A DNA stretch of 64,000 nt. Source: Rhodospirillales bacterium BBD 1991-14 (GTDB lineage Bacteria > Pseudomonadota > Alphaproteobacteria > Kiloniellales > Kiloniellaceae). The stretch covers positions 1,054,001 to 1,118,000 of the forward strand of contig LYSY01000001.1 in assembly GCA_001657395.1 (NCBI GenBank). The letters are read 5' to 3'. The notes under the pieces were generated by a model that saw only the letters and a program-made list of their open reading frames with translations, was not told the origin of the DNA and did not search any database. The stretch's first letter is position 1. The number at the start of each line of letters is the position of its first letter. Of this stretch, positions 1 to 64,000 are shown in pieces. Both the position numbers and the translations under genes were made by a program.

Positions 1-791
1 TGCTTTGCCTCGTCGAACATCTTGCGCACTCGCGACGCGCCCACGCCGACGAACATCTCGATGAACTCGGAGGCCGAGGTGTGATAGAAGGCCACCCCCG
101 CTTCGCCGGCCAGGGCCCTCGCCAGCAGGGTCTTCCCGGTGCCCGGCGGCCCCATCAGCAGGACCCCGCGCGGGGGCTCGGCGCCAAGGCGCCGGTAACG
201 CTCCGGATCTCTCAGAAAGTCGACAAGCTCCCCGACTTCGCGCTTGGCCGCGTCCTGTCCGGCGACATCTTCGAAGGTAATGCGCCGGCTGGTCTTCGTT
301 TCCCGCTTGGCGGAACCGGTCAGGAAGTCCGAGGGGTCGCGCCCGCCGAAGCGGCCCACGATGTTGCTCTGCATGCGCTGCCAGAACCAGAAGTACAGGC
401 CCAGAAAGACGAGCCAGGGCAGCAAGCCAATGATCCAGTTGCTCTCCCGCTCCGCTTCCGGGCGGATCATCAGGCTAGCACCGCTCTCGTCGATCAGCTC
501 AAAGAGTTCCGGATCCTGAAGCGCCGGGAGGGCGGTAACCACCCGTTCCGCCGCGGAGGGCTCACCTGCGGCCTCACCGTCAGCCGCGGTCCCCCTCAGG
601 CTGGCTTTGAGCTGCTGTCCCTCCATCACGATGTCGCTGACGCGACGCTCCTTCAGCAGGGTCTTGAACTCGCTATAGGCGATCTCGGTGCTGCGCTCCG
701 GCTGCCGGGAGGGCTGCTGCAGGCTGATGAAGTACCCGAGCAGCAGCAGGCCGACGAGAAGGAACGGGAGCCACTTCGTAATCTTCTTCAG
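1..791 (-). CDS. ftsH: ATP-dependent zinc metalloprotease FtsH family, N-terminal part (runs off the left edge)
   Basis: This is a membrane-anchored AAA+ protease. The visible 263 codons give, in order, a first membrane helix right after the start (residues ~6-22), a periplasmic domain, a second helix (~122-138), and the AAA module with Walker A GPPGTGKT near residue 214 and an EFIEMFVGVGASRVR pore-loop segment. The zinc site and protease domain lie outside the window. The only start that leaves both helices intact is a CTG at 791, preceded by GGGAGG at good spacing and giving (M)KKITKWLPFLL. The upstream in-frame TTG at 839 falls inside a TATAAT box. The periplasmic domain diverges from housekeeping FtsH, so this may be a second paralog. 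Confidence 0.88.
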   Translation of the reverse strand, partial: MKKITKWLPFLLVGLLLLGYFISLQQPSRQPERSTEIAYSEFKTLLKERRVSDIVMEGQQLKASLRGTAADGEAAGEPSAAERVVTALPALQDPELFELIDESGASLMIRPEAERESNWIIGLLPWLVFLGLYFWFWQRMQSNIVGRFGGRDPSDFLTGSAKRETKTSRRITFEDVAGQDAAKREVGELVDFLRDPERYRRLGAEPPRGVLLMGPPGTGKTLLARALAGEAGVAFYHTSASEFIEMFVGVGASRVRKMFDEAK

Positions 792-838
792 CTCGACCTC
801 CCACGCTCCTGAAATCGCTAACTCATTAGAATTTAGCA

Positions 839-871
839 ATTATACGCAGATCGCTGAATGATCCAGGTCAA
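839..871 (-). promoter_or_regulatory. Candidate ftsH promoter with FNR/FixK-like half-sites
   Basis: On the minus strand a perfect TATAAT lies at 844-839. Upstream, at 871-858, is TTGAC-CTGG-ATCAT, matching the FNR/FixK dyad TTGAT-N4-ATCAA at 8 of 10 positions. The box centre is about 32 nt from the expected transcript start, not the usual 41.5. The TTGACC can also be read as a -35 with an over-long 21-nt spacer. The assignment is tentative. Confidence 0.3.
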
Positions 872-881
872 GCCGCAAACA

Positions 882-1166
882 CTAAGTTCGGGCGTTGCGA
901 CCGCTCAGACAATCTCTTCGCTGGGCCTCCCGGAATTGGGCTTCGATGGAGACCCGGCGCACCGCGCTGGCCGCCGCTTTCATGCGCCTGTCCATGTCGC
1001 CGATGAGGTCTTCGAGATCTTCTGAGCGCAATCCGTCGCGAAAATCGAGGCTGACCGTCACCAGGATATCTCGCGGGCCCTGGGGAAACGTCGGCAGTTC
1101 TCGGCCAGCACCGCAGCGGTCCCCATCAACGCCGCGATGATGACCTTTTTGGAACCCCGCGCAGCC
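882..1166 (-). pseudogene. Remnant of a cation diffusion facilitator (CDF) transporter gene with a large internal deletion
   Basis: An ATG at 1166 opens a frame reading MAARGSKKVIIAALMG, typical of the N-terminus of CDF family metal/cation efflux proteins. After about 25 codons, near 1080-1100, similarity switches to another frame reading PRDILVTVSLDFRDGLRSED and continues as a typical CDF cytoplasmic C-terminal domain, ending IEAQFREAQRRD and a stop at 882. Almost the whole membrane domain (normally ~200 residues) is missing. I infer an internal deletion plus frameshift leaving the two ends of the gene. The family assignment comes from recognition of the end sequences and was not checked by search. 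Confidence 0.65.
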
Positions 1167-1309
1167 ATGGCCTTGCCCCCCTTGCGCGAATACCTTACCC
1201 GTTGAGCCCAGCGACCCGAGCGCAAGCGACTTGCAAGACGTTAGCGCAGGGATATTTGCTTTGGGAGCGAACAAGGGAACGTCATGGATCTGCAATCATT
1301 GGCGGTGAG

Positions 1310-3688
1310 ATGCGGAAGTCTTTGAAGTACTTTGGTATTTTCGTTAGCGGTCTGCTTGGTGTTGTCTTGCTCGCCGCAGTTCTGGCCACCCTTTGGATGT
1401 TCCGCTCTCTGCCGCAAACAGAGGGCGAGATCCTGGTTTCGGGGCTCGCCGCGGAAGTCTCCGTGGAGCGCGACCGCGACGGCTTGGTGCGCATCCGCGC
1501 AGAGAACGAGCCGGATCTCTATCGCGCCCTCGGCTTCGTTCACGCCCAGGAACGCCTCTGGCAGATGGACTTCATGCGCCGCACGGCCAGCGGCCGGCTT
1601 TCGGAGGTGGTCGGCGAAGCGACGATACGCCACGACCGGTTTTTCCGGACGCTGGGGTTCCGGCGTGTTGCCGAAGCGAACCTGGAACACCTCGATCCGG
1701 AGACGCGGGCCGCTCTGGACGCCTATGCCGAGGGCGTAAATGCCTTCCTGGAAAACAGGACCGGCCCCCTGCCCGTGGAATTCCAGGTGCTGCGCTACGA
1801 GCCCGAACCGTGGAGCGCGGTCGACTCCCTGCTCTGGGGCCGGGTGATGGCGCTGCGCCTTTCAGGCAACTGGCGGTCCGAACTCAGCCGTGCGCGGCTC
1901 GCCGGCCGCTTCAGCCCGGACAAGATCGCGGCGCTCTGGCCAAGCTACCCGGAGGACGGCCCCCTGACCCTGCAAGGCAGGGCCAGCCTGGTGGATCAGT
2001 TCGTCGCCGAACAGCTCTCACATCTGTTGCCGCCCTGGTTGGAGCCGACCGGCGCCTCCAATGCCTGGGCGGTCGCAGGCAGCCGGACCACCAGCGGCAT
2101 GCCGATCCTGGCCAACGATCCCCACCTTTCCCTGGACTCGCCGGGGGTTTGGATGCTGGCCCGTCTCGAGGCGCCGGGCCTTACGCTGGCCGGCGCAACG
2201 TCACCGGGCGTCCCCTTCATGATCGTCGGTCATAACGAGCGGCTTGCCTGGGGCCTGACCACCACCCACAGCGATACGCAGGATTTCTTCATTCAGCGCC
2301 TGATGGCCGATGACCCCAGCCACTACGACGCCCCCGAGGGGCCCCTTCCCTTCCGAACCCGGGACGAGGTGATCCGCGTGCGTGGCGGCGATGCCCAGCG
2401 CCTCGTCGTCCGCGAGACCCGTCATGGCCCTGTCATGAGCGACGTCATTCCCAGCGGCTCGGCCGGCACGGATGCCGTGCTTGCCCTCTCCTGGCCGGCG
2501 CTGCGCAAGGACGACCGCACCGCCGATGCTCTCTACGGCATCAATCATGCGAACGACTGGGCGACCTTTCGCGACGCCCTGCGCCAGTTTCATTCGCCGC
2601 AGCAGAATTTCCTCTACGCCGACGTCGACGGCAACATTGCGTTCATCGCCCCGGCGCGAGTCCCCATCCGGCGGGCCGGCAACGGGCAGCACCCGGTTCC
2701 AGGCTGGGACGGTGCCTTCGACTGGATCGGCTTTGTGCCCTTCGAGGAGCTGCCCGTTTCCGTCAATCCACGCAGTGGTGTCCTGATCAACGCAAACAAC
2801 AAGATCGTTCCTGACAGCTATCCTCATCTGATTGCCGTGGACTGGCCGGCGCCCTATCGCGCCGAGCGGATCGAGGCGGCGCTCAATGTGGCCGGCGGGA
2901 GTCATTCGGTCGGAGACTCCGTCATTCTGCAGCAGGACATCGTGGCCAGCGGCATGAAACGGATTCTGCCGCGTCTGCTTGCCATGGAGCCCGGGAAGCA
3001 GCGTGCCCGCGAGGCGCTCACCATGATCCGGTCCTGGGATCTGCGCATGCATCGCAACGCGCCGGAGCCGCTGATCGTGCAGGCCTGGATCTGGGCATTG
3101 ACCCGGGAGATCCTGGCTGATGAGCTTGGCAGCAATTACCGTGACTTCGTCGAGGGCGACCTTTACACCGTCGAGCGTCTCATCAGCGAAGACAGCCCCT
3201 GGTGCGATGACGTGACGACGGAGGCCGTCGAGAGCTGCGACGACCAGATCGCCGTGGCCCTGGACCGTGCCCTCGACCTGCTGTCAGACCGTTTCGGGGA
3301 CGATATGACAAGCTGGCGCTGGGGAGAGGCCCATGTCGCCCGCTTCCGCCACCCCGTGTTCAGCCGCATTCCGGTGATCGGCGATTTGCTGACCAAGCGC
3401 CTGGAGACCGACGGCGGCAGCGACACGGTCAACCGGGCCTCGCCCCGCCTGGGGGGCGCTCCCGAAACCCTCTTCGAGAACGTTCACGGGGCCGGCTTCC
3501 GTGCGGTCTATGATCTGGAGAATCTCGACCGCTCCCGCTTCATGATCGCGACCGGCCAGTCGGGCAGTCCGCTGTCCGGCCTCTATGGCAGCCTTTCCGA
3601 GCGCTGGCGCGACGGCCTTACGGTGTCGCTGGCCCCCGAAACCTGGGCGGTGGCGGAACAGTTAATACTTCAGCCGGCGCCACAATAG
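1310..3688 (+). CDS. Penicillin acylase family (Ntn-hydrolase) protein
   Basis: This is a 792-residue precursor of the penicillin/acyl-homoserine-lactone acylase family, which self-cleaves to expose an N-terminal nucleophile and hydrolyses amide bonds, normally in the periplasm. The start ATG at 1310 is followed by a hydrophobic segment (residues ~5-25) acting as signal or anchor; an upstream in-frame start at 1202 would bury it. The nucleophile is Ser250 in GASNAW, followed by ANDPHL and then SDTQDF and DVDGNI motifs of the beta chain. Substrate cannot be told from sequence: candidates are N-acyl-homoserine lactones, cyclic lipopeptides or beta-lactam side chains. It stands alone, 117 bp before the next gene. 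Confidence 0.88.
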   Translation: MRKSLKYFGIFVSGLLGVVLLAAVLATLWMFRSLPQTEGEILVSGLAAEVSVERDRDGLVRIRAENEPDLYRALGFVHAQERLWQMDFMRRTASGRLSEVVGEATIRHDRFFRTLGFRRVAEANLEHLDPETRAALDAYAEGVNAFLENRTGPLPVEFQVLRYEPEPWSAVDSLLWGRVMALRLSGNWRSELSRARLAGRFSPDKIAALWPSYPEDGPLTLQGRASLVDQFVAEQLSHLLPPWLEPTGASNAWAVAGSRTTSGMPILANDPHLSLDSPGVWMLARLEAPGLTLAGATSPGVPFMIVGHNERLAWGLTTTHSDTQDFFIQRLMADDPSHYDAPEGPLPFRTRDEVIRVRGGDAQRLVVRETRHGPVMSDVIPSGSAGTDAVLALSWPALRKDDRTADALYGINHANDWATFRDALRQFHSPQQNFLYADVDGNIAFIAPARVPIRRAGNGQHPVPGWDGAFDWIGFVPFEELPVSVNPRSGVLINANNKIVPDSYPHLIAVDWPAPYRAERIEAALNVAGGSHSVGDSVILQQDIVASGMKRILPRLLAMEPGKQRAREALTMIRSWDLRMHRNAPEPLIVQAWIWALTREILADELGSNYRDFVEGDLYTVERLISEDSPWCDDVTTEAVESCDDQIAVALDRALDLLSDRFGDDMTSWRWGEAHVARFRHPVFSRIPVIGDLLTKRLETDGGSDTVNRASPRLGGAPETLFENVHGAGFRAVYDLENLDRSRFMIATGQSGSPLSGLYGSLSERWRDGLTVSLAPETWAVAEQLILQPAPQ

Positions 3689-3805
3689 CCCGTGAACATC
3701 AGGAGCTGCTGAACATCGGCGGCGACAGTCATTGCCGGCACAGGCCCCGGCGCCCGCAAAGGGCCCAGCAGAAGGGCAAGGCCGGAATCCGGGGAGGGCA
3801 CGACC

Positions 3806-5032
3806 ATGACGACCGTGGAAGCGATACGCAGCGCAGCCGAACAGCTGCGCGGCCAGGTGATCCGGACCCCCCTGGTGCGTGCCGGCCGGCTTTCCGAGCA
3901 ACTGGGATGCGATCTCTTCCTCAAGCTGGAGAACCTGCAGCACACGGGTTCCTTCAAGGACCGTGGGTCCTACATCCGCCTCAGCAAGCTCTCCGCGGAG
4001 GAGGCCAAGCGCGGGGTCATCGCGATGTCGGCGGGCAACCATGCCCAGGGGGTCGCCTATCACGCCGGACGCCTGGGCATCCCGGCCACCATCGTGATGC
4101 CGGAGTTCGCACCCTTCTCCAAGGTCGAGCGGACCCGCGCCTTCGGGGCAAGGGTGGTACTGACGGGCGATACCCTGGATGCCTCCGCCCACGCGGCCTA
4201 TCGGATCGCCGATGAAGAAGGCCTGACTTTCGTGCATCCCTTTGACGACGAGGAGGTGATCGCCGGACAAGGGACCACGGGCCTGGAAATCCTGGAGGAC
4301 TGCCCGGACGTCGAGACGATCGTGGTCCCCATCGGCGGCGGCGGCCTGATGTCGGGTATCGCTACCGTCGCAAAAGATGCCAATCCGGCGATCGAGATGA
4401 TCGGCGTGGAGAGCGAGCTCTTTCCCTCCATGCGCGATGCGCTCAAGGGCACCCAGACCATGACCGGCGGGTCCAGCCTTGCCGACGGGATTGCGGTGAA
4501 GGTGCCCGGCAAGCTCACCAAGGCGATCATCGAGAGGCTCGTCGCCGACATCGTCGTCGTGCCGGAATCTGCGATCGAGGCGGCCGTTCACAGGTTGGCG
4601 GAAGAACAGAAGCTGGTGGTTGAGGGCGCCGGGGCCGCGGGCGTTGCCGCGATTCTGGCGGAGCCCGAACGCTTTGCGGGACGCCGGGTAGCCTGTGTGA
4701 TCTGCGGCGGCAACATCGACCTGAAACTGCTCTCCAGCATCCTGACCCGCGGCCTGATCCGTGACGGGCGCATGGCCCGCCTGCGCATCGGCATCGTCGA
4801 CCAACCGGGGGTTCTGGCCCGGATCGCGAGCATCATCGGCAGGACGGGCGGCAACATCATCGAGGTCTATCATCAAAGGCTGTTCTACGACGTGCCGGCC
4901 AAGCAGGCCGAGGTCGACGTGGTCCTGGAGACCCGAAACGCCGAGCACATTGCCGAAGTCGTCACGCAGCTCAAGGAGGACGGCTTCCCCACACGCACGC
5001 TCTCCGATCTGTCGCAAGAGGGAACGCTCTGA
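3806..5032 (+). CDS. Threonine ammonia-lyase, PLP type with C-terminal ACT domain
   Basis: This enzyme converts L-threonine to 2-oxobutanoate and ammonia, either as the first step towards isoleucine or in catabolism. The fold-type II PLP core carries the Schiff-base lysine K51 in GSFKDRG, the asparagine loop SAGNHAQG and the phosphate-binding loop PIGGGGLMSG. Residues ~330-408 form a single ACT domain beginning RLRIGIVDQPGVL, which usually binds a regulatory amino acid. At 408 aa it is the medium-length form, shorter than E. coli IlvA with its paired regulatory domain. The ATG at 3806 has GGGGAGGG upstream. Confidence 0.9.
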   Translation: MTTVEAIRSAAEQLRGQVIRTPLVRAGRLSEQLGCDLFLKLENLQHTGSFKDRGSYIRLSKLSAEEAKRGVIAMSAGNHAQGVAYHAGRLGIPATIVMPEFAPFSKVERTRAFGARVVLTGDTLDASAHAAYRIADEEGLTFVHPFDDEEVIAGQGTTGLEILEDCPDVETIVVPIGGGGLMSGIATVAKDANPAIEMIGVESELFPSMRDALKGTQTMTGGSSLADGIAVKVPGKLTKAIIERLVADIVVVPESAIEAAVHRLAEEQKLVVEGAGAAGVAAILAEPERFAGRRVACVICGGNIDLKLLSSILTRGLIRDGRMARLRIGIVDQPGVLARIASIIGRTGGNIIEVYHQRLFYDVPAKQAEVDVVLETRNAEHIAEVVTQLKEDGFPTRTLSDLSQEGTL

Positions 5033-5090
5033 CCGCCCATAGGGCTCGAAATCCGGCCGGCCCCGGACAGCGGGCCTTGCGGGGGACCGA

Positions 5091-5110
5091 CTTATCCCTT
5101 AGGGGATAAG
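5091..5110. promoter_or_regulatory. Perfect inverted repeat upstream of the transsulfuration genes
   Basis: The arms CTTATCCC (5091-5098) and GGGATAAG (5103-5110) are perfect inverted repeats around a 4-nt TTAG centre, in the 125-bp gap before the cystathionine beta-synthase gene. No T-run follows, so an operator-like site is more likely than a terminator. Its centre is about 57 bp upstream of the start codon. Confidence 0.4.
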
Positions 5111-5157
5111 GACGCTGCGTCCCTCGTCGTCGCTGTCCAACCTGGGAGGATCCGAGA

Positions 5158-6540
5158 ATGGCCGAAAGCGGCGCCGTTTCTCACGGTGTCATGGAGCGTA
5201 TCGGCAACACGCCCATGATCGAGGTGACCAAGACGGACACGGGCCCCTGCCGCCTGTTCCTTAAGCTTGAAAGCGAAAATCCCGGCGGCTCGATCAAGGA
5301 CCGCATCGGCAAGTCGATGATCGAAGCAGCGGAACGGGACGGTACCCTGAAGCCCGGGGGACGGCTGATCGAGGCCACCGCAGGCAACACCGGGCTGGGC
5401 CTGGCCCTGGTGGCTGCCCAGAAGGGCTATCATCTTACACTGATCGTGCCGGACAAGATGGCGCAGGAGAAGATCTTCCACCTGCGTGCCCTGGGCGTCG
5501 ATGTCATGCTGACCCGGTCAGACGTGGGCAAGGGCCATCCGGAATACTATCAGGACATGGCCGAGCGCATCTCCAAGGAGACCGGCGCTTTCTATGTCAA
5601 TCAGTTCTCCAATCCCGCAAACCCACTCGCGCACCAGACCACGACGGGCCCCGAGATCTGGGAGCAGATGGGGCACGACCTGGACGCCATGGTCTGCGGC
5701 GTCGGCTCCGGCGGGACGATCACAGGCCTCTCCCGCTTCTTCGCCTCCGTGTCCAACAAGGTGGAGATGGTCCTGGCGGACCCTGAGGGCTCCGTTCTGG
5801 CCGACTACGTGAAGACCGGGGTCCTGAGCGAGGACGTCGGAAGCTGGATCGTCGAAGGCATCGGCGAGGACTTCCTGCCCGACAACTGCGATCTTTCGGA
5901 CGTGAAGAAGGCCTATGTCATCCCGGACAGCGAGTCGCTGGCAACAGCCCGCGACCTGCTGCGGGTCGAGGGGATCCTCGCCGGCTCCTCCTCCGGGACG
6001 CTGATTTCCGCGGCGCTGCGCTACTGCCGGGAACAGAGCGAGCCGAAGCGGGTCGTGACCTTCGTCTGCGACAGCGGCAACAAGTACCTTTCAAAGATGT
6101 TCAACGACTACTGGATGGTCGATCAGGGTTTCATCGAACGGCCGCAGAAGGGCGATCTCCGCGATCTTATCAGCCGGCGCCATGACGAACACGGCACCGT
6201 CACCGTGGCTCCCGGCGACAATCTGCTGGTCGCCTATGGCCGCATGAAGCTCTACGACATTTCTCAATTGCCGGTTCTGGACGAACATGGCGGTGTCGCC
6301 GGCATCATCGATGAAAGCGACATCCTGCTTCGGGTCTTCGGTCATGACGAGCGCTTCAAAGACCCTGTTTCCAGTGCGATGACGGCAAAGCTGGACACCG
6401 TCAGTGCCGACCAGCCGATCGACGCCCTCTTGCCGATCTTCTCTCAGGATCATGTGGCCATCGTCTTCGATGGCGGAGAGTTCCTGGGCCTGATCACGCG
6501 CATTGATCTGCTCAACCACCTGCGCCGCCGGATGAAGTGA
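5158..6540 (+). CDS. cbs: Cystathionine beta-synthase with C-terminal CBS-domain pair
   Basis: This PLP enzyme condenses homocysteine with serine to cystathionine, the first step of reverse transsulfuration. Residues ~8-320 are the fold-type II catalytic domain, with Schiff-base lysine K47 in GGSIKDRIG, TAGNTG and the glycine loop GVGSGGTITG. Residues ~340-460 form two CBS motifs of the regulatory (adenosyl-binding) type, an architecture typical of true CBS rather than cysteine synthase. There is no N-terminal heme-binding segment. The ATG at 5158 follows GGGAGG. The stop is only 6 bp before the cystathionine lyase gene, so they form one operon. Confidence 0.92.
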   Translation: MAESGAVSHGVMERIGNTPMIEVTKTDTGPCRLFLKLESENPGGSIKDRIGKSMIEAAERDGTLKPGGRLIEATAGNTGLGLALVAAQKGYHLTLIVPDKMAQEKIFHLRALGVDVMLTRSDVGKGHPEYYQDMAERISKETGAFYVNQFSNPANPLAHQTTTGPEIWEQMGHDLDAMVCGVGSGGTITGLSRFFASVSNKVEMVLADPEGSVLADYVKTGVLSEDVGSWIVEGIGEDFLPDNCDLSDVKKAYVIPDSESLATARDLLRVEGILAGSSSGTLISAALRYCREQSEPKRVVTFVCDSGNKYLSKMFNDYWMVDQGFIERPQKGDLRDLISRRHDEHGTVTVAPGDNLLVAYGRMKLYDISQLPVLDEHGGVAGIIDESDILLRVFGHDERFKDPVSSAMTAKLDTVSADQPIDALLPIFSQDHVAIVFDGGEFLGLITRIDLLNHLRRRMK

Positions 6541-6546
6541 CCCGAC

Positions 6547-7719
6547 ATGCCAGACTCCTCACGAAGCCGTAACCGCCCGGCCTTTGCGACCCGTGTGATC
6601 CACGCCGGTCAGGCCCCGGATCCCACGACCGGCGCCATCATGCCGCCGATCTATGCTACCTCCACCTATGTGCAGGAGAGCCCGGGCGTTCACAAAGGCT
6701 ATGAGTACAGCCGCTCCCAGAACCCGACGCGCATGGCCTATGAGCGTTGCATTGCAGATCTGGAAAGCGGGCAGCAGGGCTTCGCCTTCGCTTCCGGCCT
6801 TTCCGCGATTGCCACCACGCTCGACAGCCTGGAGAGCGGAAGTCACATCGTCGCCATGGACGATCTCTACGGCGGCAGCTACAGGCTGTTCGAGAACGTG
6901 CGCAAGAGCTCCGCGGGGCTTTCCTTCTCCTTCGTCGACCTGACGAAGACCGAAGACCTGGAGGCTGCGATCCGTCCGGAGACGAAGATGGTCTGGGTCG
7001 AGACACCCACCAATCCCCTCTTGAAGCTGGTCGATCTGGAGGCCGTCGCCGCCATCGCGAAGAAGCACGGCCTGATCTGCGCCTGCGACAACACCTTCGC
7101 ATCGCCCTGGGTCCAGCGGCCGCTGGAACTGGGATTCGACCTCGTCATGCACTCGGCAACGAAGTACCTGAACGGCCATTCCGATATGGTCGGCGGTGTG
7201 CTTGTCGTCGGTGAGAACCCAGCGCTGGCGGAGAAGCTGGCGTTCCTCCAGAACGCCGTCGGCGCGGTCCAGGGGCCCTTTGACAGCTTCCTGGCGCTGC
7301 GCGGACTGAAGACACTAGCCTTGCGCATGGAACGGCACTGCACCAACGCCCAGGCTGTCGCTGAGTACCTGGAAGCCCACCCGAAGGTGGAACGGGTTTA
7401 CTTTCCGGGCCTGCGTTCTCATTCGCAATACGACTTGGCTCAGCAGCAGATGGATGCGCCCGGCGGCATGGTGACGGCGGTCCTGAAGGGCGGCCTCGAC
7501 ACCGCACGACGGTTTCTGGAGCGCGTCGAGCTCTTCGCCCTGGCGGAAAGTCTCGGCGGCGTCGAGAGTCTGATCGAGCATCCGGCGATCATGACCCACG
7601 CCTCGATCCCCGAGAGCATTCGCGCCGAGCTGGGAATCAGCGACGGCCTTGTGCGCCTCTCCGTCGGTATCGAGGGAGAAGACGATCTCCTCGCGGACCT
7701 TCAGAACGCCTTGGCGTAG
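6547..7719 (+). CDS. Cystathionine gamma-lyase / gamma-synthase family PLP enzyme
   Basis: This is a Cys/Met-metabolism PLP enzyme of 390 aa. The PLP lysine is K206 in SATKYLNGHSD; other family signatures are YSRSQNPTR, FASGLSAIAT and ETPTNPLLK. Coupled 6 bp after cystathionine beta-synthase, it most likely cleaves cystathionine to cysteine, 2-oxobutanoate and ammonia, completing reverse transsulfuration. Sequence alone does not exclude gamma-synthase activity. The 2-oxobutanoate product is the same as that of the threonine ammonia-lyase encoded upstream. Confidence 0.9.
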   Translation: MPDSSRSRNRPAFATRVIHAGQAPDPTTGAIMPPIYATSTYVQESPGVHKGYEYSRSQNPTRMAYERCIADLESGQQGFAFASGLSAIATTLDSLESGSHIVAMDDLYGGSYRLFENVRKSSAGLSFSFVDLTKTEDLEAAIRPETKMVWVETPTNPLLKLVDLEAVAAIAKKHGLICACDNTFASPWVQRPLELGFDLVMHSATKYLNGHSDMVGGVLVVGENPALAEKLAFLQNAVGAVQGPFDSFLALRGLKTLALRMERHCTNAQAVAEYLEAHPKVERVYFPGLRSHSQYDLAQQQMDAPGGMVTAVLKGGLDTARRFLERVELFALAESLGGVESLIEHPAIMTHASIPESIRAELGISDGLVRLSVGIEGEDDLLADLQNALA

Positions 7720-7750
7720 ACGGGGGAGCCGGGCACACCGGCCGCACTGA

Positions 7751-8236
7751 TCAGAGACTTGGACCGATGGCGCGGTATCCGCTCTGATAGTAGACCAAGG
7801 GTTCCCGCGTTTCGCTGACCCGCAGATCCTCGACAAACCCGACGATGATGACGTGATCGCCACCGTCGTAGACCGCCTCCCTGCGGCATCCGAGGTTGGC
7901 CAGACACCCCTTGAGCATCGGCAGGCCGCCCGCCCAGGGGTCATAAGCCACGCCGTCCCACTTGTCGGTCGCGGATACCGAAAAACGAACTGAGAGGTGA
8001 TGCTGCTCCGCGGTCAGAAAATTGATGGCGAAGCGCTCGGCATCGGTAAAGGCGCCAAAGCTCATCGCTTCCCGGTCCAGGCAGAACAGGACGAGCGGCG
8101 GCTCCAGCGAAACGGAGGCGAAGGAGTTAACGGTCACCCCGCAGTTCTGCCCCCCGGCATCGCGGGTCGTCACGACCGTTACGCCCGTGGCAAAGGTGCC
8201 CATAGCCCTGCGAAAGGCAAGGGAATCAAAGGTCAT
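7751..8236 (-). CDS. Flavin reductase family (FMN-binding split-barrel) protein
   Basis: This 161-residue protein belongs to the HpaC/flavin-reductase-like family, which uses NAD(P)H to make free reduced FMN or FAD for a partner monooxygenase. The flavin-binding signature is clear near the N-terminus: FRRAMGTFATGVTVVTT, then TVNSFASVSLEPPLVLFCL. Length is normal for the family. It converges on the cystathionine lyase gene with 31 bp between stops. No monooxygenase lies beside it, so its partner is unknown. Confidence 0.87.
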   Translation of the reverse strand: MTFDSLAFRRAMGTFATGVTVVTTRDAGGQNCGVTVNSFASVSLEPPLVLFCLDREAMSFGAFTDAERFAINFLTAEQHHLSVRFSVSATDKWDGVAYDPWAGGLPMLKGCLANLGCRREAVYDGGDHVIIVGFVEDLRVSETREPLVYYQSGYRAIGPSL

Positions 8237-8420
8237 TTCAGCATCCGGTAAACCACTACCCAGGTTGGCGGCGGGATATTAAAGCGAACCAAAACCAAAA
8301 AGCCACCGCAATTCAGCTATTTCGGCCGGCTCAAGGGCCAAACTAAACCACTTATTAACTCAAATCCGCGAACTTCGATGGCTGATTCTGTGCAGATCTT
8401 GTTTCAGGGATTGGGGCTCT

Positions 8421-9284
8421 ATGGGGCTTATCGTCGGCATCTTGATGGTCATCGGCTGCACGCTCGGCGGCTATATGGCCATGGGCGGCAAGCTGGGTGT
8501 GCTGTGGCAGCCTTTCGAGGTTGTGATCATCGTCGGGTCCGCCATCGGCGCCTACATCATTTCCAACCCGGCGAGCGTTCTGAAGTCCACCGGCGGCGCC
8601 ATCGGCAAGACCCTGAAGGGCGCACAGTTCAAGAAAGAACACTATTTGGAGTTGCTTCAGCTTCTCTATCAGCTTCTTAAGGTGGCCAAGACAAAAGGCA
8701 ACCTGGGATTGGAGCAGCACATCGAGAACCCTCAGGACTCGGCGCTGTTCCAACAGTTTCCCGGCGTCATGGCGAACGACACCGCGATCACCTTCATCTG
8801 CGACTACCTGCGCATGCTCACGCTCGGCTCCGACAGCCCGCACGAGATGGAAGCGCTGATGGACGAGGAAATCGAACTCGTCCACCACGAGCATTCCGAG
8901 ACCGCCCATGCGCTCCAGACCATGGCCGACGGCATGCCGGCCCTCGGCATCGTGGCGGCGGTCCTTGGTGTCATCAAGACCATGGGGTCCATCACCGAAC
9001 CCCCGGAGATTCTCGGCAAGCTGATCGGCGGCGCCCTCGTCGGTACCTTCCTGGGCGTGTGGGTCTCCTATGGCTTCGTCGGCCCGATCGCATCAAAGGC
9101 GCAGTCCGTCTACGACGCGGAAATCAAGTTCCTCCATTGCATCAAGGCGGCGCTGCTGGCGCACATGCATGGATCCGCCCCCGCGGTCTCTGTCGAATTT
9201 GCCCGCAAGGCCCTGGTCGGCCACGAGCGCCCGACGTTCTACGAGGTCGAGGAAGCGGTGGGCGCCCTTCCCCCGGTCAGCTAA
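8421..9284 (+). CDS. motA: Flagellar motor stator protein MotA
   Basis: This inner-membrane stator subunit forms the ion channel with MotB and couples ion flow to flagellar rotation. At 287 aa it has the usual length. Four membrane segments are recognisable (residues ~2-20, ~28-48, and the pair around 170-190 and 200-222). The cytoplasmic loop contains the rotor-contact region with EIELVHHEHSE. The last helices carry MADGMPALGIVAAVLGVIKT, as in proton-type MotA. The start is preceded by GGGG. motB begins 19 bp downstream. Confidence 0.95.
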   Translation: MGLIVGILMVIGCTLGGYMAMGGKLGVLWQPFEVVIIVGSAIGAYIISNPASVLKSTGGAIGKTLKGAQFKKEHYLELLQLLYQLLKVAKTKGNLGLEQHIENPQDSALFQQFPGVMANDTAITFICDYLRMLTLGSDSPHEMEALMDEEIELVHHEHSETAHALQTMADGMPALGIVAAVLGVIKTMGSITEPPEILGKLIGGALVGTFLGVWVSYGFVGPIASKAQSVYDAEIKFLHCIKAALLAHMHGSAPAVSVEFARKALVGHERPTFYEVEEAVGALPPVS

Positions 9285-9303
9285 GGCGAGGGGGTAAGCC
9301 GCG

Positions 9304-10305
9304 ATGGCAGCGGGGGCGAACGACGAACAAGCGGTCATTATCGTCAAGAAGATCAAGAAGGGCGGCGGTGGTCACCACGGCGGCGCCTGGAAGGTTGCCT
9401 ATGCCGATTTCGTGACCGCGATGATGGCCTTCTTTCTGCTGCTCTGGCTGCTGAACGCAACCACCGAGGAGCAGAAGCGCGGCATCGCCGAATACTTCAC
9501 GCCGGTCACCGCTTTCGCACCGGAAAGCGTCTCGCAGAGCGCCAGCGGATCCGACGGCGTCCTGGGCGGGCGGACCCTGACTTCGGAGGGCGCGCTTGCA
9601 AACGATACTTCGCCGGTCGGCGTCACGGTCTCGCTGCCGGGCGCCAGCCAGGACGAGGGCGAACTGCGCGAGGACCCGGTTGAGAACCCGACCGACGGCA
9701 GCAAGGCGGGAGAAGGCCAGCAGCGCGCCGCTGACCCCGCCGACGCGAGCCGGTCGGGCGATGCCACCGAGACGGACCAGCTGGCCCAGGAGCTGGAGGG
9801 CGAGCGCTTCGAGGCCGCCGAGACGGAACTGCGCCAGGCAATTGAGGCCGTTCCCGACCTTGCCGACTTCGCCAAGAACCTGGTGGTAGATCAGACGCCT
9901 GAAGGACTGCGCATCCAGATCATCGACCAGGAAGGCAGATCCATGTTCGCCTCCGGCTCGGCCGAGATGTATCCGCACACCCAGAGGCTCCTGGCACTGG
10001 TCACCAATGCCATTGACGAGCTTGAAAACCCGGTCGCCATCAAGGGGCACACGGACGCAACGCCTTTTGCCGCAGACAACGGCTACTCCAACTGGGAGCT
10101 CTCAACCGACCGCGCCAACTCCAGCCGGCGCGCCCTGATCGCGGCCGGCCTGCCCGCCAACCGGATCGCCTCCGTCGTCGGCCGCGCCGACCAGGAACCC
10201 TTCATCAAGGAAGACCCCTTCTCCCCCCGCAACCGCAGGATCTCGATCATCCTGCTGCGCCAGACGCCGCTCGGGGACGTTCCGGTCTATGAATCGGACG
10301 GCTGA
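9304..10305 (+). CDS. motB: Flagellar motor stator protein MotB
   Basis: This is the peptidoglycan-anchoring stator subunit. It has a short basic N-terminus, then one membrane helix (residues ~33-52) containing the ion-carrying aspartate D35 in the YADFVTAMMAF motif. An acidic, probably disordered linker spans residues ~75-180. An OmpA-like peptidoglycan-binding domain follows (~190-333) with GHTDATPF, LSTDRANSSRRAL and a closing NRRISI. Together with motA it forms a two-gene operon; no other flagellar genes are nearby. Confidence 0.95.
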   Translation: MAAGANDEQAVIIVKKIKKGGGGHHGGAWKVAYADFVTAMMAFFLLLWLLNATTEEQKRGIAEYFTPVTAFAPESVSQSASGSDGVLGGRTLTSEGALANDTSPVGVTVSLPGASQDEGELREDPVENPTDGSKAGEGQQRAADPADASRSGDATETDQLAQELEGERFEAAETELRQAIEAVPDLADFAKNLVVDQTPEGLRIQIIDQEGRSMFASGSAEMYPHTQRLLALVTNAIDELENPVAIKGHTDATPFAADNGYSNWELSTDRANSSRRALIAAGLPANRIASVVGRADQEPFIKEDPFSPRNRRISIILLRQTPLGDVPVYESDG

Positions 10306-10442
10306 GGCGTCTCCTGGGCCGGCGTCACCGCCCGGCACCCCTCCAGAGTCAGCCTGACTGCACGGTTTTCCAGTCTTCGCGGGAGAGGCCATTGAGGGCT
10401 GGCTTCCGCTCCGGTTTCCCTGCAATAATTCCCCAAAACAAG

Positions 10443-10470
10443 CAGATCCGGGGCAACCCGGATCATCTGC
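10443..10470. promoter_or_regulatory. Hairpin upstream of the ATP-grasp gene
   Basis: GATCCGGG (10445-10452) and CCCGGATC (10457-10464) pair around a GCAA tetraloop. Outer GCA/TGC pairing extends it after a small 3' bulge. There is no T-run, and it lies about 40 bp before the start codon inside a 204-bp gap after motB. It may be a 5'-UTR structure of the following transcript. Confidence 0.35.
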
Positions 10471-10509
10471 CGCACGAATGGGGGCAGACGGGAGCAGGGA
10501 GTTACCATT

Positions 10510-11967
10510 TTGGAAGGCACAGACAGGCCGCAGTCGGGCCCACTGACCGCCTATAGCCCGAACGGGTTTTTTTGCGAGATGCTGGGCAGCACGGAGCGTG
10601 AGGCCGGACATACACAACGGATCCGCGACCGTTTGCAGGCCCTCGACCTCGGCGAACTGCGCGGCCGGGCCCGGGACGCCGAACTGGAACTCTACAGCTT
10701 CGGGATCACCTTTACCGTCTACACCCAGAAAGACGCGATCGACCGCATCCTGCCTTTCGATGTGATTCCCAGGATCATCTCCGCCGACGACTGGGAGACC
10801 ATCAACGCCGGCGTGATCCAGCGGGTCAAGGCGCTCAACCTCTTTCTCTGGGACATCTACCACGATCAGAAGATCCTGAAGGACGGGACCATTCCGCGCG
10901 AGCTGGTTCTTGGCAATCCCAACTACTGCGCGGAAATGTGCGGGATCGACGTTCCGCTCGGGACCTACGTGCACATCAACGGAACCGACCTTGTGCGCGG
11001 CGACGACGGACGCTTCGTCGTTCTTGAGGACAATGCGCGCTGCCCCTCCGGCGTTTCCTACGTTGTCGAGAACCGGCACCTTATGCAGCGCAGCTTTCCG
11101 GATCTGATGGCCAATATCGGCATCAGGCCGGTTTCCAACTACGGGCAGAAACTGCATGACGCGCTGGTCGAGGTCGCGCCGGAAGGTGTGGCTTCGCCGC
11201 AGGTCGTTTTGCTGTCTCCGGGCACCTACAACTCGGCCTATTTCGAGCACATCTTCCTGGCGCGAGAGATGGGCGTGCCCTTGGTCGAAGGCAGCGACCT
11301 GGTCGTCGATGAAGACCGTGTGTTCATGAAAAGCATTGACGGCCTGCATCCCGTCCACGTGATCTACCGGCGCATCGGGGACGACTTCCTGGATCCGGAG
11401 GCCTTCAACCCCGACAGCATGCTCGGCGCGGCCGGGCTGATGCGGGCCTACCGCAAAGGCACCGTGACCCTGGCCAATGCGATCGGCACCGGGGTAGCGG
11501 ACGACAAGGCTGTCTACGCCTACATGCCTAGGATCATCCGCTACTACCTGGATGAGGAGGCAATCCTCTCCAACGTCGAAACCCACATCTGTCGCGAGGC
11601 GGAAGGCTTGGCTTACACCCTCGACAATCTTTCCAAGCTGGTGGTCAAGCCGGTCGGGGAAGCCGGCGGCTACGGCATTACCGTTGGCCCACTCGCCAGC
11701 AAGGAAGAGCTCGAGAAATGTCGAGCCGACGTCCTGGCCGACCCCGCGAACTACATTGCCCAGCCGATGGTGAACCTCTCGGTTTGCCCGACGGTCACGG
11801 ACGAAGGCATCCGCGCCCGCCATGTCGATCTTCGGCCTTTCGCGGTGACCGGACGCTCGACCTGGGTTCTTCCCGGCGGGCTCTCCCGCGTCGCCCTGAC
11901 GAAGGGCTCCATCATCGTGAACTCCTCCCAGGGCGGAGGGTCAAAGGATACCTGGGTTCTTGAGTAG
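10510..11967 (+). CDS. Circularly permuted ATP-grasp protein (COG2308 family)
   Basis: This 485-residue protein belongs to the circularly permuted type 2 ATP-grasp family, always found with alpha-E domain proteins and inferred to make an unknown peptide-like ligation product. Family features seen are NPNYCAEMCGIDVP, DLVRGDDGRFVVLEDNARCPSG, RRIGDDFLDPEAF and KPVGEAGGYGITVG. The start is a TTG at 10510 with GGGAG 7 nt upstream; the conserved N-terminal segment lies before the next ATG (10579), supporting TTG. Its end overlaps the alpha-E gene by 8 bp. The transglutaminase gene often found in such clusters is absent. Confidence 0.85.
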   Translation: MEGTDRPQSGPLTAYSPNGFFCEMLGSTEREAGHTQRIRDRLQALDLGELRGRARDAELELYSFGITFTVYTQKDAIDRILPFDVIPRIISADDWETINAGVIQRVKALNLFLWDIYHDQKILKDGTIPRELVLGNPNYCAEMCGIDVPLGTYVHINGTDLVRGDDGRFVVLEDNARCPSGVSYVVENRHLMQRSFPDLMANIGIRPVSNYGQKLHDALVEVAPEGVASPQVVLLSPGTYNSAYFEHIFLAREMGVPLVEGSDLVVDEDRVFMKSIDGLHPVHVIYRRIGDDFLDPEAFNPDSMLGAAGLMRAYRKGTVTLANAIGTGVADDKAVYAYMPRIIRYYLDEEAILSNVETHICREAEGLAYTLDNLSKLVVKPVGEAGGYGITVGPLASKEELEKCRADVLADPANYIAQPMVNLSVCPTVTDEGIRARHVDLRPFAVTGRSTWVLPGGLSRVALTKGSIIVNSSQGGGSKDTWVLE

Positions 11968-12937
11968 ACTTCTCAGCCGCTATGCCGAGGCCATCTACTG
12001 GATGGCGCGTTACATCGAGAGGGCCGAGAACCTGGCCCGGATCCTCGACGTGAACGAAACCTTCAGCCGCGATTCCCGCGGCTGGCAGAACTGGCAATCC
12101 ATCCTTCAGCTCTACAGCGATGAAGAGAGGTTCTTCGAGAACCACGACAGAGCCGACGCCGAAAGCGTGCTGTTCTTCTACACGCTGGATCAGAGCAACC
12201 CGACATCGATCATTTCCGGGGTGAACGCCGCGCGCGCCAACGCCCGGACCCTGCGGCCGCTGATTTCCACCGAGATGTGGATTCAGCTCAACATCTTCTA
12301 CAACACCCTGAAGAGCTACAAACCCGGCGATCTGCCGGAGCCACGCCTCGCCCGCTTCTGCAACACGGTCAAGGAAGCCTGCCAGACCCATACAGGTATC
12401 ACCGAAGGCACCTTTTACCGGGATGAAGGATGGTTCTTCTATCAGATCGGCAGGTGCCTCGAGAGGGCCGACCAGACGACCCGGCTGCTGGACGTGAAGT
12501 ACCATCTCCTGCTGCCCAACCATGAAGCCGTGGGATCCCCCTTCGATGTCAGCCAGTGGAACGCGGTCCTGCGGTCGGCGGCCGGCTACCACGCCTTCCG
12601 GCGGGTCTATCCGAGCGGGCTCAGCCAGTCGGCGGTGGCCGGCTTCCTGCTGTTCCACGCCCAGTTCCCGCGCTCCGTCAGCTCCTGCATCCGACAGGTC
12701 GACATGCGGCTCTCCGAACTGCGCTCCAACTACAGGCTTCGCCGCGGCAGCCGCGCCCTGGAGGAGCTGGACGAGCTCTGCGCGGTGCTCGACGACACGA
12801 CCATCGACGAGGTGATCACCAAGGGGCTGCATGAGTTTGTGGACTGGGTCCAGATCAAGCTGATCCGAACGCACTCCGAACTGGGCGCAGCCTTCTTCGG
12901 CTATGCAGCGGAGGAGCTGAGCGATGCGGCCCAATGA
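11960..12937 (+). CDS. Alpha-E domain-containing protein (COG2307 family)
   Basis: This all-helical protein is the standard partner of the circularly permuted ATP-grasp enzyme. It starts with a TTG inside the last codons of that gene, an 8-bp overlap that implies translational coupling. The N-terminus LLSRYAEAIYWMARYIERAEN and the internal repeat FYQIGRCLERADQTTRLLD are family hallmarks. Its biochemical role is not established; a part in an amide-ligation pathway is inferred only from gene pairing. Confidence 0.87.
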   Translation: MSRLLSRYAEAIYWMARYIERAENLARILDVNETFSRDSRGWQNWQSILQLYSDEERFFENHDRADAESVLFFYTLDQSNPTSIISGVNAARANARTLRPLISTEMWIQLNIFYNTLKSYKPGDLPEPRLARFCNTVKEACQTHTGITEGTFYRDEGWFFYQIGRCLERADQTTRLLDVKYHLLLPNHEAVGSPFDVSQWNAVLRSAAGYHAFRRVYPSGLSQSAVAGFLLFHAQFPRSVSSCIRQVDMRLSELRSNYRLRRGSRALEELDELCAVLDDTTIDEVITKGLHEFVDWVQIKLIRTHSELGAAFFGYAAEELSDAAQ

Positions 12938-13094
12938 GAAGCGGCCCTGCGAGATAAAGCCCTGCGGCTTGACGCCCTGCCGATGGCCGCATAGATGGGA
13001 CAGAGACACGCTCAGCACTCTACCGTAGTATCGTGCGTCCTATCCGGCCGAACGAGACGAGAGCGTTGATCCGAGAAACCGGTTGCCTGAGCAC

Positions 13095-13889
13095 ATGAGA
13101 CAGGACCGTCCACACAGCGTCACACGGGCCACCGAAGAGGGCGTCTTTGGGCCGCTCCAGGACTTCTTCGTTCTGGAGCCTTCCCCCTGCCCCTATCTGC
13201 CTGATCGTATGGAGCGCAAGCTCCTGACGGAAATCAGCGGCCCGCAGGCGCAGTCGGTCTACACCCAACTGAGCCACGGCGGCTTTCGACGCAGTCACCG
13301 CTTCGCCTACCGGCCGGCCTGCGCAACCTGCGATGCCTGCGTCCCCGTCCGCGTTGTCGTCGGGCAATTCCAGCCGAGCAAGTCGCTGCGACGGATCGCG
13401 CGCTTCAATGCGGACCTCTCCGTGGCCACGGTGCCCAATCGCGCCACCGGCGAACAGTTCGCCCTGTTCAACCGCTATATTCAGTCGCGACACGGCGACG
13501 GCGAGATGGCGGGCATGATCGCCGAGGAGTACGCCTCCATGGTCGAGTCGAGTGACGTCGACACCCGGCTCGCCGAGTTCCGGGACCGGGAAGGCCGACT
13601 GGTCGCTGTCTGCCTTCTCGACTGGCTCAGCGACGGCCCCTCCGCTGTCTATAGTTTCTTCGACCCGGCGGAGGCCCGTCGCTCCCTCGGGACGTTTATG
13701 GTTCTGTGGCTTATTGACGCAGCCGCTGCAGCAGGCGCCGCGCATGTCTACCTCGGATACTGGATCGAGCACAGTCGTAAGATGGCTTACAAAACCAGGT
13801 TCCAGCCCTTGGAGGGCCTCCTCGCCGGGACTTGGCAGCCGCTCATACGCCGCAGCGCGGTCGACGAGATCTCCCTGCCGGCCACCTAG
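13095..13889 (+). CDS. bpt: Aspartate/glutamate leucyltransferase (Bpt), N-end rule
   Basis: This is an aminoacyl-tRNA-protein transferase of the eukaryotic-ATE1-like bacterial Bpt family, adding leucine to proteins with N-terminal Asp or Glu and marking them for ClpAP. Seen are the cysteine cluster CATCDACVPVR at residues ~75-85, YLPDRMERKLLTEI, and the C-terminal GNAT-like YLGYWIEHSRKMAYKTRF. The ATG at 13095 gives 264 aa, close to the family norm; an in-frame TTG 12 bp upstream is possible. It is a single gene between the alpha-E gene and the TRAP binding protein. Confidence 0.92.
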   Translation: MRQDRPHSVTRATEEGVFGPLQDFFVLEPSPCPYLPDRMERKLLTEISGPQAQSVYTQLSHGGFRRSHRFAYRPACATCDACVPVRVVVGQFQPSKSLRRIARFNADLSVATVPNRATGEQFALFNRYIQSRHGDGEMAGMIAEEYASMVESSDVDTRLAEFRDREGRLVAVCLLDWLSDGPSAVYSFFDPAEARRSLGTFMVLWLIDAAAAAGAAHVYLGYWIEHSRKMAYKTRFQPLEGLLAGTWQPLIRRSAVDEISLPAT

Positions 13890-14040
13890 GCAAAGCCCGC
13901 TGCTCAGCCGCCCTCCACCGTCATCGCTCCGGTTGCGTCCCCGGGCCCCCGCGCCTATTCTCGCGGCACAAACCACAGGGTAGGTCAAATTACCCGCAGA
14001 CCATACTTGGCAGTCACTACCGACCTCGGGGAGGACCGAA

Positions 14041-15147
14041 ATGAAACGTCGTCAGTTTATGAGGCGTGCTGTAACCACTGCGGCGGCGACCGGCGCCATC
14101 GCCGCCTCCAGCTTTCCAGCCCCTGCGATTTCCCAGGGCCTGATGAAATGGCGCATGCAGACAACCTGGCCCAAGAACTTTCCCGGCCTGGGCACCGGGG
14201 CGAACAAGCTGGCAGAGTTCATTGGACAGGCTTCCGGCGGCAAGCTGACCGTCGAGGTCTACGGCGGCGGCGAGATCGTTCCTCCCTTCGAGACCATGGA
14301 CGCGGTCGCCAACGGCACCATCGAAATGGGCCATGGCGCGCCGTACTACTGGAAGGGCAAGGTCTCCGCGAGCCAGTTCATCGCTTCGATCCCCTTTGGC
14401 CTGAACGCCCAGGAGCAGAACGCCTGGCTGCAGTTCGGCGGTGGACAGGAGCTGGCCGACAAGATCTACAAGGAACTGGGCTGCAAGTTCTTCGCGTCCG
14501 GCAACACCGGCGTTCAGGCAGGCGGCTGGTTCAACAAGGAGATCAACTCGCTGGAGGACTACAAGGGTCTGAAGATGCGCATCCCCGGCCTGGGTGGCGA
14601 AGTCGTCAAGGCGGCCGGCGGCAATGTGGTCAACCTGCCCGGCGGCGAAATCCCGCCCGCCCTGCAGTCCGGCGCCATCGACGCGACCGAATGGGTCGGC
14701 CCCTACAACGACCTCGCCTTCGGCCTCTACAAGAGCGCCAAGTTCTACTACTACCCGGGCTGGCACGAGCCGGCGACCCTGCTGGACAACTTCATCGGCC
14801 TGGAGGCCTGGGAGGCGCTCTCCGACGACCTCAAGGCCGTCGTGGAGGCCGCCAACGCCTACGCGAACACCTACGTGTTGAACGAGTTCGTCGCCAAGAA
14901 CAACGGCGCCCTCAACACGCTGGTGAACGAGCATGGCGTTGACCTGAGGCGCTTCCCCGATGACGTGCTGAATGCACTGGGAACGCTGTCCGGGACCGTT
15001 ATCGGCGACCTCGCTTCCGCCGATCCTTTGAGCCGCGAGGTCATGGACTCCATCATCGCCTTCCGCAAGCAGGCCATCGCCTACGCGAAGGTGTCGGAGC
15101 AGGCCTTCTACAATGCACGCGGCCTGCCCTTCCAGTGGGCCGGCTGA
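14041..15147 (+). CDS. dctP: TRAP transporter substrate-binding protein DctP family (Tat-exported)
   Basis: This is the periplasmic solute receptor of a tripartite ATP-independent transporter. The N-terminus has twin arginines (MKRRQFMRRAV) followed by an Ala-rich hydrophobic stretch ending near APAIS, so export is probably by Tat. The mature part matches the DctP fold, with the ligand arginine region KMRIPGLGGEV and the TEWVGPYNDL motif. It most resembles the TakP (2-oxoacid) subgroup, so an alpha-keto acid or lactate-like substrate is plausible. RBS GGGGAGG precedes the ATG. The permease genes lie convergently across a terminator. Confidence 0.93.
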   Translation: MKRRQFMRRAVTTAAATGAIAASSFPAPAISQGLMKWRMQTTWPKNFPGLGTGANKLAEFIGQASGGKLTVEVYGGGEIVPPFETMDAVANGTIEMGHGAPYYWKGKVSASQFIASIPFGLNAQEQNAWLQFGGGQELADKIYKELGCKFFASGNTGVQAGGWFNKEINSLEDYKGLKMRIPGLGGEVVKAAGGNVVNLPGGEIPPALQSGAIDATEWVGPYNDLAFGLYKSAKFYYYPGWHEPATLLDNFIGLEAWEALSDDLKAVVEAANAYANTYVLNEFVAKNNGALNTLVNEHGVDLRRFPDDVLNALGTLSGTVIGDLASADPLSREVMDSIIAFRKQAIAYAKVSEQAFYNARGLPFQWAG

Positions 15148-15190
15148 ACGGGGCGCTGTAACCGGCAACGGTAAGCCGAATTTCAGGCAC

Positions 15191-15230
15191 AAAAAAAGAG
15201 GCCGGCGGGGTAACCCGCCGGCCTTTTTCT
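15191..15230. terminator. Bidirectional rho-independent terminator between dctP and dctM
   Basis: A 10-bp perfect GC-rich stem (GGCCGGCGGG 15200-15209, CCCGCCGGCC 15214-15223) has a 4-nt loop. It is flanked by AAAAAAA on the left and TTTTTCTT on the right, so it can stop transcripts from both convergent genes. Confidence 0.9.
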
Positions 15231-15263
15231 TGCGCCCCGCCACGGGGCATCGGTTGTCTTCGA

Positions 15264-16841
15264 TCAGTCGAACAGAACGCCGGGAAGCCAGGTCGCCATC
15301 GTCGGAAACGCGGCAATCAGGATAAGACCGAGGATCTGGATCATCACAAACGGCATCACGCCGCGGTAGATGTCCATCGTCGTGATGATGGCCGGCGCAA
15401 CCCCGCGCAGATAAAAGAGCGCGAAGCCGAAAGGCGGCGTCAAAAACGACGTCTGCAGGTTCACGGCGATCATCACGCCAAGCCAGATCGGATCGAGCCC
15501 CATCGTCAGCAGTATGGGTCCGACGATGGGGACGACCACGAAGACGATCTCGATGAAGTCGAGAAAGAAACCCATCACGAACATAAGGGCCATGACCACC
15601 ACCACGGCCCCGAAGACACCGCCCGGAAGCGCATTGAGAACGTCGGAGACGATCTCTTCGCCACCCAGGCCGCGGAACACCAGGCTGAACACCGAAGCCC
15701 CCAGCAGGATCACGAAGACCATGGCCGAGATCTTGACCGTGGTGCGCATCACATCGATCAGGATCCCGTTGCGATAGACCCGCGAAAGGGAAACGGCGAG
15801 GCCGAACGCAAGGGCGAGGATGCAGGCCCCCGCAACGATGGCGGCAGCGAGGTCCGTGAAGGGCACGGTCTCGCGCTGCATCCGCAGATCAAAGATCGTC
15901 GACAGGGGAACCAGCGCGACAAGACAGAAGGCCGCCAGATAGATCGCTCCGGACCGCTCCTCGAAGGCCGCCCTGCCGGCCAGCAGAAGCGCGCCGATGC
16001 AGCCCATGGCGGCCGCCTCCGTCGGCGTGGCGACGCCCAGCAGGATCGACCCCAAGACCAGGACGATCAGCGATGCCGGCGGCACCAGAACCCGGAGGAC
16101 CCGGGGGCCCATGGGCTCGGTGTCATCCGCCGACCGCTGCAGCGGCGGACAGGCATCCGGACGGCGCCAGGCCGAAAACAGGATCCAGAGCATGTAGAGC
16201 CCGACCAGCATCATGCCTGGCAGGAACGCACCGGCGAAGAGGTCGACAACAGAAACCGGGTCCGGTGCAAAGTTCCCGAGGGCAAGCTGCGCTTCGGTGT
16301 TGGCACCCTGGAGGATGTCGCCCAGCAGCACCAATACGATGGAGGGCGGAATGATCTGGCCGAGCGTGCCGGAGGCGCAGATGGTGCCGCAGGCGATCTT
16401 CGGGTCGTAGCCTGCCTTCAGCATCGAGGGCAGCGAGAGCAGCCCCATGGTGACGACGGTGGCGCCGACGATACCGGTCGAGGCCGCCAGCAGCATGCCG
16501 ACGAAAATCACCGACAACCCCAGCCCGCCGCGCAGGCGGCCGAACATCAGGCCCATGGTCTCCAGAAGCTGCTCAGCGATTCTCGACCGCTCCAGCATGA
16601 CGCCCATGAAGACGAAAAGCGGAACCGCGACCAGCAGTTCGTTGGTCATCACGCCGAAATAGCGCGATGCCAGCCCGCCCAGAAGCCGCATGTCGAAAAT
16701 GCCCAGGCCGTACCCAAGGAAGGCGAAGCCAAGGGCAACACCGGCCAGCGTGAAAGCGACCGGAAACCCGAGCAGCAGAACGCCACAGGCCGTCGCAAAC
16801 ATCACGAGGGAGAGAATCTCCCCGAGCAGTACGGGATCCAT
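15264..16841 (-). CDS. dctM: TRAP transporter large permease DctM
   Basis: This is the large membrane subunit that moves the DctP ligand with sodium. At 525 aa it is about 100 residues longer than the common ~425-aa DctM. The extra length is a hydrophobic and polar insert around residues ~270-350, as in the 2-oxoacid-type (TakM-like) proteins. More than ten membrane helices are visible, with family motifs GIVGATVVTMGLLSLPSM, GTICASGTLGQIIPPS and LTPPFGFALFYLRG. The gene follows dctQ by 3 bp and ends at the terminator shared with dctP. Confidence 0.93.
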   Translation of the reverse strand: MDPVLLGEILSLVMFATACGVLLLGFPVAFTLAGVALGFAFLGYGLGIFDMRLLGGLASRYFGVMTNELLVAVPLFVFMGVMLERSRIAEQLLETMGLMFGRLRGGLGLSVIFVGMLLAASTGIVGATVVTMGLLSLPSMLKAGYDPKIACGTICASGTLGQIIPPSIVLVLLGDILQGANTEAQLALGNFAPDPVSVVDLFAGAFLPGMMLVGLYMLWILFSAWRRPDACPPLQRSADDTEPMGPRVLRVLVPPASLIVLVLGSILLGVATPTEAAAMGCIGALLLAGRAAFEERSGAIYLAAFCLVALVPLSTIFDLRMQRETVPFTDLAAAIVAGACILALAFGLAVSLSRVYRNGILIDVMRTTVKISAMVFVILLGASVFSLVFRGLGGEEIVSDVLNALPGGVFGAVVVVMALMFVMGFFLDFIEIVFVVVPIVGPILLTMGLDPIWLGVMIAVNLQTSFLTPPFGFALFYLRGVAPAIITTMDIYRGVMPFVMIQILGLILIAAFPTMATWLPGVLFD

Positions 16842-16844
16842 GGC

Positions 16845-17390
16845 TCAGATGGGCTCCGTCTCTTCGTCTTCCGGTTTGAACTCCGGATGCCCCGTCAGAA
16901 CCAGAAGACTTCTGCCGGCCAGGGAAAGCCCCTGCAGCCCGATAAGGGCGCAGAATGCGAGAATGACGCTCTTCAGCAGGAACAGGCCCGGCAGCCCCCC
17001 GGCCTCTCTCGACTCTTCGAGCCTGGCCCAGGAGGCGGCGACATAGTCGAAACTGACCAGGAAGACGACGACGACAAGGGGAAGGAGAAGCAGCAATGCG
17101 CCGCAGAGATCGATCCAGGCCTTATAACGCACTGTGTTTGGGCGGTAGAAGATGTCGACCCGGACATGGCCGTTGTGGAGCAGTGTGTAGCCGGCCCCAA
17201 GCATGAAGACCAGCCCGTGCAGCCAGACGTAGGATTCCTGCAGCCAGACCCAGCCGATCGAATAGACATAGCGCAGGACCACCACGACAAAGGTGATGAT
17301 CACCATGAGCAGCGTCATCCAGGACACGGCCCGCCCAATGTGCTCATTCAGTGAGTCTACGAGATTGACGAAGGTGGCAAGCCCCTTCAC
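16845..17390 (-). CDS. dctQ: TRAP transporter small permease DctQ
   Basis: This is the small four-helix subunit of the TRAP permease. The 181-residue protein has helices near residues 15-40, 50-70, 90-115 and 135-155. It contains the characteristic WLQESYVWLHGLVFMLGAGYTLLH region and HVRVDIFY after helix two. It is the first gene of a leftward dctQM operon, while dctP is transcribed toward it from the other side, an uncommon split of a TRAP locus. Confidence 0.92.
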   Translation of the reverse strand: MKGLATFVNLVDSLNEHIGRAVSWMTLLMVIITFVVVVLRYVYSIGWVWLQESYVWLHGLVFMLGAGYTLLHNGHVRVDIFYRPNTVRYKAWIDLCGALLLLLPLVVVVFLVSFDYVAASWARLEESREAGGLPGLFLLKSVILAFCALIGLQGLSLAGRSLLVLTGHPEFKPEDEETEPI

Positions 17391-17629
17391 GACCCTCTTT
17401 CAGCCCCCCGTTGTCCGCCGGAAGCGCAGCCCTGATCTCTCGCGAACCGGCTCCGCAGACTCTCCGGCGCTTTTCCCATCGTTTCGCGGATCACGGCCCT
17501 TATGTGTGCGCCTATGATCCGCCTCCCAGTACAACCCTCGGGAAACCCGGGGTTTCCTACCCTGTTGGCGCAGTGCCACCCGGCTTATAGGCTGCCGGGC
17601 AGGTCAGAACAACGGGAAAATGGACGCGG

Positions 17630-19852
17630 TCAGCTGAATTTGTTGGCACGCGAAAACCCGGTCGGCGGCAGCCGTCCGGCCTGCGCGCGCTTGCCCATCC
17701 AGGCCACAAGATCGCTTTCGGTCCGCGTGCGCCCGGCCCCGGAGGACCAGGTCAGCCCATCAGCCAGGGTAAAGGTCTTGGCGTCGGACAGGCCGCCGTC
17801 CTTGTACTTCTGCATGATGACGCCGCGGCCCCGCGTCATTTCCGGCAGTTCGTCCAGCGGGAAGATGATCAGCTTCCGGTTCTCCCCGATCACCGCCACG
17901 TGGTCTCCCGCAACGGGTCTGCAGACTGCCGCCTCGACACCCTGGGCCAGGTTCAGCACCTGCTTGCCGTTCTTGGTCTGGGCGACCACCTCGTCCTCCG
18001 GAACGATGAAGCCGCGCCCATCGGCCGACGCGACGAGCAGCCTGCGGCCCGGCTCGTGGACCTGAAGCCCGACAATGTCCTGGTCGTTGGGAAGTCCCAT
18101 CATCAGCCTCAGCGGTTCGCCGAAGCCGCGCCCGCCAGGAAGCTTGTCGACGCCCAGGGTGTAGAACCGGCCGTTGGTCGCGAAGACCAGCAACTTGTCC
18201 GTCGTCTGGGCGTGGACGACAAAGCGCTCGCGATCCCCTTCCTTGTACTTGGCGTCGCTCACATCCTCCTGGTGGCCCTTCAGGGACCGCACCCAACCCT
18301 TGGCGGAGCAGAGCACCGTCACCGGCTCCCGCTCGACAACGGCTTCCAGCGGGATCACAACCTCGGACGGCGGCGCGCCGATCTCGGTCCGCCTGGCGCC
18401 TATCTCGGTCTTGGCTCCGAACTGGTCGCGGATTTCCTTGACCTGTTCGCCGATGACCGTCCAGCGCCGCTTCTCGTTCCGCAACAGCTGCTTGAGGTCC
18501 TTCTGCTCCTTGGAAAGAGCGGCATGCTCCTCTCGAATGGAAATTTCCTCGAGCTTGCGCAGGGCCCGCAGGCGCATGTTCAGGATGGCCTCGGCCTGAA
18601 CATCGGAGAGTTTCCAGCGCTTCATCATGCGCGCTTTCGGATCGTCTTCCTCCCGGATGATGCGAATGACCTCGTCGATGTTGAGGTAGGCGATCAGGTA
18701 GCCGTCGAGCACCTCCAGGCGGTGTTCGATCTTTGCGAGCCGGAACCGCGTCGTCCGTTTGAGGACCTCGTGGCGGTGATCCAGGAAGGCCCGGAGCGCC
18801 TCGCGCAGGTTCATGACCCGCGGTGTGTTGTCGGCATCCAGGACGTTCATGTTGAGGCCGACACGGGTCTCCAGATCGGTCTGGCGGAACAACGATTCCA
18901 TCAGAACCTCGGGATCGACATTCCGGCTCTTCGGCTCCAGAACCAGGCGGATCTCCTCCGTCGACTCGTCGCGGATATCGGCCAGCATGGCGAGCTTTTT
19001 GGCCAGCAGAAGCTCTGCGATCTTCTCGATCAGACGCGACTTCTGCACCTGGAACGGGATCTCGGTGACGACGATCTGGTAGCCACCGCCCTTGATCTTC
19101 TCGGCCTCCCAGCGCGCCCTCAGGCGGAAGCTGCCGCGGCCGGTCTTGTAGGATTCCACGATGCTTTCGCGCGCTTCGACCAGGATACCGCCGGTCGGAA
19201 AGTCCGGTCCCGGCACCAGGTCCACCAGCTTGTCGAAAGTCGCGTTCGGCGCCTTGATCAGATGCAGCAGTGCGTCGCAGAGTTCGCCCACGTTGTGCGG
19301 CGGGATCGACGTCGCCATGCCGACGGCAATGCCCTGAGCACCGTTCGCCAGGAGGTTGGGAAAGGCGGCCGGCAGCACCACCGGCTCCTCCGCCTCTCCG
19401 TCATAGGTCGGGCGAAAGTCGACGGCATCCGCATCGATGCCGTCCAGAAGCGCGGCGGCCACCTCGGTCAGCCGCGCCTCCGTGTAGCGCATGGCTGCGG
19501 CGTTGTCGCCATCGACGTTTCCGAAGTTCCCTTGACCGTCGATCAGGGGAAAACGGAGCGAGAAGTCCTGAGCCAGGCGGACAAGGGCATCGTAGATCGC
19601 CTGATCGCCGTGCGGGTGGAACTTGCCGATCACGTCACCCACAACACGCGCCGACTTCTTGAATCCGGTGTTGGGATCGAGCCGCAGCTGCCGCATCGCA
19701 TAGAGAAGGCGTCTGTGGACCGGCTTCAGCCCGTCCCTGACGTCCGGCAGCGATCGCGCCATGATGGTCGAAAGCGCATAGGACAGATAACGCTCCGACA
19801 GGGCGTCGGAGAGCTTGATATCGCGGATTTCCCCCGCCGGCGTGCTGTTCAT
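17630..19852 (-). CDS. parC: DNA topoisomerase IV subunit A (ParC)
   Basis: This is the cleavage subunit of topoisomerase IV, which decatenates daughter chromosomes with ParE. The 740-residue protein has the breakage-reunion domain first (residues ~20-490), with catalytic tyrosine Y123 in [11 protein letters not shown], the HPHGD segment and the quinolone-region [15 protein letters not shown]. The C-terminal beta-propeller part contains repeated K/R-G blades. The GyrA-box typical of gyrase is not seen, and the length fits alphaproteobacterial ParC. It is monocistronic or leads no visible operon. Confidence 0.95.
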
Positions 19853-19937
19853 GGTTCGGTGCGAATCGGCAGTTAAGGCACGAGATACAGTAGTCAGCCC
19901 GCTGCCGAGATCAATACCTTGCCACGATTGACCTGAT

Positions 19938-21194
19938 CTAGAAGCGGTCGGCCCGATAGGGGGCCATATCGATGCCGCTCTCCCGACCCGCGATCATGCC
20001 GGCGATCAGTTCCCCGGTCCGCGCCGCCAGGCTGAGCCCGCAATGCCCGTGGCCGAAGGCCAGGTAGGCGTTGTGGTGGTGCGGCGCGCGGTCGATGACG
20101 GGCAGCGAGTCGGGCATCGACGGCCGGTAGCCCATCCACTTGGTCTCGTCCTTGCGGTCCAGCCCCGGGTACCAGCGTGACGCGTTTTCGAAGAGCACCT
20201 CCGCCCGCCGCCAGTCCGGTGCCTTGTCGAGCCCGCCCAGTTCCACTGTCCCGGCGACCCTGAGCCCGTTTTCCAGGGGCGTACAGACAAAGCCCCGCTC
20301 CGTCGAATACACCGGCAGCCGTGGGCTGACGCCTGGACTGGGAAGCGTCAGATGATAACCGCGCTCGGTGTCCAGGGGCGGCCGGCAGTCGAGCATGGCG
20401 GTCAGGGTCTTCGACCACGCGCCGGCTGCAATCACGACGGCCTCGCAAGCGGTTCGTCCCTGGTCAGTGAGAACGGCGCTCACGCCGCCATCGGCCCTTT
20501 CGAAACCGGAAACGGTCTCGCGGCGGATTATCCCGCCCAAACCGACGAATGCCGCTGCCAATTCCTGAACGAAACGGAAGTTGTCCACCGTGTAGGATAC
20601 ATCCGGATAGAAGACGCCGTGCTTGAAGATCGGGGCCAGGGCCGGTTCGAGCTGCCGAAGCTCCGGCGCCGACAGGACCTCCAGCTTGACTCCGCGGCGG
20701 CGCTGCAGCTCCAACATCGGCTGGTAGCCTCGAAACCCCGCATCGGTCTCATAGACCGATACCCAGCCGCTGCGCTTGATCATGTCCTGGATCCCGGCCG
20801 CCTTGACCAGAGGGTCGTAAGCGGCCGTGGCCCCGCGCAGCAAAGCCCTCAGTGCGATCGATATCTCTTCAACGCGCTGCGGCCTGCTGGCGCCGATGAA
20901 CCGGATCAGCCAGGGCGCGAGCCGGGGCAGGTACTGCCAGCGGAGAGCAAGCGGCCCCAGGGGATCCAGCATCATCTTCGGGACCTTCCAGAGAATCCCG
21001 GGGGTCTGGACCGGCACCACGGCCTCTTCGGTGATAATCGAGCCATTTCCGAACGACGTGCCCTCACCGGGCTCGCCGCGATCCATCAGCACCACGCGGC
21101 GGCCCTCGCGGAGCAAGTAGAGCGCCGTACAAACCCCCACGATGCCGGCGCCGACTACTACGACCGGCGCGCTCTTTCCGTCCGCTGCACTCAT
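19938..21194 (-). CDS. D-amino acid dehydrogenase-like FAD oxidoreductase (DadA family)
   Basis: This 418-aa DAO-type flavoprotein oxidises an amine or D-amino acid. The dinucleotide-binding motif [18 protein letters not shown] lies at residues ~11-28, then the FAD signature [11 protein letters not shown]. The C-terminal [18 protein letters not shown] closes the FAD site. Substrate is uncertain: DadA-type enzymes act on D-alanine and others. Its start overlaps the end of recO by 4 bp, so it is co-transcribed with the DNA repair/housekeeping block although functionally unrelated. Confidence 0.88.
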
Positions 21195-21958
21195 GGGCCT
21201 TCCTTCAACGCCGATGCGTCCCCCTCACCGCCGGTCGCGGGCGCCGTCCTTGCGAAGAGCTGGGCCAGACGCTGCCGTGCTGCCGGCAGAGGCTTGTCGT
21301 GGGGGTGAAATATATAGCGCTCGAGAAAGTACCCGGTCAGCGCGAGGCCGTCCCCAACCTCCTCCTCACCCCCGGCCCCGCGGCCCAGAAGAAAACCGGG
21401 AAGCGGCAGAAGCTTCTCCTTGAAGGGCGCACCAGCCGACAGGGAAACGGCGCGCCCTGACCGCGGGCTGACGTAGCTGAGCTGATCGTTGTCCCCGCCC
21501 CCTGCGCAGCGGGTCAGGTCCAGCCCGAAGCCCAGGGACGCAAGCAATCCAAGCTCCCATCGGACATAGATTTCAGCCCAATGATCGTCCGACAGGGAGT
21601 CCAACAGGACCAAGAGGCCCTGATAGCACCCGGGATGCGGTTCGCGTTCGGGCATCGCGCCCTCGCAGACCGCTGTTGCTGCAACCAAACCGGCGAGCCG
21701 TTCCGGGTCATCCAGCGCCCGGGCCGCATAGGCCTGAACCAGCTCGCACTCGAAGCGCCCAAGGTGTTCTGCCAGGCGCCCGGTCCAGACCGCCCTCACC
21801 TGGTTTCCCGGCTGGTAGACGCCCCTCGCTCTCGCGCTCTGGGCGCCACGGACGAGCCCCGCGTGCCGGCCATGAGTTTGGCTCAAGAGCTGCACAATGG
21901 CTGATGTCTCGCCGTGCGGGCGCAGCGAGAGGATTACCGCTTCATCGTCCCACTGCAT
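21191..21958 (-). CDS. recO: DNA repair protein RecO
   Basis: This recombination mediator helps RecR load RecA onto SSB-coated single-stranded DNA. The 255-residue protein has an N-terminal OB fold starting MQWDDEAVILSLRPHGETSAIV, a helical domain with WELGLLASLGFGLDL, and a C-terminal YFLERYIFHPHDKPLPAAR motif. One Cys is present where zinc-type RecO has four, so the zinc finger is not intact. The position after era is the usual alphaproteobacterial order. Confidence 0.93.
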   Translation of the reverse strand: MQWDDEAVILSLRPHGETSAIVQLLSQTHGRHAGLVRGAQSARARGVYQPGNQVRAVWTGRLAEHLGRFECELVQAYAARALDDPERLAGLVAATAVCEGAMPEREPHPGCYQGLLVLLDSLSDDHWAEIYVRWELGLLASLGFGLDLTRCAGGGDNDQLSYVSPRSGRAVSLSAGAPFKEKLLPLPGFLLGRGAGGEEEVGDGLALTGYFLERYIFHPHDKPLPAARQRLAQLFARTAPATGGEGDASALKEGP

Positions 21959-22000
21959 CAGGCGGCCCGGACGACCCGGTGAAATGTACGGGAGCGGGAC

Positions 22001-22912
22001 CTAGGCATCGTACTCCAGCCCCAGCTGTCGATAGCGTTCCGGATCGTTGATCCAGTTCTCCCGGACCTTCACAAAGATGAAGAGGTGAACGACCTGCCCC
22101 AAAGCCTCCTGAAGCTCCGCCTGCGTCGCTTCGCGGACAGCGCGGATGGTGCGCCCGCCCTTTCCCAGACACATCGCCTTGTGCTGCTCCCGCGCGACAT
22201 AGACGGTCTGGTTGATCCTGACGGAGCCGTCCTGGAACTCTTCCCAGTCTTCGGTTTCGACCGTCAGGGCGTAGGGCAGTTCCTGATGGAGATTGAGGAA
22301 CAGCTTCTCGCGCGTCAGTTCCGCCGCCATCATCCGCAAGGAGATATCCGAAAGCTGGTCTTCAGGAAAAAGCCATGGCCCCGCCGGCATCCGGTCGGCC
22401 AGGTAGCCCATGATGTCTGCAAGACCGTCCCCGGTAAGCGCGGAAACCATGAAGACCTCCTCGAACGACGCCAGGGCGGAGAGTTGTGCGGTGAGATCCA
22501 GAAGCCGCTCGCGCTTCACCAGGTCGATCTTGTTCAGGACCAGAACCAACCTCTTCGCGCGCGCCGCGAGGCCTTCAATCACCTTGCGGGCGTCGTCCGA
22601 TATCCCCTTGCGGCCGGCGTCGTAGACCAGCAGCACCAGATCCGCATCTTCGACACCGGCCCAGGCGGCCTGTACCATGGCCCTCTCGAGCCTGCGGCTT
22701 GCTTCGAAGATCCCCGGCGTGTCGATGAAGACGATCTGGCTGTCATCTTGAACGGCAATGCCGCGAATACGCGTGCGGGTCGTCTGCACCTTGTGCGTGA
22801 CGATCGAGACCTTCGCTCCCACGAGCTGGTTTACCAGCGTCGACTTGCCGGCATTCGGCGCGCCCACAACGGCCACGAGGCCGCATCGCTGGCGGATCGC
22901 GTCGTCGGTCAC
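22001..22912 (-). CDS. era: GTPase Era
   Basis: This essential GTPase binds the 3' end of 16S rRNA and acts in 30S maturation. The GTPase domain has G1 GAPNAGKST, G3 DTPG and G4 NKID; a C-terminal KH domain follows (residues ~215-300) with REQHKAMCLGKGGRTIRAVR. The start is GTG at 22912, whose bases overlap the rnc stop codon (GTGA), giving 303 aa. A longer frame to 23107 exists but lies inside rnc. Confidence 0.95.
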   Translation of the reverse strand: MTDDAIRQRCGLVAVVGAPNAGKSTLVNQLVGAKVSIVTHKVQTTRTRIRGIAVQDDSQIVFIDTPGIFEASRRLERAMVQAAWAGVEDADLVLLVYDAGRKGISDDARKVIEGLAARAKRLVLVLNKIDLVKRERLLDLTAQLSALASFEEVFMVSALTGDGLADIMGYLADRMPAGPWLFPEDQLSDISLRMMAAELTREKLFLNLHQELPYALTVETEDWEEFQDGSVRINQTVYVAREQHKAMCLGKGGRTIRAVREATQAELQEALGQVVHLFIFVKVRENWINDPERYRQLGLEYDA

Positions 22913-23646
22913 GACTGTCCCTCCTCCAGCACGGCGAGCAGCTTGCCTGCCGCTTCCTGTTCGGCAGCCCGCTTCGACCTGCCTTGGCCCTCGATTGCGG
23001 GAAATCCCTCGACGGCGACACTGATCGTAAACACCGGGGCATGCGCCGGACCGCTTCGGTCTCTTTCCGTGTAACTCGGCAAGGGAAGGCCGCGGCCTTG
23101 CGCCCATTCCTGGAGCTTCGTTTTCGAATCCTGAGGCGGGGCGATGTCAGCCGCGATGTGGTCGCGCCAGTTGGCCCCGATAAAACGCTGAGCGGTCGCA
23201 AGGCCGCCATCCAGGTAGAGAGCCGCAATTACGGCCTCGCAGGTATCCGCCAAGAGACCGGGATTGTCGCGGCCGCTTCGCTCGGCTTCTCCCATTTCCA
23301 GACGTATGAAGCTGCCAAGGTCAAGCGCGCGCGCAACCGCAGCCAAGGTTTCCTTGCGCACCAACTGGGCGTGCCGGCGCGCCAGCTGACCCTCGGCTTC
23401 CAGGGGGAACTCCTGGAACAGCAGTTCCGCAACAACGAGACCCAGCACCCGGTCGCCAAGAAACTCAAGGCGCTCGTAATCTCCACCAAAGTGAGCGGGG
23501 TCCGCCGACACACTGGAGTGAGTCAAAGCCCGCTCGAGGTGGTCAGGAGCCTTAAAGCTGTAGCCTAGGCGGTGTTCCAGCGGAGCAAGAGGGCCGCTCC
23601 CGGTCGCCGAGGCTTGCGCGGATGCCGGCTTGTCATTGGATGGCAT
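22909..23646 (-). CDS. rnc: Ribonuclease III
   Basis: This double-strand-specific RNase matures rRNA and degrades structured RNA. The 245-residue protein has an RNase III domain with the signature ERLEFLGDRVLGL and acidic catalytic residues in ADTCEAVIAALYLD. A C-terminal dsRNA-binding domain follows from residue ~165 (DSKTKLQEWAQGRG). The ATG at 23646 lies 14 bp inside the lepB 3' end; a longer in-frame extension reads through lepB. The rnc-era overlap is 4 bp. Confidence 0.95.
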   Translation of the reverse strand: MPSNDKPASAQASATGSGPLAPLEHRLGYSFKAPDHLERALTHSSVSADPAHFGGDYERLEFLGDRVLGLVVAELLFQEFPLEAEGQLARRHAQLVRKETLAAVARALDLGSFIRLEMGEAERSGRDNPGLLADTCEAVIAALYLDGGLATAQRFIGANWRDHIAADIAPPQDSKTKLQEWAQGRGLPLPSYTERDRSGPAHAPVFTISVAVEGFPAIEGQGRSKRAAEQEAAGKLLAVLEEGQS

Positions 23647-24427
23647 CGCCGATCCGGCCAAAGCGAATTGCCGCAGGCCAGCGCCAAACTTCCCACCAGG
23701 ATGCGCTGCTGTCGTGAGAAAAGAACAGGACGTCAGCACGGCCCACCAGATTCTCGAAAGGAATCTGCCCCACGCTTCTCGATCGGCTGTCCTGACTGTT
23801 GTCCCGGTTGTCCCCCATGGCAAAGAAGTGCCCCGGCCGCACCTTCTCCGGCCCCCAGTCGTCCCAGGGCGCGGTGTCCACCTGCTCATGGATCAGATGA
23901 CGGCGGCCGTTGGGAAGGGTCTCCATGTAGACCGCACCCCGAGCGGAGGGATAATCGTACTTTTCCAGTTCGGAAGGCAGAAGACGCTCCCGCTTGGCCG
24001 GCTCCCCATTGACATGGAGAACGCCACCGCGGACTTCGATCTCGTCACCCGGCAGGCCGACAATGCGCTTGATGTAGTCCGTCTTGACATCCTGCGGCGT
24101 CCTGAACACGGCGACGTCACCGACCTCCGGTTCGGAAAAGAAGACGCGCCCGTCAAAGAGGTTCGGGCTGAACGGCAACGAATACTTGCTGTATCCGTAG
24201 GAGAGCTTCGACACGAAGAGGTAGTCGCCAATCAGCAGCGTCGGCTCCATAGAGCTCGAAGGGATGTTGAAGGGCTCATAGGCGAAGGTCCGGACCCCAA
24301 GGGCGATCAGAACGGCGATCACGACCGTACGCAGCGTCTCCAGCAGCGCCCCGGTCGACGATTGACTGCCTTCGGCGCTGTTCTCCGGATCCGCGTCCGG
24401 GCCCTTGTTGCTCATTGAGTTATCCAT
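23633..24427 (-). CDS. lepB: Signal peptidase I (LepB)
   Basis: This inner-membrane peptidase removes Sec and Tat signal peptides. It has a polar N-terminus, one membrane helix (residues ~30-48), the serine nucleophile S59 in SSSMEPT, and the general-base lysine K120 in DYIKRIVGLPGD. The C-terminal GHFFAMGDNRDNSQDSR box is intact. At 264 aa it is of the short single-anchor type usual in alphaproteobacteria. It heads the tight lepB-rnc-era-recO run, with a 46-bp gap after acpS. Confidence 0.95.
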   Translation of the reverse strand: MDNSMSNKGPDADPENSAEGSQSSTGALLETLRTVVIAVLIALGVRTFAYEPFNIPSSSMEPTLLIGDYLFVSKLSYGYSKYSLPFSPNLFDGRVFFSEPEVGDVAVFRTPQDVKTDYIKRIVGLPGDEIEVRGGVLHVNGEPAKRERLLPSELEKYDYPSARGAVYMETLPNGRRHLIHEQVDTAPWDDWGPEKVRPGHFFAMGDNRDNSQDSRSRSVGQIPFENLVGRADVLFFSHDSSASWWEVWRWPAAIRFGRIGDAIQ

Positions 24428-24474
24428 TGTCTTCTGCTGCGCTGCTCGTTCCTGGCGTCAGGCCGGTTCATCCG

Positions 24475-24879
24475 CTATTCGCCCGGCAAGGCGGTGATGA
24501 TCACGATCACCTGAGCAAGCGGATAGTCATCGGTGATGGTAATGTCAATCTGCGCCCGCATGCCCGGCGGGGTCATCTCATCAAGCCGGGCCGCCGCACC
24601 GCGGGTCAGTGCCATAGTCGGCTTGCCGCTTGGCAGGTTGACCACCCCCAGGTCGCGCCAATGCACGCCCCGCCGCGGAACGCCGGTTCCCAGGGCCTTG
24701 GCACAAGCCTCTTTGGCAGCAAACCTCTTGGCGTAGCTCGCGGCACGGGCGGCGCGGCGATCCGATTTCTGCCGCTCGATGTCAGTAAAGCATCGCTGCG
24801 TGAAGCGCTCACCGAAGCGATCAAGAGTCTTCTCGATGCGCCGGATGTCGATGAGGTCGCTGCCAAGGCCCAGAATCAT
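24475..24879 (-). CDS. acpS: Holo-[acyl-carrier-protein] synthase
   Basis: This enzyme transfers 4'-phosphopantetheine from CoA to apo-ACP. The 134-residue protein carries the magnesium-binding aspartate in [16 protein letters not shown] and the glutamate in [16 protein letters not shown], both family hallmarks. It lies between pdxJ and lepB in the same direction, the common alphaproteobacterial order. Confidence 0.95.
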
Positions 24880-24918
24880 CCTACCGACCCAAGCTCCCCA
24901 GACCTCAAGCTCAAGAGA

Positions 24919-25689
24919 CTAGGCGCTGCGCGCACTCCCCGCCTCCGCGCGTGCCTTGTCCATCAGGGCCCGCATCCTGCGGATCGAGCTGTCGAACCCG
25001 CCGAAGATCGCCTCTCCAACCAGGAAATGGCCAATGTTCAGCTCGGCAATTGTGGGAATGGCGGCGACCGGCCCGACTGTATCGAAGGTCAAGCCGTGTC
25101 CTGCATGGCATTCCAACCCCAGCTCCGCAGCGTGCTCGGCCGCCTCCTGCAGCTGCTGAAGACAGCGCTCCGTGCGCTCCCCTTCAGGATCTTCCAGAAA
25201 AGCCTCACAGTAGGCCCCGGTATGGAGTTCCACCACCGGTGCCCCCAGAGAGACCGCGGCCTGCAGCTGCTTCGGATCGGCTTCGATAAAGAGCGACACC
25301 CGGGACCCTGCTTCACGCAGACTGCTGACGAAGTGCTGCAGGTGATTATGGCCACCGGCAGCATCGAGCCCGCCCTCGGTTGTCCGCTCTTCCCGCCGCT
25401 CCGGCACGATGCAGGCGGCATGCGGGCGATGGCGTAGAGCGATCTCCAGCATCTCCTCCGTCGCCGCCATCTCGAGGTTGAGAGGAATGTCCAGTTCCGC
25501 GGTCAGCCTCTCGATATCGCTGTCGGAGATGTGGCGTCGATCCTCGCGCAGGTGGGCCGTAATCCCATCAGCGCCGGCCGCCGCGGCCAGGCGCGCTGCG
25601 CGCACAGGATCTGGATGCAGGCCGCCGCGGGCGTTCCGGATCGTCGCGACGTGGTCGATGTTCACACCGAGCCTAAGGTGTCGGTTCAA
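24919..25689 (-). CDS. pdxJ: Pyridoxine 5'-phosphate synthase
   Basis: PdxJ condenses 1-deoxy-D-xylulose 5-phosphate with 3-amino-2-oxopropyl phosphate to pyridoxine 5'-phosphate. The 256-residue TIM barrel shows [16 protein letters not shown] at the N-terminus, [16 protein letters not shown], and [11 protein letters not shown] with the C-terminal [14 protein letters not shown]. Its start overlaps the stop of the upstream DUF2062 gene by 4 bp. Confidence 0.95.
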
Positions 25690-26303
25690 GGCTGCCTCTC
25701 AAAGTCTTTGGCAACGCGGAAGGTCTCTCCCCGGTCGGCCGGGCGGCCCTTGGGCCCGCGGCCCTCTCGCGAGTACCTGAGTTTCCGGCGGATGCGCCGG
25801 CGCCTGGCCCGCTGATACTGGTCCACGGTCTGCTTGATGGGCCAAAAGAAGGCGAACCACGCGAAAATAGCCGTCGGCACGCCCCCGACCGCCATTGGGA
25901 GCAGAACCTTCAGCGGATTCTCAGTTATGTATCCCAATGAAAGGCTTTGCGGCAGGGCCGTCAAGTCATCGTTGCCGATGAGCCAAGTGCCCAGGCTGTA
26001 AATCCACAGCCAGATGAAGGGAAATGTCCAGGGGTTTCCGACAACGGTGCCAATAGCCGCGGCAATGAGATTCCCGCGCAGGACCAGTGCCAAAACCACA
26101 GCGAGAATGAAGTGGAGGCCGATGAAGGGGGTGAACGAGATTGCGGCACCCGATGCAAACCCTGCCGCAATGCGGTAGGGGGTGCCCGGCAATCGCCGCA
26201 GGCGGTGCGCGACATAGGTGCCGGAACGGCGCCACCCGCCCTTCGGCCAGACCGCGTCGAAGAATCGCTGCACTGTGGGACGGGGCTTACGGCGCTTGAA
26301 CAT
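25686..26303 (-). CDS. DUF2062 domain-containing membrane protein
   Basis: This 205-residue protein of unknown function has the DUF2062 signature: a basic N-terminus, then [26 protein letters not shown], with membrane segments near residues 45-80, 85-115 and 150-175. A polybasic tail follows ([12 protein letters not shown]). It is translationally coupled to pdxJ by a 4-bp overlap and lies 34 bp after rsh. Conserved association with pdxJ/acpS in alphaproteobacteria is common, but its role is not known. Confidence 0.8.
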
Positions 26304-26337
26304 CCTGCAATCCTAGACGCAAAAGGTGGCCGTGAGC

Positions 26338-28491
26338 TTAACCGCGAGCCCGTTCGACGGAAGTAATGACAGGCATTGCCCTCAGCGCCGCGATTATATT
26401 TGTCAGGTGCTTAACGCTGGTCACCTCTACATCGATTATCATCTCAAAGAAATCAGTAGATCGATTTGTAATTTTTAAGTTGCTGATATTTCCACTGTTC
26501 TTTCCAATAATCGTAGAAAGGCCGCCCAGGCTGCCCGGTTCGTTCGCCACAATCACATGCAGTCTTCCGGTTCTTTGCTCCTGGCTGTCCTCCACGTCCC
26601 ACGCCAGATCGACCCAGCGCTCCGGAGTAGCCTGGAAGCTCTCCAGCGTATCGCAGTCGATGGTATGCACGGTGACGCCCTTTCCGGTCGTTACAATGCC
26701 AACGATGCGATCGCCGGGTAGAGGGTGACAGCAGTGCGCATAATGAACCGCCATGCCGGGGATCAGGCCCTTGATGGGGACCGACGTTTCCTTGCTCTTG
26801 CCCTGGCGCGCCCGCGCCCGGGCAATCGGCACCACCTTCGTCGGCGCGGTTTCCGCCTTCGCACCGGGGAAGACGGCCACCACGACCTCCCGCCCCGTCA
26901 GATGCCCTTGGCCCACCGCCGCACAGAGATCCATCACCGAATCACAGCGGAAACGCTTGAGCACGGTCTCCAGACCCTTCTCGCTGAACTCGTAGCCCTC
27001 CTGCCGAAACGCCTTTTGAAGGATCTGACGGCCGAGTTCGGTGTACTGCTCGAGCTGCTTCAGCCTGACAAAGCGGCGGATGCGCGCCTTCGCCTTGCCG
27101 CTGACAACGAACTGCTCCCAGTCGGGAGACGGCGTCTGCGCCCTCGACGTGATGATCTCCACCTGGTCCCCGTTCTGGAGCGGCGCCCGAAGCTGCACCA
27201 TCCGACCGTTGACCTTTGCGCCGACACAGGTGTCGCCGACTTCGGAGTGGACGGCGTAGGCAAAGTCGACCGGCGTGGCGCCTCTGGGCAGGGCGATCAC
27301 AGCCCCCTTCGGCGTAAAGCAGAAGACCTGATCCTGAAACATTTCGAGCTTCGTGTGCTCGAGAAACTCCTCGGGATTGTCGGCGTGTTCCAGAATGTCC
27401 AGCAACTCCCGCATCCAGCGGTACTGCCGGCCTTCCACCTGCGGGTGGGTCTGCTTGTACTGCTTGTACTGCCAGTGGGCCGCCACGCCGTACTCGGCAA
27501 TCTCGTGCATATCATGGGTTCGGATCTGGACCTCAATCCGATGGCGCTCAGGCCCGATGATCGTGGTGTGGAGAGAGCTGTAGCCGTTCGGCTTGGGGAT
27601 GGAGATGTAGTCCTTGAAACGGCCCGGCACCACTGGGTAGCGGCTGTGGAGCAGGCCCAGGGCATGATAGCACTCCCCGGGCGTATCGACGACGATCCGG
27701 AATGCCATGATGTCGGAGAGCTGCTCGAAGGTAATGTTCTTGCGCTGCATCTTGCGCCAGACCGAGTAAGGGGTCTTCATGCGCCCGGAAACCGCCGCCT
27801 TGATGCCTTCGCTCGTCAGCGTTGACCGCAGTTCTTCAATGATGCGCCCGGAAAGATCCTGACCCTGCCCCCGCAGGAAGTCCAGGCGCGCCAGAACTGA
27901 CTCGCGCCCGTCCTTGTTCAGCTCGGCAAAGGCGAGGTCTTCAAGTTGGTCCTTGAAGCCATGCATCCCGATGCGCTCGGCCAGCGGCGCATAGATATCC
28001 ATGGTCTCGCGGGCGATGCGGCGGCGTTTCTCGTCTGAGCCGATGAAATGCAGGGTCTGCATGTTGTGCAGCCGGTCGGCGAGCTTCACCAGAAGCACGC
28101 GGATGTCTTCAGACATCGCAACAAGAAGCTTGCGGAAGTTCTCGGCATGCTTGGTTTCTTCGGACTGCAGCTCGAGCCGCCCAAGCTTCGTGACACCGTC
28201 CACGAGGCGCGCAATCTCGCCGCCGAAATGGGCCTCGAGGTCCTCAAGCGAGGCATCGGTGTCTTCAACGACATCGTGAAGCAGGGCTGTGATGATGGAG
28301 GAATCGTCGAGCTTCAGATCGGTCAGAATGCCCGCCACCTCGATCGGATGGGAGAAGTAGGGATCGCCAGACGCGCGCGTCTGTGTCCCATGCGCCTTCA
28401 TCGCATAGACGTAGGCGCGGTTGAGGGCGTCCTCATCCGCGCCCGGGTCATAGGATTTGACCCGTTCGACCAGCTCAAACTGCCGGATCAT
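26338..28491 (-). CDS. rsh: Bifunctional (p)ppGpp synthetase/hydrolase, RelA/SpoT homolog
   Basis: This enzyme makes and degrades the stringent-response alarmone. The 717-residue protein contains, in order, the HD hydrolase domain (residues ~25-190, with SHPIEVAGIL and LLHDVVEDT), the synthetase domain (~240-350, with RFKDYISIPKPNGYSSLHTT), TGS (~390-450), a helical/zinc-finger-like region with HYAHCCHPLPGD, and ACT (~640-717). Both catalytic halves look intact, so it is the single Rsh typical of alphaproteobacteria. The last ~45 codons are clearly AT-rich compared with the rest of the gene. Confidence 0.95.
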   Translation of the reverse strand: MIRQFELVERVKSYDPGADEDALNRAYVYAMKAHGTQTRASGDPYFSHPIEVAGILTDLKLDDSSIITALLHDVVEDTDASLEDLEAHFGGEIARLVDGVTKLGRLELQSEETKHAENFRKLLVAMSEDIRVLLVKLADRLHNMQTLHFIGSDEKRRRIARETMDIYAPLAERIGMHGFKDQLEDLAFAELNKDGRESVLARLDFLRGQGQDLSGRIIEELRSTLTSEGIKAAVSGRMKTPYSVWRKMQRKNITFEQLSDIMAFRIVVDTPGECYHALGLLHSRYPVVPGRFKDYISIPKPNGYSSLHTTIIGPERHRIEVQIRTHDMHEIAEYGVAAHWQYKQYKQTHPQVEGRQYRWMRELLDILEHADNPEEFLEHTKLEMFQDQVFCFTPKGAVIALPRGATPVDFAYAVHSEVGDTCVGAKVNGRMVQLRAPLQNGDQVEIITSRAQTPSPDWEQFVVSGKAKARIRRFVRLKQLEQYTELGRQILQKAFRQEGYEFSEKGLETVLKRFRCDSVMDLCAAVGQGHLTGREVVVAVFPGAKAETAPTKVVPIARARARQGKSKETSVPIKGLIPGMAVHYAHCCHPLPGDRIVGIVTTGKGVTVHTIDCDTLESFQATPERWVDLAWDVEDSQEQRTGRLHVIVANEPGSLGGLSTIIGKNSGNISNLKITNRSTDFFEMIIDVEVTSVKHLTNIIAALRAMPVITSVERARG

Positions 28492-28627
28492 GCTGTTTTT
28501 GACCCGTGCCTTACGAATAACCGATTAAAACGATTCCAGCATAGGCGCTAGTCCGCTGGGCGCCAAGTCTAAGAATACGGCTGCTGCCGCCTGCGGACGG
28601 CTTGCTTGGAGAGCCGAGAACCGGCAG

Positions 28628-29005
28628 CTACTGCTGCTCTCCAGGAGCCTCGGGGGCCTCGGGCTCGCTTGCCTCCGCCGGCGTCTCCACTGCCGGCGCC
28701 GCACCGAGCCCCTGCTCTGCAGCCGTTGGGATAACGAGGTTATCCGACTCGACAATGTCGTCTTCCGGTTCGTCCTGCTCGCTCTGCTTCTGCAGGCCGG
28801 TGATCAGGGAGTCACCCAGGGCATCAAGGCTGATCGTCTGGTCGGCGATCTCCCGCAGGGCCACGACCGGGTTCTTGTCATTGTCCCTGTCCAAGGTCAG
28901 CGGCGCACCGGAAGAGATGTCCCGCGCGCGCTGGGCGGCCTTCATGACCAACTCAAAGCGGTTGGGAACCTGTAGAACGCAGTCTTCGACCGTTACCCGT
29001 GCCAT
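28628..29005 (-). CDS. rpoZ: RNA polymerase omega subunit
   Basis: Omega helps assemble RNA polymerase and binds ppGpp in many proteobacteria. The N-terminal ~60 residues are the conserved core ([20 protein letters not shown], then [15 protein letters not shown]). The C-terminal half is a Glu/Pro/Ala-rich acidic tail, long but common in alphaproteobacteria. The ATG at 29005 gives 125 aa and is preceded by GAGAGG. It sits directly upstream of rsh, the usual rpoZ-rsh pair. Confidence 0.94.
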
Positions 29006-29133
29006 CTGTGGCAACCTCTCTGAAGGGAACCGACAAATCTGCCCGACATTTGCCGAGGCCGCGGGAATATATGGCCCGAACAGCGCCTTTACAACCCTTC
29101 TGCACCGAAAATAAACACACCAAAATAATGTTA

Positions 29134-29664
29134 TTAAAGAATGCGCTTTACCGCTCGGCTGTCGGGTAGCCGCGCCAGCATCTCTGCCGGCGTTTCGCCC
29201 GTGACCGGATGACGCCAGTTCGGCACCAGTTCCATCAACGGTTTTAGGACAAAGGCCCTTTCTGCAATCCGAGGATGCGGCAGGACCAGTGCTGAGCCCT
29301 CCTCCGTTCGCCTGCTTCCATAAGCCAGAAGATCGAGATCCAGGATCCGGCTTTCGTTCCTTCGCCGCCGGATCCTGCCGAACCGCCGTTCAACGTCATG
29401 GAGGCGCCCCAGCAGGTCCTCCGCCTGCAGGTCGCCCGCCACGCAGGCGGCTCCGTTCACATACCAAGGTTGATCCGATGCAGGGACAGGTGCAGAGCGG
29501 TACCAGGAACTGCACTGGACCACCGCGATGCCGTGGTCCGGCAGGGCCGCCACCGCGGCCTCCAGAGCGTTCTGCGGCGACCCGTGTTCCGGGCTCTCGA
29601 GGTTGGATCCAAGCGCGATGAGGATCACCTCGCCGCCCGCCTTGCTATGATTCTCTTGCGACAT
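29134..29664 (-). CDS. folK: 2-amino-4-hydroxy-6-hydroxymethyldihydropteridine pyrophosphokinase
   Basis: FolK transfers pyrophosphate from ATP to 6-hydroxymethyl-7,8-dihydropterin in folate synthesis. The 176-residue protein shows IALGSN near the N-terminus, SSWYRSAPV, and the catalytic [13 protein letters not shown] and [16 protein letters not shown] motifs. The usual RWGPR before LDLDLL reads RRRNESR here, a modest variation. It is divergent from the NYN-domain gene, with a 149-bp shared upstream region. Confidence 0.93.
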
Positions 29665-29813
29665 CTCGGGGACGGCATAAATCTATGGCGAAGAAAATGC
29701 GATTGATTTCTTCAGTTTGATGGATCTCGCGTGTAGATTGATGCTGACATCCCGGTTTGGAAAAGATGCCTAGGCAGCATTAGTGAAACAGTATTCCGTT
29801 CGGAAGGATTGTT

Positions 29814-30449
29814 ATGAACCTCTATGACCAGGAACGGGTCGCATTATTCATTGACGGCGCAAACCTCTACGCCACCGCACGGTCTCTGGGCTTTGATATC
29901 GACTATAAGCGACTGCTCGATGTATTCAATGGGCGTTGTAATTTAGTACGCGCACTCTATTACACTGCACTTATAGAAGATCAAGAATACTCACCGATCC
30001 GCCCCCTGGTAGACTGGCTGGACTACAATGGCTATACTATGGTCACGAAGCCGACCAAGGAGTTCACTGACGCTGCGGGCCGGCGCAAAGTCAAAGGCAA
30101 TATGGACATCGAACTCGCGGTGGACATGATGGAAATGGTCGACCGTCTGGACCATATCGTCTTGTTTTCGGGCGATGGCGACTTCAGGCGCCTCGTAGAG
30201 GCCGTCCAAAGGCGCGGTTGCAGGGTTACCGTCGTCTCGACGATCAGATCGCAGCCCCCGATGATCGCGGACGAGCTGCGCCGCCAGGCCGATACCTTTG
30301 TGGACCTTGCCGACCTGCAGTCGCAGATCGCGAGACAGTTGCCGGGCGATCGGGCCCGTGCCGGCGAGCGTCTGCGTCAGGACGGATACGAAGACGACCA
30401 TTTCTCGGATGACGACGACGGCGACTATTTCGAAGACGAGGCTGTCTAG
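29814..30449 (+). CDS. NYN domain (LabA/DUF88-like) protein, putative RNase
   Basis: This 211-residue protein of the NYN/PIN-like nuclease superfamily has the metal-binding acidic residues in the usual places: FIDGANLY near residue 13, KGNMDIELAVDMM (~97-110) and LFSGDGDFRRLV (~120-132). The C-terminus is an acidic tail rich in D/E. It probably cleaves RNA, but no substrate is known for this group. The 5' part is AT-richer than its neighbours. The family-5 UDG gene starts 20 bp downstream. Confidence 0.85.
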   Translation: MNLYDQERVALFIDGANLYATARSLGFDIDYKRLLDVFNGRCNLVRALYYTALIEDQEYSPIRPLVDWLDYNGYTMVTKPTKEFTDAAGRRKVKGNMDIELAVDMMEMVDRLDHIVLFSGDGDFRRLVEAVQRRGCRVTVVSTIRSQPPMIADELRRQADTFVDLADLQSQIARQLPGDRARAGERLRQDGYEDDHFSDDDDGDYFEDEAV

Positions 30450-30469
30450 CCTGCATCCGGGGTTCAACC

Positions 30470-31117
30470 ATGTTCTCAGAGCCACCGCCGGATTGCGCGC
30501 GCTGCCCTCGGCTGGTCGAATACAGAGACGCCAATAAGCGGAGCTTTCCCGACTTTCACAATGCCCCGGTGCCGGCTTTCGGCCCGCTGGGCGCCCGTCT
30601 CTTGATCGTCGGCCTGGCGCCCGGACTGAAGGGGGCCAACCAGACCGGCAGGCCGTTTACCGGAGACTATGCCGGTGATCTCCTTTACGAGACCTTATGC
30701 AAGTTCGGCTTTGCGAGGGGACGCTACGGCCGAAATGCCGAGGACGGCCTCAGTCTCCAAGACTGCAGAATCACGAATGCGGTCCGTTGCGTTCCTCCGG
30801 AGAACAAGCCGACCGGCGCAGAAGGCAAAAACTGCCGCCCCTTCCTGGAAGCCGAAATCCGGCAGATGGACCGGCTTCGGGTCGTCTTGTGCTTGGGGGG
30901 GCTGTCGCATGCGGCGGTGCTCACCACCCTTGGCCAGCGCAAGGCCCTTTTCCCCTTCGGCCATGGCCACCTGCATGAAATCGACAACCTGCTGGTCGCG
31001 GACAGCTACCACTGCTCCAGATACAACACCAACACCGGCCGGCTTACAGTGGACATGTTTGAACAGGTGTTCGAAAGCATCTGCGAACGCCTATCCGCGC
31101 TCCCGCAACAGCTTTGA
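30470..31117 (+). CDS. Family 5 uracil-DNA glycosylase (UDGb type)
   Basis: This iron-sulfur uracil-DNA glycosylase removes uracil and, in some members, hypoxanthine from DNA. Motif 1 [22 protein letters not shown], with no acidic residue in the active-site position, and motif 3 [12 protein letters not shown] are typical of family 5 rather than family 4. Cluster cysteines are likely C10/C13 (CARC) and two in the CRITNAVRC segment. Its 3' end overlaps the convergent smpB gene by 27 bp. Confidence 0.88.
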
Positions 31118-31555
31118 TTTTCGCCGCTCCCACTCGCGAGACTTGATGCTCTCCCGCTTGTCGGCCTTACGGCGCCCTTTCGCGAGGCCCACCTCGAGTT
31201 TGGCGCGCCCTCTTGGGTTGAAGTAGATCGATAGCGGAACCAGGGTATAGCCCTCCCGGCGTACCTGACCGACCAGCTTGGCCAGTTCCCGCTTGTGGAC
31301 CAGCAGCTTTCGCAGACGTCGGGGCTGATGATTGTTATAGGTGGCGGCAAGGTACTCAGGTATGTGCGCGCCCTGGAGAAACAGCTCCCCGGATCGCTCA
31401 CTCACGTAGGCTTCGCCAATCGATGCACGCCCGGCACGCAGGGACTTCACCTCGCTGCCGGTCAGCACCAAACCGGCCTCGAAGGTTTCCTCGATCTGGA
31501 AATCGCGCCGTGCCCGTCGGTTCTGGGCGGCGATCTGCTTCGCGCCCTGCGTCAT
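31091..31555 (-). CDS. smpB: SsrA-binding protein SmpB
   Basis: SmpB binds tmRNA and brings it to stalled ribosomes. The 154-residue protein shows [30 protein letters not shown], and the C-terminal basic helix [18 protein letters not shown] that enters the mRNA channel. It is encoded 20 bp after dapA, the frequent alphaproteobacterial pair. No ssrA gene was found in the window. Confidence 0.95.
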
Positions 31556-31575
31556 TGCTCAGTGGGTCCTCGGAA

Positions 31576-32463
31576 CTAGTTGAGCAACCCGGCGTGAACC
31601 ATAGCGGTCTTGACCTTGGCCTCGGTTTCGGGACGGACCGAGACCATGGGCAAACGGAGTTCGTTTTCGCATTGCCCCAGCAGAGACGCGGCGAACTTCA
31701 CCGGCGCCGGGCTCGATTCTTCGAACAGCGCTTTGTGGAGCGGCATGAGCCGGCTGTTCACTTCCTCGACCCTGTCGAGGTCCCGGCGCCTCCAGGCGGC
31801 ATGGAGCTCAGCGCACAGGCGGGGCGCCACATTCGAGGTCACCGAGATACACCCATGTCCGCCCTGTGCCAGAAACGGCACGATCGTCGCGTCTTCGCCG
31901 GAGAGCTGCGCGAAGTCCTCGCCGATCGCCGCCTTCGTCAACGCCGGACGCACCAGATCCGCCGTAGCATCCTTGACACCCACAATGTTCGGCAACTCAG
32001 CCAGGCGCTGCATGGTTTCAACCGTCATATCGACAATGCACCGGCCCGGAATGTTGTATATCAGGATCGGAAAGTCGGCGGCATCATGGATGGCGCGGTA
32101 ATGCTGGTAGAGCCCCTCTTGGGTCGGCTTGTTGTAGTAGGGCGTTACCACCAATGCGGCATCCGCCCCGGCCTCCTTCGCGTGTACGGTCAGTTGGATG
32201 GCTTCATCCGTGGAATTGGATCCAGTACCGGCAATGACCGGCACGCGCCCTTTTGCCACTTCAACGCAGAGCGCCGTCACCCGCATGTCCTCGTCATGGC
32301 TCAGGGTCGGAGACTCGCCGGTTGTTCCGCAAGGCACCAGGGCCTCGGTCCCCTCGCCGATCTGCCACTCAACGAAGTTCTGGAACGCGCCTTCGTCCAC
32401 CCTGCCGTCGCGAAATGGGGTGAGGAGCGCAGTGATGGATCCCGAAAACATTGGGCCCGACAT
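31576..32463 (-). CDS. dapA: 4-hydroxy-tetrahydrodipicolinate synthase
   Basis: DapA condenses pyruvate with aspartate semialdehyde in lysine/diaminopimelate synthesis. The 295-residue TIM barrel contains GTTGESPTLSHDE, the catalytic tyrosine in PILIYNIPGR and the Schiff-base lysine in NIVGVKDAT. I chose the ATG at 32463 (AAGGG upstream; another ATG at 32451) rather than the open frame to 32634, because the family begins at MFSGSITALLTPF. It is divergent from the lytic transglycosylase gene. Confidence 0.94.
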   Translation of the reverse strand: MSGPMFSGSITALLTPFRDGRVDEGAFQNFVEWQIGEGTEALVPCGTTGESPTLSHDEDMRVTALCVEVAKGRVPVIAGTGSNSTDEAIQLTVHAKEAGADAALVVTPYYNKPTQEGLYQHYRAIHDAADFPILIYNIPGRCIVDMTVETMQRLAELPNIVGVKDATADLVRPALTKAAIGEDFAQLSGEDATIVPFLAQGGHGCISVTSNVAPRLCAELHAAWRRRDLDRVEEVNSRLMPLHKALFEESSPAPVKFAASLLGQCENELRLPMVSVRPETEAKVKTAMVHAGLLN

Positions 32464-32645
32464 AGTGAAAACCCTTAGACTCTCTTGGTTCAGCGGCCCG
32501 CGGGACGGGGTGTCCGCGGTGAGGGCAGACCATAACCGCTGGCGTTGGTCGGAGCAAGAAGGGCCGGTGGGGGCGCCATGCCAGAATGCTGGATTCCCGA
32601 GCGCCATCTCTCTAGCATTGGTGCAACGCTTCAAGAGGGGACGCC

Positions 32646-34634
32646 ATGAGGTCAGGTGAGATGGTCAGGGTGCCCGGGCTCCTTCTGAGCATTCTGGTCT
32701 CGCTCCTTTTCCTTTCCGACGCCGCCCTTGCCGAAACGCTCCCCGCTCCTCTCTCGACAGAGGATCAGGTTCTTTATCGCGAAGCGATACAACTGGTCAG
32801 AAACGGACGTAACGGGGCCGGTCTTCGCCTCGCCAGACAGGGTACCAGTCCTCTGGCTGCGAAGGTCGTCGATTGGATCGACCTGACCCGCCGGGACAGC
32901 GATCGCTCCTTTTCCGACCTTGAAGCCTTCCTCCGCGCAAACCCTCGATGGCCGGGCCGTTTCCAGCTCTACCGGAACGCCGAGCCCGCGCTGCCGGTGG
33001 ACTGGGCGCCGGAGCGGGTTCTTGCCTGGTTCGGAACACGCCCTCCGATTACCGGCGAAGGCGCAACCGCATACATCCTCGCGCATCAACAGCTAGGGCG
33101 CACAGCCACTGTCGAGGAGATGGTGCCCCTGCTTTGGGTTTCGTTGGACTTCAGACAAAGCGAAGAGGTCCGTTTCCACAGCCTCTTCAAGGCCTTCCTG
33201 ACGCCGGAAGACGAACGGCGGCGGCTGGAACGCCTCCTGTGGGACCGCCGCACCGCGGCAGCAAATCGTCAGTTGCGGCGCGTGGATAGCGGGCACCGAT
33301 ACCTCGCGCAGGCCCGGATCGCCCTCTACGGCAACAAACCTGGCGTGGATGCCGCAATCAGAAGAGTTCCGGCCCAGCTTCAGAGCGACGAGGGCCTGCT
33401 CTACGAGCGCGCCGCCTGGCGCCAGCGACGCAATCGCTTTGACGGTGTCGTCGAGATCCTCAATCAGGCACCGACGCAAGGTGACCATCTGGCAAGCTGG
33501 TGGCGCCTTCGGAAATGGGCGTTCTGGCGCGCTCTTGATCGTTCGCAGCACAGACTCGCCTACCAGGTTGCCAGCCGCCACGGACAAAGCGAGGGCCTCG
33601 GGTTTGCCGAAGGGGAATGGCTGTCGGGCTGGATCACTTTGGCTTACCTCGACCAGCCTGCCGTCGCCTTTCGCCACTTCGAACGCCTCCACTCCGGGGT
33701 CAGTTCCCCGATCAGCAGAGCGCGCGGCGCATTCTGGGCGGCGGAGGCTCAAAGTCGCCTTGGCAATGTCGAAGACGCTCGAAAATGGTACGGAGTTGCG
33801 TCAGACCACTCCACCACCTTCTACGGCCAGATCGCTTCCCAGAGAATAGGCTCGGCCAGTCTTGCAGATCTCAAGACACCCGCCCCGCTGTCGCCTGCCG
33901 AGAAATCGGCATTCCGCGACCGCGAGCTTGTGAAGGCTATCGCAATCCTCGGTCACTTGGATGAAACCAGATTGCAGCAGCAGTTCATTGCCCGCCTGCG
34001 GCAGGACGCCAAGACGGAGGCCGACTTTCACCTTATCGTGGATTTGGCGGCCTCGCTCGGCCGGCAGGAGGTGGCGCTTCGGACCGCGAAGCTGGCGCTG
34101 CGGCGGGGGATCGACCTCGGCTCCCTGCTCTACCCGAAGCGCGCGCTATCGGGGCCAGACACCCCTGAGCCCGCTCTCGTTCTCGCGCTGATGCGTCAGG
34201 AGAGTGAGTTCTATACAAGGGCCAGAAGCCCTGTGGGTGCACTCGGCCTGATGCAGTTGATGCCGGCAACGGCAAGACAGACGGCGCGCGGCATCGGGCT
34301 TTCCTACGACAGAGGCCGGTTGACGGATGACCCCGACTACAACATCGCGTTGGGGCGCGCCTATCTGGCGGAACTCCTGGAGCGGTTCGACGGCTCGTAC
34401 ATTCTGGCCTTGGCGGCTTACAATGCCGGTCCTTCACGTGCGGAGCGCTGGATCTCCCAGTTCGGCGACCCTCGCTTGCCTTCCGTTGACCCGATCCTGT
34501 GGGTCGAGCGGATTCCTTTCGCGGAAACCCGGAACTATGTACAACGGATTCTGGAGACGCTGACTATCTACAGACAGATGGAAGGCTCAGCGAGCAGGCC
34601 ATGGGCCCTGAAGGTTTCCCCGCTCGGTTCCTAG
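32646..34634 (+). CDS. Lytic murein transglycosylase, Slt70-like
   Basis: This periplasmic enzyme cleaves the MurNAc-GlcNAc bond with 1,6-anhydro product formation. It has a signal peptide (residues ~8-30, cut after LAEA-type sequence), then a long alpha-superhelical U/L-domain (~35-480), then a goose-lysozyme-like SLT domain with catalytic E519 in ALMRQESEFY, followed by GLMQLMPATA and LAAYNAGPSRA. At 662 aa it is Slt70-sized. An alternative ATG lies 15 bp downstream. Confidence 0.93.
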   Translation: MRSGEMVRVPGLLLSILVSLLFLSDAALAETLPAPLSTEDQVLYREAIQLVRNGRNGAGLRLARQGTSPLAAKVVDWIDLTRRDSDRSFSDLEAFLRANPRWPGRFQLYRNAEPALPVDWAPERVLAWFGTRPPITGEGATAYILAHQQLGRTATVEEMVPLLWVSLDFRQSEEVRFHSLFKAFLTPEDERRRLERLLWDRRTAAANRQLRRVDSGHRYLAQARIALYGNKPGVDAAIRRVPAQLQSDEGLLYERAAWRQRRNRFDGVVEILNQAPTQGDHLASWWRLRKWAFWRALDRSQHRLAYQVASRHGQSEGLGFAEGEWLSGWITLAYLDQPAVAFRHFERLHSGVSSPISRARGAFWAAEAQSRLGNVEDARKWYGVASDHSTTFYGQIASQRIGSASLADLKTPAPLSPAEKSAFRDRELVKAIAILGHLDETRLQQQFIARLRQDAKTEADFHLIVDLAASLGRQEVALRTAKLALRRGIDLGSLLYPKRALSGPDTPEPALVLALMRQESEFYTRARSPVGALGLMQLMPATARQTARGIGLSYDRGRLTDDPDYNIALGRAYLAELLERFDGSYILALAAYNAGPSRAERWISQFGDPRLPSVDPILWVERIPFAETRNYVQRILETLTIYRQMEGSASRPWALKVSPLGS

Positions 34635-34699
34635 AAAGTCCAGAAACGCATGCGGTTGTGATCGGACGACGCCCATGTCGCGCATGAAGGAGCACCACT

Positions 34700-35398
34700 G
34701 TGGCATCAGATAACAAGGCCCGCTTCAAAGGGATAACGGCCTGCGTCTTTGACGCCTACGGGACGCTCTTCGATGTGCACTCGGCAATCCGTCACGGCGG
34801 AGAGGAGCTTGGAGACAGGGCGGCTGAGGTATCCGAACTCTGGCGCCAGAAACAACTGGAGTACACCTGGCTACGCAGCCTTATGGGCGCCCACGCCGAC
34901 TTCTGGCAAGTGACTGCGGAAAGCCTGGAGTTCGCCCTCTCCGCAACGGGGACCGGGAATGCCGACCTTCATCGGAGGCTGATGGAGCTTTACCTGACGC
35001 TCGACGCCTATCCGGAGGTCAAGACGACTTTGGAGGCACTAAAGAACGCAGGCTTGGCCACTGCAATTCTCTCCAACGGCAGCCCGAAGATGCTGGATGC
35101 AGCGGTCCAATCGGCCGGACTTCAGCCCGTTCTCGATCTGGCGCTTTCTGTCGAAGAGGTCGGAATCTACAAGCCGGACTCGCGTGTCTACCAGCTTGCC
35201 GTCGATCGCCTTGACACGCAGCGGGAAAACATCTGCTTTCTCTCAAGCAATGGCTGGGACGCACGCGGCGCAGCGCACTTTGGCTTCCACGTCGCGTGGG
35301 TAAACCGCTTCCAAAGAGAGCCGGATCGCCTGCCCGGTGAACTGGGCGCTACAATCAGCACGCTCGCCGAACTCCCACCCTTGCTGGGTATTGGCTAA
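34700..35398 (+). CDS. Haloacid dehalogenase type II (HAD superfamily)
   Basis: This 232-residue HAD hydrolase starts with GTG at 34700 (AAGGAG 6 nt upstream). The nucleophile motif is FDAYGTLFDV near residue 16; then SNGSPKML (motif II) and YKPDSRVYQLA (motif III lysine). FLSSNGWDARGAAHFGF is characteristic of L-2-haloacid dehalogenases. It would hydrolyse short 2-halo acids to 2-hydroxy acids, but this subgroup also holds enzymes with other substrates. Confidence 0.85.
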   Translation: MASDNKARFKGITACVFDAYGTLFDVHSAIRHGGEELGDRAAEVSELWRQKQLEYTWLRSLMGAHADFWQVTAESLEFALSATGTGNADLHRRLMELYLTLDAYPEVKTTLEALKNAGLATAILSNGSPKMLDAAVQSAGLQPVLDLALSVEEVGIYKPDSRVYQLAVDRLDTQRENICFLSSNGWDARGAAHFGFHVAWVNRFQREPDRLPGELGATISTLAELPPLLGIG

Positions 35399-35407
35399 CC
35401 GCTCCAG

Positions 35408-36472
35408 GTGCCTCGGCGACATCACCGCGACCAAGAAAGACGATGCCCTTTGCCTGATACAACGACTGCGACCCGATTTGATAACGTCCCCGCGTTCGAC
35501 GACGTTCTGCGTGCGGCCGAGCGCTTGCGCGGCTGGGCGGCCGTGACTCCGTTGTTGGAATCCACCGCCCTGAACGAGTTGGCTGGCGGCAGGATCCTGC
35601 TTAAGGCAGAGTCGCTTCAGCGAACCGGATCCTTTAAGTTTCGTGGCGCCTTTAATCGGATCTCCCAGATTCCGAAAGCCCTCCACAGGAATGGCGTGGT
35701 CGCCTTCTCCTCTGGAAACCACGCACAGGGCGTCGCCGCCGCTGCCGCCATACTTGGGCTTCCGGCTGTAATCGTGATGCCGAGAGATGCCCCGAAGATC
35801 AAGATTGAGAACACAAAGGGTTATGGGGCCGAAGTCGTCCTTTATGACCGCCTGACGGAGCCCCGCGAAGAGATCGGCGACCGCCTCTGTGAGGAACGAG
35901 GCGCCACACTCGTACGGCCTTACGACGACGGCGGAATCATCGCCGGCCAGGGAACCTGCGGATTGGAAATCGCCCGCCAGGCAGAAACCCTGGGCGCAAG
36001 ACCGGACACACTGCTGGTCTGCTGCGGCGGAGGGGGACTGACGGCCGGCTGCGCAGTCGCTTTCGAACGCCTGCTGCCCGACGCCGGCGTGATGACCGTC
36101 GAACCGGCTCACTACGACGACACCAGACGCTCCCTCGAAGCAGGAAAGATCCTGCCCAATCAGGGCGCAGAGGGATCAATCTGCGATGCCCTCCTGGCGC
36201 CGCAACCGGGAACGCTCACCTTTGCGGCCAACCAAGCCCGTGTGAGGGGCGGCTTGGCCGTAACCGACCAGGAAGTGAAGGCCGCGATGGCTTTCGCCTT
36301 CCGCGTCCTCAAGCTGGTCGTGGAGCCAGGCGGGGCCGTCTGCTTGGCGGCGGTCCTTGCAGGCAAGATCGACTGCGCCGGCCGGACAGTCGCTTTGACC
36401 CTGTCCGGCGGAAACGTTGATCCCGGTCTCTTTCGCTCTGTCCTCGAAGAACAGGGCGACTGCAGCCCTTAG
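35408..36472 (+). CDS. PLP-dependent threonine/serine dehydratase
   Basis: This fold-type II PLP enzyme has Schiff-base lysine K77 (354-aa numbering) in GSFKFRGAFNR, then SSGNHAQGVA and the loop CCGGGGLTAG. It lacks an ACT domain, unlike the threonine ammonia-lyase near position 3,800, so it is more like serine/threonine dehydratase, serine racemase or hydroxyaspartate ammonia-lyase. The GTG at 35408 has a poor RBS; an in-frame TTG at 35450 is a credible alternative, giving 340 aa. The stop overlaps the convergent bactofilin stop by 4 bp. Confidence 0.85.
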   Translation: MPRRHHRDQERRCPLPDTTTATRFDNVPAFDDVLRAAERLRGWAAVTPLLESTALNELAGGRILLKAESLQRTGSFKFRGAFNRISQIPKALHRNGVVAFSSGNHAQGVAAAAAILGLPAVIVMPRDAPKIKIENTKGYGAEVVLYDRLTEPREEIGDRLCEERGATLVRPYDDGGIIAGQGTCGLEIARQAETLGARPDTLLVCCGGGGLTAGCAVAFERLLPDAGVMTVEPAHYDDTRRSLEAGKILPNQGAEGSICDALLAPQPGTLTFAANQARVRGGLAVTDQEVKAAMAFAFRVLKLVVEPGGAVCLAAVLAGKIDCAGRTVALTLSGGNVDPGLFRSVLEEQGDCSP

Positions 36473-36963
36473 CTCGCGAGAGGCTTGCTGGTCTGGGAGC
36501 CGCCGCTGCCGCTCGACGCTGTCGGCGCCGGCGTGACGTTGCTGGTACCACCGGAGGAACGGCTCGCACCTTCAAGCCGCTTGATGTTGCCCTCGATGAA
36601 GGCACCCGCCTCAATGGCCAGGCTGTCATGGATGATGTCGCCGATCACACGAGCTGACTTCGCCATAACGACAGATTTTGCCTTTACGGCACCATCGATG
36701 GTTCCGCAGATCCGCACGGCATCGCAGCTGATGTGGCCCTTGACCTGAGCCCCCTCTCCGACGGTGAGGGTTGCGCTGTCGATGTCACCTTCGACAAAGC
36801 CATCCACCTGGATGTCGCCGTCGCTTCTCAGGTTGCCGGTTATCTTCAGATCGGCGCTGATGATCGAAGGCACACCACTGTTGGCGGGGCTTCGCTTTGG
36901 CTCCGTGCTGGTGGGCGTTACAGCTTCGGGGCTACCACTGGTCTCTTTAGTCTTTGAAAACAT
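36469..36963 (-). CDS. Bactofilin family cytoskeletal protein
   Basis: This is a polymer-forming right-handed beta-helix protein. Residues ~30-130 hold the DUF583 core with repeating hydrophobic-glycine turns (LRSDGDIQVDGFVEGDI, then SCDAVRICGTIDG). It is flanked by disordered Ser/Thr/Pro-rich ends. Bactofilins localise cell-wall enzymes. Its 5' end overlaps the M23 peptidase gene by 17 bp, a conserved pairing in proteobacteria that suggests a shared role in cell shape. Confidence 0.92.
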   Translation of the reverse strand: MFSKTKETSGSPEAVTPTSTEPKRSPANSGVPSIISADLKITGNLRSDGDIQVDGFVEGDIDSATLTVGEGAQVKGHISCDAVRICGTIDGAVKAKSVVMAKSARVIGDIIHDSLAIEAGAFIEGNIKRLEGASRSSGGTSNVTPAPTASSGSGGSQTSKPLAS

Positions 36964-38551
36964 GCTTGCCTGCCGTCAAGAACTTCATGGGGTTGAGCGG
37001 AGCGCCGTTATAGCGCACTTCGTAATGTAAGTGTGGACCGGTGCTGCGGCCGGAAGAGCCGACAAGCCCGATCTTCTCGCGATTAGCTACCGACTGTCCT
37101 GATTTGACAAGAATCTTTTTAAGGTGGGCGTAACGCGTTCGAATGCCGTGGCCGTGATCAATCTCGATCATGCGACCGAAGGGCCCACTCCAGCCGGCAT
37201 AGGTGACCGTTCCTGGTGCTGTCGAGTAGATGGGCGCCTTCGTGCGCGCCCGGAAATCCAATCCGCGATGGTACGCCATGCGCCCATTCAGCGGATCTTT
37301 GCGCTTGCCGTAGCCGCTGCTGATGGAATAGCTGTCCAGCGGAACCGTCAGCGGCAGCGTACGCATTATCTTCTGTAATGCATTCCAACGATTTAGGCGT
37401 AGATCTAGAAGCGAGAGGGCAATCTCGAGCTCCGCATCGCCATTGAAATCGCCTGAGTAGTCGCCGGCGATGAAAGGACCGCCCTGAGAGGCGCCGCTGC
37501 CCTCAACACGTGCCAGCAGGTCCTCAACTTTCAGGCCTGTCATCGCAACCGTGCGTTCGATACTGTCGACCCCAAGCTCCGTGCGGTCGCGCAAACGTTC
37601 CACAATGCTGTGTTGTGCAGCGCGCAGATCCGACATCCTTTGGCGCGCGTCCACAAGCTCACCCTGCAGACCGGATTTGTCGTCTGCCAGGCCGTCGCCC
37701 CGATGAATAGCCGTCTCCAGCGACTGCTCCAGCGCTGAGATCTGTCGATCCAGTCCGTCTTCGCGGTTGGCTGCGAGCATCAGTTGAGATTCCAGGACCC
37801 GGATCTCGTCTCGGAACTGTCCCCCAGTCGTTTCCGCTGCTTCCCGCTCTCGCTGTGCTGTCATCACCTGCGAACGGAGGTCCGCGACCGTGGCTTCAAG
37901 CTGGCGTCTCGCCGTATCGGACTGCGTCAGTTCGCTTTCAAGATCCTGCAGCCTCTGACCCAGCATGCGGTGTGCTTCAGCCGCCTGTCCGCCCTCCGGA
38001 CTGTCGTCCACCAGAATGGAGCGCATGGACTGAACGCGTGCACGAAGAGCTTGGTCGCGCTCCAGAATGGCCTCGAGCTCGGAACCGAAACGCTCAGCCT
38101 TCGATCCCAGTCCGGCCCGGGCCGCCACGACCCTGGTCTCTTCGGCCGCGGTCTTTCTGAGGTTCTCCTCGATGCGGGCAAGCGCTTCCTCGCCCTGCAC
38201 ACCGTCGCGCAGCGCCGAGAGCAGGTAAGCCTGGTTGTCTTCAAGAGAGCCGGCAATGCGCGCGAACTGCTGGTGGTACTCTGCGACTTCGCTCAGGAGA
38301 GAAAAGTAATCGAGCTTCTGTTGTTCGATTTCGTCGTCCTTGCCTGCGATGGTGTATTCCTGCAGAACAAAACCGCCGCTCGCAGCGAGCGTCCAAACAA
38401 GAAACAGGACGACAGCACACATGCCGGCTTGTTGTGTGCGAACCGAGAGCCGCAGGACTGTGACTCGGTCGTGGGCACGGAGAATCAGCTCCCGCGGCAC
38501 GAAAAACGCGCCGAGCTTTGCCTCTACCCTGCTTCTCAGGCCCTGCAGCAT
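36947..38551 (-). CDS. M23 family metallopeptidase with coiled-coil region, membrane-anchored
   Basis: This 534-aa protein has one membrane helix (residues ~43-65), a long periplasmic coiled coil (~75-320), and a C-terminal LytM/M23 zinc peptidase domain (~415-525) with HRGLDF and the HLHYE motif. It probably cuts peptidoglycan cross-bridges or activates another hydrolase. The bactofilin gene overlaps its 3' end by 17 bp, so the two are translationally coupled and transcribed leftward. Confidence 0.92.
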   Translation of the reverse strand: MLQGLRSRVEAKLGAFFVPRELILRAHDRVTVLRLSVRTQQAGMCAVVLFLVWTLAASGGFVLQEYTIAGKDDEIEQQKLDYFSLLSEVAEYHQQFARIAGSLEDNQAYLLSALRDGVQGEEALARIEENLRKTAAEETRVVAARAGLGSKAERFGSELEAILERDQALRARVQSMRSILVDDSPEGGQAAEAHRMLGQRLQDLESELTQSDTARRQLEATVADLRSQVMTAQREREAAETTGGQFRDEIRVLESQLMLAANREDGLDRQISALEQSLETAIHRGDGLADDKSGLQGELVDARQRMSDLRAAQHSIVERLRDRTELGVDSIERTVAMTGLKVEDLLARVEGSGASQGGPFIAGDYSGDFNGDAELEIALSLLDLRLNRWNALQKIMRTLPLTVPLDSYSISSGYGKRKDPLNGRMAYHRGLDFRARTKAPIYSTAPGTVTYAGWSGPFGRMIEIDHGHGIRTRYAHLKKILVKSGQSVANREKIGLVGSSGRSTGPHLHYEVRYNGAPLNPMKFLTAGKHVFKD

Positions 38552-39086
38552 ATGCCCTGCAATCCTCCCGAACTCTCACCCAACTCTCGGCCCCCGCCCC
38601 TCCTGACCGAGAGATCCGCCAGCACCTGAAAATTGAGCAAAATCAAATTACTAATCCACCATCCTGAAAAGAGACATTGAATTCGGCATGTAACTTCATG
38701 GCCGGGAACTTAAGCCCGACCGACCTGCGGCGGTTATCGGCTCAGGCGGTGCCGGCGGCTACGACGGCACCAAGCGTTAAGGGCAGCGCCCCTTCCGATC
38801 ATGGGATGTCCCCCAAAACGCCTGTTCATCAAGCCGGATCAAACTTAAGCAAGCGTTAACGCGCTTCTCGTGTCACATGGAATTCATATGCGGGAGGCTT
38901 CGGTATTCAGCAGCAGGCAGGAAACTGCGAGCCGGCGCCACTTTGGCCCCGTCTGTTGGGCGGGGCGCCCGGTTCAGAGCCGTTTACGGGGCGTTCCCGA
39001 TCGGGGACGGGAGCTATTCCCCTCCGACACGCTGAACACGGGTCGGCACGCGATCTCCGCATGGATTTGGCAAACTGGGAGAGATA
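38552..39086. other. 535-bp gene-poor stretch between the M23 gene and tRNA-Ser
   Basis: No ORF here has convincing coding character. The part near 38,620-38,700 is AT-rich and may hold the promoter of the leftward M23-bactofilin operon. I see no RNA gene, strong hairpin or repeat. An integrated element using the tRNA 3' end would begin on this side, but no att duplication is visible. Confidence 0.5.
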
Positions 39087-39179
39087 TGGCGGACAGGGAG
39101 GGATTCGAACCCTCGATGCAGCTCTTAACCACATACTCCCTTAGCAGGGGAGCGCCTTCAGCCACTCGGCCACCTGTCC
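39087..39179 (-). tRNA. tRNA-Ser (anticodon GCU)
   Basis: This is a class II tRNA with a long variable arm. The acceptor GGACAGG (39179-39173) pairs with CCTGTCC, the discriminator is G and CCA is encoded (39089-39087). The anticodon loop CTGCTAA is flanked by a CTCCC/GGGAG stem. The T-arm carries GGTTCGAATCC. The anticodon GCU reads AGC/AGU codons. Confidence 0.95.
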
Positions 39180-39233
39180 TCGCCGGGAAAAGCGCAGGTT
39201 TCCTAACGTTTTCCGTCCGGGTCGCGCAAGCCC

Positions 39234-39273
39234 AAAGTGCAGGAAAGCGCAAGAAAGTGCAGAACGGCGCAGG
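39234..39273 (+). repeat. Four tandem degenerate 10-bp repeats upstream of tRNA-Ser
   Basis: The decamers AAAGTGCAGG, AAAGCGCAAG, AAAGTGCAGA and ACGGCGCAGG follow each other with no gap. A related AAAAGCGCAGG lies at 39,188-39,198. The 10-bp period equals one helical turn, which fits a protein array such as an integrase-arm or regulator site. It may equally be a chance expansion. It is about 55-95 bp upstream of the tRNA 5' end. Confidence 0.5.
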
Positions 39274-39441
39274 AACTGTGGCACAGAGCTGACACAGTTT
39301 TGTTCACGCTGCGTTGCCTGCCGGCCACTTCGAACGGTGTTCCTCGATGCTTCAGGGAGGTGCTGCATTGGTTGAGAAGCATGAAAGTGACACAACTCTC
39401 CGCTACCATCACCTCTGTTCGGTCTATCGTGGGGGAACTTC

Positions 39442-40302
39442 ATGCGCACGCTCGTCTTGGCGGGTCTTCTGACCTTTGCCAGCGCCGCCCAGGCACAAGA
39501 TGTGAGGGTCGGCACATTTAACACTGAGTCCGCTTCCGACACACAGCCCTTCCGGGTTGCCGAGACCATTCGCGAAGTCGGCCGGGTCGATGTCTGGGCC
39601 TTTCAGGAGGTCGCTGACAGCGCCGCCGCTGTCGAATTCACCCAAGCCGCGAGCGCTGTCGCTGGTCGGAGCAACTACCGCTACATCGTCAGTGAGAGCG
39701 GCGAGATCACGTCTCCAGACAGACAAAACGATTTCCTGGCCATCGCCTACAATTCGTCACGCCTGCGCCATGTCGAGACGGTTGAACTGCATGGCATTCG
39801 CTCGGAGCCTGGCACAGGGCGGCTTGGCAAACCGAACTGGCGGCTTCGCGGAGCGCTCTTCGCGCGCTTCCAGGATCGAGAGAGCGGGAATGAGTTCTAT
39901 GTCGGCAATGTCCATCTGAAGTGCTGCGGCGGAATCGGCCTGGACATCCGGGCGCATCAAGCGTCGATCCTACAGGAGTGGGTGGCAGAGGCCGATGCGC
40001 CGGTTATCCTGACGGGAGACTTCAACATCCCGGTGAGCCCAAGCTCTTCCAATGGCAACCCGGACTCCAGCGCGTTCACCACGTTGCAAACACAGATGGA
40101 TTGGCTCCGTCCCACCAACCCGATCAAAACGCAGTGCAGCCCGCAGTTCAACTCGATGCTGGACCACTTCTTCATGACCCCAAACGCTGGCATCTCAGCG
40201 AAGGGTATCCGGGTTCATATGACTGAACAGTCCTACTGCGATCTGGATCAACAAGGCTACGCGGATCATCGGCCGGTGACTGCGGACTTCGACGTTCGGT
40301 AG
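39442..40302 (+). CDS. Secreted endonuclease/exonuclease/phosphatase (EEP) family protein
   Basis: This 286-residue DNase I-like protein has a signal peptide (residues 1-19, cleaved after AQA). EEP-fold motifs seen are FNTES, WAFQEV (metal glutamate), GNVHLKCC, TGDFNIPVS and the C-terminal YADHRPVTADF (catalytic DH). The target may be nucleic acid, a phosphoinositide or another phosphodiester. It is followed after 3 bp by a small DUF6961-like gene. It sits just beyond tRNA-Ser at the chromosome/element transition. Confidence 0.82.
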   Translation: MRTLVLAGLLTFASAAQAQDVRVGTFNTESASDTQPFRVAETIREVGRVDVWAFQEVADSAAAVEFTQAASAVAGRSNYRYIVSESGEITSPDRQNDFLAIAYNSSRLRHVETVELHGIRSEPGTGRLGKPNWRLRGALFARFQDRESGNEFYVGNVHLKCCGGIGLDIRAHQASILQEWVAEADAPVILTGDFNIPVSPSSSNGNPDSSAFTTLQTQMDWLRPTNPIKTQCSPQFNSMLDHFFMTPNAGISAKGIRVHMTEQSYCDLDQQGYADHRPVTADFDVR

Positions 40303-40305
40303 ACC

Positions 40306-40512
40306 GTGACCTCCGACCTCGACATCTGGCGCAGCGCCCAAACCCTGCTTAAAGCGCATGGAGAGGAAAAGGCACTGCTCTTGGCGGCCCAGCGGGTCGA
40401 CAGTCTTTTGGAGAGCGGAGACCGTGAAGGCCGTCGAACATGGCTTCGGATACTGAACGCCCTGAACGAGCTTCTAAGAACTAACCCAAGGGAAAGGGAC
40501 AGAGTTCACTAG
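40306..40512 (+). CDS. Small DUF6961-like protein
   Basis: This 68-residue helical protein starts with GTG 3 bp after the EEP gene stop. The pattern MTSDLDIWRSAQTLLKAHGE, then a second helix with AQRVDSLLESGD, matches from memory the DUF6961 family of short alphaproteobacterial proteins, many of them in mobile elements. Its function is unknown, and the family call has not been checked by search. Confidence 0.6.
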   Translation: MTSDLDIWRSAQTLLKAHGEEKALLLAAQRVDSLLESGDREGRRTWLRILNALNELLRTNPRERDRVH

Positions 40513-40864
40513 TCGACATTGATCCATTCATCTTGGGTGTCAAATAGGTCGACAGTGGTTGAACCGATCAACAAGGCTGAGAGTAGCAGCTACCTTGTAA
40601 GCTTCGCGGGCCTTGCAATTGGTTGCGGGGGCCTGCAACCAACGATATCAGCAGGGTCTTTTCCAAGCGACGGCATGATGATCCAAAATCAGGTAAGGCG
40701 GGTTTGCCTAATTGAGAGCGGGGCACGCAACCACCTATATTTGCTGTTTTGCACCAGCCGCCGCTCTCTCAAAACTGCCGGGCCGAACTTTGCGACCTAG
40801 TTTGTCGGGTCCCTCGTGACGCACCGCCCTGAGTCGATATGATTACCTCGACTTGATTGTTCCT
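40513..40864. other. 352-bp non-coding stretch holding a possible element end
   Basis: No gene is supported here. The stretch contains a perfect 8-bp inverted repeat (40,619-40,642) and an imperfect direct repeat of its right arm at 40,727-40,740. Base composition changes across it, from GC-rich on the left to AT-rich in the following hsdM gene. Confidence 0.5.
40619..40642. repeat. Inverted repeat resembling a tRNA-tail attachment site
   Basis: TTGGTTGC (40,619-40,626) and GCAACCAA (40,635-40,642) are perfect inverted repeats around GGGGGCCT. The left half, TGGTTGCGGGGGC, equals the complement of a 3'-terminal GCCCCCGCAACCA found in bacterial initiator tRNAs (recalled). It could therefore be one att core of an integrated element. 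GCAACCANCNATAT recurs at 40,727-40,740. Confidence 0.35.
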
Positions 40865-42355
40865 CTACCGCTCTAAGTCTTCCGCAATAGCTTCGAATTG
40901 CACCAGCGCGGCTTGCAAATCATCGACGATCTCGGATGCCAATGTCGCTGGATCCAAGACACTCTCGCCACCCTCGATCTCTTCTTGGAGCCAGGCTATG
41001 TCGAGCCTGCACTCTCCTTGGCTCGTAAGTTCCTCATAGTCAAAGGAACGCCACCGTCCAGATTGGTTCTTCGATGACCAAGTAGCTCGCCGGCGTCCAT
41101 ATTCGCCTGGTTTGAAGCATTTAACGAACTCGTCCAGATCAGGCCGTTGTATCGGATTTGATTTCAGTGTGACATGAAAGTTTGTTCTCAGGTCATATAT
41201 CCACAACTTCTTCGTATGGGGACCACCTTTCCTCTTTGGCTTGTTGAAAAAGAGCACGTTTGCCTTAACACCTCCCGCATAGAAGATACCGGTTGGCAAT
41301 CGAAGCAACGTATGGACTTCACACTCGTAGAGCAGGCGTCTGCGGATTTTTTCGCCCGCTCCTGCCTCGAATAGTACATTATCCGGCACTACGATTGCGG
41401 CGCGTCCATTTGATTTTAATATGGTGTTGACGTGTTGTAGAAAATTCAATTGTTTGTTTGAGGTAGAAGTCCAGAAATCTTCACGAAATATCGTCAAATC
41501 TCGGATGTGATTTTCTTCGAGATCGCGAAGAATAGTTACGCTGGACTTTTTCCCAAATGGCGGATTCGTGACGACGACGTCATATCGATCACCACGATCT
41601 ACAGCTAGGCTATCTGTGATCGTGATTGGTGGAGGCGCTTCATCTGCCGACGGACCGATGCCGTGAAGCAAGAGATTCATCGCACCAAGCCGTGCCACCG
41701 CAGGGACCAGTTCATCCCCCCGTATCGCGCGAAGACGCAACAGCTCTTTTTGCTTTTTCGTCAATCGATGATTAGTCTCCCGAATATAACTAACAGCCGC
41801 TAATAGGAACCCACAACTACCGCAGGCCGGATCGCAAATGGTATCAGATGGCTTAGGTTGAATTACGTCTATAATCGCTTGTATGACTGGCCTGGGCGTA
41901 AAATATTGTCCGGCGCCACTTTTTGTGTCCTGCGCGTTCTTTTCCAGTAGCCCCTCGTATGCGTCTCCTTTCACGTCCGCATCTAGAGCACTCCAGTTTT
42001 CCTTTTCTATTAGGTCATTCACTAAGAGAGCCAGTTTGGCAGGGTCACGAATTTTGCTCTCAGCTCCTTTGAAAATGACACCAAGCATCCCCGGCCCATT
42101 TCCCAGCTCTCTAAGCACATTGCTGTAGTGATCCTGCAGCTGCCGATTGTCAGGTTTCGAAACCAAGCTGCCCCAATTGAACGCTTCTGGGACAATATCG
42201 GGATGTCCATCTTCTCCTTTTTGCTCGTAAGCCATCTTCAAAAAAAGCAGGTACGTTAGCTGTTCGACATAGTCCGGATACGACAACCCATCATCTCTGA
42301 GGATATTGCAGTAGCGCCAAAGCTTTTGAACGATTTGTTGAGATGTGGTGGGCAC
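40865..42355 (-). CDS. hsdM: Type I restriction-modification DNA methyltransferase subunit (HsdM)
   Basis: This N6-adenine methyltransferase of the type I M-subunit family has the N-terminal HsdM helical domain (PDYVEQLTYLLFLKMA), GQYFTPRPV, SAM motif I DPACGSCGF and catalytic motif IV NPPF (residues ~264-267). In motif I the usual second glycine is cysteine. I chose the GTG at 42355 (AGTAGGAA upstream, product begins MPTTSQQIVQKLW) over the ATG at 42400, which would overlap the HNH gene by 34 bp. It is the last gene of the operon and AT-richer than the chromosome. Confidence 0.9.
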   Translation of the reverse strand: MPTTSQQIVQKLWRYCNILRDDGLSYPDYVEQLTYLLFLKMAYEQKGEDGHPDIVPEAFNWGSLVSKPDNRQLQDHYSNVLRELGNGPGMLGVIFKGAESKIRDPAKLALLVNDLIEKENWSALDADVKGDAYEGLLEKNAQDTKSGAGQYFTPRPVIQAIIDVIQPKPSDTICDPACGSCGFLLAAVSYIRETNHRLTKKQKELLRLRAIRGDELVPAVARLGAMNLLLHGIGPSADEAPPPITITDSLAVDRGDRYDVVVTNPPFGKKSSVTILRDLEENHIRDLTIFREDFWTSTSNKQLNFLQHVNTILKSNGRAAIVVPDNVLFEAGAGEKIRRRLLYECEVHTLLRLPTGIFYAGGVKANVLFFNKPKRKGGPHTKKLWIYDLRTNFHVTLKSNPIQRPDLDEFVKCFKPGEYGRRRATWSSKNQSGRWRSFDYEELTSQGECRLDIAWLQEEIEGGESVLDPATLASEIVDDLQAALVQFEAIAEDLER

Positions 42356-42366
42356 GTTCGTTGTTC

Positions 42367-43215
42367 CTACTGGTGTGTTGCGAGAATCGGCTCGATCCAC
42401 GGATGTTCGGCTCGGTAAGCAATAAGCATCGCTCTAGCGGCCGCAGAATGCTCTGCTTTCGGATGAATTATCTCGCCAATAGTCCGGAGTGCCGCCTCCA
42501 AGGCTTGTACTGCCGCGTTATTGTCTACATTCACAGATCTAAATTGAATGTCTGTTTGCTTAATGAGCCTCAAGAGCTTTGAATGAAGGTCTCGACGCTT
42601 GGTTTTTACCTTAGTTTCGTTCAGGTGATATAGCTCAATCGAAGTTTGAGCGCGCTTGTTGAACACCTGATTCTGATCCTCACCATATCTCTCTACAGCT
42701 CGGCCATCCGGCTCAAACCACAATAGAGTAGGATCCGTTGAACTTACCGGGTCCAGAAGCGCCGGCTGTTCAAACGAACAATCGTCACCTTCCGCATAGG
42801 ACCGCTTGCTCTCGTCCATTAATGGAAAGTGGTCATGCTTACCACCTGCCTCGGAGGTCTTCCTATCTTTTCTTCGGCTATTACAAAACGTACATGAATA
42901 GCGATAATTCCTGAAATCAAAGGCTAACCACCAATAACCTTCATGGTGATCTGCCTCTTCAACCCGGCCCTTGGGCCGGAAATGATCAACCGCATTGTCC
43001 GACCGAACTTCTAGGGATTCACAATACCAGCATTTGTCATGTGATACTGATGCAAGAATCTCTTTAAGCTCTCGCCAGAGCTCTGCTTTCTGTTGAAGAA
43101 GTTGAGCGCGGTTTGCAGGTTCTGCGGCCCGAATCTCTTCTAGCGCCTGTTGCGCGCGCTCTACCCAACCTTCCGGGAGCTCTTCTTCCAATTCGTCCGT
43201 ATTAATACATCTCAC
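42367..43215 (-). CDS. HNH endonuclease, PtuB-like
   Basis: This 282-residue nuclease has the zinc/HNH pattern CWYC (62-65), DHFRPKG (77-83; catalytic His78) and CTFCNSRRKDR (108 onward), with YWWLAFDFRNY between. This arrangement is that of PtuB-type HNH proteins of the Septu defence system and retron-associated PtuAB. It is translationally coupled to the ATPase gene by a 4-bp overlap and lies 11 bp before hsdM. It probably cuts DNA or nucleic acid when the ATPase is triggered. Confidence 0.85.
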   Translation of the reverse strand: MRCINTDELEEELPEGWVERAQQALEEIRAAEPANRAQLLQQKAELWRELKEILASVSHDKCWYCESLEVRSDNAVDHFRPKGRVEEADHHEGYWWLAFDFRNYRYSCTFCNSRRKDRKTSEAGGKHDHFPLMDESKRSYAEGDDCSFEQPALLDPVSSTDPTLLWFEPDGRAVERYGEDQNQVFNKRAQTSIELYHLNETKVKTKRRDLHSKLLRLIKQTDIQFRSVNVDNNAAVQALEAALRTIGEIIHPKAEHSAAARAMLIAYRAEHPWIEPILATHQ

Positions 43216-44765
43216 TTTGGCACTTCCTCAGTCTTGATTTTTTCAATAACCTCGAGTGCCTTTTTTTTCTGTTCTTCCTGTTCCTCTTTCGAGAGCCTAG
43301 GTTTTTGTAAGCCATGCCTATGCTCCCACTCCGTCATGGCATCCACGAAACGCTTGTAAAGGGGATCTCGGTCAGTCCTAGTGAAGTCTTGCTCTTCCAC
43401 CCAAATGTTCAACTTACGAAGGTTTTCTTCCTCTTCGGGAGTTAAATGTTCCTTGATGGCAAGCCGCCGTCTTAGGTCGAGCTGTTCTAGTGTTTCTGGG
43501 TCCAACTCCGACCGCAATCCATAGACGTCACTCATAAGTAAACCGGAAATGCCCATTCCAACTGGATCTCTCTCTGGGTGTTCTCCGGTAACCCGCCCCG
43601 CTTGATCGCGTCTCATGACATGCACTTGGTCAGCGCGGAGGCCAGCAACAACCAATGGATCATGAGTGGCCATCAGGACATGACTAGAATAATCCTTCGT
43701 TACTGTTTCGTTCAGCAATTGGACGTAGTTCAAACTCCACGCAGGATTAAGGTGAGTATCAGGTTCATCAAGGAGGATGAGCGACTCTTCTTCTCTGGTG
43801 AATCGGAGTAATCCAAGTACCATCAAAAGCTGTTGCTCGCCTTCACTCAGCTCACGGAATGTTAGGCTGCTGTCAACGCCCTTAATGACCACTCTCGCTC
43901 TTACATCTTCGACAAGATCAGCAAGATGCATGCTGTCCAAAGCTTTGAAGAACTCCCGGCCCGATTCATAAGAACGTCCAAACTCCTGAAGATCTCTCTT
44001 GTCCTTAAGATACAGATACAACCGGTCCAACGATCGGCCCCGTGTTCCGCTAGCTTTTCGGCGCAATGGCGCTAATGACTGCTGATGTAGTTTATCTAGT
44101 AAATCGCGGACTACACCTACAGCGCCCCAAAACCTTGGATCACCTCGCTTCAGTCGTGCGGAGCTATACCAATGAGGACGCTTAAGGACAAAAAGCACGG
44201 AATCAAGATCTTGAATCCTTAGGTAATCTTGTAGAAATTTTCTTTGGTTCGGATCGTCCTCCCAAAAAAAGGCTAAGAGAGCAAATTTGCTGTGTAGCAA
44301 GCTTATGTATAGCAGCGGCCTGAGAGGCTGATCCCTCCCCGCCCTTAGCTCCCTATCGAATTGATCCTCGTGCTTCTCAAAATGAGACAGCATGCGATCA
44401 CTGTGCCCTGAGTAATACACAAAGACATTGCTCGGTAAGCTCTTGCCTCCTCCACGACGAGAAAATTGTTGGATCGGGATCCTATTTCCGCCCACTAGAA
44501 TGTGTAAAGAATCCGACCCTACACGCTCGGGATCTGCTTTAATGCTTACTAGCTGGCCACGACATGTGTACTCAATTTGGTACGCAAATGCCGGCGGTTC
44601 GCCGAGATCAAGATCGCGGAATATGACGACTAGAGCTTCGAGTAAGTTTGATTTAGCAGTTGCATTTCGTCCGACCAGCACAGATGTAAATGACTCTTCG
44701 CTGAACTTAACGCGAAAGTCTTCTAAATTCTTCCACTTCGGTATATGGAGCGAAGTCAGGCGCAT
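43212..44765 (-). CDS. AAA/ABC-type ATPase, PtuA-like
   Basis: This 517-residue SMC/RecF-like ATPase has a Walker A at residues 32-39 reading GRNATAKS, with Ala where Gly normally precedes the lysine. The signature LSEGEQQ is at 306-312, Walker B LILLDEPD at 329-336, then HLNPAW and H-loop ATHDP (~366-370). The C-terminal ~100 residues are charged and helical, ending in a Lys/Glu tail. Its ATG overlaps the hsdS stop (TGATG), and its 3' end overlaps the HNH gene. The pair matches Septu PtuA/PtuB in architecture. Confidence 0.85.
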   Translation of the reverse strand: MRLTSLHIPKWKNLEDFRVKFSEESFTSVLVGRNATAKSNLLEALVVIFRDLDLGEPPAFAYQIEYTCRGQLVSIKADPERVGSDSLHILVGGNRIPIQQFSRRGGGKSLPSNVFVYYSGHSDRMLSHFEKHEDQFDRELRAGRDQPLRPLLYISLLHSKFALLAFFWEDDPNQRKFLQDYLRIQDLDSVLFVLKRPHWYSSARLKRGDPRFWGAVGVVRDLLDKLHQQSLAPLRRKASGTRGRSLDRLYLYLKDKRDLQEFGRSYESGREFFKALDSMHLADLVEDVRARVVIKGVDSSLTFRELSEGEQQLLMVLGLLRFTREEESLILLDEPDTHLNPAWSLNYVQLLNETVTKDYSSHVLMATHDPLVVAGLRADQVHVMRRDQAGRVTGEHPERDPVGMGISGLLMSDVYGLRSELDPETLEQLDLRRRLAIKEHLTPEEEENLRKLNIWVEEQDFTRTDRDPLYKRFVDAMTEWEHRHGLQKPRLSKEEQEEQKKKALEVIEKIKTEEVPK

Positions 44766-46555
44766 CAGGCGGCAATCTCGATGTAACTTAGATTAGCGTC
44801 TTCCGTCTCGGAGGCATCCTTGTTGCGAGATTCGCGAATTCTCCCTAGTTCAAGTTCAGCCTTTAGACCTTCGTAGAACTCATCGACGGTTTGATCGTCG
44901 AAGCCACATTGCTCAAACAGTTCGGCCGCCGTGAGCCTTCCACCAGCACTCATAAGTGCGTCATATATTGGTAGTCGAGTTCTTCGGGGCATAGCGCTAC
45001 TCACTTTTGGGGTTATCGTTTTGGCCCTACGTTTGGTGCTGTCACCCGGCTTGTCCCTTAGAAGCACCTCAATTTCCGCGAGCAGGTCCTTTCCGCTTCC
45101 CTCACTTGGGTCTTGAGGGATCAAGCGTCCACCAAAGGCCTTAGCCAGAATCGATCGTCGTAATGTAATCCCCCTCTGAATTAGGGAATTAATCGTCTGC
45201 TCTTGTACGGAGATGATTGACAGAAGCCTTTTGACCTCGGCGACGATGCGTTTCTGCTCCGCGACCGGTGGCAAGGGAAAACGCATGGCCGCGAAGCGCT
45301 TCAGTCCCAAGTGGGCAATATTCGTAGACCAGCGAGCAATACGTTGGAATTTCTTGGAATGGAAGTAGTGCCTGAAAACTATGAGGGCGAACTCGGGATC
45401 GATTCCCTCTCCGGTGCGCACACGAATAAGAGTGTTCTGAAAACACACGTTCGGCACTTCTCCTCGAAACAAGGCGGGTCGGCCCACCAGTTCCAAGCTT
45501 TGTCCCTCATTTAGTAGAATGTCTCCGTGCCTAACGTGATACACCTCGTACTCTTCTGGAGTGAAGTTCATTGACTTGACGTCAGAGGTGTCAATTCGAT
45601 CCTCAAAGACATTCGCTACACGGAGATACGGTCGAAGATGGGGCCCGGTATGGTGTTTCGGTGATCGTTGCCTACCGAGCCGAACCTCGCCGATGTCTCC
45701 GACCAAAGCCCAAGCCCATCCTTCCGGCAAGGGTTCATCGTTGTTTGTGGCACCTTTGGGTGCCTGAGCGTCCCAAAATGTGGGTTCAGCCTTGCTCCCC
45801 GTTGCTCTTATGTGCAGGTTTCGCTTTATTTTCTGCAGAAGCACAGAAGCTGGTTCAAAGGGTCTAAGCTCTCTTCGGGCGAGTTCAGCTTCGTTAGCGA
45901 CGAGTTTACCGCTCACCGCACTTCTAAGGACTGACTGGCGATAAGCTGCGGCCTTTCTCTTGGAGCTCTCTAGCGAGGCTCTGGACGCCGCCAAGCGACT
46001 GAATTGCGTTTCGATTTCGTCAACAATTCGATGCTGTTCTTGAGATGGGGGAATGACAAGAAGCACGGTTTCGCTGATCGTGCGTATCGACACGCTTGCT
46101 TGATTTACATGTTGCTTCGACAGATTCCTGAAATAACCTGTCATCCACAAATAGTGCAGCTGATGTGCCATGAAGCGATATGACAAACTAGGCGCAAATC
46201 TCAAAATTGTCATGTGATTCGAATAAGACCAATCTGCGCTGATATCTATCGATGAAGTTTTCCCGATCAATTCTCTACTGTTTGTATTGTTGAAAATCAC
46301 GTCTCCCTTCTGGACCTTCGGAAACTCGTCAATAAGCTCCTCCGGCGCATACCTCACGTCCGACAGGTCTATCCGCCCCTCTCGCGTGATATTCATTGGC
46401 CGCAAATGAACAAACCCAGGTGGCTCTAAAGAATGACGTCCACTTGCTTTTCCAGATCGAATCTCGACAACGAGATCCCCTACCTGAGCCACTGCCCAGC
46501 TCGGGGGTAACTCATTCAATTCTATCGGATAGTTGTGCTTAATCGCAGAGTTCAT
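44765..46555 (-). CDS. hsdS: Type I restriction-modification specificity subunit (HsdS) with C-terminal extension
   Basis: This is the DNA-recognition subunit of a type I methyltransferase. The 596 aa hold two target-recognition domains (residues ~10-150 and ~265-410), each followed by a helical conserved region (QEQHRIVDEIETQFSRL, and AEQKRIVAEVKRLLS). Each recognises half of a bipartite site. The last ~100 residues are an extra winged-helix-like module (LPIYDALMSAGGRLTAAELF...) not found in textbook HsdS of ~400-470 aa. It is the first gene of the operon, and no hsdR is present. Confidence 0.9.
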   Translation of the reverse strand: MNSAIKHNYPIELNELPPSWAVAQVGDLVVEIRSGKASGRHSLEPPGFVHLRPMNITREGRIDLSDVRYAPEELIDEFPKVQKGDVIFNNTNSRELIGKTSSIDISADWSYSNHMTILRFAPSLSYRFMAHQLHYLWMTGYFRNLSKQHVNQASVSIRTISETVLLVIPPSQEQHRIVDEIETQFSRLAASRASLESSKRKAAAYRQSVLRSAVSGKLVANEAELARRELRPFEPASVLLQKIKRNLHIRATGSKAEPTFWDAQAPKGATNNDEPLPEGWAWALVGDIGEVRLGRQRSPKHHTGPHLRPYLRVANVFEDRIDTSDVKSMNFTPEEYEVYHVRHGDILLNEGQSLELVGRPALFRGEVPNVCFQNTLIRVRTGEGIDPEFALIVFRHYFHSKKFQRIARWSTNIAHLGLKRFAAMRFPLPPVAEQKRIVAEVKRLLSIISVQEQTINSLIQRGITLRRSILAKAFGGRLIPQDPSEGSGKDLLAEIEVLLRDKPGDSTKRRAKTITPKVSSAMPRRTRLPIYDALMSAGGRLTAAELFEQCGFDDQTVDEFYEGLKAELELGRIRESRNKDASETEDANLSYIEIAA

Positions 46556-46614
46556 TAGATCAAAATCAGCCTATTTTCGTTATCATTAGCTCAAACAGAT
46601 TCGCCGAACGACGG

Positions 46615-47031
46615 TTACGCGCTATCCTTTTGTTTGAATGGGTTAAAGACTGGAGCACCTAATGCTTGGAAGTCTCTTACGTTCCGCGTGGCAACAGTCA
46701 AATTCCTTGCCACGGCCGTCGCGGCAATCATCGCGTCCTCAATGATCGTGTCGGACTTGCGATGCTTGAGACGCGCCCACTCCCTGAAGGCAGTCGCATC
46801 CATCGGTAAGATGCCGTAGCCCGCCACGACCTGGTCGAGCCAGTGTTCCAATTCTTCCGCCTTGGTCACATCTTGCTCTCGAGTGATCTCAATACCCGCC
46901 TGTATCTCCCCAACCGTAACTGCGGACAGAAAAAGCTGGTCCGCCGGTACATCCGCAATCCAGTTAAGGACGGCCTTATGTGGCTTGGGGCGCCGCAACT
47001 CCGAAACGACGTTGGTGTCGAGAAGATACAC
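46615..47031 (-). CDS. vapC: VapC-type PIN-domain toxin
   Basis: This is a 138-residue PIN ribonuclease. Acidic active-site residues are visible: D5 in LLDTNVVSELRR, E in VGEIQAGIE, D in DTIIEDAMIAATA and D in VRDFQALG. VapC toxins cleave tRNA or rRNA to halt translation. It is encoded 4 bp after its antitoxin gene. It lies 59 bp upstream of hsdS in the same direction. Confidence 0.92.
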   Translation of the reverse strand: MYLLDTNVVSELRRPKPHKAVLNWIADVPADQLFLSAVTVGEIQAGIEITREQDVTKAEELEHWLDQVVAGYGILPMDATAFREWARLKHRKSDTIIEDAMIAATAVARNLTVATRNVRDFQALGAPVFNPFKQKDSA

Positions 47032-47035
47032 CGGC

Positions 47036-47296
47036 CTACTCGAAGATCGGTGTCGCGCGGTGGCGGTGCTTCTTACGCGGTGGCGTAAGCATGTCGGTTC
47101 GTGCCTTCGGCGTTAGGAGCAGGTCCTTTAGATTTGGCTTCGTCATCTTTTCCAATCTCCGCCATTGCTCGATCGGGACGAGCACGGCCGCCTCCACGCC
47201 GCGCTTGGTCACGATCTGCGGCCCTTCCGAGAGGCTCGCCTCGAGAAGCTCACTGAAACGCGCCTTCGCGTCCTGAACCTGCCATGTCTTGCCCAT
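47036..47296 (-). CDS. Phd/YefM-family antitoxin
   Basis: This is an 86-residue antitoxin with the N-terminal Phd/YefM DNA-binding domain (WQVQDAKARFSELLEASL, then GPQIVTKRGVEAAVLVP). The C-terminal tail, rich in basic and Pro residues, probably wraps the toxin. I chose the ATG at 47296; an open frame continues to 47368 but lacks conserved sequence. Like relatives, it likely represses its own operon at the repeated site just upstream. Confidence 0.9.
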   Translation of the reverse strand: MGKTWQVQDAKARFSELLEASLSEGPQIVTKRGVEAAVLVPIEQWRRLEKMTKPNLKDLLLTPKARTDMLTPPRKKHRHRATPIFE

Positions 47297-47317
47297 GCAT
47301 CCTCCGACGCCCTTTAT

Positions 47318-47340
47318 TCTGACTAGGTATATGACTAGTC
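47318..47340 (-). promoter_or_regulatory. Candidate Phd operator/promoter
   Basis: TGACTAG occurs twice (47,320-47,326 and 47,332-47,338), 12 bp centre to centre, on either side of GTATA. The second copy is part of the palindrome GACTAGTC. It lies 24-44 bp upstream of the antitoxin start. Spacing near one helical turn fits autoregulation by Phd dimers. Confidence 0.45.
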
Positions 47341-47406
47341 TGAGCCAAAAGCAATTGCAAAGATGCACTACAGCGCAGCGACGAAACCCTAAAATTTTAG
47401 AGGATG

Positions 47407-47715
47407 TCAGGGCTGTTTACGGTTCCAGACCAAATAAGCCGCACCATCATCCTCGAACAAGGCCGCCCGAACCGGCTCCGGGAAGCTGGGATCGTCGAGG
47501 TGGACGCTGAGATAGTCCCGCGGCTCCTCGCCATTGGTTTGGGCCTTCCAGGCGGCGCCGAGTTCGGCCCGCCCAGCATAGACCCGGAAATCCGGCGCTC
47601 CCTCGCTCTTCTTGCTGTCATTCGCAATGATCTTGGCCTTGACGTTGACCGTCAGGGTGCGGATCGTGCCGACATAGCCGTCCTTGCCGACCGTAAAGCT
47701 TCCAATAGTAGCCAT
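47407..47715 (-). CDS. DUF736 domain-containing protein
   Basis: This 102-residue protein of unknown function is almost always encoded on alphaproteobacterial conjugative elements and plasmids. Family pattern: MATIGSFTV, then GTIRTLTVNVKAKI and DYLSVHLDDPSFPEPV. It is at the end of the trb operon, 3 bp after the DUF2274 gene. A link to transfer or establishment is inferred only from context. Confidence 0.88.
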   Translation of the reverse strand: MATIGSFTVGKDGYVGTIRTLTVNVKAKIIANDSKKSEGAPDFRVYAGRAELGAAWKAQTNGEEPRDYLSVHLDDPSFPEPVRAALFEDDGAAYLVWNRKQP

Positions 47716-47718
47716 CGT

Positions 47719-47976
47719 TCAAACCTCTGTTGCTTTGGTTGGTGGGGAAGATGGGCGTGCGTCTTCGAGTTCTTTGCGCGCCCGTTTGAAACCGGGATCG
47801 GCGTTCATGAAGGCCTCCAGCATGAAGGGGATGAGATCGGCGACGCTCTCCTTCTGGCCATAGGCGCGCCGGTAGATCTCGGCATAGTCGTTGAGCGCCG
47901 CCTTCAGGTCTGCATCGGCCGAGAAAGTGATCTTCACACTCTCGCGGTCGGGGAGCCTGTCGAGCTTCAAAGTCAT
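47719..47976 (-). CDS. DUF2274 domain-containing protein
   Basis: This 85-residue protein typically follows trbI in alphaproteobacterial conjugation operons. Signature residues: MTLKLDRLPDRESVKITFS, then DYAEIYRRAYGQKESVADLIPFML. The start overlaps the trbI stop by 4 bp. The helical region resembles a ribbon-helix-helix-type DNA-binding protein, but no activity is established. Confidence 0.87.
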   Translation of the reverse strand: MTLKLDRLPDRESVKITFSADADLKAALNDYAEIYRRAYGQKESVADLIPFMLEAFMNADPGFKRARKELEDARPSSPPTKATEV

Positions 47977-49292
47977 CGGATCACTCCCAGGTCGCGGTAG
48001 GGCCGCAGCACCAGGTCTTTGTTTACGATGATGCGCAATGGCCAGCCGGGTCGGATGGTGATGGTGGATTGGATGTTGAGGCTGCGCTCGGTGATGCGCT
48101 GGCCGACCTGATTGGCGCTGTCCTGGGAGGACTCACGGATCGCTGCGACGAGATCGCTTTCTTCGTCGCCGAAGGTCAGCTCCGTCGCGACGCCGAGCAG
48201 CGTCGACAGCACAATGCCTTCCAGCAACCGCCAGGTGTGGAAATCGACCTCGTCCTCAAGGCCCGCATAGCCAGCCACGTCGGTCGCCGGCAGGTTCTCG
48301 ATCACGACGGACGAGCCATCCGGCATGATGATCCGCTGCCAAATCACGAGGGCGCGGTCTTGCCCGAAGGCGATGACGCTGTCATAAGTCCCTATCAGGC
48401 GGGAGCCTTGCGGGATCAGCAGATAGGTTCCCGAGACCGTGTCGTAGATGTTCTCGGTGATCTGCGCAACTACACGGCCCGGCAGATCGGAGTTGATGCC
48501 GGTGACAAGGCTGGCGGCGATGACGGTCCCCGCCATCACCTGATAGGGCGAGGCCGGGTCCTGCAACGCATGCGGATTGTAGATGTCCGCGTCGACGCCT
48601 TGGTCGAGGAAATCGAGCTTGCGCCCTTGAAGGTTCTGGTCGTTCTGGAGGTCCAGCTCCAGCGGGCCGCCCGCGCCACCCCTGCTGGCGACCTCGAAGG
48701 GGTTGCGGTCGGTCAGCGCCGTTCCCGGCGCGGAAGGTATTGCCGCGCTCGAAACGTCTGCCTGAGCGACACCAACCGTCCTCGAAGTGAGTTGGAAAAA
48801 CACCCCGGACTCGCGGCCCTGTTGGGCGAGCCGCGCTTGCCGGATACGCTCGGCGCGCGCCGCGTCATCTTCAGGACTGGGACGGAACGGCATCGCCGGC
48901 GTTGGCCCGATCCCCAACTCCCGCTCGGCGCCGACGACGGCGGGCCCAATATCGCCGGGCAGCGGCGGACCCAGCTCTACCGGCGGTCGCGCGATGTCGC
49001 TGTAACGTCGCGGCAGGGCTTCGAGCCCATCGGGAGTCGGATTGTTGTCGGTCCGGTAGAGCTCGCGCCTGGTATCGTCGCGGTCAAACAGGCGCGGCGG
49101 ATCGAGCGCGAAGATAGTCGCGCCGAGGATCAACAGCAGACCGGTGCCGGAGAGCGCGATCAGCGCACGCCGGTTGATCCGCGTGACCGGACGCGGCGCG
49201 GCGCGCAGCATCAGGTCTTCCGGATCGACCTTTGGCGCGCTCGCCTGAGGTGGATCTGGGATCGACGGATCGTCTGGGCGCGACGGCGTCAT
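47973..49292 (-). CDS. trbI: Conjugal transfer protein TrbI (VirB10-like)
   Basis: TrbI spans the envelope as the core-complex channel component. The 439-residue protein has a short cytoplasmic N-terminus, one membrane helix (residues ~42-62), a Pro-rich periplasmic stretch, and the VirB10 beta-barrel domain (~240-420) with GTVIAASLVTGINSDLPG, IPQGSRLIG and RALVIWQRI. Its ATG overlaps the trbG stop. Confidence 0.93.
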   Translation of the reverse strand: MTPSRPDDPSIPDPPQASAPKVDPEDLMLRAAPRPVTRINRRALIALSGTGLLLILGATIFALDPPRLFDRDDTRRELYRTDNNPTPDGLEALPRRYSDIARPPVELGPPLPGDIGPAVVGAERELGIGPTPAMPFRPSPEDDAARAERIRQARLAQQGRESGVFFQLTSRTVGVAQADVSSAAIPSAPGTALTDRNPFEVASRGGAGGPLELDLQNDQNLQGRKLDFLDQGVDADIYNPHALQDPASPYQVMAGTVIAASLVTGINSDLPGRVVAQITENIYDTVSGTYLLIPQGSRLIGTYDSVIAFGQDRALVIWQRIIMPDGSSVVIENLPATDVAGYAGLEDEVDFHTWRLLEGIVLSTLLGVATELTFGDEESDLVAAIRESSQDSANQVGQRITERSLNIQSTITIRPGWPLRIIVNKDLVLRPYRDLGVIR

Positions 49293-50341
49293 CAGCGGTC
49301 CTCGCGGTCCAGGATGCGGTTTTGGCTGACCTCGATGTCGCCGGTCCGCGGCCGGCTCGACGCGGCGGGACGGCCATCGGTCCGTGTGATGCGCACGACG
49401 TGCTGCGGGTCTTCGCCGAGCCGGAGCTCGGCAGCCGCGAAGAGCCGGTCGACGACGTAGTAGCGGCCTCGCACCCGGTAATTGACGAGCTGGTTCTCGC
49501 CATCTGGGCCGACCACGAAGAGCGGCGGCGCCTCGCCCTGGTCAAGGCGGGCCGGGAACTGGATATAGACCTTGTGAGTGTCGTCGAAGACCCGCACCGG
49601 GCGCCAGGGCGGCGTGTCGCCGCTGATCGCATAGCGGAAGCGCAAGTTGTCGATATCGAGCCCGCGGTCGATCACGCGGTCGGCGGCTTCTTCGGCTGCG
49701 ATATTGCGGCGCGTGAGCGCCAGGAGCTCATCGCGCGGATAATGCCAGGAAACCGAGGCCATATAGGTCTCGGGCGTGCTGGTGAGCTCCAGGTGATAGG
49801 CGCGCCGGTCAGTGATGATGACGAGGTTGGTGCGCAGGCCCTCGGCAATGGGTTTGACCAGCACGTGCGCTTGTGCCGCCGCGCCGGAACCGCTCACCGT
49901 ATCGCCGATCACCCAGCGAACGGTGTCACCGGCCGAGACGGCGACGATCTCCTCGCCCGGCTGGAGCGCGATGTTGCTGACGTTCTCGGGCGAGGTATAG
50001 AGCTGGTAAAGCGCGCCTTGCGTATAGGGATAAACCTGGATCGCGTTGATATAGCCGTCCGTGCTCGGCTCTACCGCGGCGGCAGTGTTGGCGTCCGTGA
50101 CGCGCTCCTCCGGCGGCCGCGAGTCCTCCGCGGGCGGCTCCCATTCCCTTGGAACCGGCATCAGCTGACCCGGCAGGGGCAACGGTTCGGGCACGGTAAC
50201 GATCTCGACGAGACGCGGCGGCTCTGCAGCGAGCGTTGCGGCATCTAAGTCTTCCGCGTCGTAACTGATCTCGGGTGGCAATTGCTTTGTGGCGCAGGCA
50301 GCCAGCAATAAGGACACAGCAACGACCAGTATCTTTTTCAT
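49292..50341 (-). CDS. trbG: Conjugal transfer protein TrbG (VirB9-like)
   Basis: This periplasmic/outer-membrane core-complex protein has 349 residues. A lipoprotein-type signal is present (MKKILVVAVSLLLAACATKQ; lipobox LAAC), so the product is probably lipidated at Cys16. This is unusual for VirB9/TrbG, whereas VirB7 is the usual lipoprotein. VirB9 features follow: YPYTQGALYQLYTSPENVSNI and the C-terminal FPARLDQGEAPPLFVV. It overlaps trbF by 4 bp. Confidence 0.92.
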   Translation of the reverse strand: MKKILVVAVSLLLAACATKQLPPEISYDAEDLDAATLAAEPPRLVEIVTVPEPLPLPGQLMPVPREWEPPAEDSRPPEERVTDANTAAAVEPSTDGYINAIQVYPYTQGALYQLYTSPENVSNIALQPGEEIVAVSAGDTVRWVIGDTVSGSGAAAQAHVLVKPIAEGLRTNLVIITDRRAYHLELTSTPETYMASVSWHYPRDELLALTRRNIAAEEAADRVIDRGLDIDNLRFRYAISGDTPPWRPVRVFDDTHKVYIQFPARLDQGEAPPLFVVGPDGENQLVNYRVRGRYYVVDRLFAAAELRLGEDPQHVVRITRTDGRPAASSRPRTGDIEVSQNRILDREDR

Positions 50342-51033
50342 GGATTTTCTCTCGAGATGAGGTCGCGACTCCAGTTGAGGGCGTGGACATAGATGCCGAG
50401 CGGGTTCTTCCTAAGCACCTCCTCGGTGCGGGGCGGCTGCAGGACGATGGAAAGGACGGCGGTGTAGCGGATGGTGTTGGCGAGCGTACCGTTCTCGAAG
50501 GACTGCTCCCGCCAGCGCACATCGAAGCTGTCGCCAGAGGATCGCACGATGCTGGTCACCTCGACGGTGACGGTGCGCTGACCGACTCTCGAAAACGGAT
50601 CGTTCTCGCGCGCATAGTCGTTGAGCGTGTTGGCGGCGCGGTCGGTGGCGTAGTCGTAGGCGCGCAGCCAATTCTGGCGCACAACGATTGGATCGATCGA
50701 GAGCGAGCGGACATTCTCGATGAAGCGCGCCAAATGGTAGGCGATCTGGGCGTCGGTCGGCTCATAGACGGCAATGGCCGGGCCGATGGCGCGGGTCCGT
50801 CCAAGCGTGTCGATCTCGACGACATAAGGCGTGATGGTGCTGCGTCCGGCTTGCCAGACGACGCCGCCCGACAAGCCGATGGCGAGCGCCAGGCAGCCGA
50901 ATGCCATAAAGCGCCAATTCCGCGCTTGGACGCGGGCCGAGCCGATGCGCTCGTCCCAGACCTGGGCCGCCTTCTGATAGGGCGTCACCGGCTCGGGGGT
51001 TTCGCCATAGGTCGTGGTGGTGCGTTTGAACAT
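50338..51033 (-). CDS. trbF: Conjugal transfer protein TrbF (VirB8-like)
   Basis: This inner-membrane assembly factor of the type IV secretion system has 231 residues. It has a cytoplasmic N-terminus with PYQKAAQVWDERIGSAR, one membrane helix (~45-62) and a periplasmic VirB8 domain with PYVVEIDTLGR. The ATG at 51033 has GAGGGA upstream and leaves a 13-bp gap after trbL; the earlier in-frame ATG at 51057 would overlap trbL. Confidence 0.92.
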   Translation of the reverse strand: MFKRTTTTYGETPEPVTPYQKAAQVWDERIGSARVQARNWRFMAFGCLALAIGLSGGVVWQAGRSTITPYVVEIDTLGRTRAIGPAIAVYEPTDAQIAYHLARFIENVRSLSIDPIVVRQNWLRAYDYATDRAANTLNDYARENDPFSRVGQRTVTVEVTSIVRSSGDSFDVRWREQSFENGTLANTIRYTAVLSIVLQPPRTEEVLRKNPLGIYVHALNWSRDLISRENP

Positions 51034-51046
51034 TAATCGTCGTCCC

Positions 51047-52381
51047 TCAGTCATCATCTCTTAGTCGGGGATTTTCGCCGGAGGCCGGGCGGTCGCCGTC
51101 GCGGATCGTGTGGGCCGTCACGGTCGCGCCTTCGCGCAGCCGTTGTTCTCGCCTCAGCTTCTGAGCCCAGTCGGGCGCACCGCTTGCCGCGGCTGTCGTT
51201 CCGGCCGACGCCTCACCGCCGCTGGGACGCGTGCCGCCCGTCGCGGTGAACGCTCCGCGCTGGCCGCCTGCAAAGGATTGCCGCACGCCCGATGTCGCGC
51301 GTCCCGCAATGCTGCGAACGCCCTGACCGACAGCACCGGCGCCGGCGCGGGCGACGCCGGCCGCCCCGGCTGCCACACCCGCCGCGCCGGACGCGCCGGT
51401 GGTTGCACGCGCCAGGCCGTAAGCGCCGCTCGCCCCGCCCGCCACGGAGGACGCCGCGCGAGTCGCCGCGCCCGCGCCGGCCCCAAGAGCCCGAGCGCCG
51501 CCCACCGCAACGCCGGCCGCCGCTGCCCCGCCGATGGCGAGACCGGCCGCCGATCCCACGGCTGCTCCCGCGCCGAGTTGCGGTGCGCCGGAAACCAGGC
51601 CGGCCGCAATACCGGGGCCGAAGATGCCAAGCATGAAGATCGCGAGCGCGCCCAGCACGGTCGAGAGCGCCTGCTCGATCGTGATCTCGTCGCCTGAAAA
51701 GGACGCGGTGAAGGAGCCGAACAGGGTCGAGCCGATGCCGACGATGACGGCGAGCACCATCAGCTTGATGCCGGCGGCAACCACATTGCCGAGAACGCGC
51801 TCGGCAAGGAACGCGGTCTTCCCCCACAGTGCGAACGGCACAAGGATGAAACCGGCCAAGGTGGTCAGCTTGAACTCGAGAATGGTGATGAAGAGCTGAA
51901 TCGCCAGGATGAAGAAGGCCAACAGCACGATGATCCAGGCGACCATCAGCACCGCGATCAGGACGAAGTTCTCGAAAAAGGCGATCGGTCCGAGAAGGTC
52001 CTCGACTTCCCTTAACAGCGGATCCGCGGCGACGAAGCCGGTATTGGCGACAAAGCCTGGCCGCATCAGGTCGTCGGCGGTGATCGCGGAGTTGCTCGCC
52101 CGCAATCCGAGCCCGGCGAAGCTGTCGAAGATGACGTTCGCGAGGAAGGAGAAATTGTTCAGGATGAAGGCGAAGGCGCCGACATAGAGCACCTTCTTGA
52201 TGAGGGCGGGAATAACCGACTTGTCGTCGGAGAGTGCCCAGAACAGGCCGGCGAGCGTGATGTCGATGCCGATCAGGATCGTCGTCAGGAACGCAACGTC
52301 CGGCCCGAGGAATCCGAAGCCGGAGTCAATGTAGCTGACGAAAGTCTCCGTGAACTGATCGATGACGCCGACATCGTCCAT
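51047..52381 (-). CDS. trbL: Conjugal transfer protein TrbL (VirB6-like)
   Basis: This polytopic inner-membrane protein has 444 residues. At least five helices lie within residues ~25-270. They are followed by an extremely Ala/Gly-rich segment (~255-370) and a polar, likely disordered cytoplasmic tail. VirB6-like proteins form part of the DNA passage. The Ala/Gly-rich part produces long spurious frames on the other strand. Confidence 0.9.
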   Translation of the reverse strand: MDDVGVIDQFTETFVSYIDSGFGFLGPDVAFLTTILIGIDITLAGLFWALSDDKSVIPALIKKVLYVGAFAFILNNFSFLANVIFDSFAGLGLRASNSAITADDLMRPGFVANTGFVAADPLLREVEDLLGPIAFFENFVLIAVLMVAWIIVLLAFFILAIQLFITILEFKLTTLAGFILVPFALWGKTAFLAERVLGNVVAAGIKLMVLAVIVGIGSTLFGSFTASFSGDEITIEQALSTVLGALAIFMLGIFGPGIAAGLVSGAPQLGAGAAVGSAAGLAIGGAAAAGVAVGGARALGAGAGAATRAASSVAGGASGAYGLARATTGASGAAGVAAGAAGVARAGAGAVGQGVRSIAGRATSGVRQSFAGGQRGAFTATGGTRPSGGEASAGTTAAASGAPDWAQKLRREQRLREGATVTAHTIRDGDRPASGENPRLRDDD

Positions 52382-52399
52382 TGCGCGTACCCCTAAGCC

Positions 52400-53128
52400 C
52401 TAGCGGTCGTAGCTGCTGCCATCACCCATGAAGCGCGCGAAGCGGGCGCGGGCCTGTTCACGGGCGGCAATGGCGCTGGCGCTCTCCAGCGCGTCGGCAC
52501 GGGCGGAGGCGGCAAGCAAGGTCTGGAGCTGCATCGATTGCTTGGCGGCCAGCGCGGTCAGTTGATTGCCGGCCTGAACCGCCTGGAGATTGCCGACCGC
52601 GCCCTGGCTCTCGGCAACCAGCCGGTCGAGGACGAAAGTGTCGGTGCGAACCTGGCCCACCACCTCCGCCTGGACTTCGAGGCTGTGCTGGAACCCGCCG
52701 CGCGCGAGCCGCCATGCCTCCTGCGCGTCCTGAATGATCTGGGAGTTGGAGACGGCCGCGTCATACTCTTCGGGAAACAGCCGACGGTAGGTGCTGTCGA
52801 TCGCCGAGACCTGATAGGCGATGCCTTGCGCATCGAGGATCAACCTGTCGACCTGACGCAGTGAGGCTTGCAGGTCGTCGGCGACGGAGGTCGGGAGGCT
52901 CGCGAGGTTCTGCGCCTGGTTGACCAGCATCTGCGCCTCGTTGGTGAGCTGCTGGATCTGGTTGTTGATCTGTTGCAGCGAGCGAACGGCGGTCAGCAGG
53001 TTCTGGCTGTAGTTGGCCGGATCGAAGACCGTGATCGCGTGGACCGGTGGCGCGGTGACGGTCAACGCGGACAAGCTAAGCGCCAAAGCGGCACAGGCGG
53101 ACAGAAGCCGTGTCTTGAGATGTTTCAT
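52400..53128 (-). CDS. trbJ: Conjugal transfer protein TrbJ (VirB5-like)
   Basis: This is a secreted pilus-tip/assembly protein. The signal peptide (residues ~1-32, cleaved after VHA) is followed by ITVFDPANYSQNLLTAVRSL and a long helical region rich in Gln (LQQINNQIQQLTNEAQMLV), typical of TrbJ. The ATG at 53128 overlaps the stop of the preceding Cys-rich gene as ATGA; a longer frame to 53155 would extend into that gene. Product is 242 aa. Confidence 0.91.
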   Translation of the reverse strand: MKHLKTRLLSACAALALSLSALTVTAPPVHAITVFDPANYSQNLLTAVRSLQQINNQIQQLTNEAQMLVNQAQNLASLPTSVADDLQASLRQVDRLILDAQGIAYQVSAIDSTYRRLFPEEYDAAVSNSQIIQDAQEAWRLARGGFQHSLEVQAEVVGQVRTDTFVLDRLVAESQGAVGNLQAVQAGNQLTALAAKQSMQLQTLLAASARADALESASAIAAREQARARFARFMGDGSSYDR

Positions 53129-53832
53129 CGGTCGTTCTCCTCTGGATCGATCCACCGCCAGCCGTCCCGGTCGTTGGCCAGGACTTCGATGCGGTAGTGG
53201 TAGGTGTTGAATTCGCTGATGGCGGCGACGGACGCTCCGAAAGGCTTAACGCTGCTTGGTCCGAAGCCGTCATAAACGCCGTAGAAATACGTCTCGGCGT
53301 AGCTGTCGCCGAAGACATAGCTGTCGGAAAAACGGAGCGCGATGCCGCCATAGGCGACCGAGCCGCTGTCGAGACTGGACCCGATCCGCGCATGACAGCC
53401 TTCGAGCGTTGCAGAAGCCGCCGCGCCATAGCCGCGTCTCAGCGCCACATCGGCGCCGGGCTCATTGGCCCATGCGATGTCGGGAAAACCATCCTCTCCG
53501 CAATGGCCGCCGTTCGAGGTGACGCGGATTTCGTCCACATCCGGATGAAGCGGGATGCAGAGTGAGCCGCTTGCACCGGCCGCGTTACCCTCAAGCCATT
53601 GCCGGATCGTGTTTTGGGCGTCGGACCGACCCCAGACATGCCGCCACTCGCCTACGCAGATTCGTGCGACCGAGACCGTCGCGTCGCCCTGGCTGGTCGT
53701 CACGTTGAGGAAAAACCCCGGACAATCGTCGTCGCGCCAGCAGCGCGGCCAGCCCTCGGCGGCAAACGCTGCCGGTGCGGCGATCAGGCCGACGAGCGTC
53801 ACTATCGCAGCCGCCTCAAGCGGTCGCTTCAT
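53125..53832 (-). CDS. Unknown secreted cysteine-rich protein in the trb operon
   Basis: I do not recognise this 235-residue protein. It has a clear signal peptide (residues ~1-22, ending AAFAAEG). The mature part, rich in Gly, Asp and aromatic residues, has six cysteines, which could form three disulfides. It overlaps trbE (17 bp) and trbJ (4 bp), so it is embedded in the operon. Trb operons usually run trbE-trbJ directly. Possible roles are entry exclusion, adhesion or pilus function, but none is shown by the sequence. Confidence 0.8.
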   Translation of the reverse strand: MKRPLEAAAIVTLVGLIAAPAAFAAEGWPRCWRDDDCPGFFLNVTTSQGDATVSVARICVGEWRHVWGRSDAQNTIRQWLEGNAAGASGSLCIPLHPDVDEIRVTSNGGHCGEDGFPDIAWANEPGADVALRRGYGAAASATLEGCHARIGSSLDSGSVAYGGIALRFSDSYVFGDSYAETYFYGVYDGFGPSSVKPFGASVAAISEFNTYHYRIEVLANDRDGWRWIDPEENDR

Positions 53833-56290
53833 GGTCTGTCTCCTCTTGCTGTGCATGGTTCGAACCGATCAGGTCCGCCGCCCAATCGAGGCCCTTGGCG
53901 CGCAGCCAGCTATCGGCGAACTCCTCTTCGCCATTAGCGGCAAGGAGCTCGTCCATCAGGGCGTGATCGGGCTTGGTGCTGCTGCCGGTGAAGGCGAGCG
54001 CAACGGGGCCGAGACCGAGATCGAACAGCCGGTTGCCCTGGCGCGACTGGAAGTAGTAGTCGCGCTTTTCAACGGCGCTGGCGATGATCTCGATCTGGCG
54101 GTCATTGAGCCCGAAGGCTTCGTAGACAGCCCTCGCCTGCGGCTCGATCGCCCGGTCGTTGGGCAGAAAGATCCGGCTTGGGCAGCTCTCGATGATCGCC
54201 GGCGCGATGGAACTGCCGGCGACGTCCGACAGGCCTTGTGTCGCAAAGACCACGGAGACGTTCTGCTTACGGAGCGTCTTCAGCCATTCACGGATGCGCG
54301 CGGCGAAAGCAGGGTTGTCGAGGAAAAGCCAGGCCTCGTCGAGGATCAGGAGCGACGGCCGTCCGTCGAAACGGTCTTCGAGGCGATGGAAGAGATAGGT
54401 CAGTACCGGCAGCACCGCGCCGGTCTCGTGCATCAGCTCTTCCATCTCGAAGCACTGGACCGCACTCAGCGTGAGGCGGTCGTCATCGGCATCCAGGAGC
54501 CGACCGTATGGGCCTTCCAGCGTGTAAGGCTGCAGCGCTTGGCGCAGTTCGTTCCGTTGAAGCAGCGTCGCGAGACCAGTGAGCGTGCGTTCGGGCGGCG
54601 GCGCGGCGGCGAGATTCGACAGCGCCGACCAGACCGCGTCCTTCACCTCCGGCGTGACGGCGACGCCCTCATGGACGAGCAGTCCGAGCACCCAGTCCTG
54701 CGCGAAAGACCGCTCCGCCGTCAGATCGATCCTGGCGAGCGGCTGGAAGGCGAGCGCGTCCTTCACACCTTCTGTAGCGGCGCCTAGATCGAACCAGTCG
54801 CCGCCCATGCCGAGAACCGCCGCACGCGCCGACCCACCCTTGTCAAAGATCGTAATCTGGGCGTTTCCATAGCGACGGAACTGGAGTGCGATCAGCGACA
54901 GCAGCACCGATTTGCCGGCGCCGGTCGGACCGACGACGAGCGTATGGCCGACATCGCCGATATGGGTGACCAGCCGGAACGGCGTGGTGCCGTTCGTCCG
55001 CACCGTGAGGAGCGGCGGGCCCTCCAGATGGTCATTGCGCGCCGGCCCGGCCCAAATGGCCGACAGCGGCATAAGGTGTGCGAGGTTCAGCGTGTTGATC
55101 GGCGCCTGCCGGACGTTGGCGTAGACATGGCCAGGCAGCGACGACAGCCAGGCTTCGACCGCGTTGGCGGTCTCTTCGATGGTTGCGAAGCCGCGCCCGT
55201 CAATGACGCGCTGGACGGCGCGCACTTGCTCGCGGACGGCGCCCGCGTCTTCGTCCCAGACAATGAAGGTGGTCGTGACATAGCCGTAGGCGACCAGATC
55301 GGCGCCGAGCTCCTGGAGCGCCATGTCGGCGTCTTCAGTCTTGTTGTCGGCGTCGGTGTCGACGAGCACCGACTGCTCGTTGGTCATCACCTCCTTGATG
55401 ATGGCGGCAATCGACTTGCGCTTGGCAAACCATTGGCGACGAAAGCGCTTGATCACCTTCTCAGCCGCCGCTTTGTCGAGCGGCAGGAACCGTGTCATCC
55501 AGCGGTACTCGAAGCCGAGATGATTGAGGGCGTCGAGCAGCCCCGGCGTGGTCGAACCCGGAAAGCCGAGCACAGTCAGGGCGCGCAGGTGGGCGTCGCC
55601 CAGCATCGGCGCCAACCCGCCGGTCAGCGAGGTGTCGACCAGGACCGCATCGAGATAGACGGGAATCTCGGGCGCCGCGATCGGATGCCGTTTGTTCGAA
55701 ATGCAGTTGTGCAGATAGGTCAGCGTTTCCTCATCGGAAAGCGGCGCGACCTCGGGCATGAGCTGACCCAGGAGATCGAGCGCGCGATCCATCTGCTGAA
55801 CGAAGGCGTCGAGATGGTCGCGGTAATCGGAACCGAGCCGGCCCCGACCCGGACTTGTGTCCCCGCCCTCAACCAGCATGCCTTCCATGCGCCCGATATT
55901 TTCGGCGGGCGGCAAATAGACAAAAGTCAAGAAATAGCTGCTCTCGAACGGCGCGTCCGTCTGCTCGAACGCCGCACGCCGTTCCTCGTCCACAAGCCGC
56001 GAGACCGGGTCGGGAAAGTCGGACGCCGGATAATCGCGGGCGGCGTGGCGTTCGGCCTCGAAGAACAGCGCCCAGTTCGATCCGAAGCGGCGCAGCACGT
56101 TATTGATGCGCGCGCAGGTGCCGATAAGCTCGGCTTCGGTGGCACTCTCGAGATCGGGGCCCCGGAAGCGCGCGGACCGCTGAAAGCTGCCGTCCTTGTT
56201 GAGAACAACGCCCGGCGCCACGAGGCAGGCCCAGGGCAGATAGTCGGCCAGCAGCGCAGGGCGCTTGCGATATTCGGCAAGGTTCAGCAC
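53816..56290 (-). CDS. trbE: Conjugal transfer ATPase TrbE (VirB4-like)
   Basis: This large cytoplasmic ATPase powers pilus assembly. It has 824 residues and starts with GTG at 56290. The N-terminal CagE/TrbE/VirB4 domain (residues ~180-390) precedes a P-loop domain with Walker A GPTGAGKS near residue 454, Walker B LLILDEAWLFL near 655, and FATQGLSDVAGS. It overlaps trbD by 7 bp and the secreted-protein gene by 17 bp. Confidence 0.95.
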   Translation of the reverse strand: MLNLAEYRKRPALLADYLPWACLVAPGVVLNKDGSFQRSARFRGPDLESATEAELIGTCARINNVLRRFGSNWALFFEAERHAARDYPASDFPDPVSRLVDEERRAAFEQTDAPFESSYFLTFVYLPPAENIGRMEGMLVEGGDTSPGRGRLGSDYRDHLDAFVQQMDRALDLLGQLMPEVAPLSDEETLTYLHNCISNKRHPIAAPEIPVYLDAVLVDTSLTGGLAPMLGDAHLRALTVLGFPGSTTPGLLDALNHLGFEYRWMTRFLPLDKAAAEKVIKRFRRQWFAKRKSIAAIIKEVMTNEQSVLVDTDADNKTEDADMALQELGADLVAYGYVTTTFIVWDEDAGAVREQVRAVQRVIDGRGFATIEETANAVEAWLSSLPGHVYANVRQAPINTLNLAHLMPLSAIWAGPARNDHLEGPPLLTVRTNGTTPFRLVTHIGDVGHTLVVGPTGAGKSVLLSLIALQFRRYGNAQITIFDKGGSARAAVLGMGGDWFDLGAATEGVKDALAFQPLARIDLTAERSFAQDWVLGLLVHEGVAVTPEVKDAVWSALSNLAAAPPPERTLTGLATLLQRNELRQALQPYTLEGPYGRLLDADDDRLTLSAVQCFEMEELMHETGAVLPVLTYLFHRLEDRFDGRPSLLILDEAWLFLDNPAFAARIREWLKTLRKQNVSVVFATQGLSDVAGSSIAPAIIESCPSRIFLPNDRAIEPQARAVYEAFGLNDRQIEIIASAVEKRDYYFQSRQGNRLFDLGLGPVALAFTGSSTKPDHALMDELLAANGEEEFADSWLRAKGLDWAADLIGSNHAQQEETDHEATA

Positions 56291-56571
56291 GACAGATGTC
56301 CCTTGTGGCGAATGTGCCGGACGAGCACCTCCATGAAGGTCGGGTCTTTCTTGGCGGCATAGACAGCAGCGCCATGGCCGACGATCCAGACGATGAGGCC
56401 AGCCAGCCAGAGCTGAAGGCCCAAGCCCAACGCCGCCGCGAGAGTACCGTTAAAGATCGCCACGCCCCGCGGCGCACCGCCCATCAGGATCGTTTCGGTC
56501 AGCGCACGGTGCAGCGGGATCTCGAAGCCCTCAATGTGACCGGCGACGCTCATGCGATGATGGCCCGTCAT
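56284..56571 (-). CDS. trbD: Conjugal transfer protein TrbD (VirB3-like)
   Basis: This is a small inner-membrane protein of the mating-pair complex, 95 aa. The family motif GFEIPLHRALTETILMGG precedes a paired hydrophobic segment (residues ~38-70). The ATG at 56571 overlaps the trbC stop (ATGA); an alternative ATG lies at 56553. Confidence 0.9.
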   Translation of the reverse strand: MTGHHRMSVAGHIEGFEIPLHRALTETILMGGAPRGVAIFNGTLAAALGLGLQLWLAGLIVWIVGHGAAVYAAKKDPTFMEVLVRHIRHKGHLSC

Positions 56572-56918
56572 GCTATGACCGCTCCGCCGCCGAAGGAGAA
56601 GAAGGACAGGAAGAAGCTCGTCGCGGCGAAGGCGATGGAGAGTCCGAAGACGATCTGGATCAGTCGCCGGAACCCACCGCTCGACTCGCCGAAGGCGAGC
56701 GACAAACCGGTGATGACGATGACGATGACGGCGATGATCCGGGCGACCGGGCCTTCGATCGATTCCAGGATCGCGGTGAGCGGCGCCTCCCAGGGCATGC
56801 CGGAGCCGGCGGCGTTGGCAGGACCAGCCCAGACAAAGGCCAATGCGATGAGAAGGCCGAGATAAACCGCCGGCCGGTATGGGAAACGGGCGTAAAGATC
56901 GGGCCCGAACAGGTTCAT
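56568..56918 (-). CDS. trbC: Conjugal transfer protein TrbC (pilin, VirB2-like)
   Basis: This 116-residue prepilin has a long signal sequence (to about residue 36, APANAAGSG-like), then two hydrophobic helices (~55-75 and ~90-112) separated by a short polar loop, the VirB2/TrbC layout. In RP4 the product is cyclised; that cannot be judged here. A strong RBS (AGAAGGAGA) precedes the ATG. Confidence 0.9.
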   Translation of the reverse strand: MNLFGPDLYARFPYRPAVYLGLLIALAFVWAGPANAAGSGMPWEAPLTAILESIEGPVARIIAVIVIVITGLSLAFGESSGGFRRLIQIVFGLSIAFAATSFFLSFFSFGGGAVIA

Positions 56919-56934
56919 TTAGATCTCCTTCTTG

Positions 56935-57915
56935 TTAAACGGATGGAACGAGCTGGATCGGGGTCAGCGGCTTGAGCCGGTAATCCCCGTCCGAGGCGAG
57001 GCCTTCGAGCGCCGCGACGGTCTCGACACGGCGCGCCGACCCGCGGCCCTTCAGGAACACGACGATGTCGATCGCCTCGGCGATCAGCCGGCGCGGGACC
57101 GTGACGACCACTTCCTGGATGAGCTGTTCGAGCCGATAGAGGCCGGCATGGGCGGAGTTGGCGTGCAGCGTGGTGATCCCGCCCGGATGGCCGGTGTTCC
57201 AGGCCTTCAGCATGTCGAGCGCTTCCGGCCCCCGCACCTCGCCGACGATGATCCGGTCGGGCCGGAGACGCAGCGTCGAGCGCACCAGATCAGCAAGTGC
57301 GGCCACGCCGGGCTTGGTCCGCAGGCTGACGCAATCCTCGGCCGCGCAGTGGAGCTCGCGCGTGTCCTCGATCAGGATCACCCGGTCGCCGCTCTCAGCG
57401 ACCTCGGCGAGGAGCGCATTGACCAGCGTGGTCTTGCCGGAACTGGTGCCGCCCACGACGACGATGTTCTTTTGCGCTTCAACAGCCTCCCGCAACGCCT
57501 TCGCCTGCAGCGGCGTCATGATCTGGGCGTCGACATAGTCGGAGAGCCGGTAGAGCACTCTCGCGGGCTTGCGGATCGCGAAGCACGGGCATGGCGACAC
57601 CGGGGGTAACAGGCCTTCGAACCTCTCTCCGGTTTCCGGAAGCTCTGCCGATACGACCGGGCGGTCGCGGTGGCACTCCTGTCCGATATGACTGGCGACC
57701 AGCCGGATAATCCGCTCGGCCTCGGACGCCTCAAGCCGTTCGCCGGTGTCGATGCGCCCGTCGCCATGGCGGTCGATCCAGAGCCTGCCGTCGGGATTGA
57801 CCATCACCTCGATGACAGCCGGATCGGTAAGCGCGGTTGTGATCGCGGGTCCCATGGCGGTGCGCAGCATCGTCCGTTGCCGGTCGAGGGTTGTGGGATT
57901 GAAACGGTCAGCCAT
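56935..57915 (-). CDS. trbB: Conjugal transfer ATPase TrbB (VirB11-like)
   Basis: This is a hexameric traffic ATPase of the secretion system, 326 aa from the ATG at 57915. Walker A GGTSSGKTT is near residue 155, followed by the Asp box ILIEDTREL, Walker B RIIVGEVRG and the His box GGITTLHANSA. The start overlaps the RHH gene by 8 bp; a longer frame to 57984 runs through that gene. Confidence 0.94.
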   Translation of the reverse strand: MADRFNPTTLDRQRTMLRTAMGPAITTALTDPAVIEVMVNPDGRLWIDRHGDGRIDTGERLEASEAERIIRLVASHIGQECHRDRPVVSAELPETGERFEGLLPPVSPCPCFAIRKPARVLYRLSDYVDAQIMTPLQAKALREAVEAQKNIVVVGGTSSGKTTLVNALLAEVAESGDRVILIEDTRELHCAAEDCVSLRTKPGVAALADLVRSTLRLRPDRIIVGEVRGPEALDMLKAWNTGHPGGITTLHANSAHAGLYRLEQLIQEVVVTVPRRLIAEAIDIVVFLKGRGSARRVETVAALEGLASDGDYRLKPLTPIQLVPSV

Positions 57916-58429
57916 CGCTCGCCTCCCCTGGGCCACCGCCGTTCCCGGCTCCACCGTTGGGAGACGAGGCTGCCTTGGCAGCACGAAGCGCGTCGATCTC
58001 GGCTTCGGTGAAGAAATCGCTCTCGCTCGGCGCGACCTCTTCGAGGACGTCGCGGATCATGGTCTTGCCGCCCGCGAGGCGGCGGCCGAGTTGCGCCACG
58101 AAGAGCTCGAAACGCTCCTTGCCGAGCGGGCGGGCAGCGTCCTGCTCCGCTTCGGGCAATGGCGGCGTGATGGTCAGGTAGTAGCGCACGAAGAGCGCCA
58201 GACTTTCGGAGATGATCGTCTGGTCGCGTTCGAGGCGATCCAACTGGCGGGACAGGCGATCGAGCCGCCGGATGATGGCCGCGTCGCGCTGATCGTCACG
58301 CTCCGGCGACAGAAAAGCGGCGAGTGCCGCATCGGTGATGGCGGATTTCGAGACGCCCGGCCGGCGGGCCGCGACGCCAAGCCGGTGATCCACCTGATCG
58401 GAAAGATAGACGCAGAGACGGGGTTTCAT
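57908..58429 (-). CDS. Ribbon-helix-helix (CopG-type) protein of the transfer operon
   Basis: The N-terminal ~45 residues (MKPRLCVYLSDQVDHRLGVAARRPGVSKSAI type) form a ribbon-helix-helix DNA-binding motif. The remainder is helical with a Gly/Ala-rich tail. It sits between traG and trbB, where such proteins regularly occur in these elements, probably as a repressor or oriT accessory factor. The ATG at 58429 has GGAGG 8 nt upstream. The product is 173 aa. Confidence 0.85.
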   Translation of the reverse strand: MKPRLCVYLSDQVDHRLGVAARRPGVSKSAITDAALAAFLSPERDDQRDAAIIRRLDRLSRQLDRLERDQTIISESLALFVRYYLTITPPLPEAEQDAARPLGKERFELFVAQLGRRLAGGKTMIRDVLEEVAPSESDFFTEAEIDALRAAKAASSPNGGAGNGGGPGEASDG

Positions 58430-58443
58430 GGGCAACGCCTCCT

Positions 58444-60498
58444 CTAAAAGCTCGGAATCAGGTCGTCGTCGGCCTGATCCCCCATTCCGTTATTAAGGGC
58501 GTGGGCGCGCCGGACGGTCGCGGCGTTGCGGGCGAGCTGGTCCATGCGCCGCGCGTCGGCCGGATCGAACTCGTCATCGACCAGGCCCGCATCCGGCGCG
58601 CGTTCGGGCCGGTGCTTCGCGGGCGCTTCTTCCGGCAACGCGGGGTGGCGCTTGAGACCCCCTTCGTCGTCCTGCCCGCTGGAGACGAGCTCGGCCCACG
58701 GCTTGATCAAATCGGCGTGGGGTGTGCGCACTTGTCCCGACCAGTCGTCGGTGCGGGATGGCGGACGGTCCGCATAGGGACCGTCCCCAGAACCGGACCT
58801 TGACAGGTCTGGCGGGGGCCACACCCGGCCCGTGAAGTTGGCGTCCTCGAAATAACGCAGCTTCCTGGCGCGGATCGGTGGCTGGCCGGAGACCATGACG
58901 ATCTCCTCGTCGGCCGGAAGCTGCATCACCTCGCCGGGGGTCAGCAGTTGGCGCGCCGTCTCCTGACGCGAGACCATGACGTGCGCCAGCCAGGGTGCGA
59001 GCCGGTGGCCGGCATAGTTGCGCTGGGCACGCAGCTCCGTCGCGGTGCCGAGCGAGTCCGAAATACGCTTGGCCGTGCGCTCATCGTTGGAGGCAAACGC
59101 GACCCGGACATGGCAGTTGTCGAGGATCGCATTGTTCTCGCCATAGGCCTTGGAGATCTGGTTGAGCGACTGCGCGATCAGAAAGCTGCGGATGCCGTAG
59201 CCGGCCTTGTAGGCGAGAGCGCTCTCGAAGAAGTCGAGCCGCCCGAGCGCGGGAAACTCGTCCAGCATCATCAGAAGCTGGTGGCGGTGTTGCTGGTCGG
59301 GATCGCCCTGAAGGCGCTCTGTGAGTCGGCGGCCGATCTGGTTGAGCACGAGACGCACTAGCGGCTTGGTGCGTGACAGGTCCGAGGGCGGAATGACCAG
59401 ATAGAGCGAGACCGGACGTTCCGCATCCATCAAGTCGGCGATGCGCCAGTCGCAGGCGCTCGTCGTCTCCGCCACGGTCGGGTCGCGGTAGAGCCCGAGG
59501 AAGGACATAGCCGTCGAGAGCACGCCGGAACGCTCGTTCTCCGACTTGTTCAGGAGTTCACGGGCGGCCTGGGCCACGACGGGATGGACCTGCGGATTGT
59601 CCTCCGTACCAAGATGGTTGGTGCTCATCATCACGCGCAGCGTCCGCTCGAAGGAGCGCGACGGGTCGGAGAGGAACGCCGCGACACGGGCGAGCGTCTT
59701 CTCTTTCTCGGCGTAAAGGATGTGGAGAATCACGCCGACGAGCAGGGAATGGCCCGTCTTCTCCCAGTGGCTCCGGCGTTCCAGACTGCCTTCCGGATCG
59801 ACCAGGATGTCGGCGATGTTCTGGACGTCGCGGACCTCGTTGCGGCCTTTACGCACCTCCAGGAGCGGGTTGTATCTGGCGCTCGCCGGATCGGTCGGAT
59901 TGAACAAGAGGCAGTGCGAGAAGCGCTCTCGCCAGCCGGCGGTAAGCTGCCAATTTTCACCCTTGATGTCGTGGATGACGGCGGAATGCGGCCAGCTCAG
60001 CAAGGTCGGGACGACAAGGCCGACGCCCTTCCCGGAACGGGTCGGCGCGAAGCACATGATGTGCTCCGGCCCGTTATGGCGCAGATAGCGGCCTTTCAGC
60101 GTGCCGAGGAACACGCCCTCCGGTTCGAACAGACCGGCCTTGTCGACCTCGTGTTTCGTGGCCCAGCGCGATGAGCCGTAGGTGGTAACCAGCCGGTTCT
60201 GCCGCGCCCGCCGGAGCGACCCGGCGATGGCAACGATAACGCCGAGCACCCCGCCGGCCGCCGCCATGACGCCCGCGCGGTTGAAGATCGATGGGGCATA
60301 GGCCTCGTAGGCGTACCACCACTCGAACAAGCGCCAGGGCAGATAGACCGGATAGGTCCCAAGCTCGAACCAGGGTATGCCGAGACGCGGCTGATGACCG
60401 AGCTGCCCAGCCGCCCATTGTGTCGCGAACCAGACCGCGCCGATCACGATCGCGAAGACGGTGATGATCTGGCCGATAAGGAGCTTGGTTGGGGTCAT
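58444..60498 (-). CDS. traG: Type IV secretion coupling protein TraG/VirD4
   Basis: This membrane-bound ATPase docks the relaxosome to the transfer channel. The 684-residue protein has two N-terminal helices (residues ~5-25 and ~75-92), then TYGSSRWAT, Walker A PTRSGKGVG near residue 150, Walker B LMMLDEFPALG and IAQSLNQI. The C-terminal ~120 residues are a charged disordered tail. It is the first gene of the leftward transfer operon. Confidence 0.95.
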   Translation of the reverse strand: MTPTKLLIGQIITVFAIVIGAVWFATQWAAGQLGHQPRLGIPWFELGTYPVYLPWRLFEWWYAYEAYAPSIFNRAGVMAAAGGVLGVIVAIAGSLRRARQNRLVTTYGSSRWATKHEVDKAGLFEPEGVFLGTLKGRYLRHNGPEHIMCFAPTRSGKGVGLVVPTLLSWPHSAVIHDIKGENWQLTAGWRERFSHCLLFNPTDPASARYNPLLEVRKGRNEVRDVQNIADILVDPEGSLERRSHWEKTGHSLLVGVILHILYAEKEKTLARVAAFLSDPSRSFERTLRVMMSTNHLGTEDNPQVHPVVAQAARELLNKSENERSGVLSTAMSFLGLYRDPTVAETTSACDWRIADLMDAERPVSLYLVIPPSDLSRTKPLVRLVLNQIGRRLTERLQGDPDQQHRHQLLMMLDEFPALGRLDFFESALAYKAGYGIRSFLIAQSLNQISKAYGENNAILDNCHVRVAFASNDERTAKRISDSLGTATELRAQRNYAGHRLAPWLAHVMVSRQETARQLLTPGEVMQLPADEEIVMVSGQPPIRARKLRYFEDANFTGRVWPPPDLSRSGSGDGPYADRPPSRTDDWSGQVRTPHADLIKPWAELVSSGQDDEGGLKRHPALPEEAPAKHRPERAPDAGLVDDEFDPADARRMDQLARNAATVRRAHALNNGMGDQADDDLIPSF

Positions 60499-60773
60499 TG
60501 ATCTCTTACCGTTCTTGGAGCCAGAAGCTCTGTGAAGTCGGCAAAAGATCGCGGCAAAATCACCGTTTAATCAATGAAGTAACTTCCAATACAGTCCAAC
60601 TAGGAAATAATAAGGAAACCGCTTCCAGCAGAGAGAAATTCGATCCAACATGATCAAGCGCTATTTTTGCAGGCTGAAGCCGAGAGTATAGTGGATAAAA
60701 CTGGACGAACCGGAAATGCTCGACAGATCAGAATGGCGCCATTTTTATCTGACAATTGAGATGTGGACGCGAG
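60499..60773. other. Divergent intergenic region between traG and the HEPN gene
   Basis: This is 275 bp of AT-rich DNA between divergently transcribed genes. A candidate rightward promoter (TTTTTG-17 bp-TATAGT, 60,664-60,692) lies about 80 bp before the HEPN gene. It must also hold the traG promoter. It is a candidate oriT location, but I see no convincing nick motif. Confidence 0.4.
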
Positions 60774-61976
60774 ATGGTAAACGAAACTGACTTGGACCGC
60801 ATGAGACGTTTGCTCGAACTCAGCGAAGGTCCATTGGAGAAATACCGAAAGCAACAAGAAATGATGGATCGGATGCTCCAGCCCGACTCGTCGGTCGTGC
60901 GCGTCATGCGAGAGATTCAGGAGCGGGATCACATCACAAGATTGGCGGAACAATTCGATGCGTTGAATCGTCACTCCGCGCTGATTGAAGCGACACGGTC
61001 CATGATGGCGCGTCCCGGTGTTCTCGAACAGATTGAAGCCGCGACCAGACGCGCCAATGACGTGCAAAGCCTAATGGATCGCGCACTCCTCCCGGATCGC
61101 CTCGGTCTTGCTGAGATGGCCCAAAAGATGGCCACCGAGATCGACCCTTTCCAAACTACCTTGATGACCGAGCCCGCATGGTCGCGCCTGCTTGAACACC
61201 AAATGGCCGCTGTCTCAACGCCCTGGCTGCAGCCCCACCTTGCATCCTTGTCCTTCGAAGGATTCGCGGTTGTCTCGCGTCTCGGTCAAATCGTCCGCCA
61301 CGCCGACCCATTTGACGATCCGGCCCGGGAGCAGATTGATGAAGATCTGGGTGATCCCGTTGAAGTCGAAGATAATGCCGGACCCGATGAAAGGGATGCG
61401 GCGCATGTGGATGCGGGCATGACCCCTTCAATGCTGGCAATTTCTCCTTCCGCCGTCGGTGATGTGATGATCCAGACTGGCTTTGTATTGAAGGCGGAGT
61501 TCGCGCCGATCCCAGCGACGACGGATGGTAGCGAGCTGGGGCATTCATTTCATCCAGGGCACAATATGCTCATTACCACGGTGGAGCAGAATTTGCGTAA
61601 CGTCATCGCTGACAAAATGCGCGTGCAATATGGTGAGACTTGGCTGGACACTCGTATTGATTCTGCACTTGTTCAAGACTGGAAAAACCGACGGGACGAA
61701 GCAGTCGCCCATGGCGAACGCCCGCTCGACCTCATTCAGTATTCCAACTTTATGGAACTGAAAGACATCATCATCCGCAAACAACACTGGCGGGCGGTTT
61801 TCGAGCCGATCTTTAAGAAGAAAGAGCATTTCGCCACATCCATGGAACGTCTGCACCCCATCCGCTTGCCTCTGTCGCACAGCCGGCCTATTGGGATCGG
61901 TCAGCAGTATCACCTTATCTCCGAAGCGGCCCTCATCTTGCGGGCGCTCGGCATCGACATCTTTCGCGGCTCATGA
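60774..61976 (+). CDS. Swt1-type HEPN domain protein, putative RNase toxin
   Basis: The N-terminal ~200 residues of this 400-residue protein are helical and charged, unlike anything I recognise. The C-terminal third (residues ~270-375: LRNVIADKMRVQYGETWLD... through MERLHPIRLPLSHSRPI) matches the Swt1-like HEPN pattern. It includes the catalytic-type Rx4H (R364-LPLS-H369). HEPN proteins of this type are often metal-independent RNases in defence and toxin-antitoxin systems. The ATG at 60774 was chosen over an upstream TTG. It overlaps the next gene by 4 bp. Confidence 0.78.
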   Translation: MVNETDLDRMRRLLELSEGPLEKYRKQQEMMDRMLQPDSSVVRVMREIQERDHITRLAEQFDALNRHSALIEATRSMMARPGVLEQIEAATRRANDVQSLMDRALLPDRLGLAEMAQKMATEIDPFQTTLMTEPAWSRLLEHQMAAVSTPWLQPHLASLSFEGFAVVSRLGQIVRHADPFDDPAREQIDEDLGDPVEVEDNAGPDERDAAHVDAGMTPSMLAISPSAVGDVMIQTGFVLKAEFAPIPATTDGSELGHSFHPGHNMLITTVEQNLRNVIADKMRVQYGETWLDTRIDSALVQDWKNRRDEAVAHGERPLDLIQYSNFMELKDIIIRKQHWRAVFEPIFKKKEHFATSMERLHPIRLPLSHSRPIGIGQQYHLISEAALILRALGIDIFRGS

Positions 61977-62917
61977 GCGCCGCATCTTTCGATCAGACGA
62001 CATCTGCCTTCGACTTAATCGCCGCCGGTGCGCCGGAACGGAGGCCTCAACTCGTGGCGTTCTGGGACGAATACGCCGTCCGGTTTGAAGAAGTAGATAA
62101 CCGGTCCGGTATTGCAATGAATGCCAATAAGGACCGTGTCGCATATGCGCGGAAAGATGTTCAGATCCTCTGGCTTCTTAGCTTCTCGCTTTGGAAATCC
62201 ATCGAACTCTTCGCCCCCGCCGTCATGATGCCCTCATTGACGGGCGTGTCGTCCACGTCCTTCTTGAAACTGGATACCCGCCTCGACTCGATCGAACGCG
62301 ACTATGGAGAGCGCCTGAAAATCATCGCCCAAATAATTGAAGCCGACACGCTTGATGAAACGCTCTGGCCGCCAGATATTCCCAAACCTGTCGCTTCTCG
62401 TGATGACCTGCAATCGATTGAAGACAAAGCCGTCTTCGATCTGATCATGATGACAACCTCGGTCGCATATCTTCATGAATTGCGGCATGTGAAGTTTCAC
62501 CGGGATCATGCGAATGGCAGCCTTCGTCCCACCGACCCTGCTGAAGAAGAGATGATGTGCGATGTGTGGGCACGCGACTGGTTCATGTCCAAACTGGGTG
62601 CTTATGCGAAGGACCGCAGCCACGATTTTGGGCAGGTTTGTTCCAAACGCGCACTGGCCCTGTTGATCATGTGTGAATTCTTGCGTCTCGCAAACAACCA
62701 CACTGGCGCGTTCGGCTCAGCCGAATATCCACCGCTTGCAGACCGCATCTCGGCCCTGTCCGAAAGTGTGACGTTGTCGGACACGGATAAATTCTGGATC
62801 GTGTCATCTTGCATCCTATTCGGAGAAGTGCGGCGGCAAGGTCAGAAATCCCTTCAATTGCCGTCAGGGTCACCCAAAGCGATCACTGAATTTCTGGTCG
62901 ATGTTTTGACGCCTTGA
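61973..62917 (+). CDS. HExxH metallopeptidase resembling phage-exclusion protease Lit (U49 family)
   Basis: This 314-residue protein is translationally coupled to the HEPN gene by an ATGA overlap. Its core has the zinc motif HELRH (168-172), followed 19 residues on by EEEMMCDVWARDWF (191-204), which could provide the third zinc ligand. The motif position and this downstream segment resemble peptidase U49, represented by E. coli e14 Lit, which cleaves EF-Tu during T4 infection. Similarity is by motif and architecture only; the target is unknown. Confidence 0.7.
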   Translation: MSAASFDQTTSAFDLIAAGAPERRPQLVAFWDEYAVRFEEVDNRSGIAMNANKDRVAYARKDVQILWLLSFSLWKSIELFAPAVMMPSLTGVSSTSFLKLDTRLDSIERDYGERLKIIAQIIEADTLDETLWPPDIPKPVASRDDLQSIEDKAVFDLIMMTTSVAYLHELRHVKFHRDHANGSLRPTDPAEEEMMCDVWARDWFMSKLGAYAKDRSHDFGQVCSKRALALLIMCEFLRLANNHTGAFGSAEYPPLADRISALSESVTLSDTDKFWIVSSCILFGEVRRQGQKSLQLPSGSPKAITEFLVDVLTP

Positions 62918-63107
62918 GCGGATATAGACACCTCGCGACAACCTGCGGCCGGGTTTTTTGCTCACGCTCACCATAATCAGATAAATTGGCAAAAGGATTG
63001 TCGGATTGTGATGTCCGCTTGTGGATTCAAGAACTTGAGACTGAGTGTCCTTTATTGGGCGATGCCGGTTGCACAAGTAGAGTTTAAGGGATGTCCAGAA
63101 CACATCA

Positions 63108-64000
63108 TCACCCAATCCCTATCCCCCGCTTCTTCAAGAAATCGAACGACACGGATGATCCGCGCACAACACCGCCGACCATCTGGCCGCGCCGGCGTTC
63201 CAGTGCAGGCCGCCAGGGCACGAGCGTGAACTCTTTCGATTTCTCGATCATGGCGAACTTGCCGCTCGCAAGCCGGAACGGCCGGCGATAGACGCCCTCG
63301 ATGCGCTCGCCGTCGAGCGGCGCCGCAAACGGTTTGCCCAGCTCCTTCGATAGCCGGTCCGCAGCGGCGCTCACCTCACGGCGGCGGAGCTCGGTCAAGA
63401 GGTTGCGCTGATAGACGGTCCGGCCGTCGCGCTCCCTGGCGAGACCCTGCTGCAGCAGCCAGCGGTGCCGGCGCTCAATCGCGTCTTTCGCCTCCCGCCC
63501 GAAACCGCTCTCCCGCAACGGCTCTGGCCGTTCAGACACGAGCTGTCGGTCAAGCCAGGTCGCGCCCTCAGCCTGGGTCATGCGGTCAAGCCCGACGCTC
63601 GACATGAGGCCGAGGCGCGCCGGCTGGCGCATCCGGTTGCGCTCCTCAAAGGCGCGTGCCTTGCCGAGAAAATCCTCGGGGATCGCCCAGGAGCCGTCGG
63701 CGAAGCGTTCCGCGAACCCGGCCCGGCGCATGGCTTCCAGCCGCCGGACATGGGCGCGGACATAGTCAGCGGATGCGCGCGGATCGACGGCCTGATGCAG
63801 CGGCTCGTTGTAGAGGCCGCCGCTCTGCTCGGCGATCTCGGCAATGGTCCGGTCGGCGCGACGCGGTTCGGCCGCCTTACCTTCGACGGCGACGATCACC
63901 CCCGGCCCGTAGTCTCCCGGATCGGCAAGCTCGCCTACCTCCGCATAGTGCGTGCGCCCGTCCGTTCCGTCGATGATCAGATAATGCCGGTCGTTGAGCT
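63108..64000 (-). CDS. Relaxase/mobilisation nuclease, DUF3363-type, C-terminal part (runs off the right edge)
   Basis: The frame is open to the right window edge; about 297 codons are visible. The sequence matches the C-terminal half of alphaproteobacterial relaxases annotated with DUF3363: HYLIIDGTDGRTHYAEVG, GGLYNEPLHQAVDPRAS, RRHRWLLQQGLARERDG, and the final FTLVPWRPALERRRGQ. The N-terminal relaxase domain is outside the window. The relaxase nicks oriT and leads the strand through TraG. It converges on the Lit-like gene with a 190-bp gap. Confidence 0.88.
   Translation of the reverse strand, partial: LNDRHYLIIDGTDGRTHYAEVGELADPGDYGPGVIVAVEGKAAEPRRADRTIAEIAEQSGGLYNEPLHQAVDPRASADYVRAHVRRLEAMRRAGFAERFADGSWAIPEDFLGKARAFEERNRMRQPARLGLMSSVGLDRMTQAEGATWLDRQLVSERPEPLRESGFGREAKDAIERRHRWLLQQGLARERDGRTVYQRNLLTELRRREVSAAADRLSKELGKPFAAPLDGERIEGVYRRPFRLASGKFAMIEKSKEFTLVPWRPALERRRGQMVGGVVRGSSVSFDFLKKRGIGIG

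What the first reader, a model, noticed from the sequence alone, without database searches (positions are those of the whole stretch)
40865..46555. Hybrid operon: type I HsdS and HsdM with a PtuA-like ATPase and PtuB-like HNH nuclease in place of HsdR
Four leftward genes are coupled by overlaps or an 11-bp gap: hsdS, SMC-like ATPase, HNH nuclease, hsdM. No hsdR is in the window, and the Septu-type pair lies between the two methyltransferase genes, so this is not a side-by-side island. I infer a system in which HsdM/S marks self DNA and the ATPase/HNH pair does the cutting, either reading methylation state or triggered by the HsdS extension. Both component families are known; this combination as one unit is what deserves attention.
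Basis: partly seen in the sequence, partly recalled or inferred. Interest (0 to 1): 0.88.

Follow-up and report, generated by a model that had tools for sequence, protein, structure and literature searches.

The report
Methylase-coupled Septu defence operon without HsdR
Many bacteria, and one archaeal genome seen here, carry a four-gene cassette in which the DNA-marking half of a type I restriction system is tied to a Septu-type nuclease pair, so an immune system may label its own DNA and turn an unusual nuclease on the rest, often without the classical cutting enzyme.

Summary
The four genes are real, overlapping and co-directional: hsdS, PtuA-like ATPase, PtuB-like HNH nuclease, hsdM (40865-46555, minus strand), low-GC cargo beside a Trb-type conjugation cluster. 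Three HsdR domain models find nothing in the genome. The combination is not accidental: of 80 loci kept by ATPase similarity alone, 73 have all four genes and six of the seven exceptions end at a contig edge. The block hsdS-ptuA-ptuB is fixed, hsdM sits on either side, and hsdR is optional: 30 loci have it, 34 (with the window) do not, 17 cannot be judged. So 'in place of HsdR' fits this locus and about half its kin but does not define the family. HsdS proteins of the set carry a C-terminal domain of about 50 residues (86 of 95) that 33 ordinary HsdS proteins lack: a candidate dock for PtuA. hsdR-less loci keep methylase and nuclease motifs and swap HsdS recognition domains, as a working self/non-self system would. 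Best reading: a methylation-licensed Septu system, a new variant of known parts; trigger and target untested. Main rival: a PrrC-like guarded toxin. This copy lacks the Walker A glycine that 90 of 91 ATPases keep, so it may be weak or dead.

The parts
44765..46555 (-). hsdS, specificity subunit, 596 aa
   Evidence: PADLOC Specificity_I 271 bits; Pfam Methylase_S
44828..44968 (-). C-terminal HsdS tail domain (residues about 530-575)
   Evidence: Model built: 86 of 95 HsdS of the set, 0 of 33 ordinary HsdS; coordinates computed from residue numbers
43212..44765 (-). PtuA-like ATPase, 517 aa; Walker A reads GRNATAKSN
   Evidence: PADLOC PtuA 591 bits; Foldseek; Walker A compared
42367..43215 (-). 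PtuB-like HNH nuclease, 282 aa
   Evidence: PADLOC PtuB 310 bits; Foldseek; His78, Asn103, Asn112 in 90 of 90
40865..42400 (-). hsdM, N6-adenine methylase subunit, 511 aa
   Evidence: PADLOC MTase_I 589 bits; N6_Mtase and HsdM_N; NPPF motif

Best explanation
A methylation-licensed Septu system. HsdM and HsdS form an adenine methyltransferase that marks the host's own sites. HsdS, through its extra C-terminal domain, also holds or addresses a PtuA-PtuB complex. When HsdS meets unmodified sites on incoming phage or plasmid DNA, the PtuA ATPase changes state and releases the HNH nuclease PtuB, which cuts nucleic acid: the incoming DNA, or a host tRNA as reported for one Septu and retron-Eco7. HsdR, where present, adds ordinary translocating cleavage but is not needed. 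Shown here: the anatomy, its conservation, that hsdR is optional, retained active-site residues, turnover of recognition domains, and the HsdS tail. Inferred: the complex, the trigger and the target. In the window itself the Walker A change may have weakened or killed the ATPase.
For: 73 of 80 loci kept by ATPase similarity hold all four genes; hsdS lies within 100 bp of the ATPase in 74 of 80 and the HNH gene within 150 bp in 78 of 80. hsdS-A-H order has no violation in the 80, while hsdM changes side at least 11 times and hsdR changes state at least 14 times on the ATPase tree (200 shuffles: 17-31). Of 34 genomes with an hsdR-less quartet, 24 lack EcoEI_R_C and 12 lack both EcoEI_R_C and HSDR_N. 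EcoEI-type HsdR genes in the other 10 genomes sit with their own hsdM (13 of 13 regions) and hsdS (12 of 13). HsdS tail: 86 of 95 in the set, 0 of 33 ordinary HsdS, 2 of 2 later loci. In hsdR-less pairs with ATPase >=70% and HsdM >=65% identity, 30 of 38 have an 80-residue HsdS stretch under 30% beside one of 60% or more. HNH residues intact in 90 of 90; HsdM NPPF in 35 of 36 hsdR+ and 53 of 54 other rows, the two lacking it being short frames. dN below dS in the pairs where dS could be estimated.
Against: No experiment. PtuA is an ABC-type ATPase, not an HsdR-type translocase, so the type I collision mechanism is not expected. Published PtuAB targets differ (nicked DNA, or tRNA-Tyr; PMC11555353 and PMC13096335, passages), so DNA cutting is not assured. 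In 30 of 64 judged loci hsdR is present and PtuAB could be a back-up. The window copy lacks a Walker A glycine kept by 90 of 91. Recognition-domain turnover is also seen here in all 10 hsdR+ pairs, so it does not single out PtuAB as the restricting part; the 38 pairs come from few, related loci. SWI2_SNF2 matches exist in 27 of 34 genomes with hsdR-less quartets, though not in the window's.
Confidence: 0.5

Rival explanations
1. PrrC-like guard: PtuAB is a toxin kept silent by the HsdM/S (or R/M/S) complex and released when a phage protein inhibits that complex or damages DNA, so infected cells stop growing. HsdM/S would be bait rather than a site-directed sensor.
For: PrrC, DarTG2 and other effectors are known inside hsd loci (PMC12707154, PMC12255303, passages); a cloned PrrC locus holds HsdR, HsdS, PrrC, HsdM (PMC11555353, passage); PtuAB is held silent by RT-msDNA in retron-Eco7 (same paper); 30 judged loci keep hsdR.
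Against: 34 judged loci have no hsdR to guard; methylase motif and recognition-domain turnover persist there, which a bait would not need; in L067/L068 hsdS is split by an insertion sequence while A, H and M stay open, which argues against HsdS as a simple antitoxin, although the insertion may be polar and silence A and H.
Confidence: 0.25
2. Loose partnership: a type I methylase and a Septu pair travel together as two defence systems that share a promoter, without functional coupling.
For: Defence genes cluster and embed in each other generally (PMC12255303, passage). Septu pairs without hsdM/S exist outside this clade (4 regions, by annotation).
Against: Fixed hsdS-A-H order in 80 of 80 loci where present, 73 of 80 full quartets across at least 15 named phyla, and an HsdS tail found with the pair but in 0 of 33 ordinary HsdS.
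Confidence: 0.12
3. The window locus is a decaying copy: the ATPase is inactive and only the methylase still works.
For: Walker A GRNATAKSN; 90 of 91 aligned ATPases keep that glycine.
Against: All four frames are open with intact signature, Walker B and HNH residues; no close relative to compare (0 of 97 near genomes).
Confidence: 0.3
4. HsdR acts in trans: the quartet borrows an HsdR from another type I system.
For: 10 of 34 genomes with hsdR-less quartets have an EcoEI-type HsdR and 22 of 34 an HSDR_N match elsewhere.
Against: None in the window's genome; the 13 EcoEI-type regions have their own hsdM and 12 their own hsdS; 12 of 34 lack both models.
Confidence: 0.08

Closest known systems
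Septu (PtuA-PtuB)
   Same: Same two protein families by HMM and by fold; adjacent, overlapping genes
   Different: Here tied to hsdS and hsdM; the four more distant pairs looked at have no annotated hsdM/S nearby
Type I-A retrons (PADLOC Septu type II), e.g. retron-Eco7
   Same: PtuAB effector pair joined to another module that controls it (PMC11555353, PMC8565338, passages)
   Different: The partner is HsdM/HsdS, not a reverse transcriptase with msDNA
Type I restriction-modification with EcoEI-type HsdR
   Same: HsdM and HsdS; the HsdR of hsdR-bearing cassettes is of this kind
   Different: HsdR optional, PtuAB present, HsdS with an extra C-terminal domain; 0 of 33 EcoEI-type HsdR regions sampled hold the quartet pair
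PrrC and DarTG2 embedded in type I loci
   Same: Toxic effector genes inside hsd operons (PMC12707154, PMC12255303, passages)
   Different: Those described loci include hsdR; effectors are other families
NCBIfam TIGR04435 'restriction system-associated AAA family ATPase'
   Same: hsdM-hsdS-ATPase-next gene in named plasmids; the name shows that NCBI had noticed a link with restriction systems
   Different: Window ATPase 117 bits against a cut-off of 300; HsdS of L007-L009 lacks the tail; next gene resembles PADLOC PDC-M01B/M62B
MADS (methylation-associated defence system)
   Same: Methylase, specificity protein and ATPase in one system (model names; gene set recalled)
   Different: Window proteins far below the MAD2, MAD3 and MAD5 cut-offs

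Membership tests
Septu | PtuA-family ATPase | tested here: met
   591 bits, full length; Foldseek ranks 1-48 are entries of Septu or retron I-A complexes, with modest superposition (TM 0.30-0.45 by query)
Septu | PtuB-family HNH nuclease adjacent to ptuA | tested here: met
   310 bits; all 7 Foldseek hits with E <= 0.001 are Septu or retron I-A entries; 4-bp overlap
Septu | Intact Walker A in the ATPase | tested here: not met
   GRNATAKSN; 90 of 91 keep the last glycine. Bears on activity of this copy more than on kinship
Septu | Anti-phage activity | not testable with these tools
   no experiment
Type I restriction-modification | HsdM N6-adenine methylase | tested here: met
   N6_Mtase, HsdM_N
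Type I restriction-modification | HsdS specificity subunit | tested here: met
Type I restriction-modification | HsdR endonuclease/translocase | tested here: not met
   0 matches in the genome for three HsdR domain models
MADS | MAD2, MAD3, MAD5 above NCBIfam cut-offs | tested here: not met
   117 of 720, 41 of 420, 22 of 400 bits
TIGR04435 ATPase family | Score over the curated cut-off | tested here: not met
   117 bits against 300
PrrC-like guarded effector | Activation by inhibition of a restriction enzyme | not testable with these tools
   no experiment

The most novel reading that the evidence does not exclude
A separate class of modification-dependent immunity: HsdM/HsdS is a programmable self/non-self sensor that directly licenses a PtuA-PtuB complex through a dedicated HsdS tail, giving sequence-guided restriction without DNA translocation and without HsdR, with the HNH effector itself exchanged between related loci.
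Probability: 0.35. Interest if true: 0.85.

Novelty: new variant of a known kind. Interest (0 to 1): 0.7.

Why it matters
What triggers Septu is not settled, and type I systems are understood to restrict through HsdR. A widespread cassette that wires HsdM/HsdS to PtuAB would give Septu a defined, exchangeable sensor (the HsdS recognition domains), offers a testable docking domain, and suggests that PtuAB is a general effector plugged into different sensors: RT-msDNA in type I-A retrons, HsdM/S here. It also warns that family-by-family annotation will tend to split such loci into 'Septu' and 'orphan type I methylase'.

Tried and rejected
Another gene standing in for HsdR: co-directional neighbours within 500 bp of 37 hsdR-less loci were compared with each other and only L046/L048 matched, so no common substitute was seen. 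HsdR in trans: no match in the window's genome; the 13 EcoEI-type HsdR regions in 10 other genomes have their own hsdM (13) and hsdS (12). MADS and TIGR04435 membership: below cut-offs. A tblastn of the tail consensus against plasmids found nothing, not even the plasmid quartets already in hand, so it was uninformative. Pfam on five tails gave only matches below the curated cut-offs, two of them helix-turn-helix models. A first count of recognition-domain turnover included split or frameshifted hsdS genes; it was redone without L010, L011, L020, L029, L066, L067, L068 and L093 and with HsdS of at least 480 residues. The tree left out L006-L010 and L093. Literature: searches showed no paper on an HsdS-PtuAB-HsdM operon; only open-licence PMC papers are held and no preprints. 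Papers seen as passages: PMC11555353, PMC8565338, PMC13096335, PMC12707154, PMC12255303; the rest only as search listings. A 2024 preprint on embedded defence systems was seen only as a reference entry in PMC12255303 and may overlap. PMC12318543 (PtuAB structure) is not held.
Full report
WHAT IS THERE. Four minus-strand genes at 40865-46555 encode HsdS, an ABC/SMC-type ATPase, an HNH nuclease and HsdM, overlapping by 1, 4 and 34 bp (or with an 11-bp gap before hsdM if a later start is used). Best PADLOC models are Specificity_I (271 bits), PtuA (591), PtuB (310) and MTase_I (589). AlphaFold models of the ATPase and the nuclease have mean pLDDT 86.5 and 96.0. Foldseek ranks 1-48 for the ATPase are entries of Septu or type I-A retron complexes, and so are all 7 hits with E <= 0.001 for the nuclease; superposition is modest (TM by query 0.30-0.45 and 0.44-0.48). 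The cassette is 47-53% GC in 1-kb windows between flanks of about 59-70%. Beside it lies a Trb-type conjugation cluster, with 76-77% identical clusters in three genomes of the same order. The ATPase was found in 1 of 98 near genomes, the window's own; the three just named were among the 98. So the cassette looks like cargo.

NO HSDR FOUND. The held genome (5.51 Mb, 21 contigs) gave 0 matches for SWI2_SNF2, HSDR_N and EcoEI_R_C. Of eight HsdR proteins from relatives (seven from this clade, one from a TIGR04435-type locus) 8 match SWI2_SNF2, 8 EcoEI_R_C and 6 HSDR_N, so the first two are the fairer tests.

A CONSERVED UNIT. A scan of the GTDB species collection with the ATPase alignment gave 486 relatives, the best 80 of which were kept. 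Six of the seven exceptions have too little contig on the side of the missing gene; L043 (Tengunoibacter) is the one true exception. The 80 loci fall in 18 named phyla, full quartets in 15, with one archaeal quartet (Methanosarcina, L018). hsdS before ATPase before HNH holds without violation in the 80; hsdM comes before hsdS or after the HNH gene. In a sample of 398 genomes of the phylum, 3 hit, one being the window's own (only three candidates per genome were scored in the rows shown); the other two are hsdM-hsdS-A-H with no hsdR in 18.9 kb. Ten plasmid relatives were picked by eye from 47 records and are not in these counts; some are of another, TIGR04435-like, clade. Four more distant ATPase regions look like stand-alone pairs by annotation.

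HSDR IS OPTIONAL. Among the 80 loci plus the window, 30 have hsdR, 34 have the full quartet and at least 4.5 kb upstream without it, and 17 cannot be judged. In six of the 30 the hsdR frame is short: cut by the contig end (L038, L053, L054, L083) or short or broken (L031, L074); that of L054 lies 5.3 kb away. On the tree of 91 ATPases, with plasmid and viral loci added (34 with, 37 without hsdR scored), hsdR changes state at least 14 times against 17-31 (mean 24) in 200 shuffles: partly inherited, repeatedly gained or lost. In 34 genomes with hsdR-less quartets (own included), 10 have EcoEI_R_C and 22 HSDR_N; 12 have neither. SWI2_SNF2 is commoner, 27 of 34, but it also hits frames of about 520 residues that I take for other helicases. 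Of the 12, five (the window's genome among them) lack SWI2_SNF2 too and seven have only matches under 44 bits, below the 45 to 80 bits of the eight HsdR proteins. Many of these genomes are drafts or MAGs. I fetched 13 regions round the EcoEI-type HsdR genes of the 10 genomes: hsdM is near in 13, hsdS in 12, the PtuAB pair in none. They read as separate type I systems. In a further 20 EcoEI-type regions from a phylum sample, none has the quartet pair; one (L159) has a TIGR04435-like ATPase.

THE HSDS TAIL. A C-terminal domain of about 50 residues is in 86 of 95 HsdS of the set and in 0 of 33 ordinary HsdS: 32 from those 33 HsdR regions plus E. coli K-12. Models trained only on hsdR-bearing or only on hsdR-less loci recover 53 of 62 and 33 of 42 held-out proteins and no control; their domain limits came from the full model, so this is not fully independent. 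Two loci fetched later both have it. The nine without it are L006-L009 (TIGR04435-like clade), a fragment (L010), L067 and L068 (hsdS split by an insertion sequence; the second piece carries a tail-like stretch by eye), L005 and L032. L006-L009 show that an hsdS-ATPase neighbourhood can exist without the tail. That the tail docks PtuA is inference.

SIGNS OF FUNCTION. HNH residues His78, Asn103 and Asn112 are invariant in 90 of 90; the HsdM NPPF motif is in 35 of 36 hsdR-bearing and 53 of 54 other rows, the two without being short frames. In the pairs where dS could be estimated dN is lower than dS; the highest ratio is the HNH gene of L040/L059 (0.65 to 1.26). Among hsdR-less pairs with ATPase >=70% and HsdM >=65% identity, 30 of 38 show an 80-residue HsdS stretch under 30% beside one of at least 60%; hsdR-bearing pairs 10 of 10, mixed pairs 6 of 6. 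The pairs are not independent. The HNH protein diverges faster than the ATPase (mean identity over all pairs of 84 loci 32% against 44%) and is sometimes exchanged (L040/L059: ATPase 85%, HsdM 87%, HNH 32%).

WEAK POINTS. The window's Walker A is GRNATAKSN; 90 of 91 aligned ATPases keep the last glycine; the codon is GCT. With no close relative I cannot tell a working variant from decay. The survey covers only the clade nearest the window. HsdR was sought with four seed proteins and could miss an unrelated nuclease.

MECHANISM. Retained methylation, changing recognition domains and a dispensable HsdR suggest that HsdM/S tells self from non-self for PtuAB itself (0.5). A PrrC-like guard role is the chief alternative (0.25) and may suit hsdR-bearing loci. 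PtuA is ABC-type, not helicase-type, so translocation-driven cleavage is not expected (established knowledge of the families). Reported PtuAB targets: nicked DNA for Septu of E. coli ATCC25922, tRNA-Tyr for retron-Eco7 and Septu EcB88 (PMC11555353, PMC13096335; passages).

NOVELTY. Parts are known. The unit of tail-bearing HsdS, PtuAB and HsdM was not found in print in the ten searches listed under Tried and rejected, but the name of NCBIfam TIGR04435 shows that a link between a related ATPase and restriction systems had been noticed. I file it as a new variant of a known kind.

Noticed in passing
window 46615-47368: Phd-like antitoxin and PIN-domain toxin 59 bp upstream of hsdS on the same strand, between the cassette and the trb cluster.
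   Followed up: partly
L043 6488-14436: The one true exception: ATPase and HNH of this clade without hsdS/hsdM, beside genes that by eye look like a Ser/Thr kinase and an FHA protein, hinting at another sensor for the same effector pair.
   Followed up: partly
L067, L068 (hsdS region): Transposase frames split hsdS while ATPase, HNH and hsdM stay open (L068 read). L067 and L068 are identical in A, H and M and L066 has the same ATPase, in differently named organisms: recent transfer or contamination.
   Followed up: partly
L040/L059 and L055/L096: HNH nuclease at 32% and 28% identity while ATPase (85%, 73%) and HsdM (87%, 79%) stay similar: effector swapping.
   Followed up: partly
L007, L098, L099, L159: TIGR04435-like ATPase after hsdS, with or without hsdR; in the first three the next gene resembles PADLOC PDC-M01B/M62B. 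A sister family; L007-L009 HsdS lack the tail.
   Followed up: partly
L011: Titled Bacillus sp. but its ATPase is 84% identical to that of Methylobacterium ajmalii L012: transfer or mislabelled assembly.
   Followed up: no
window 39087-39179: tRNA-Ser near the left side of the cassette, a possible integration landmark.
   Followed up: no
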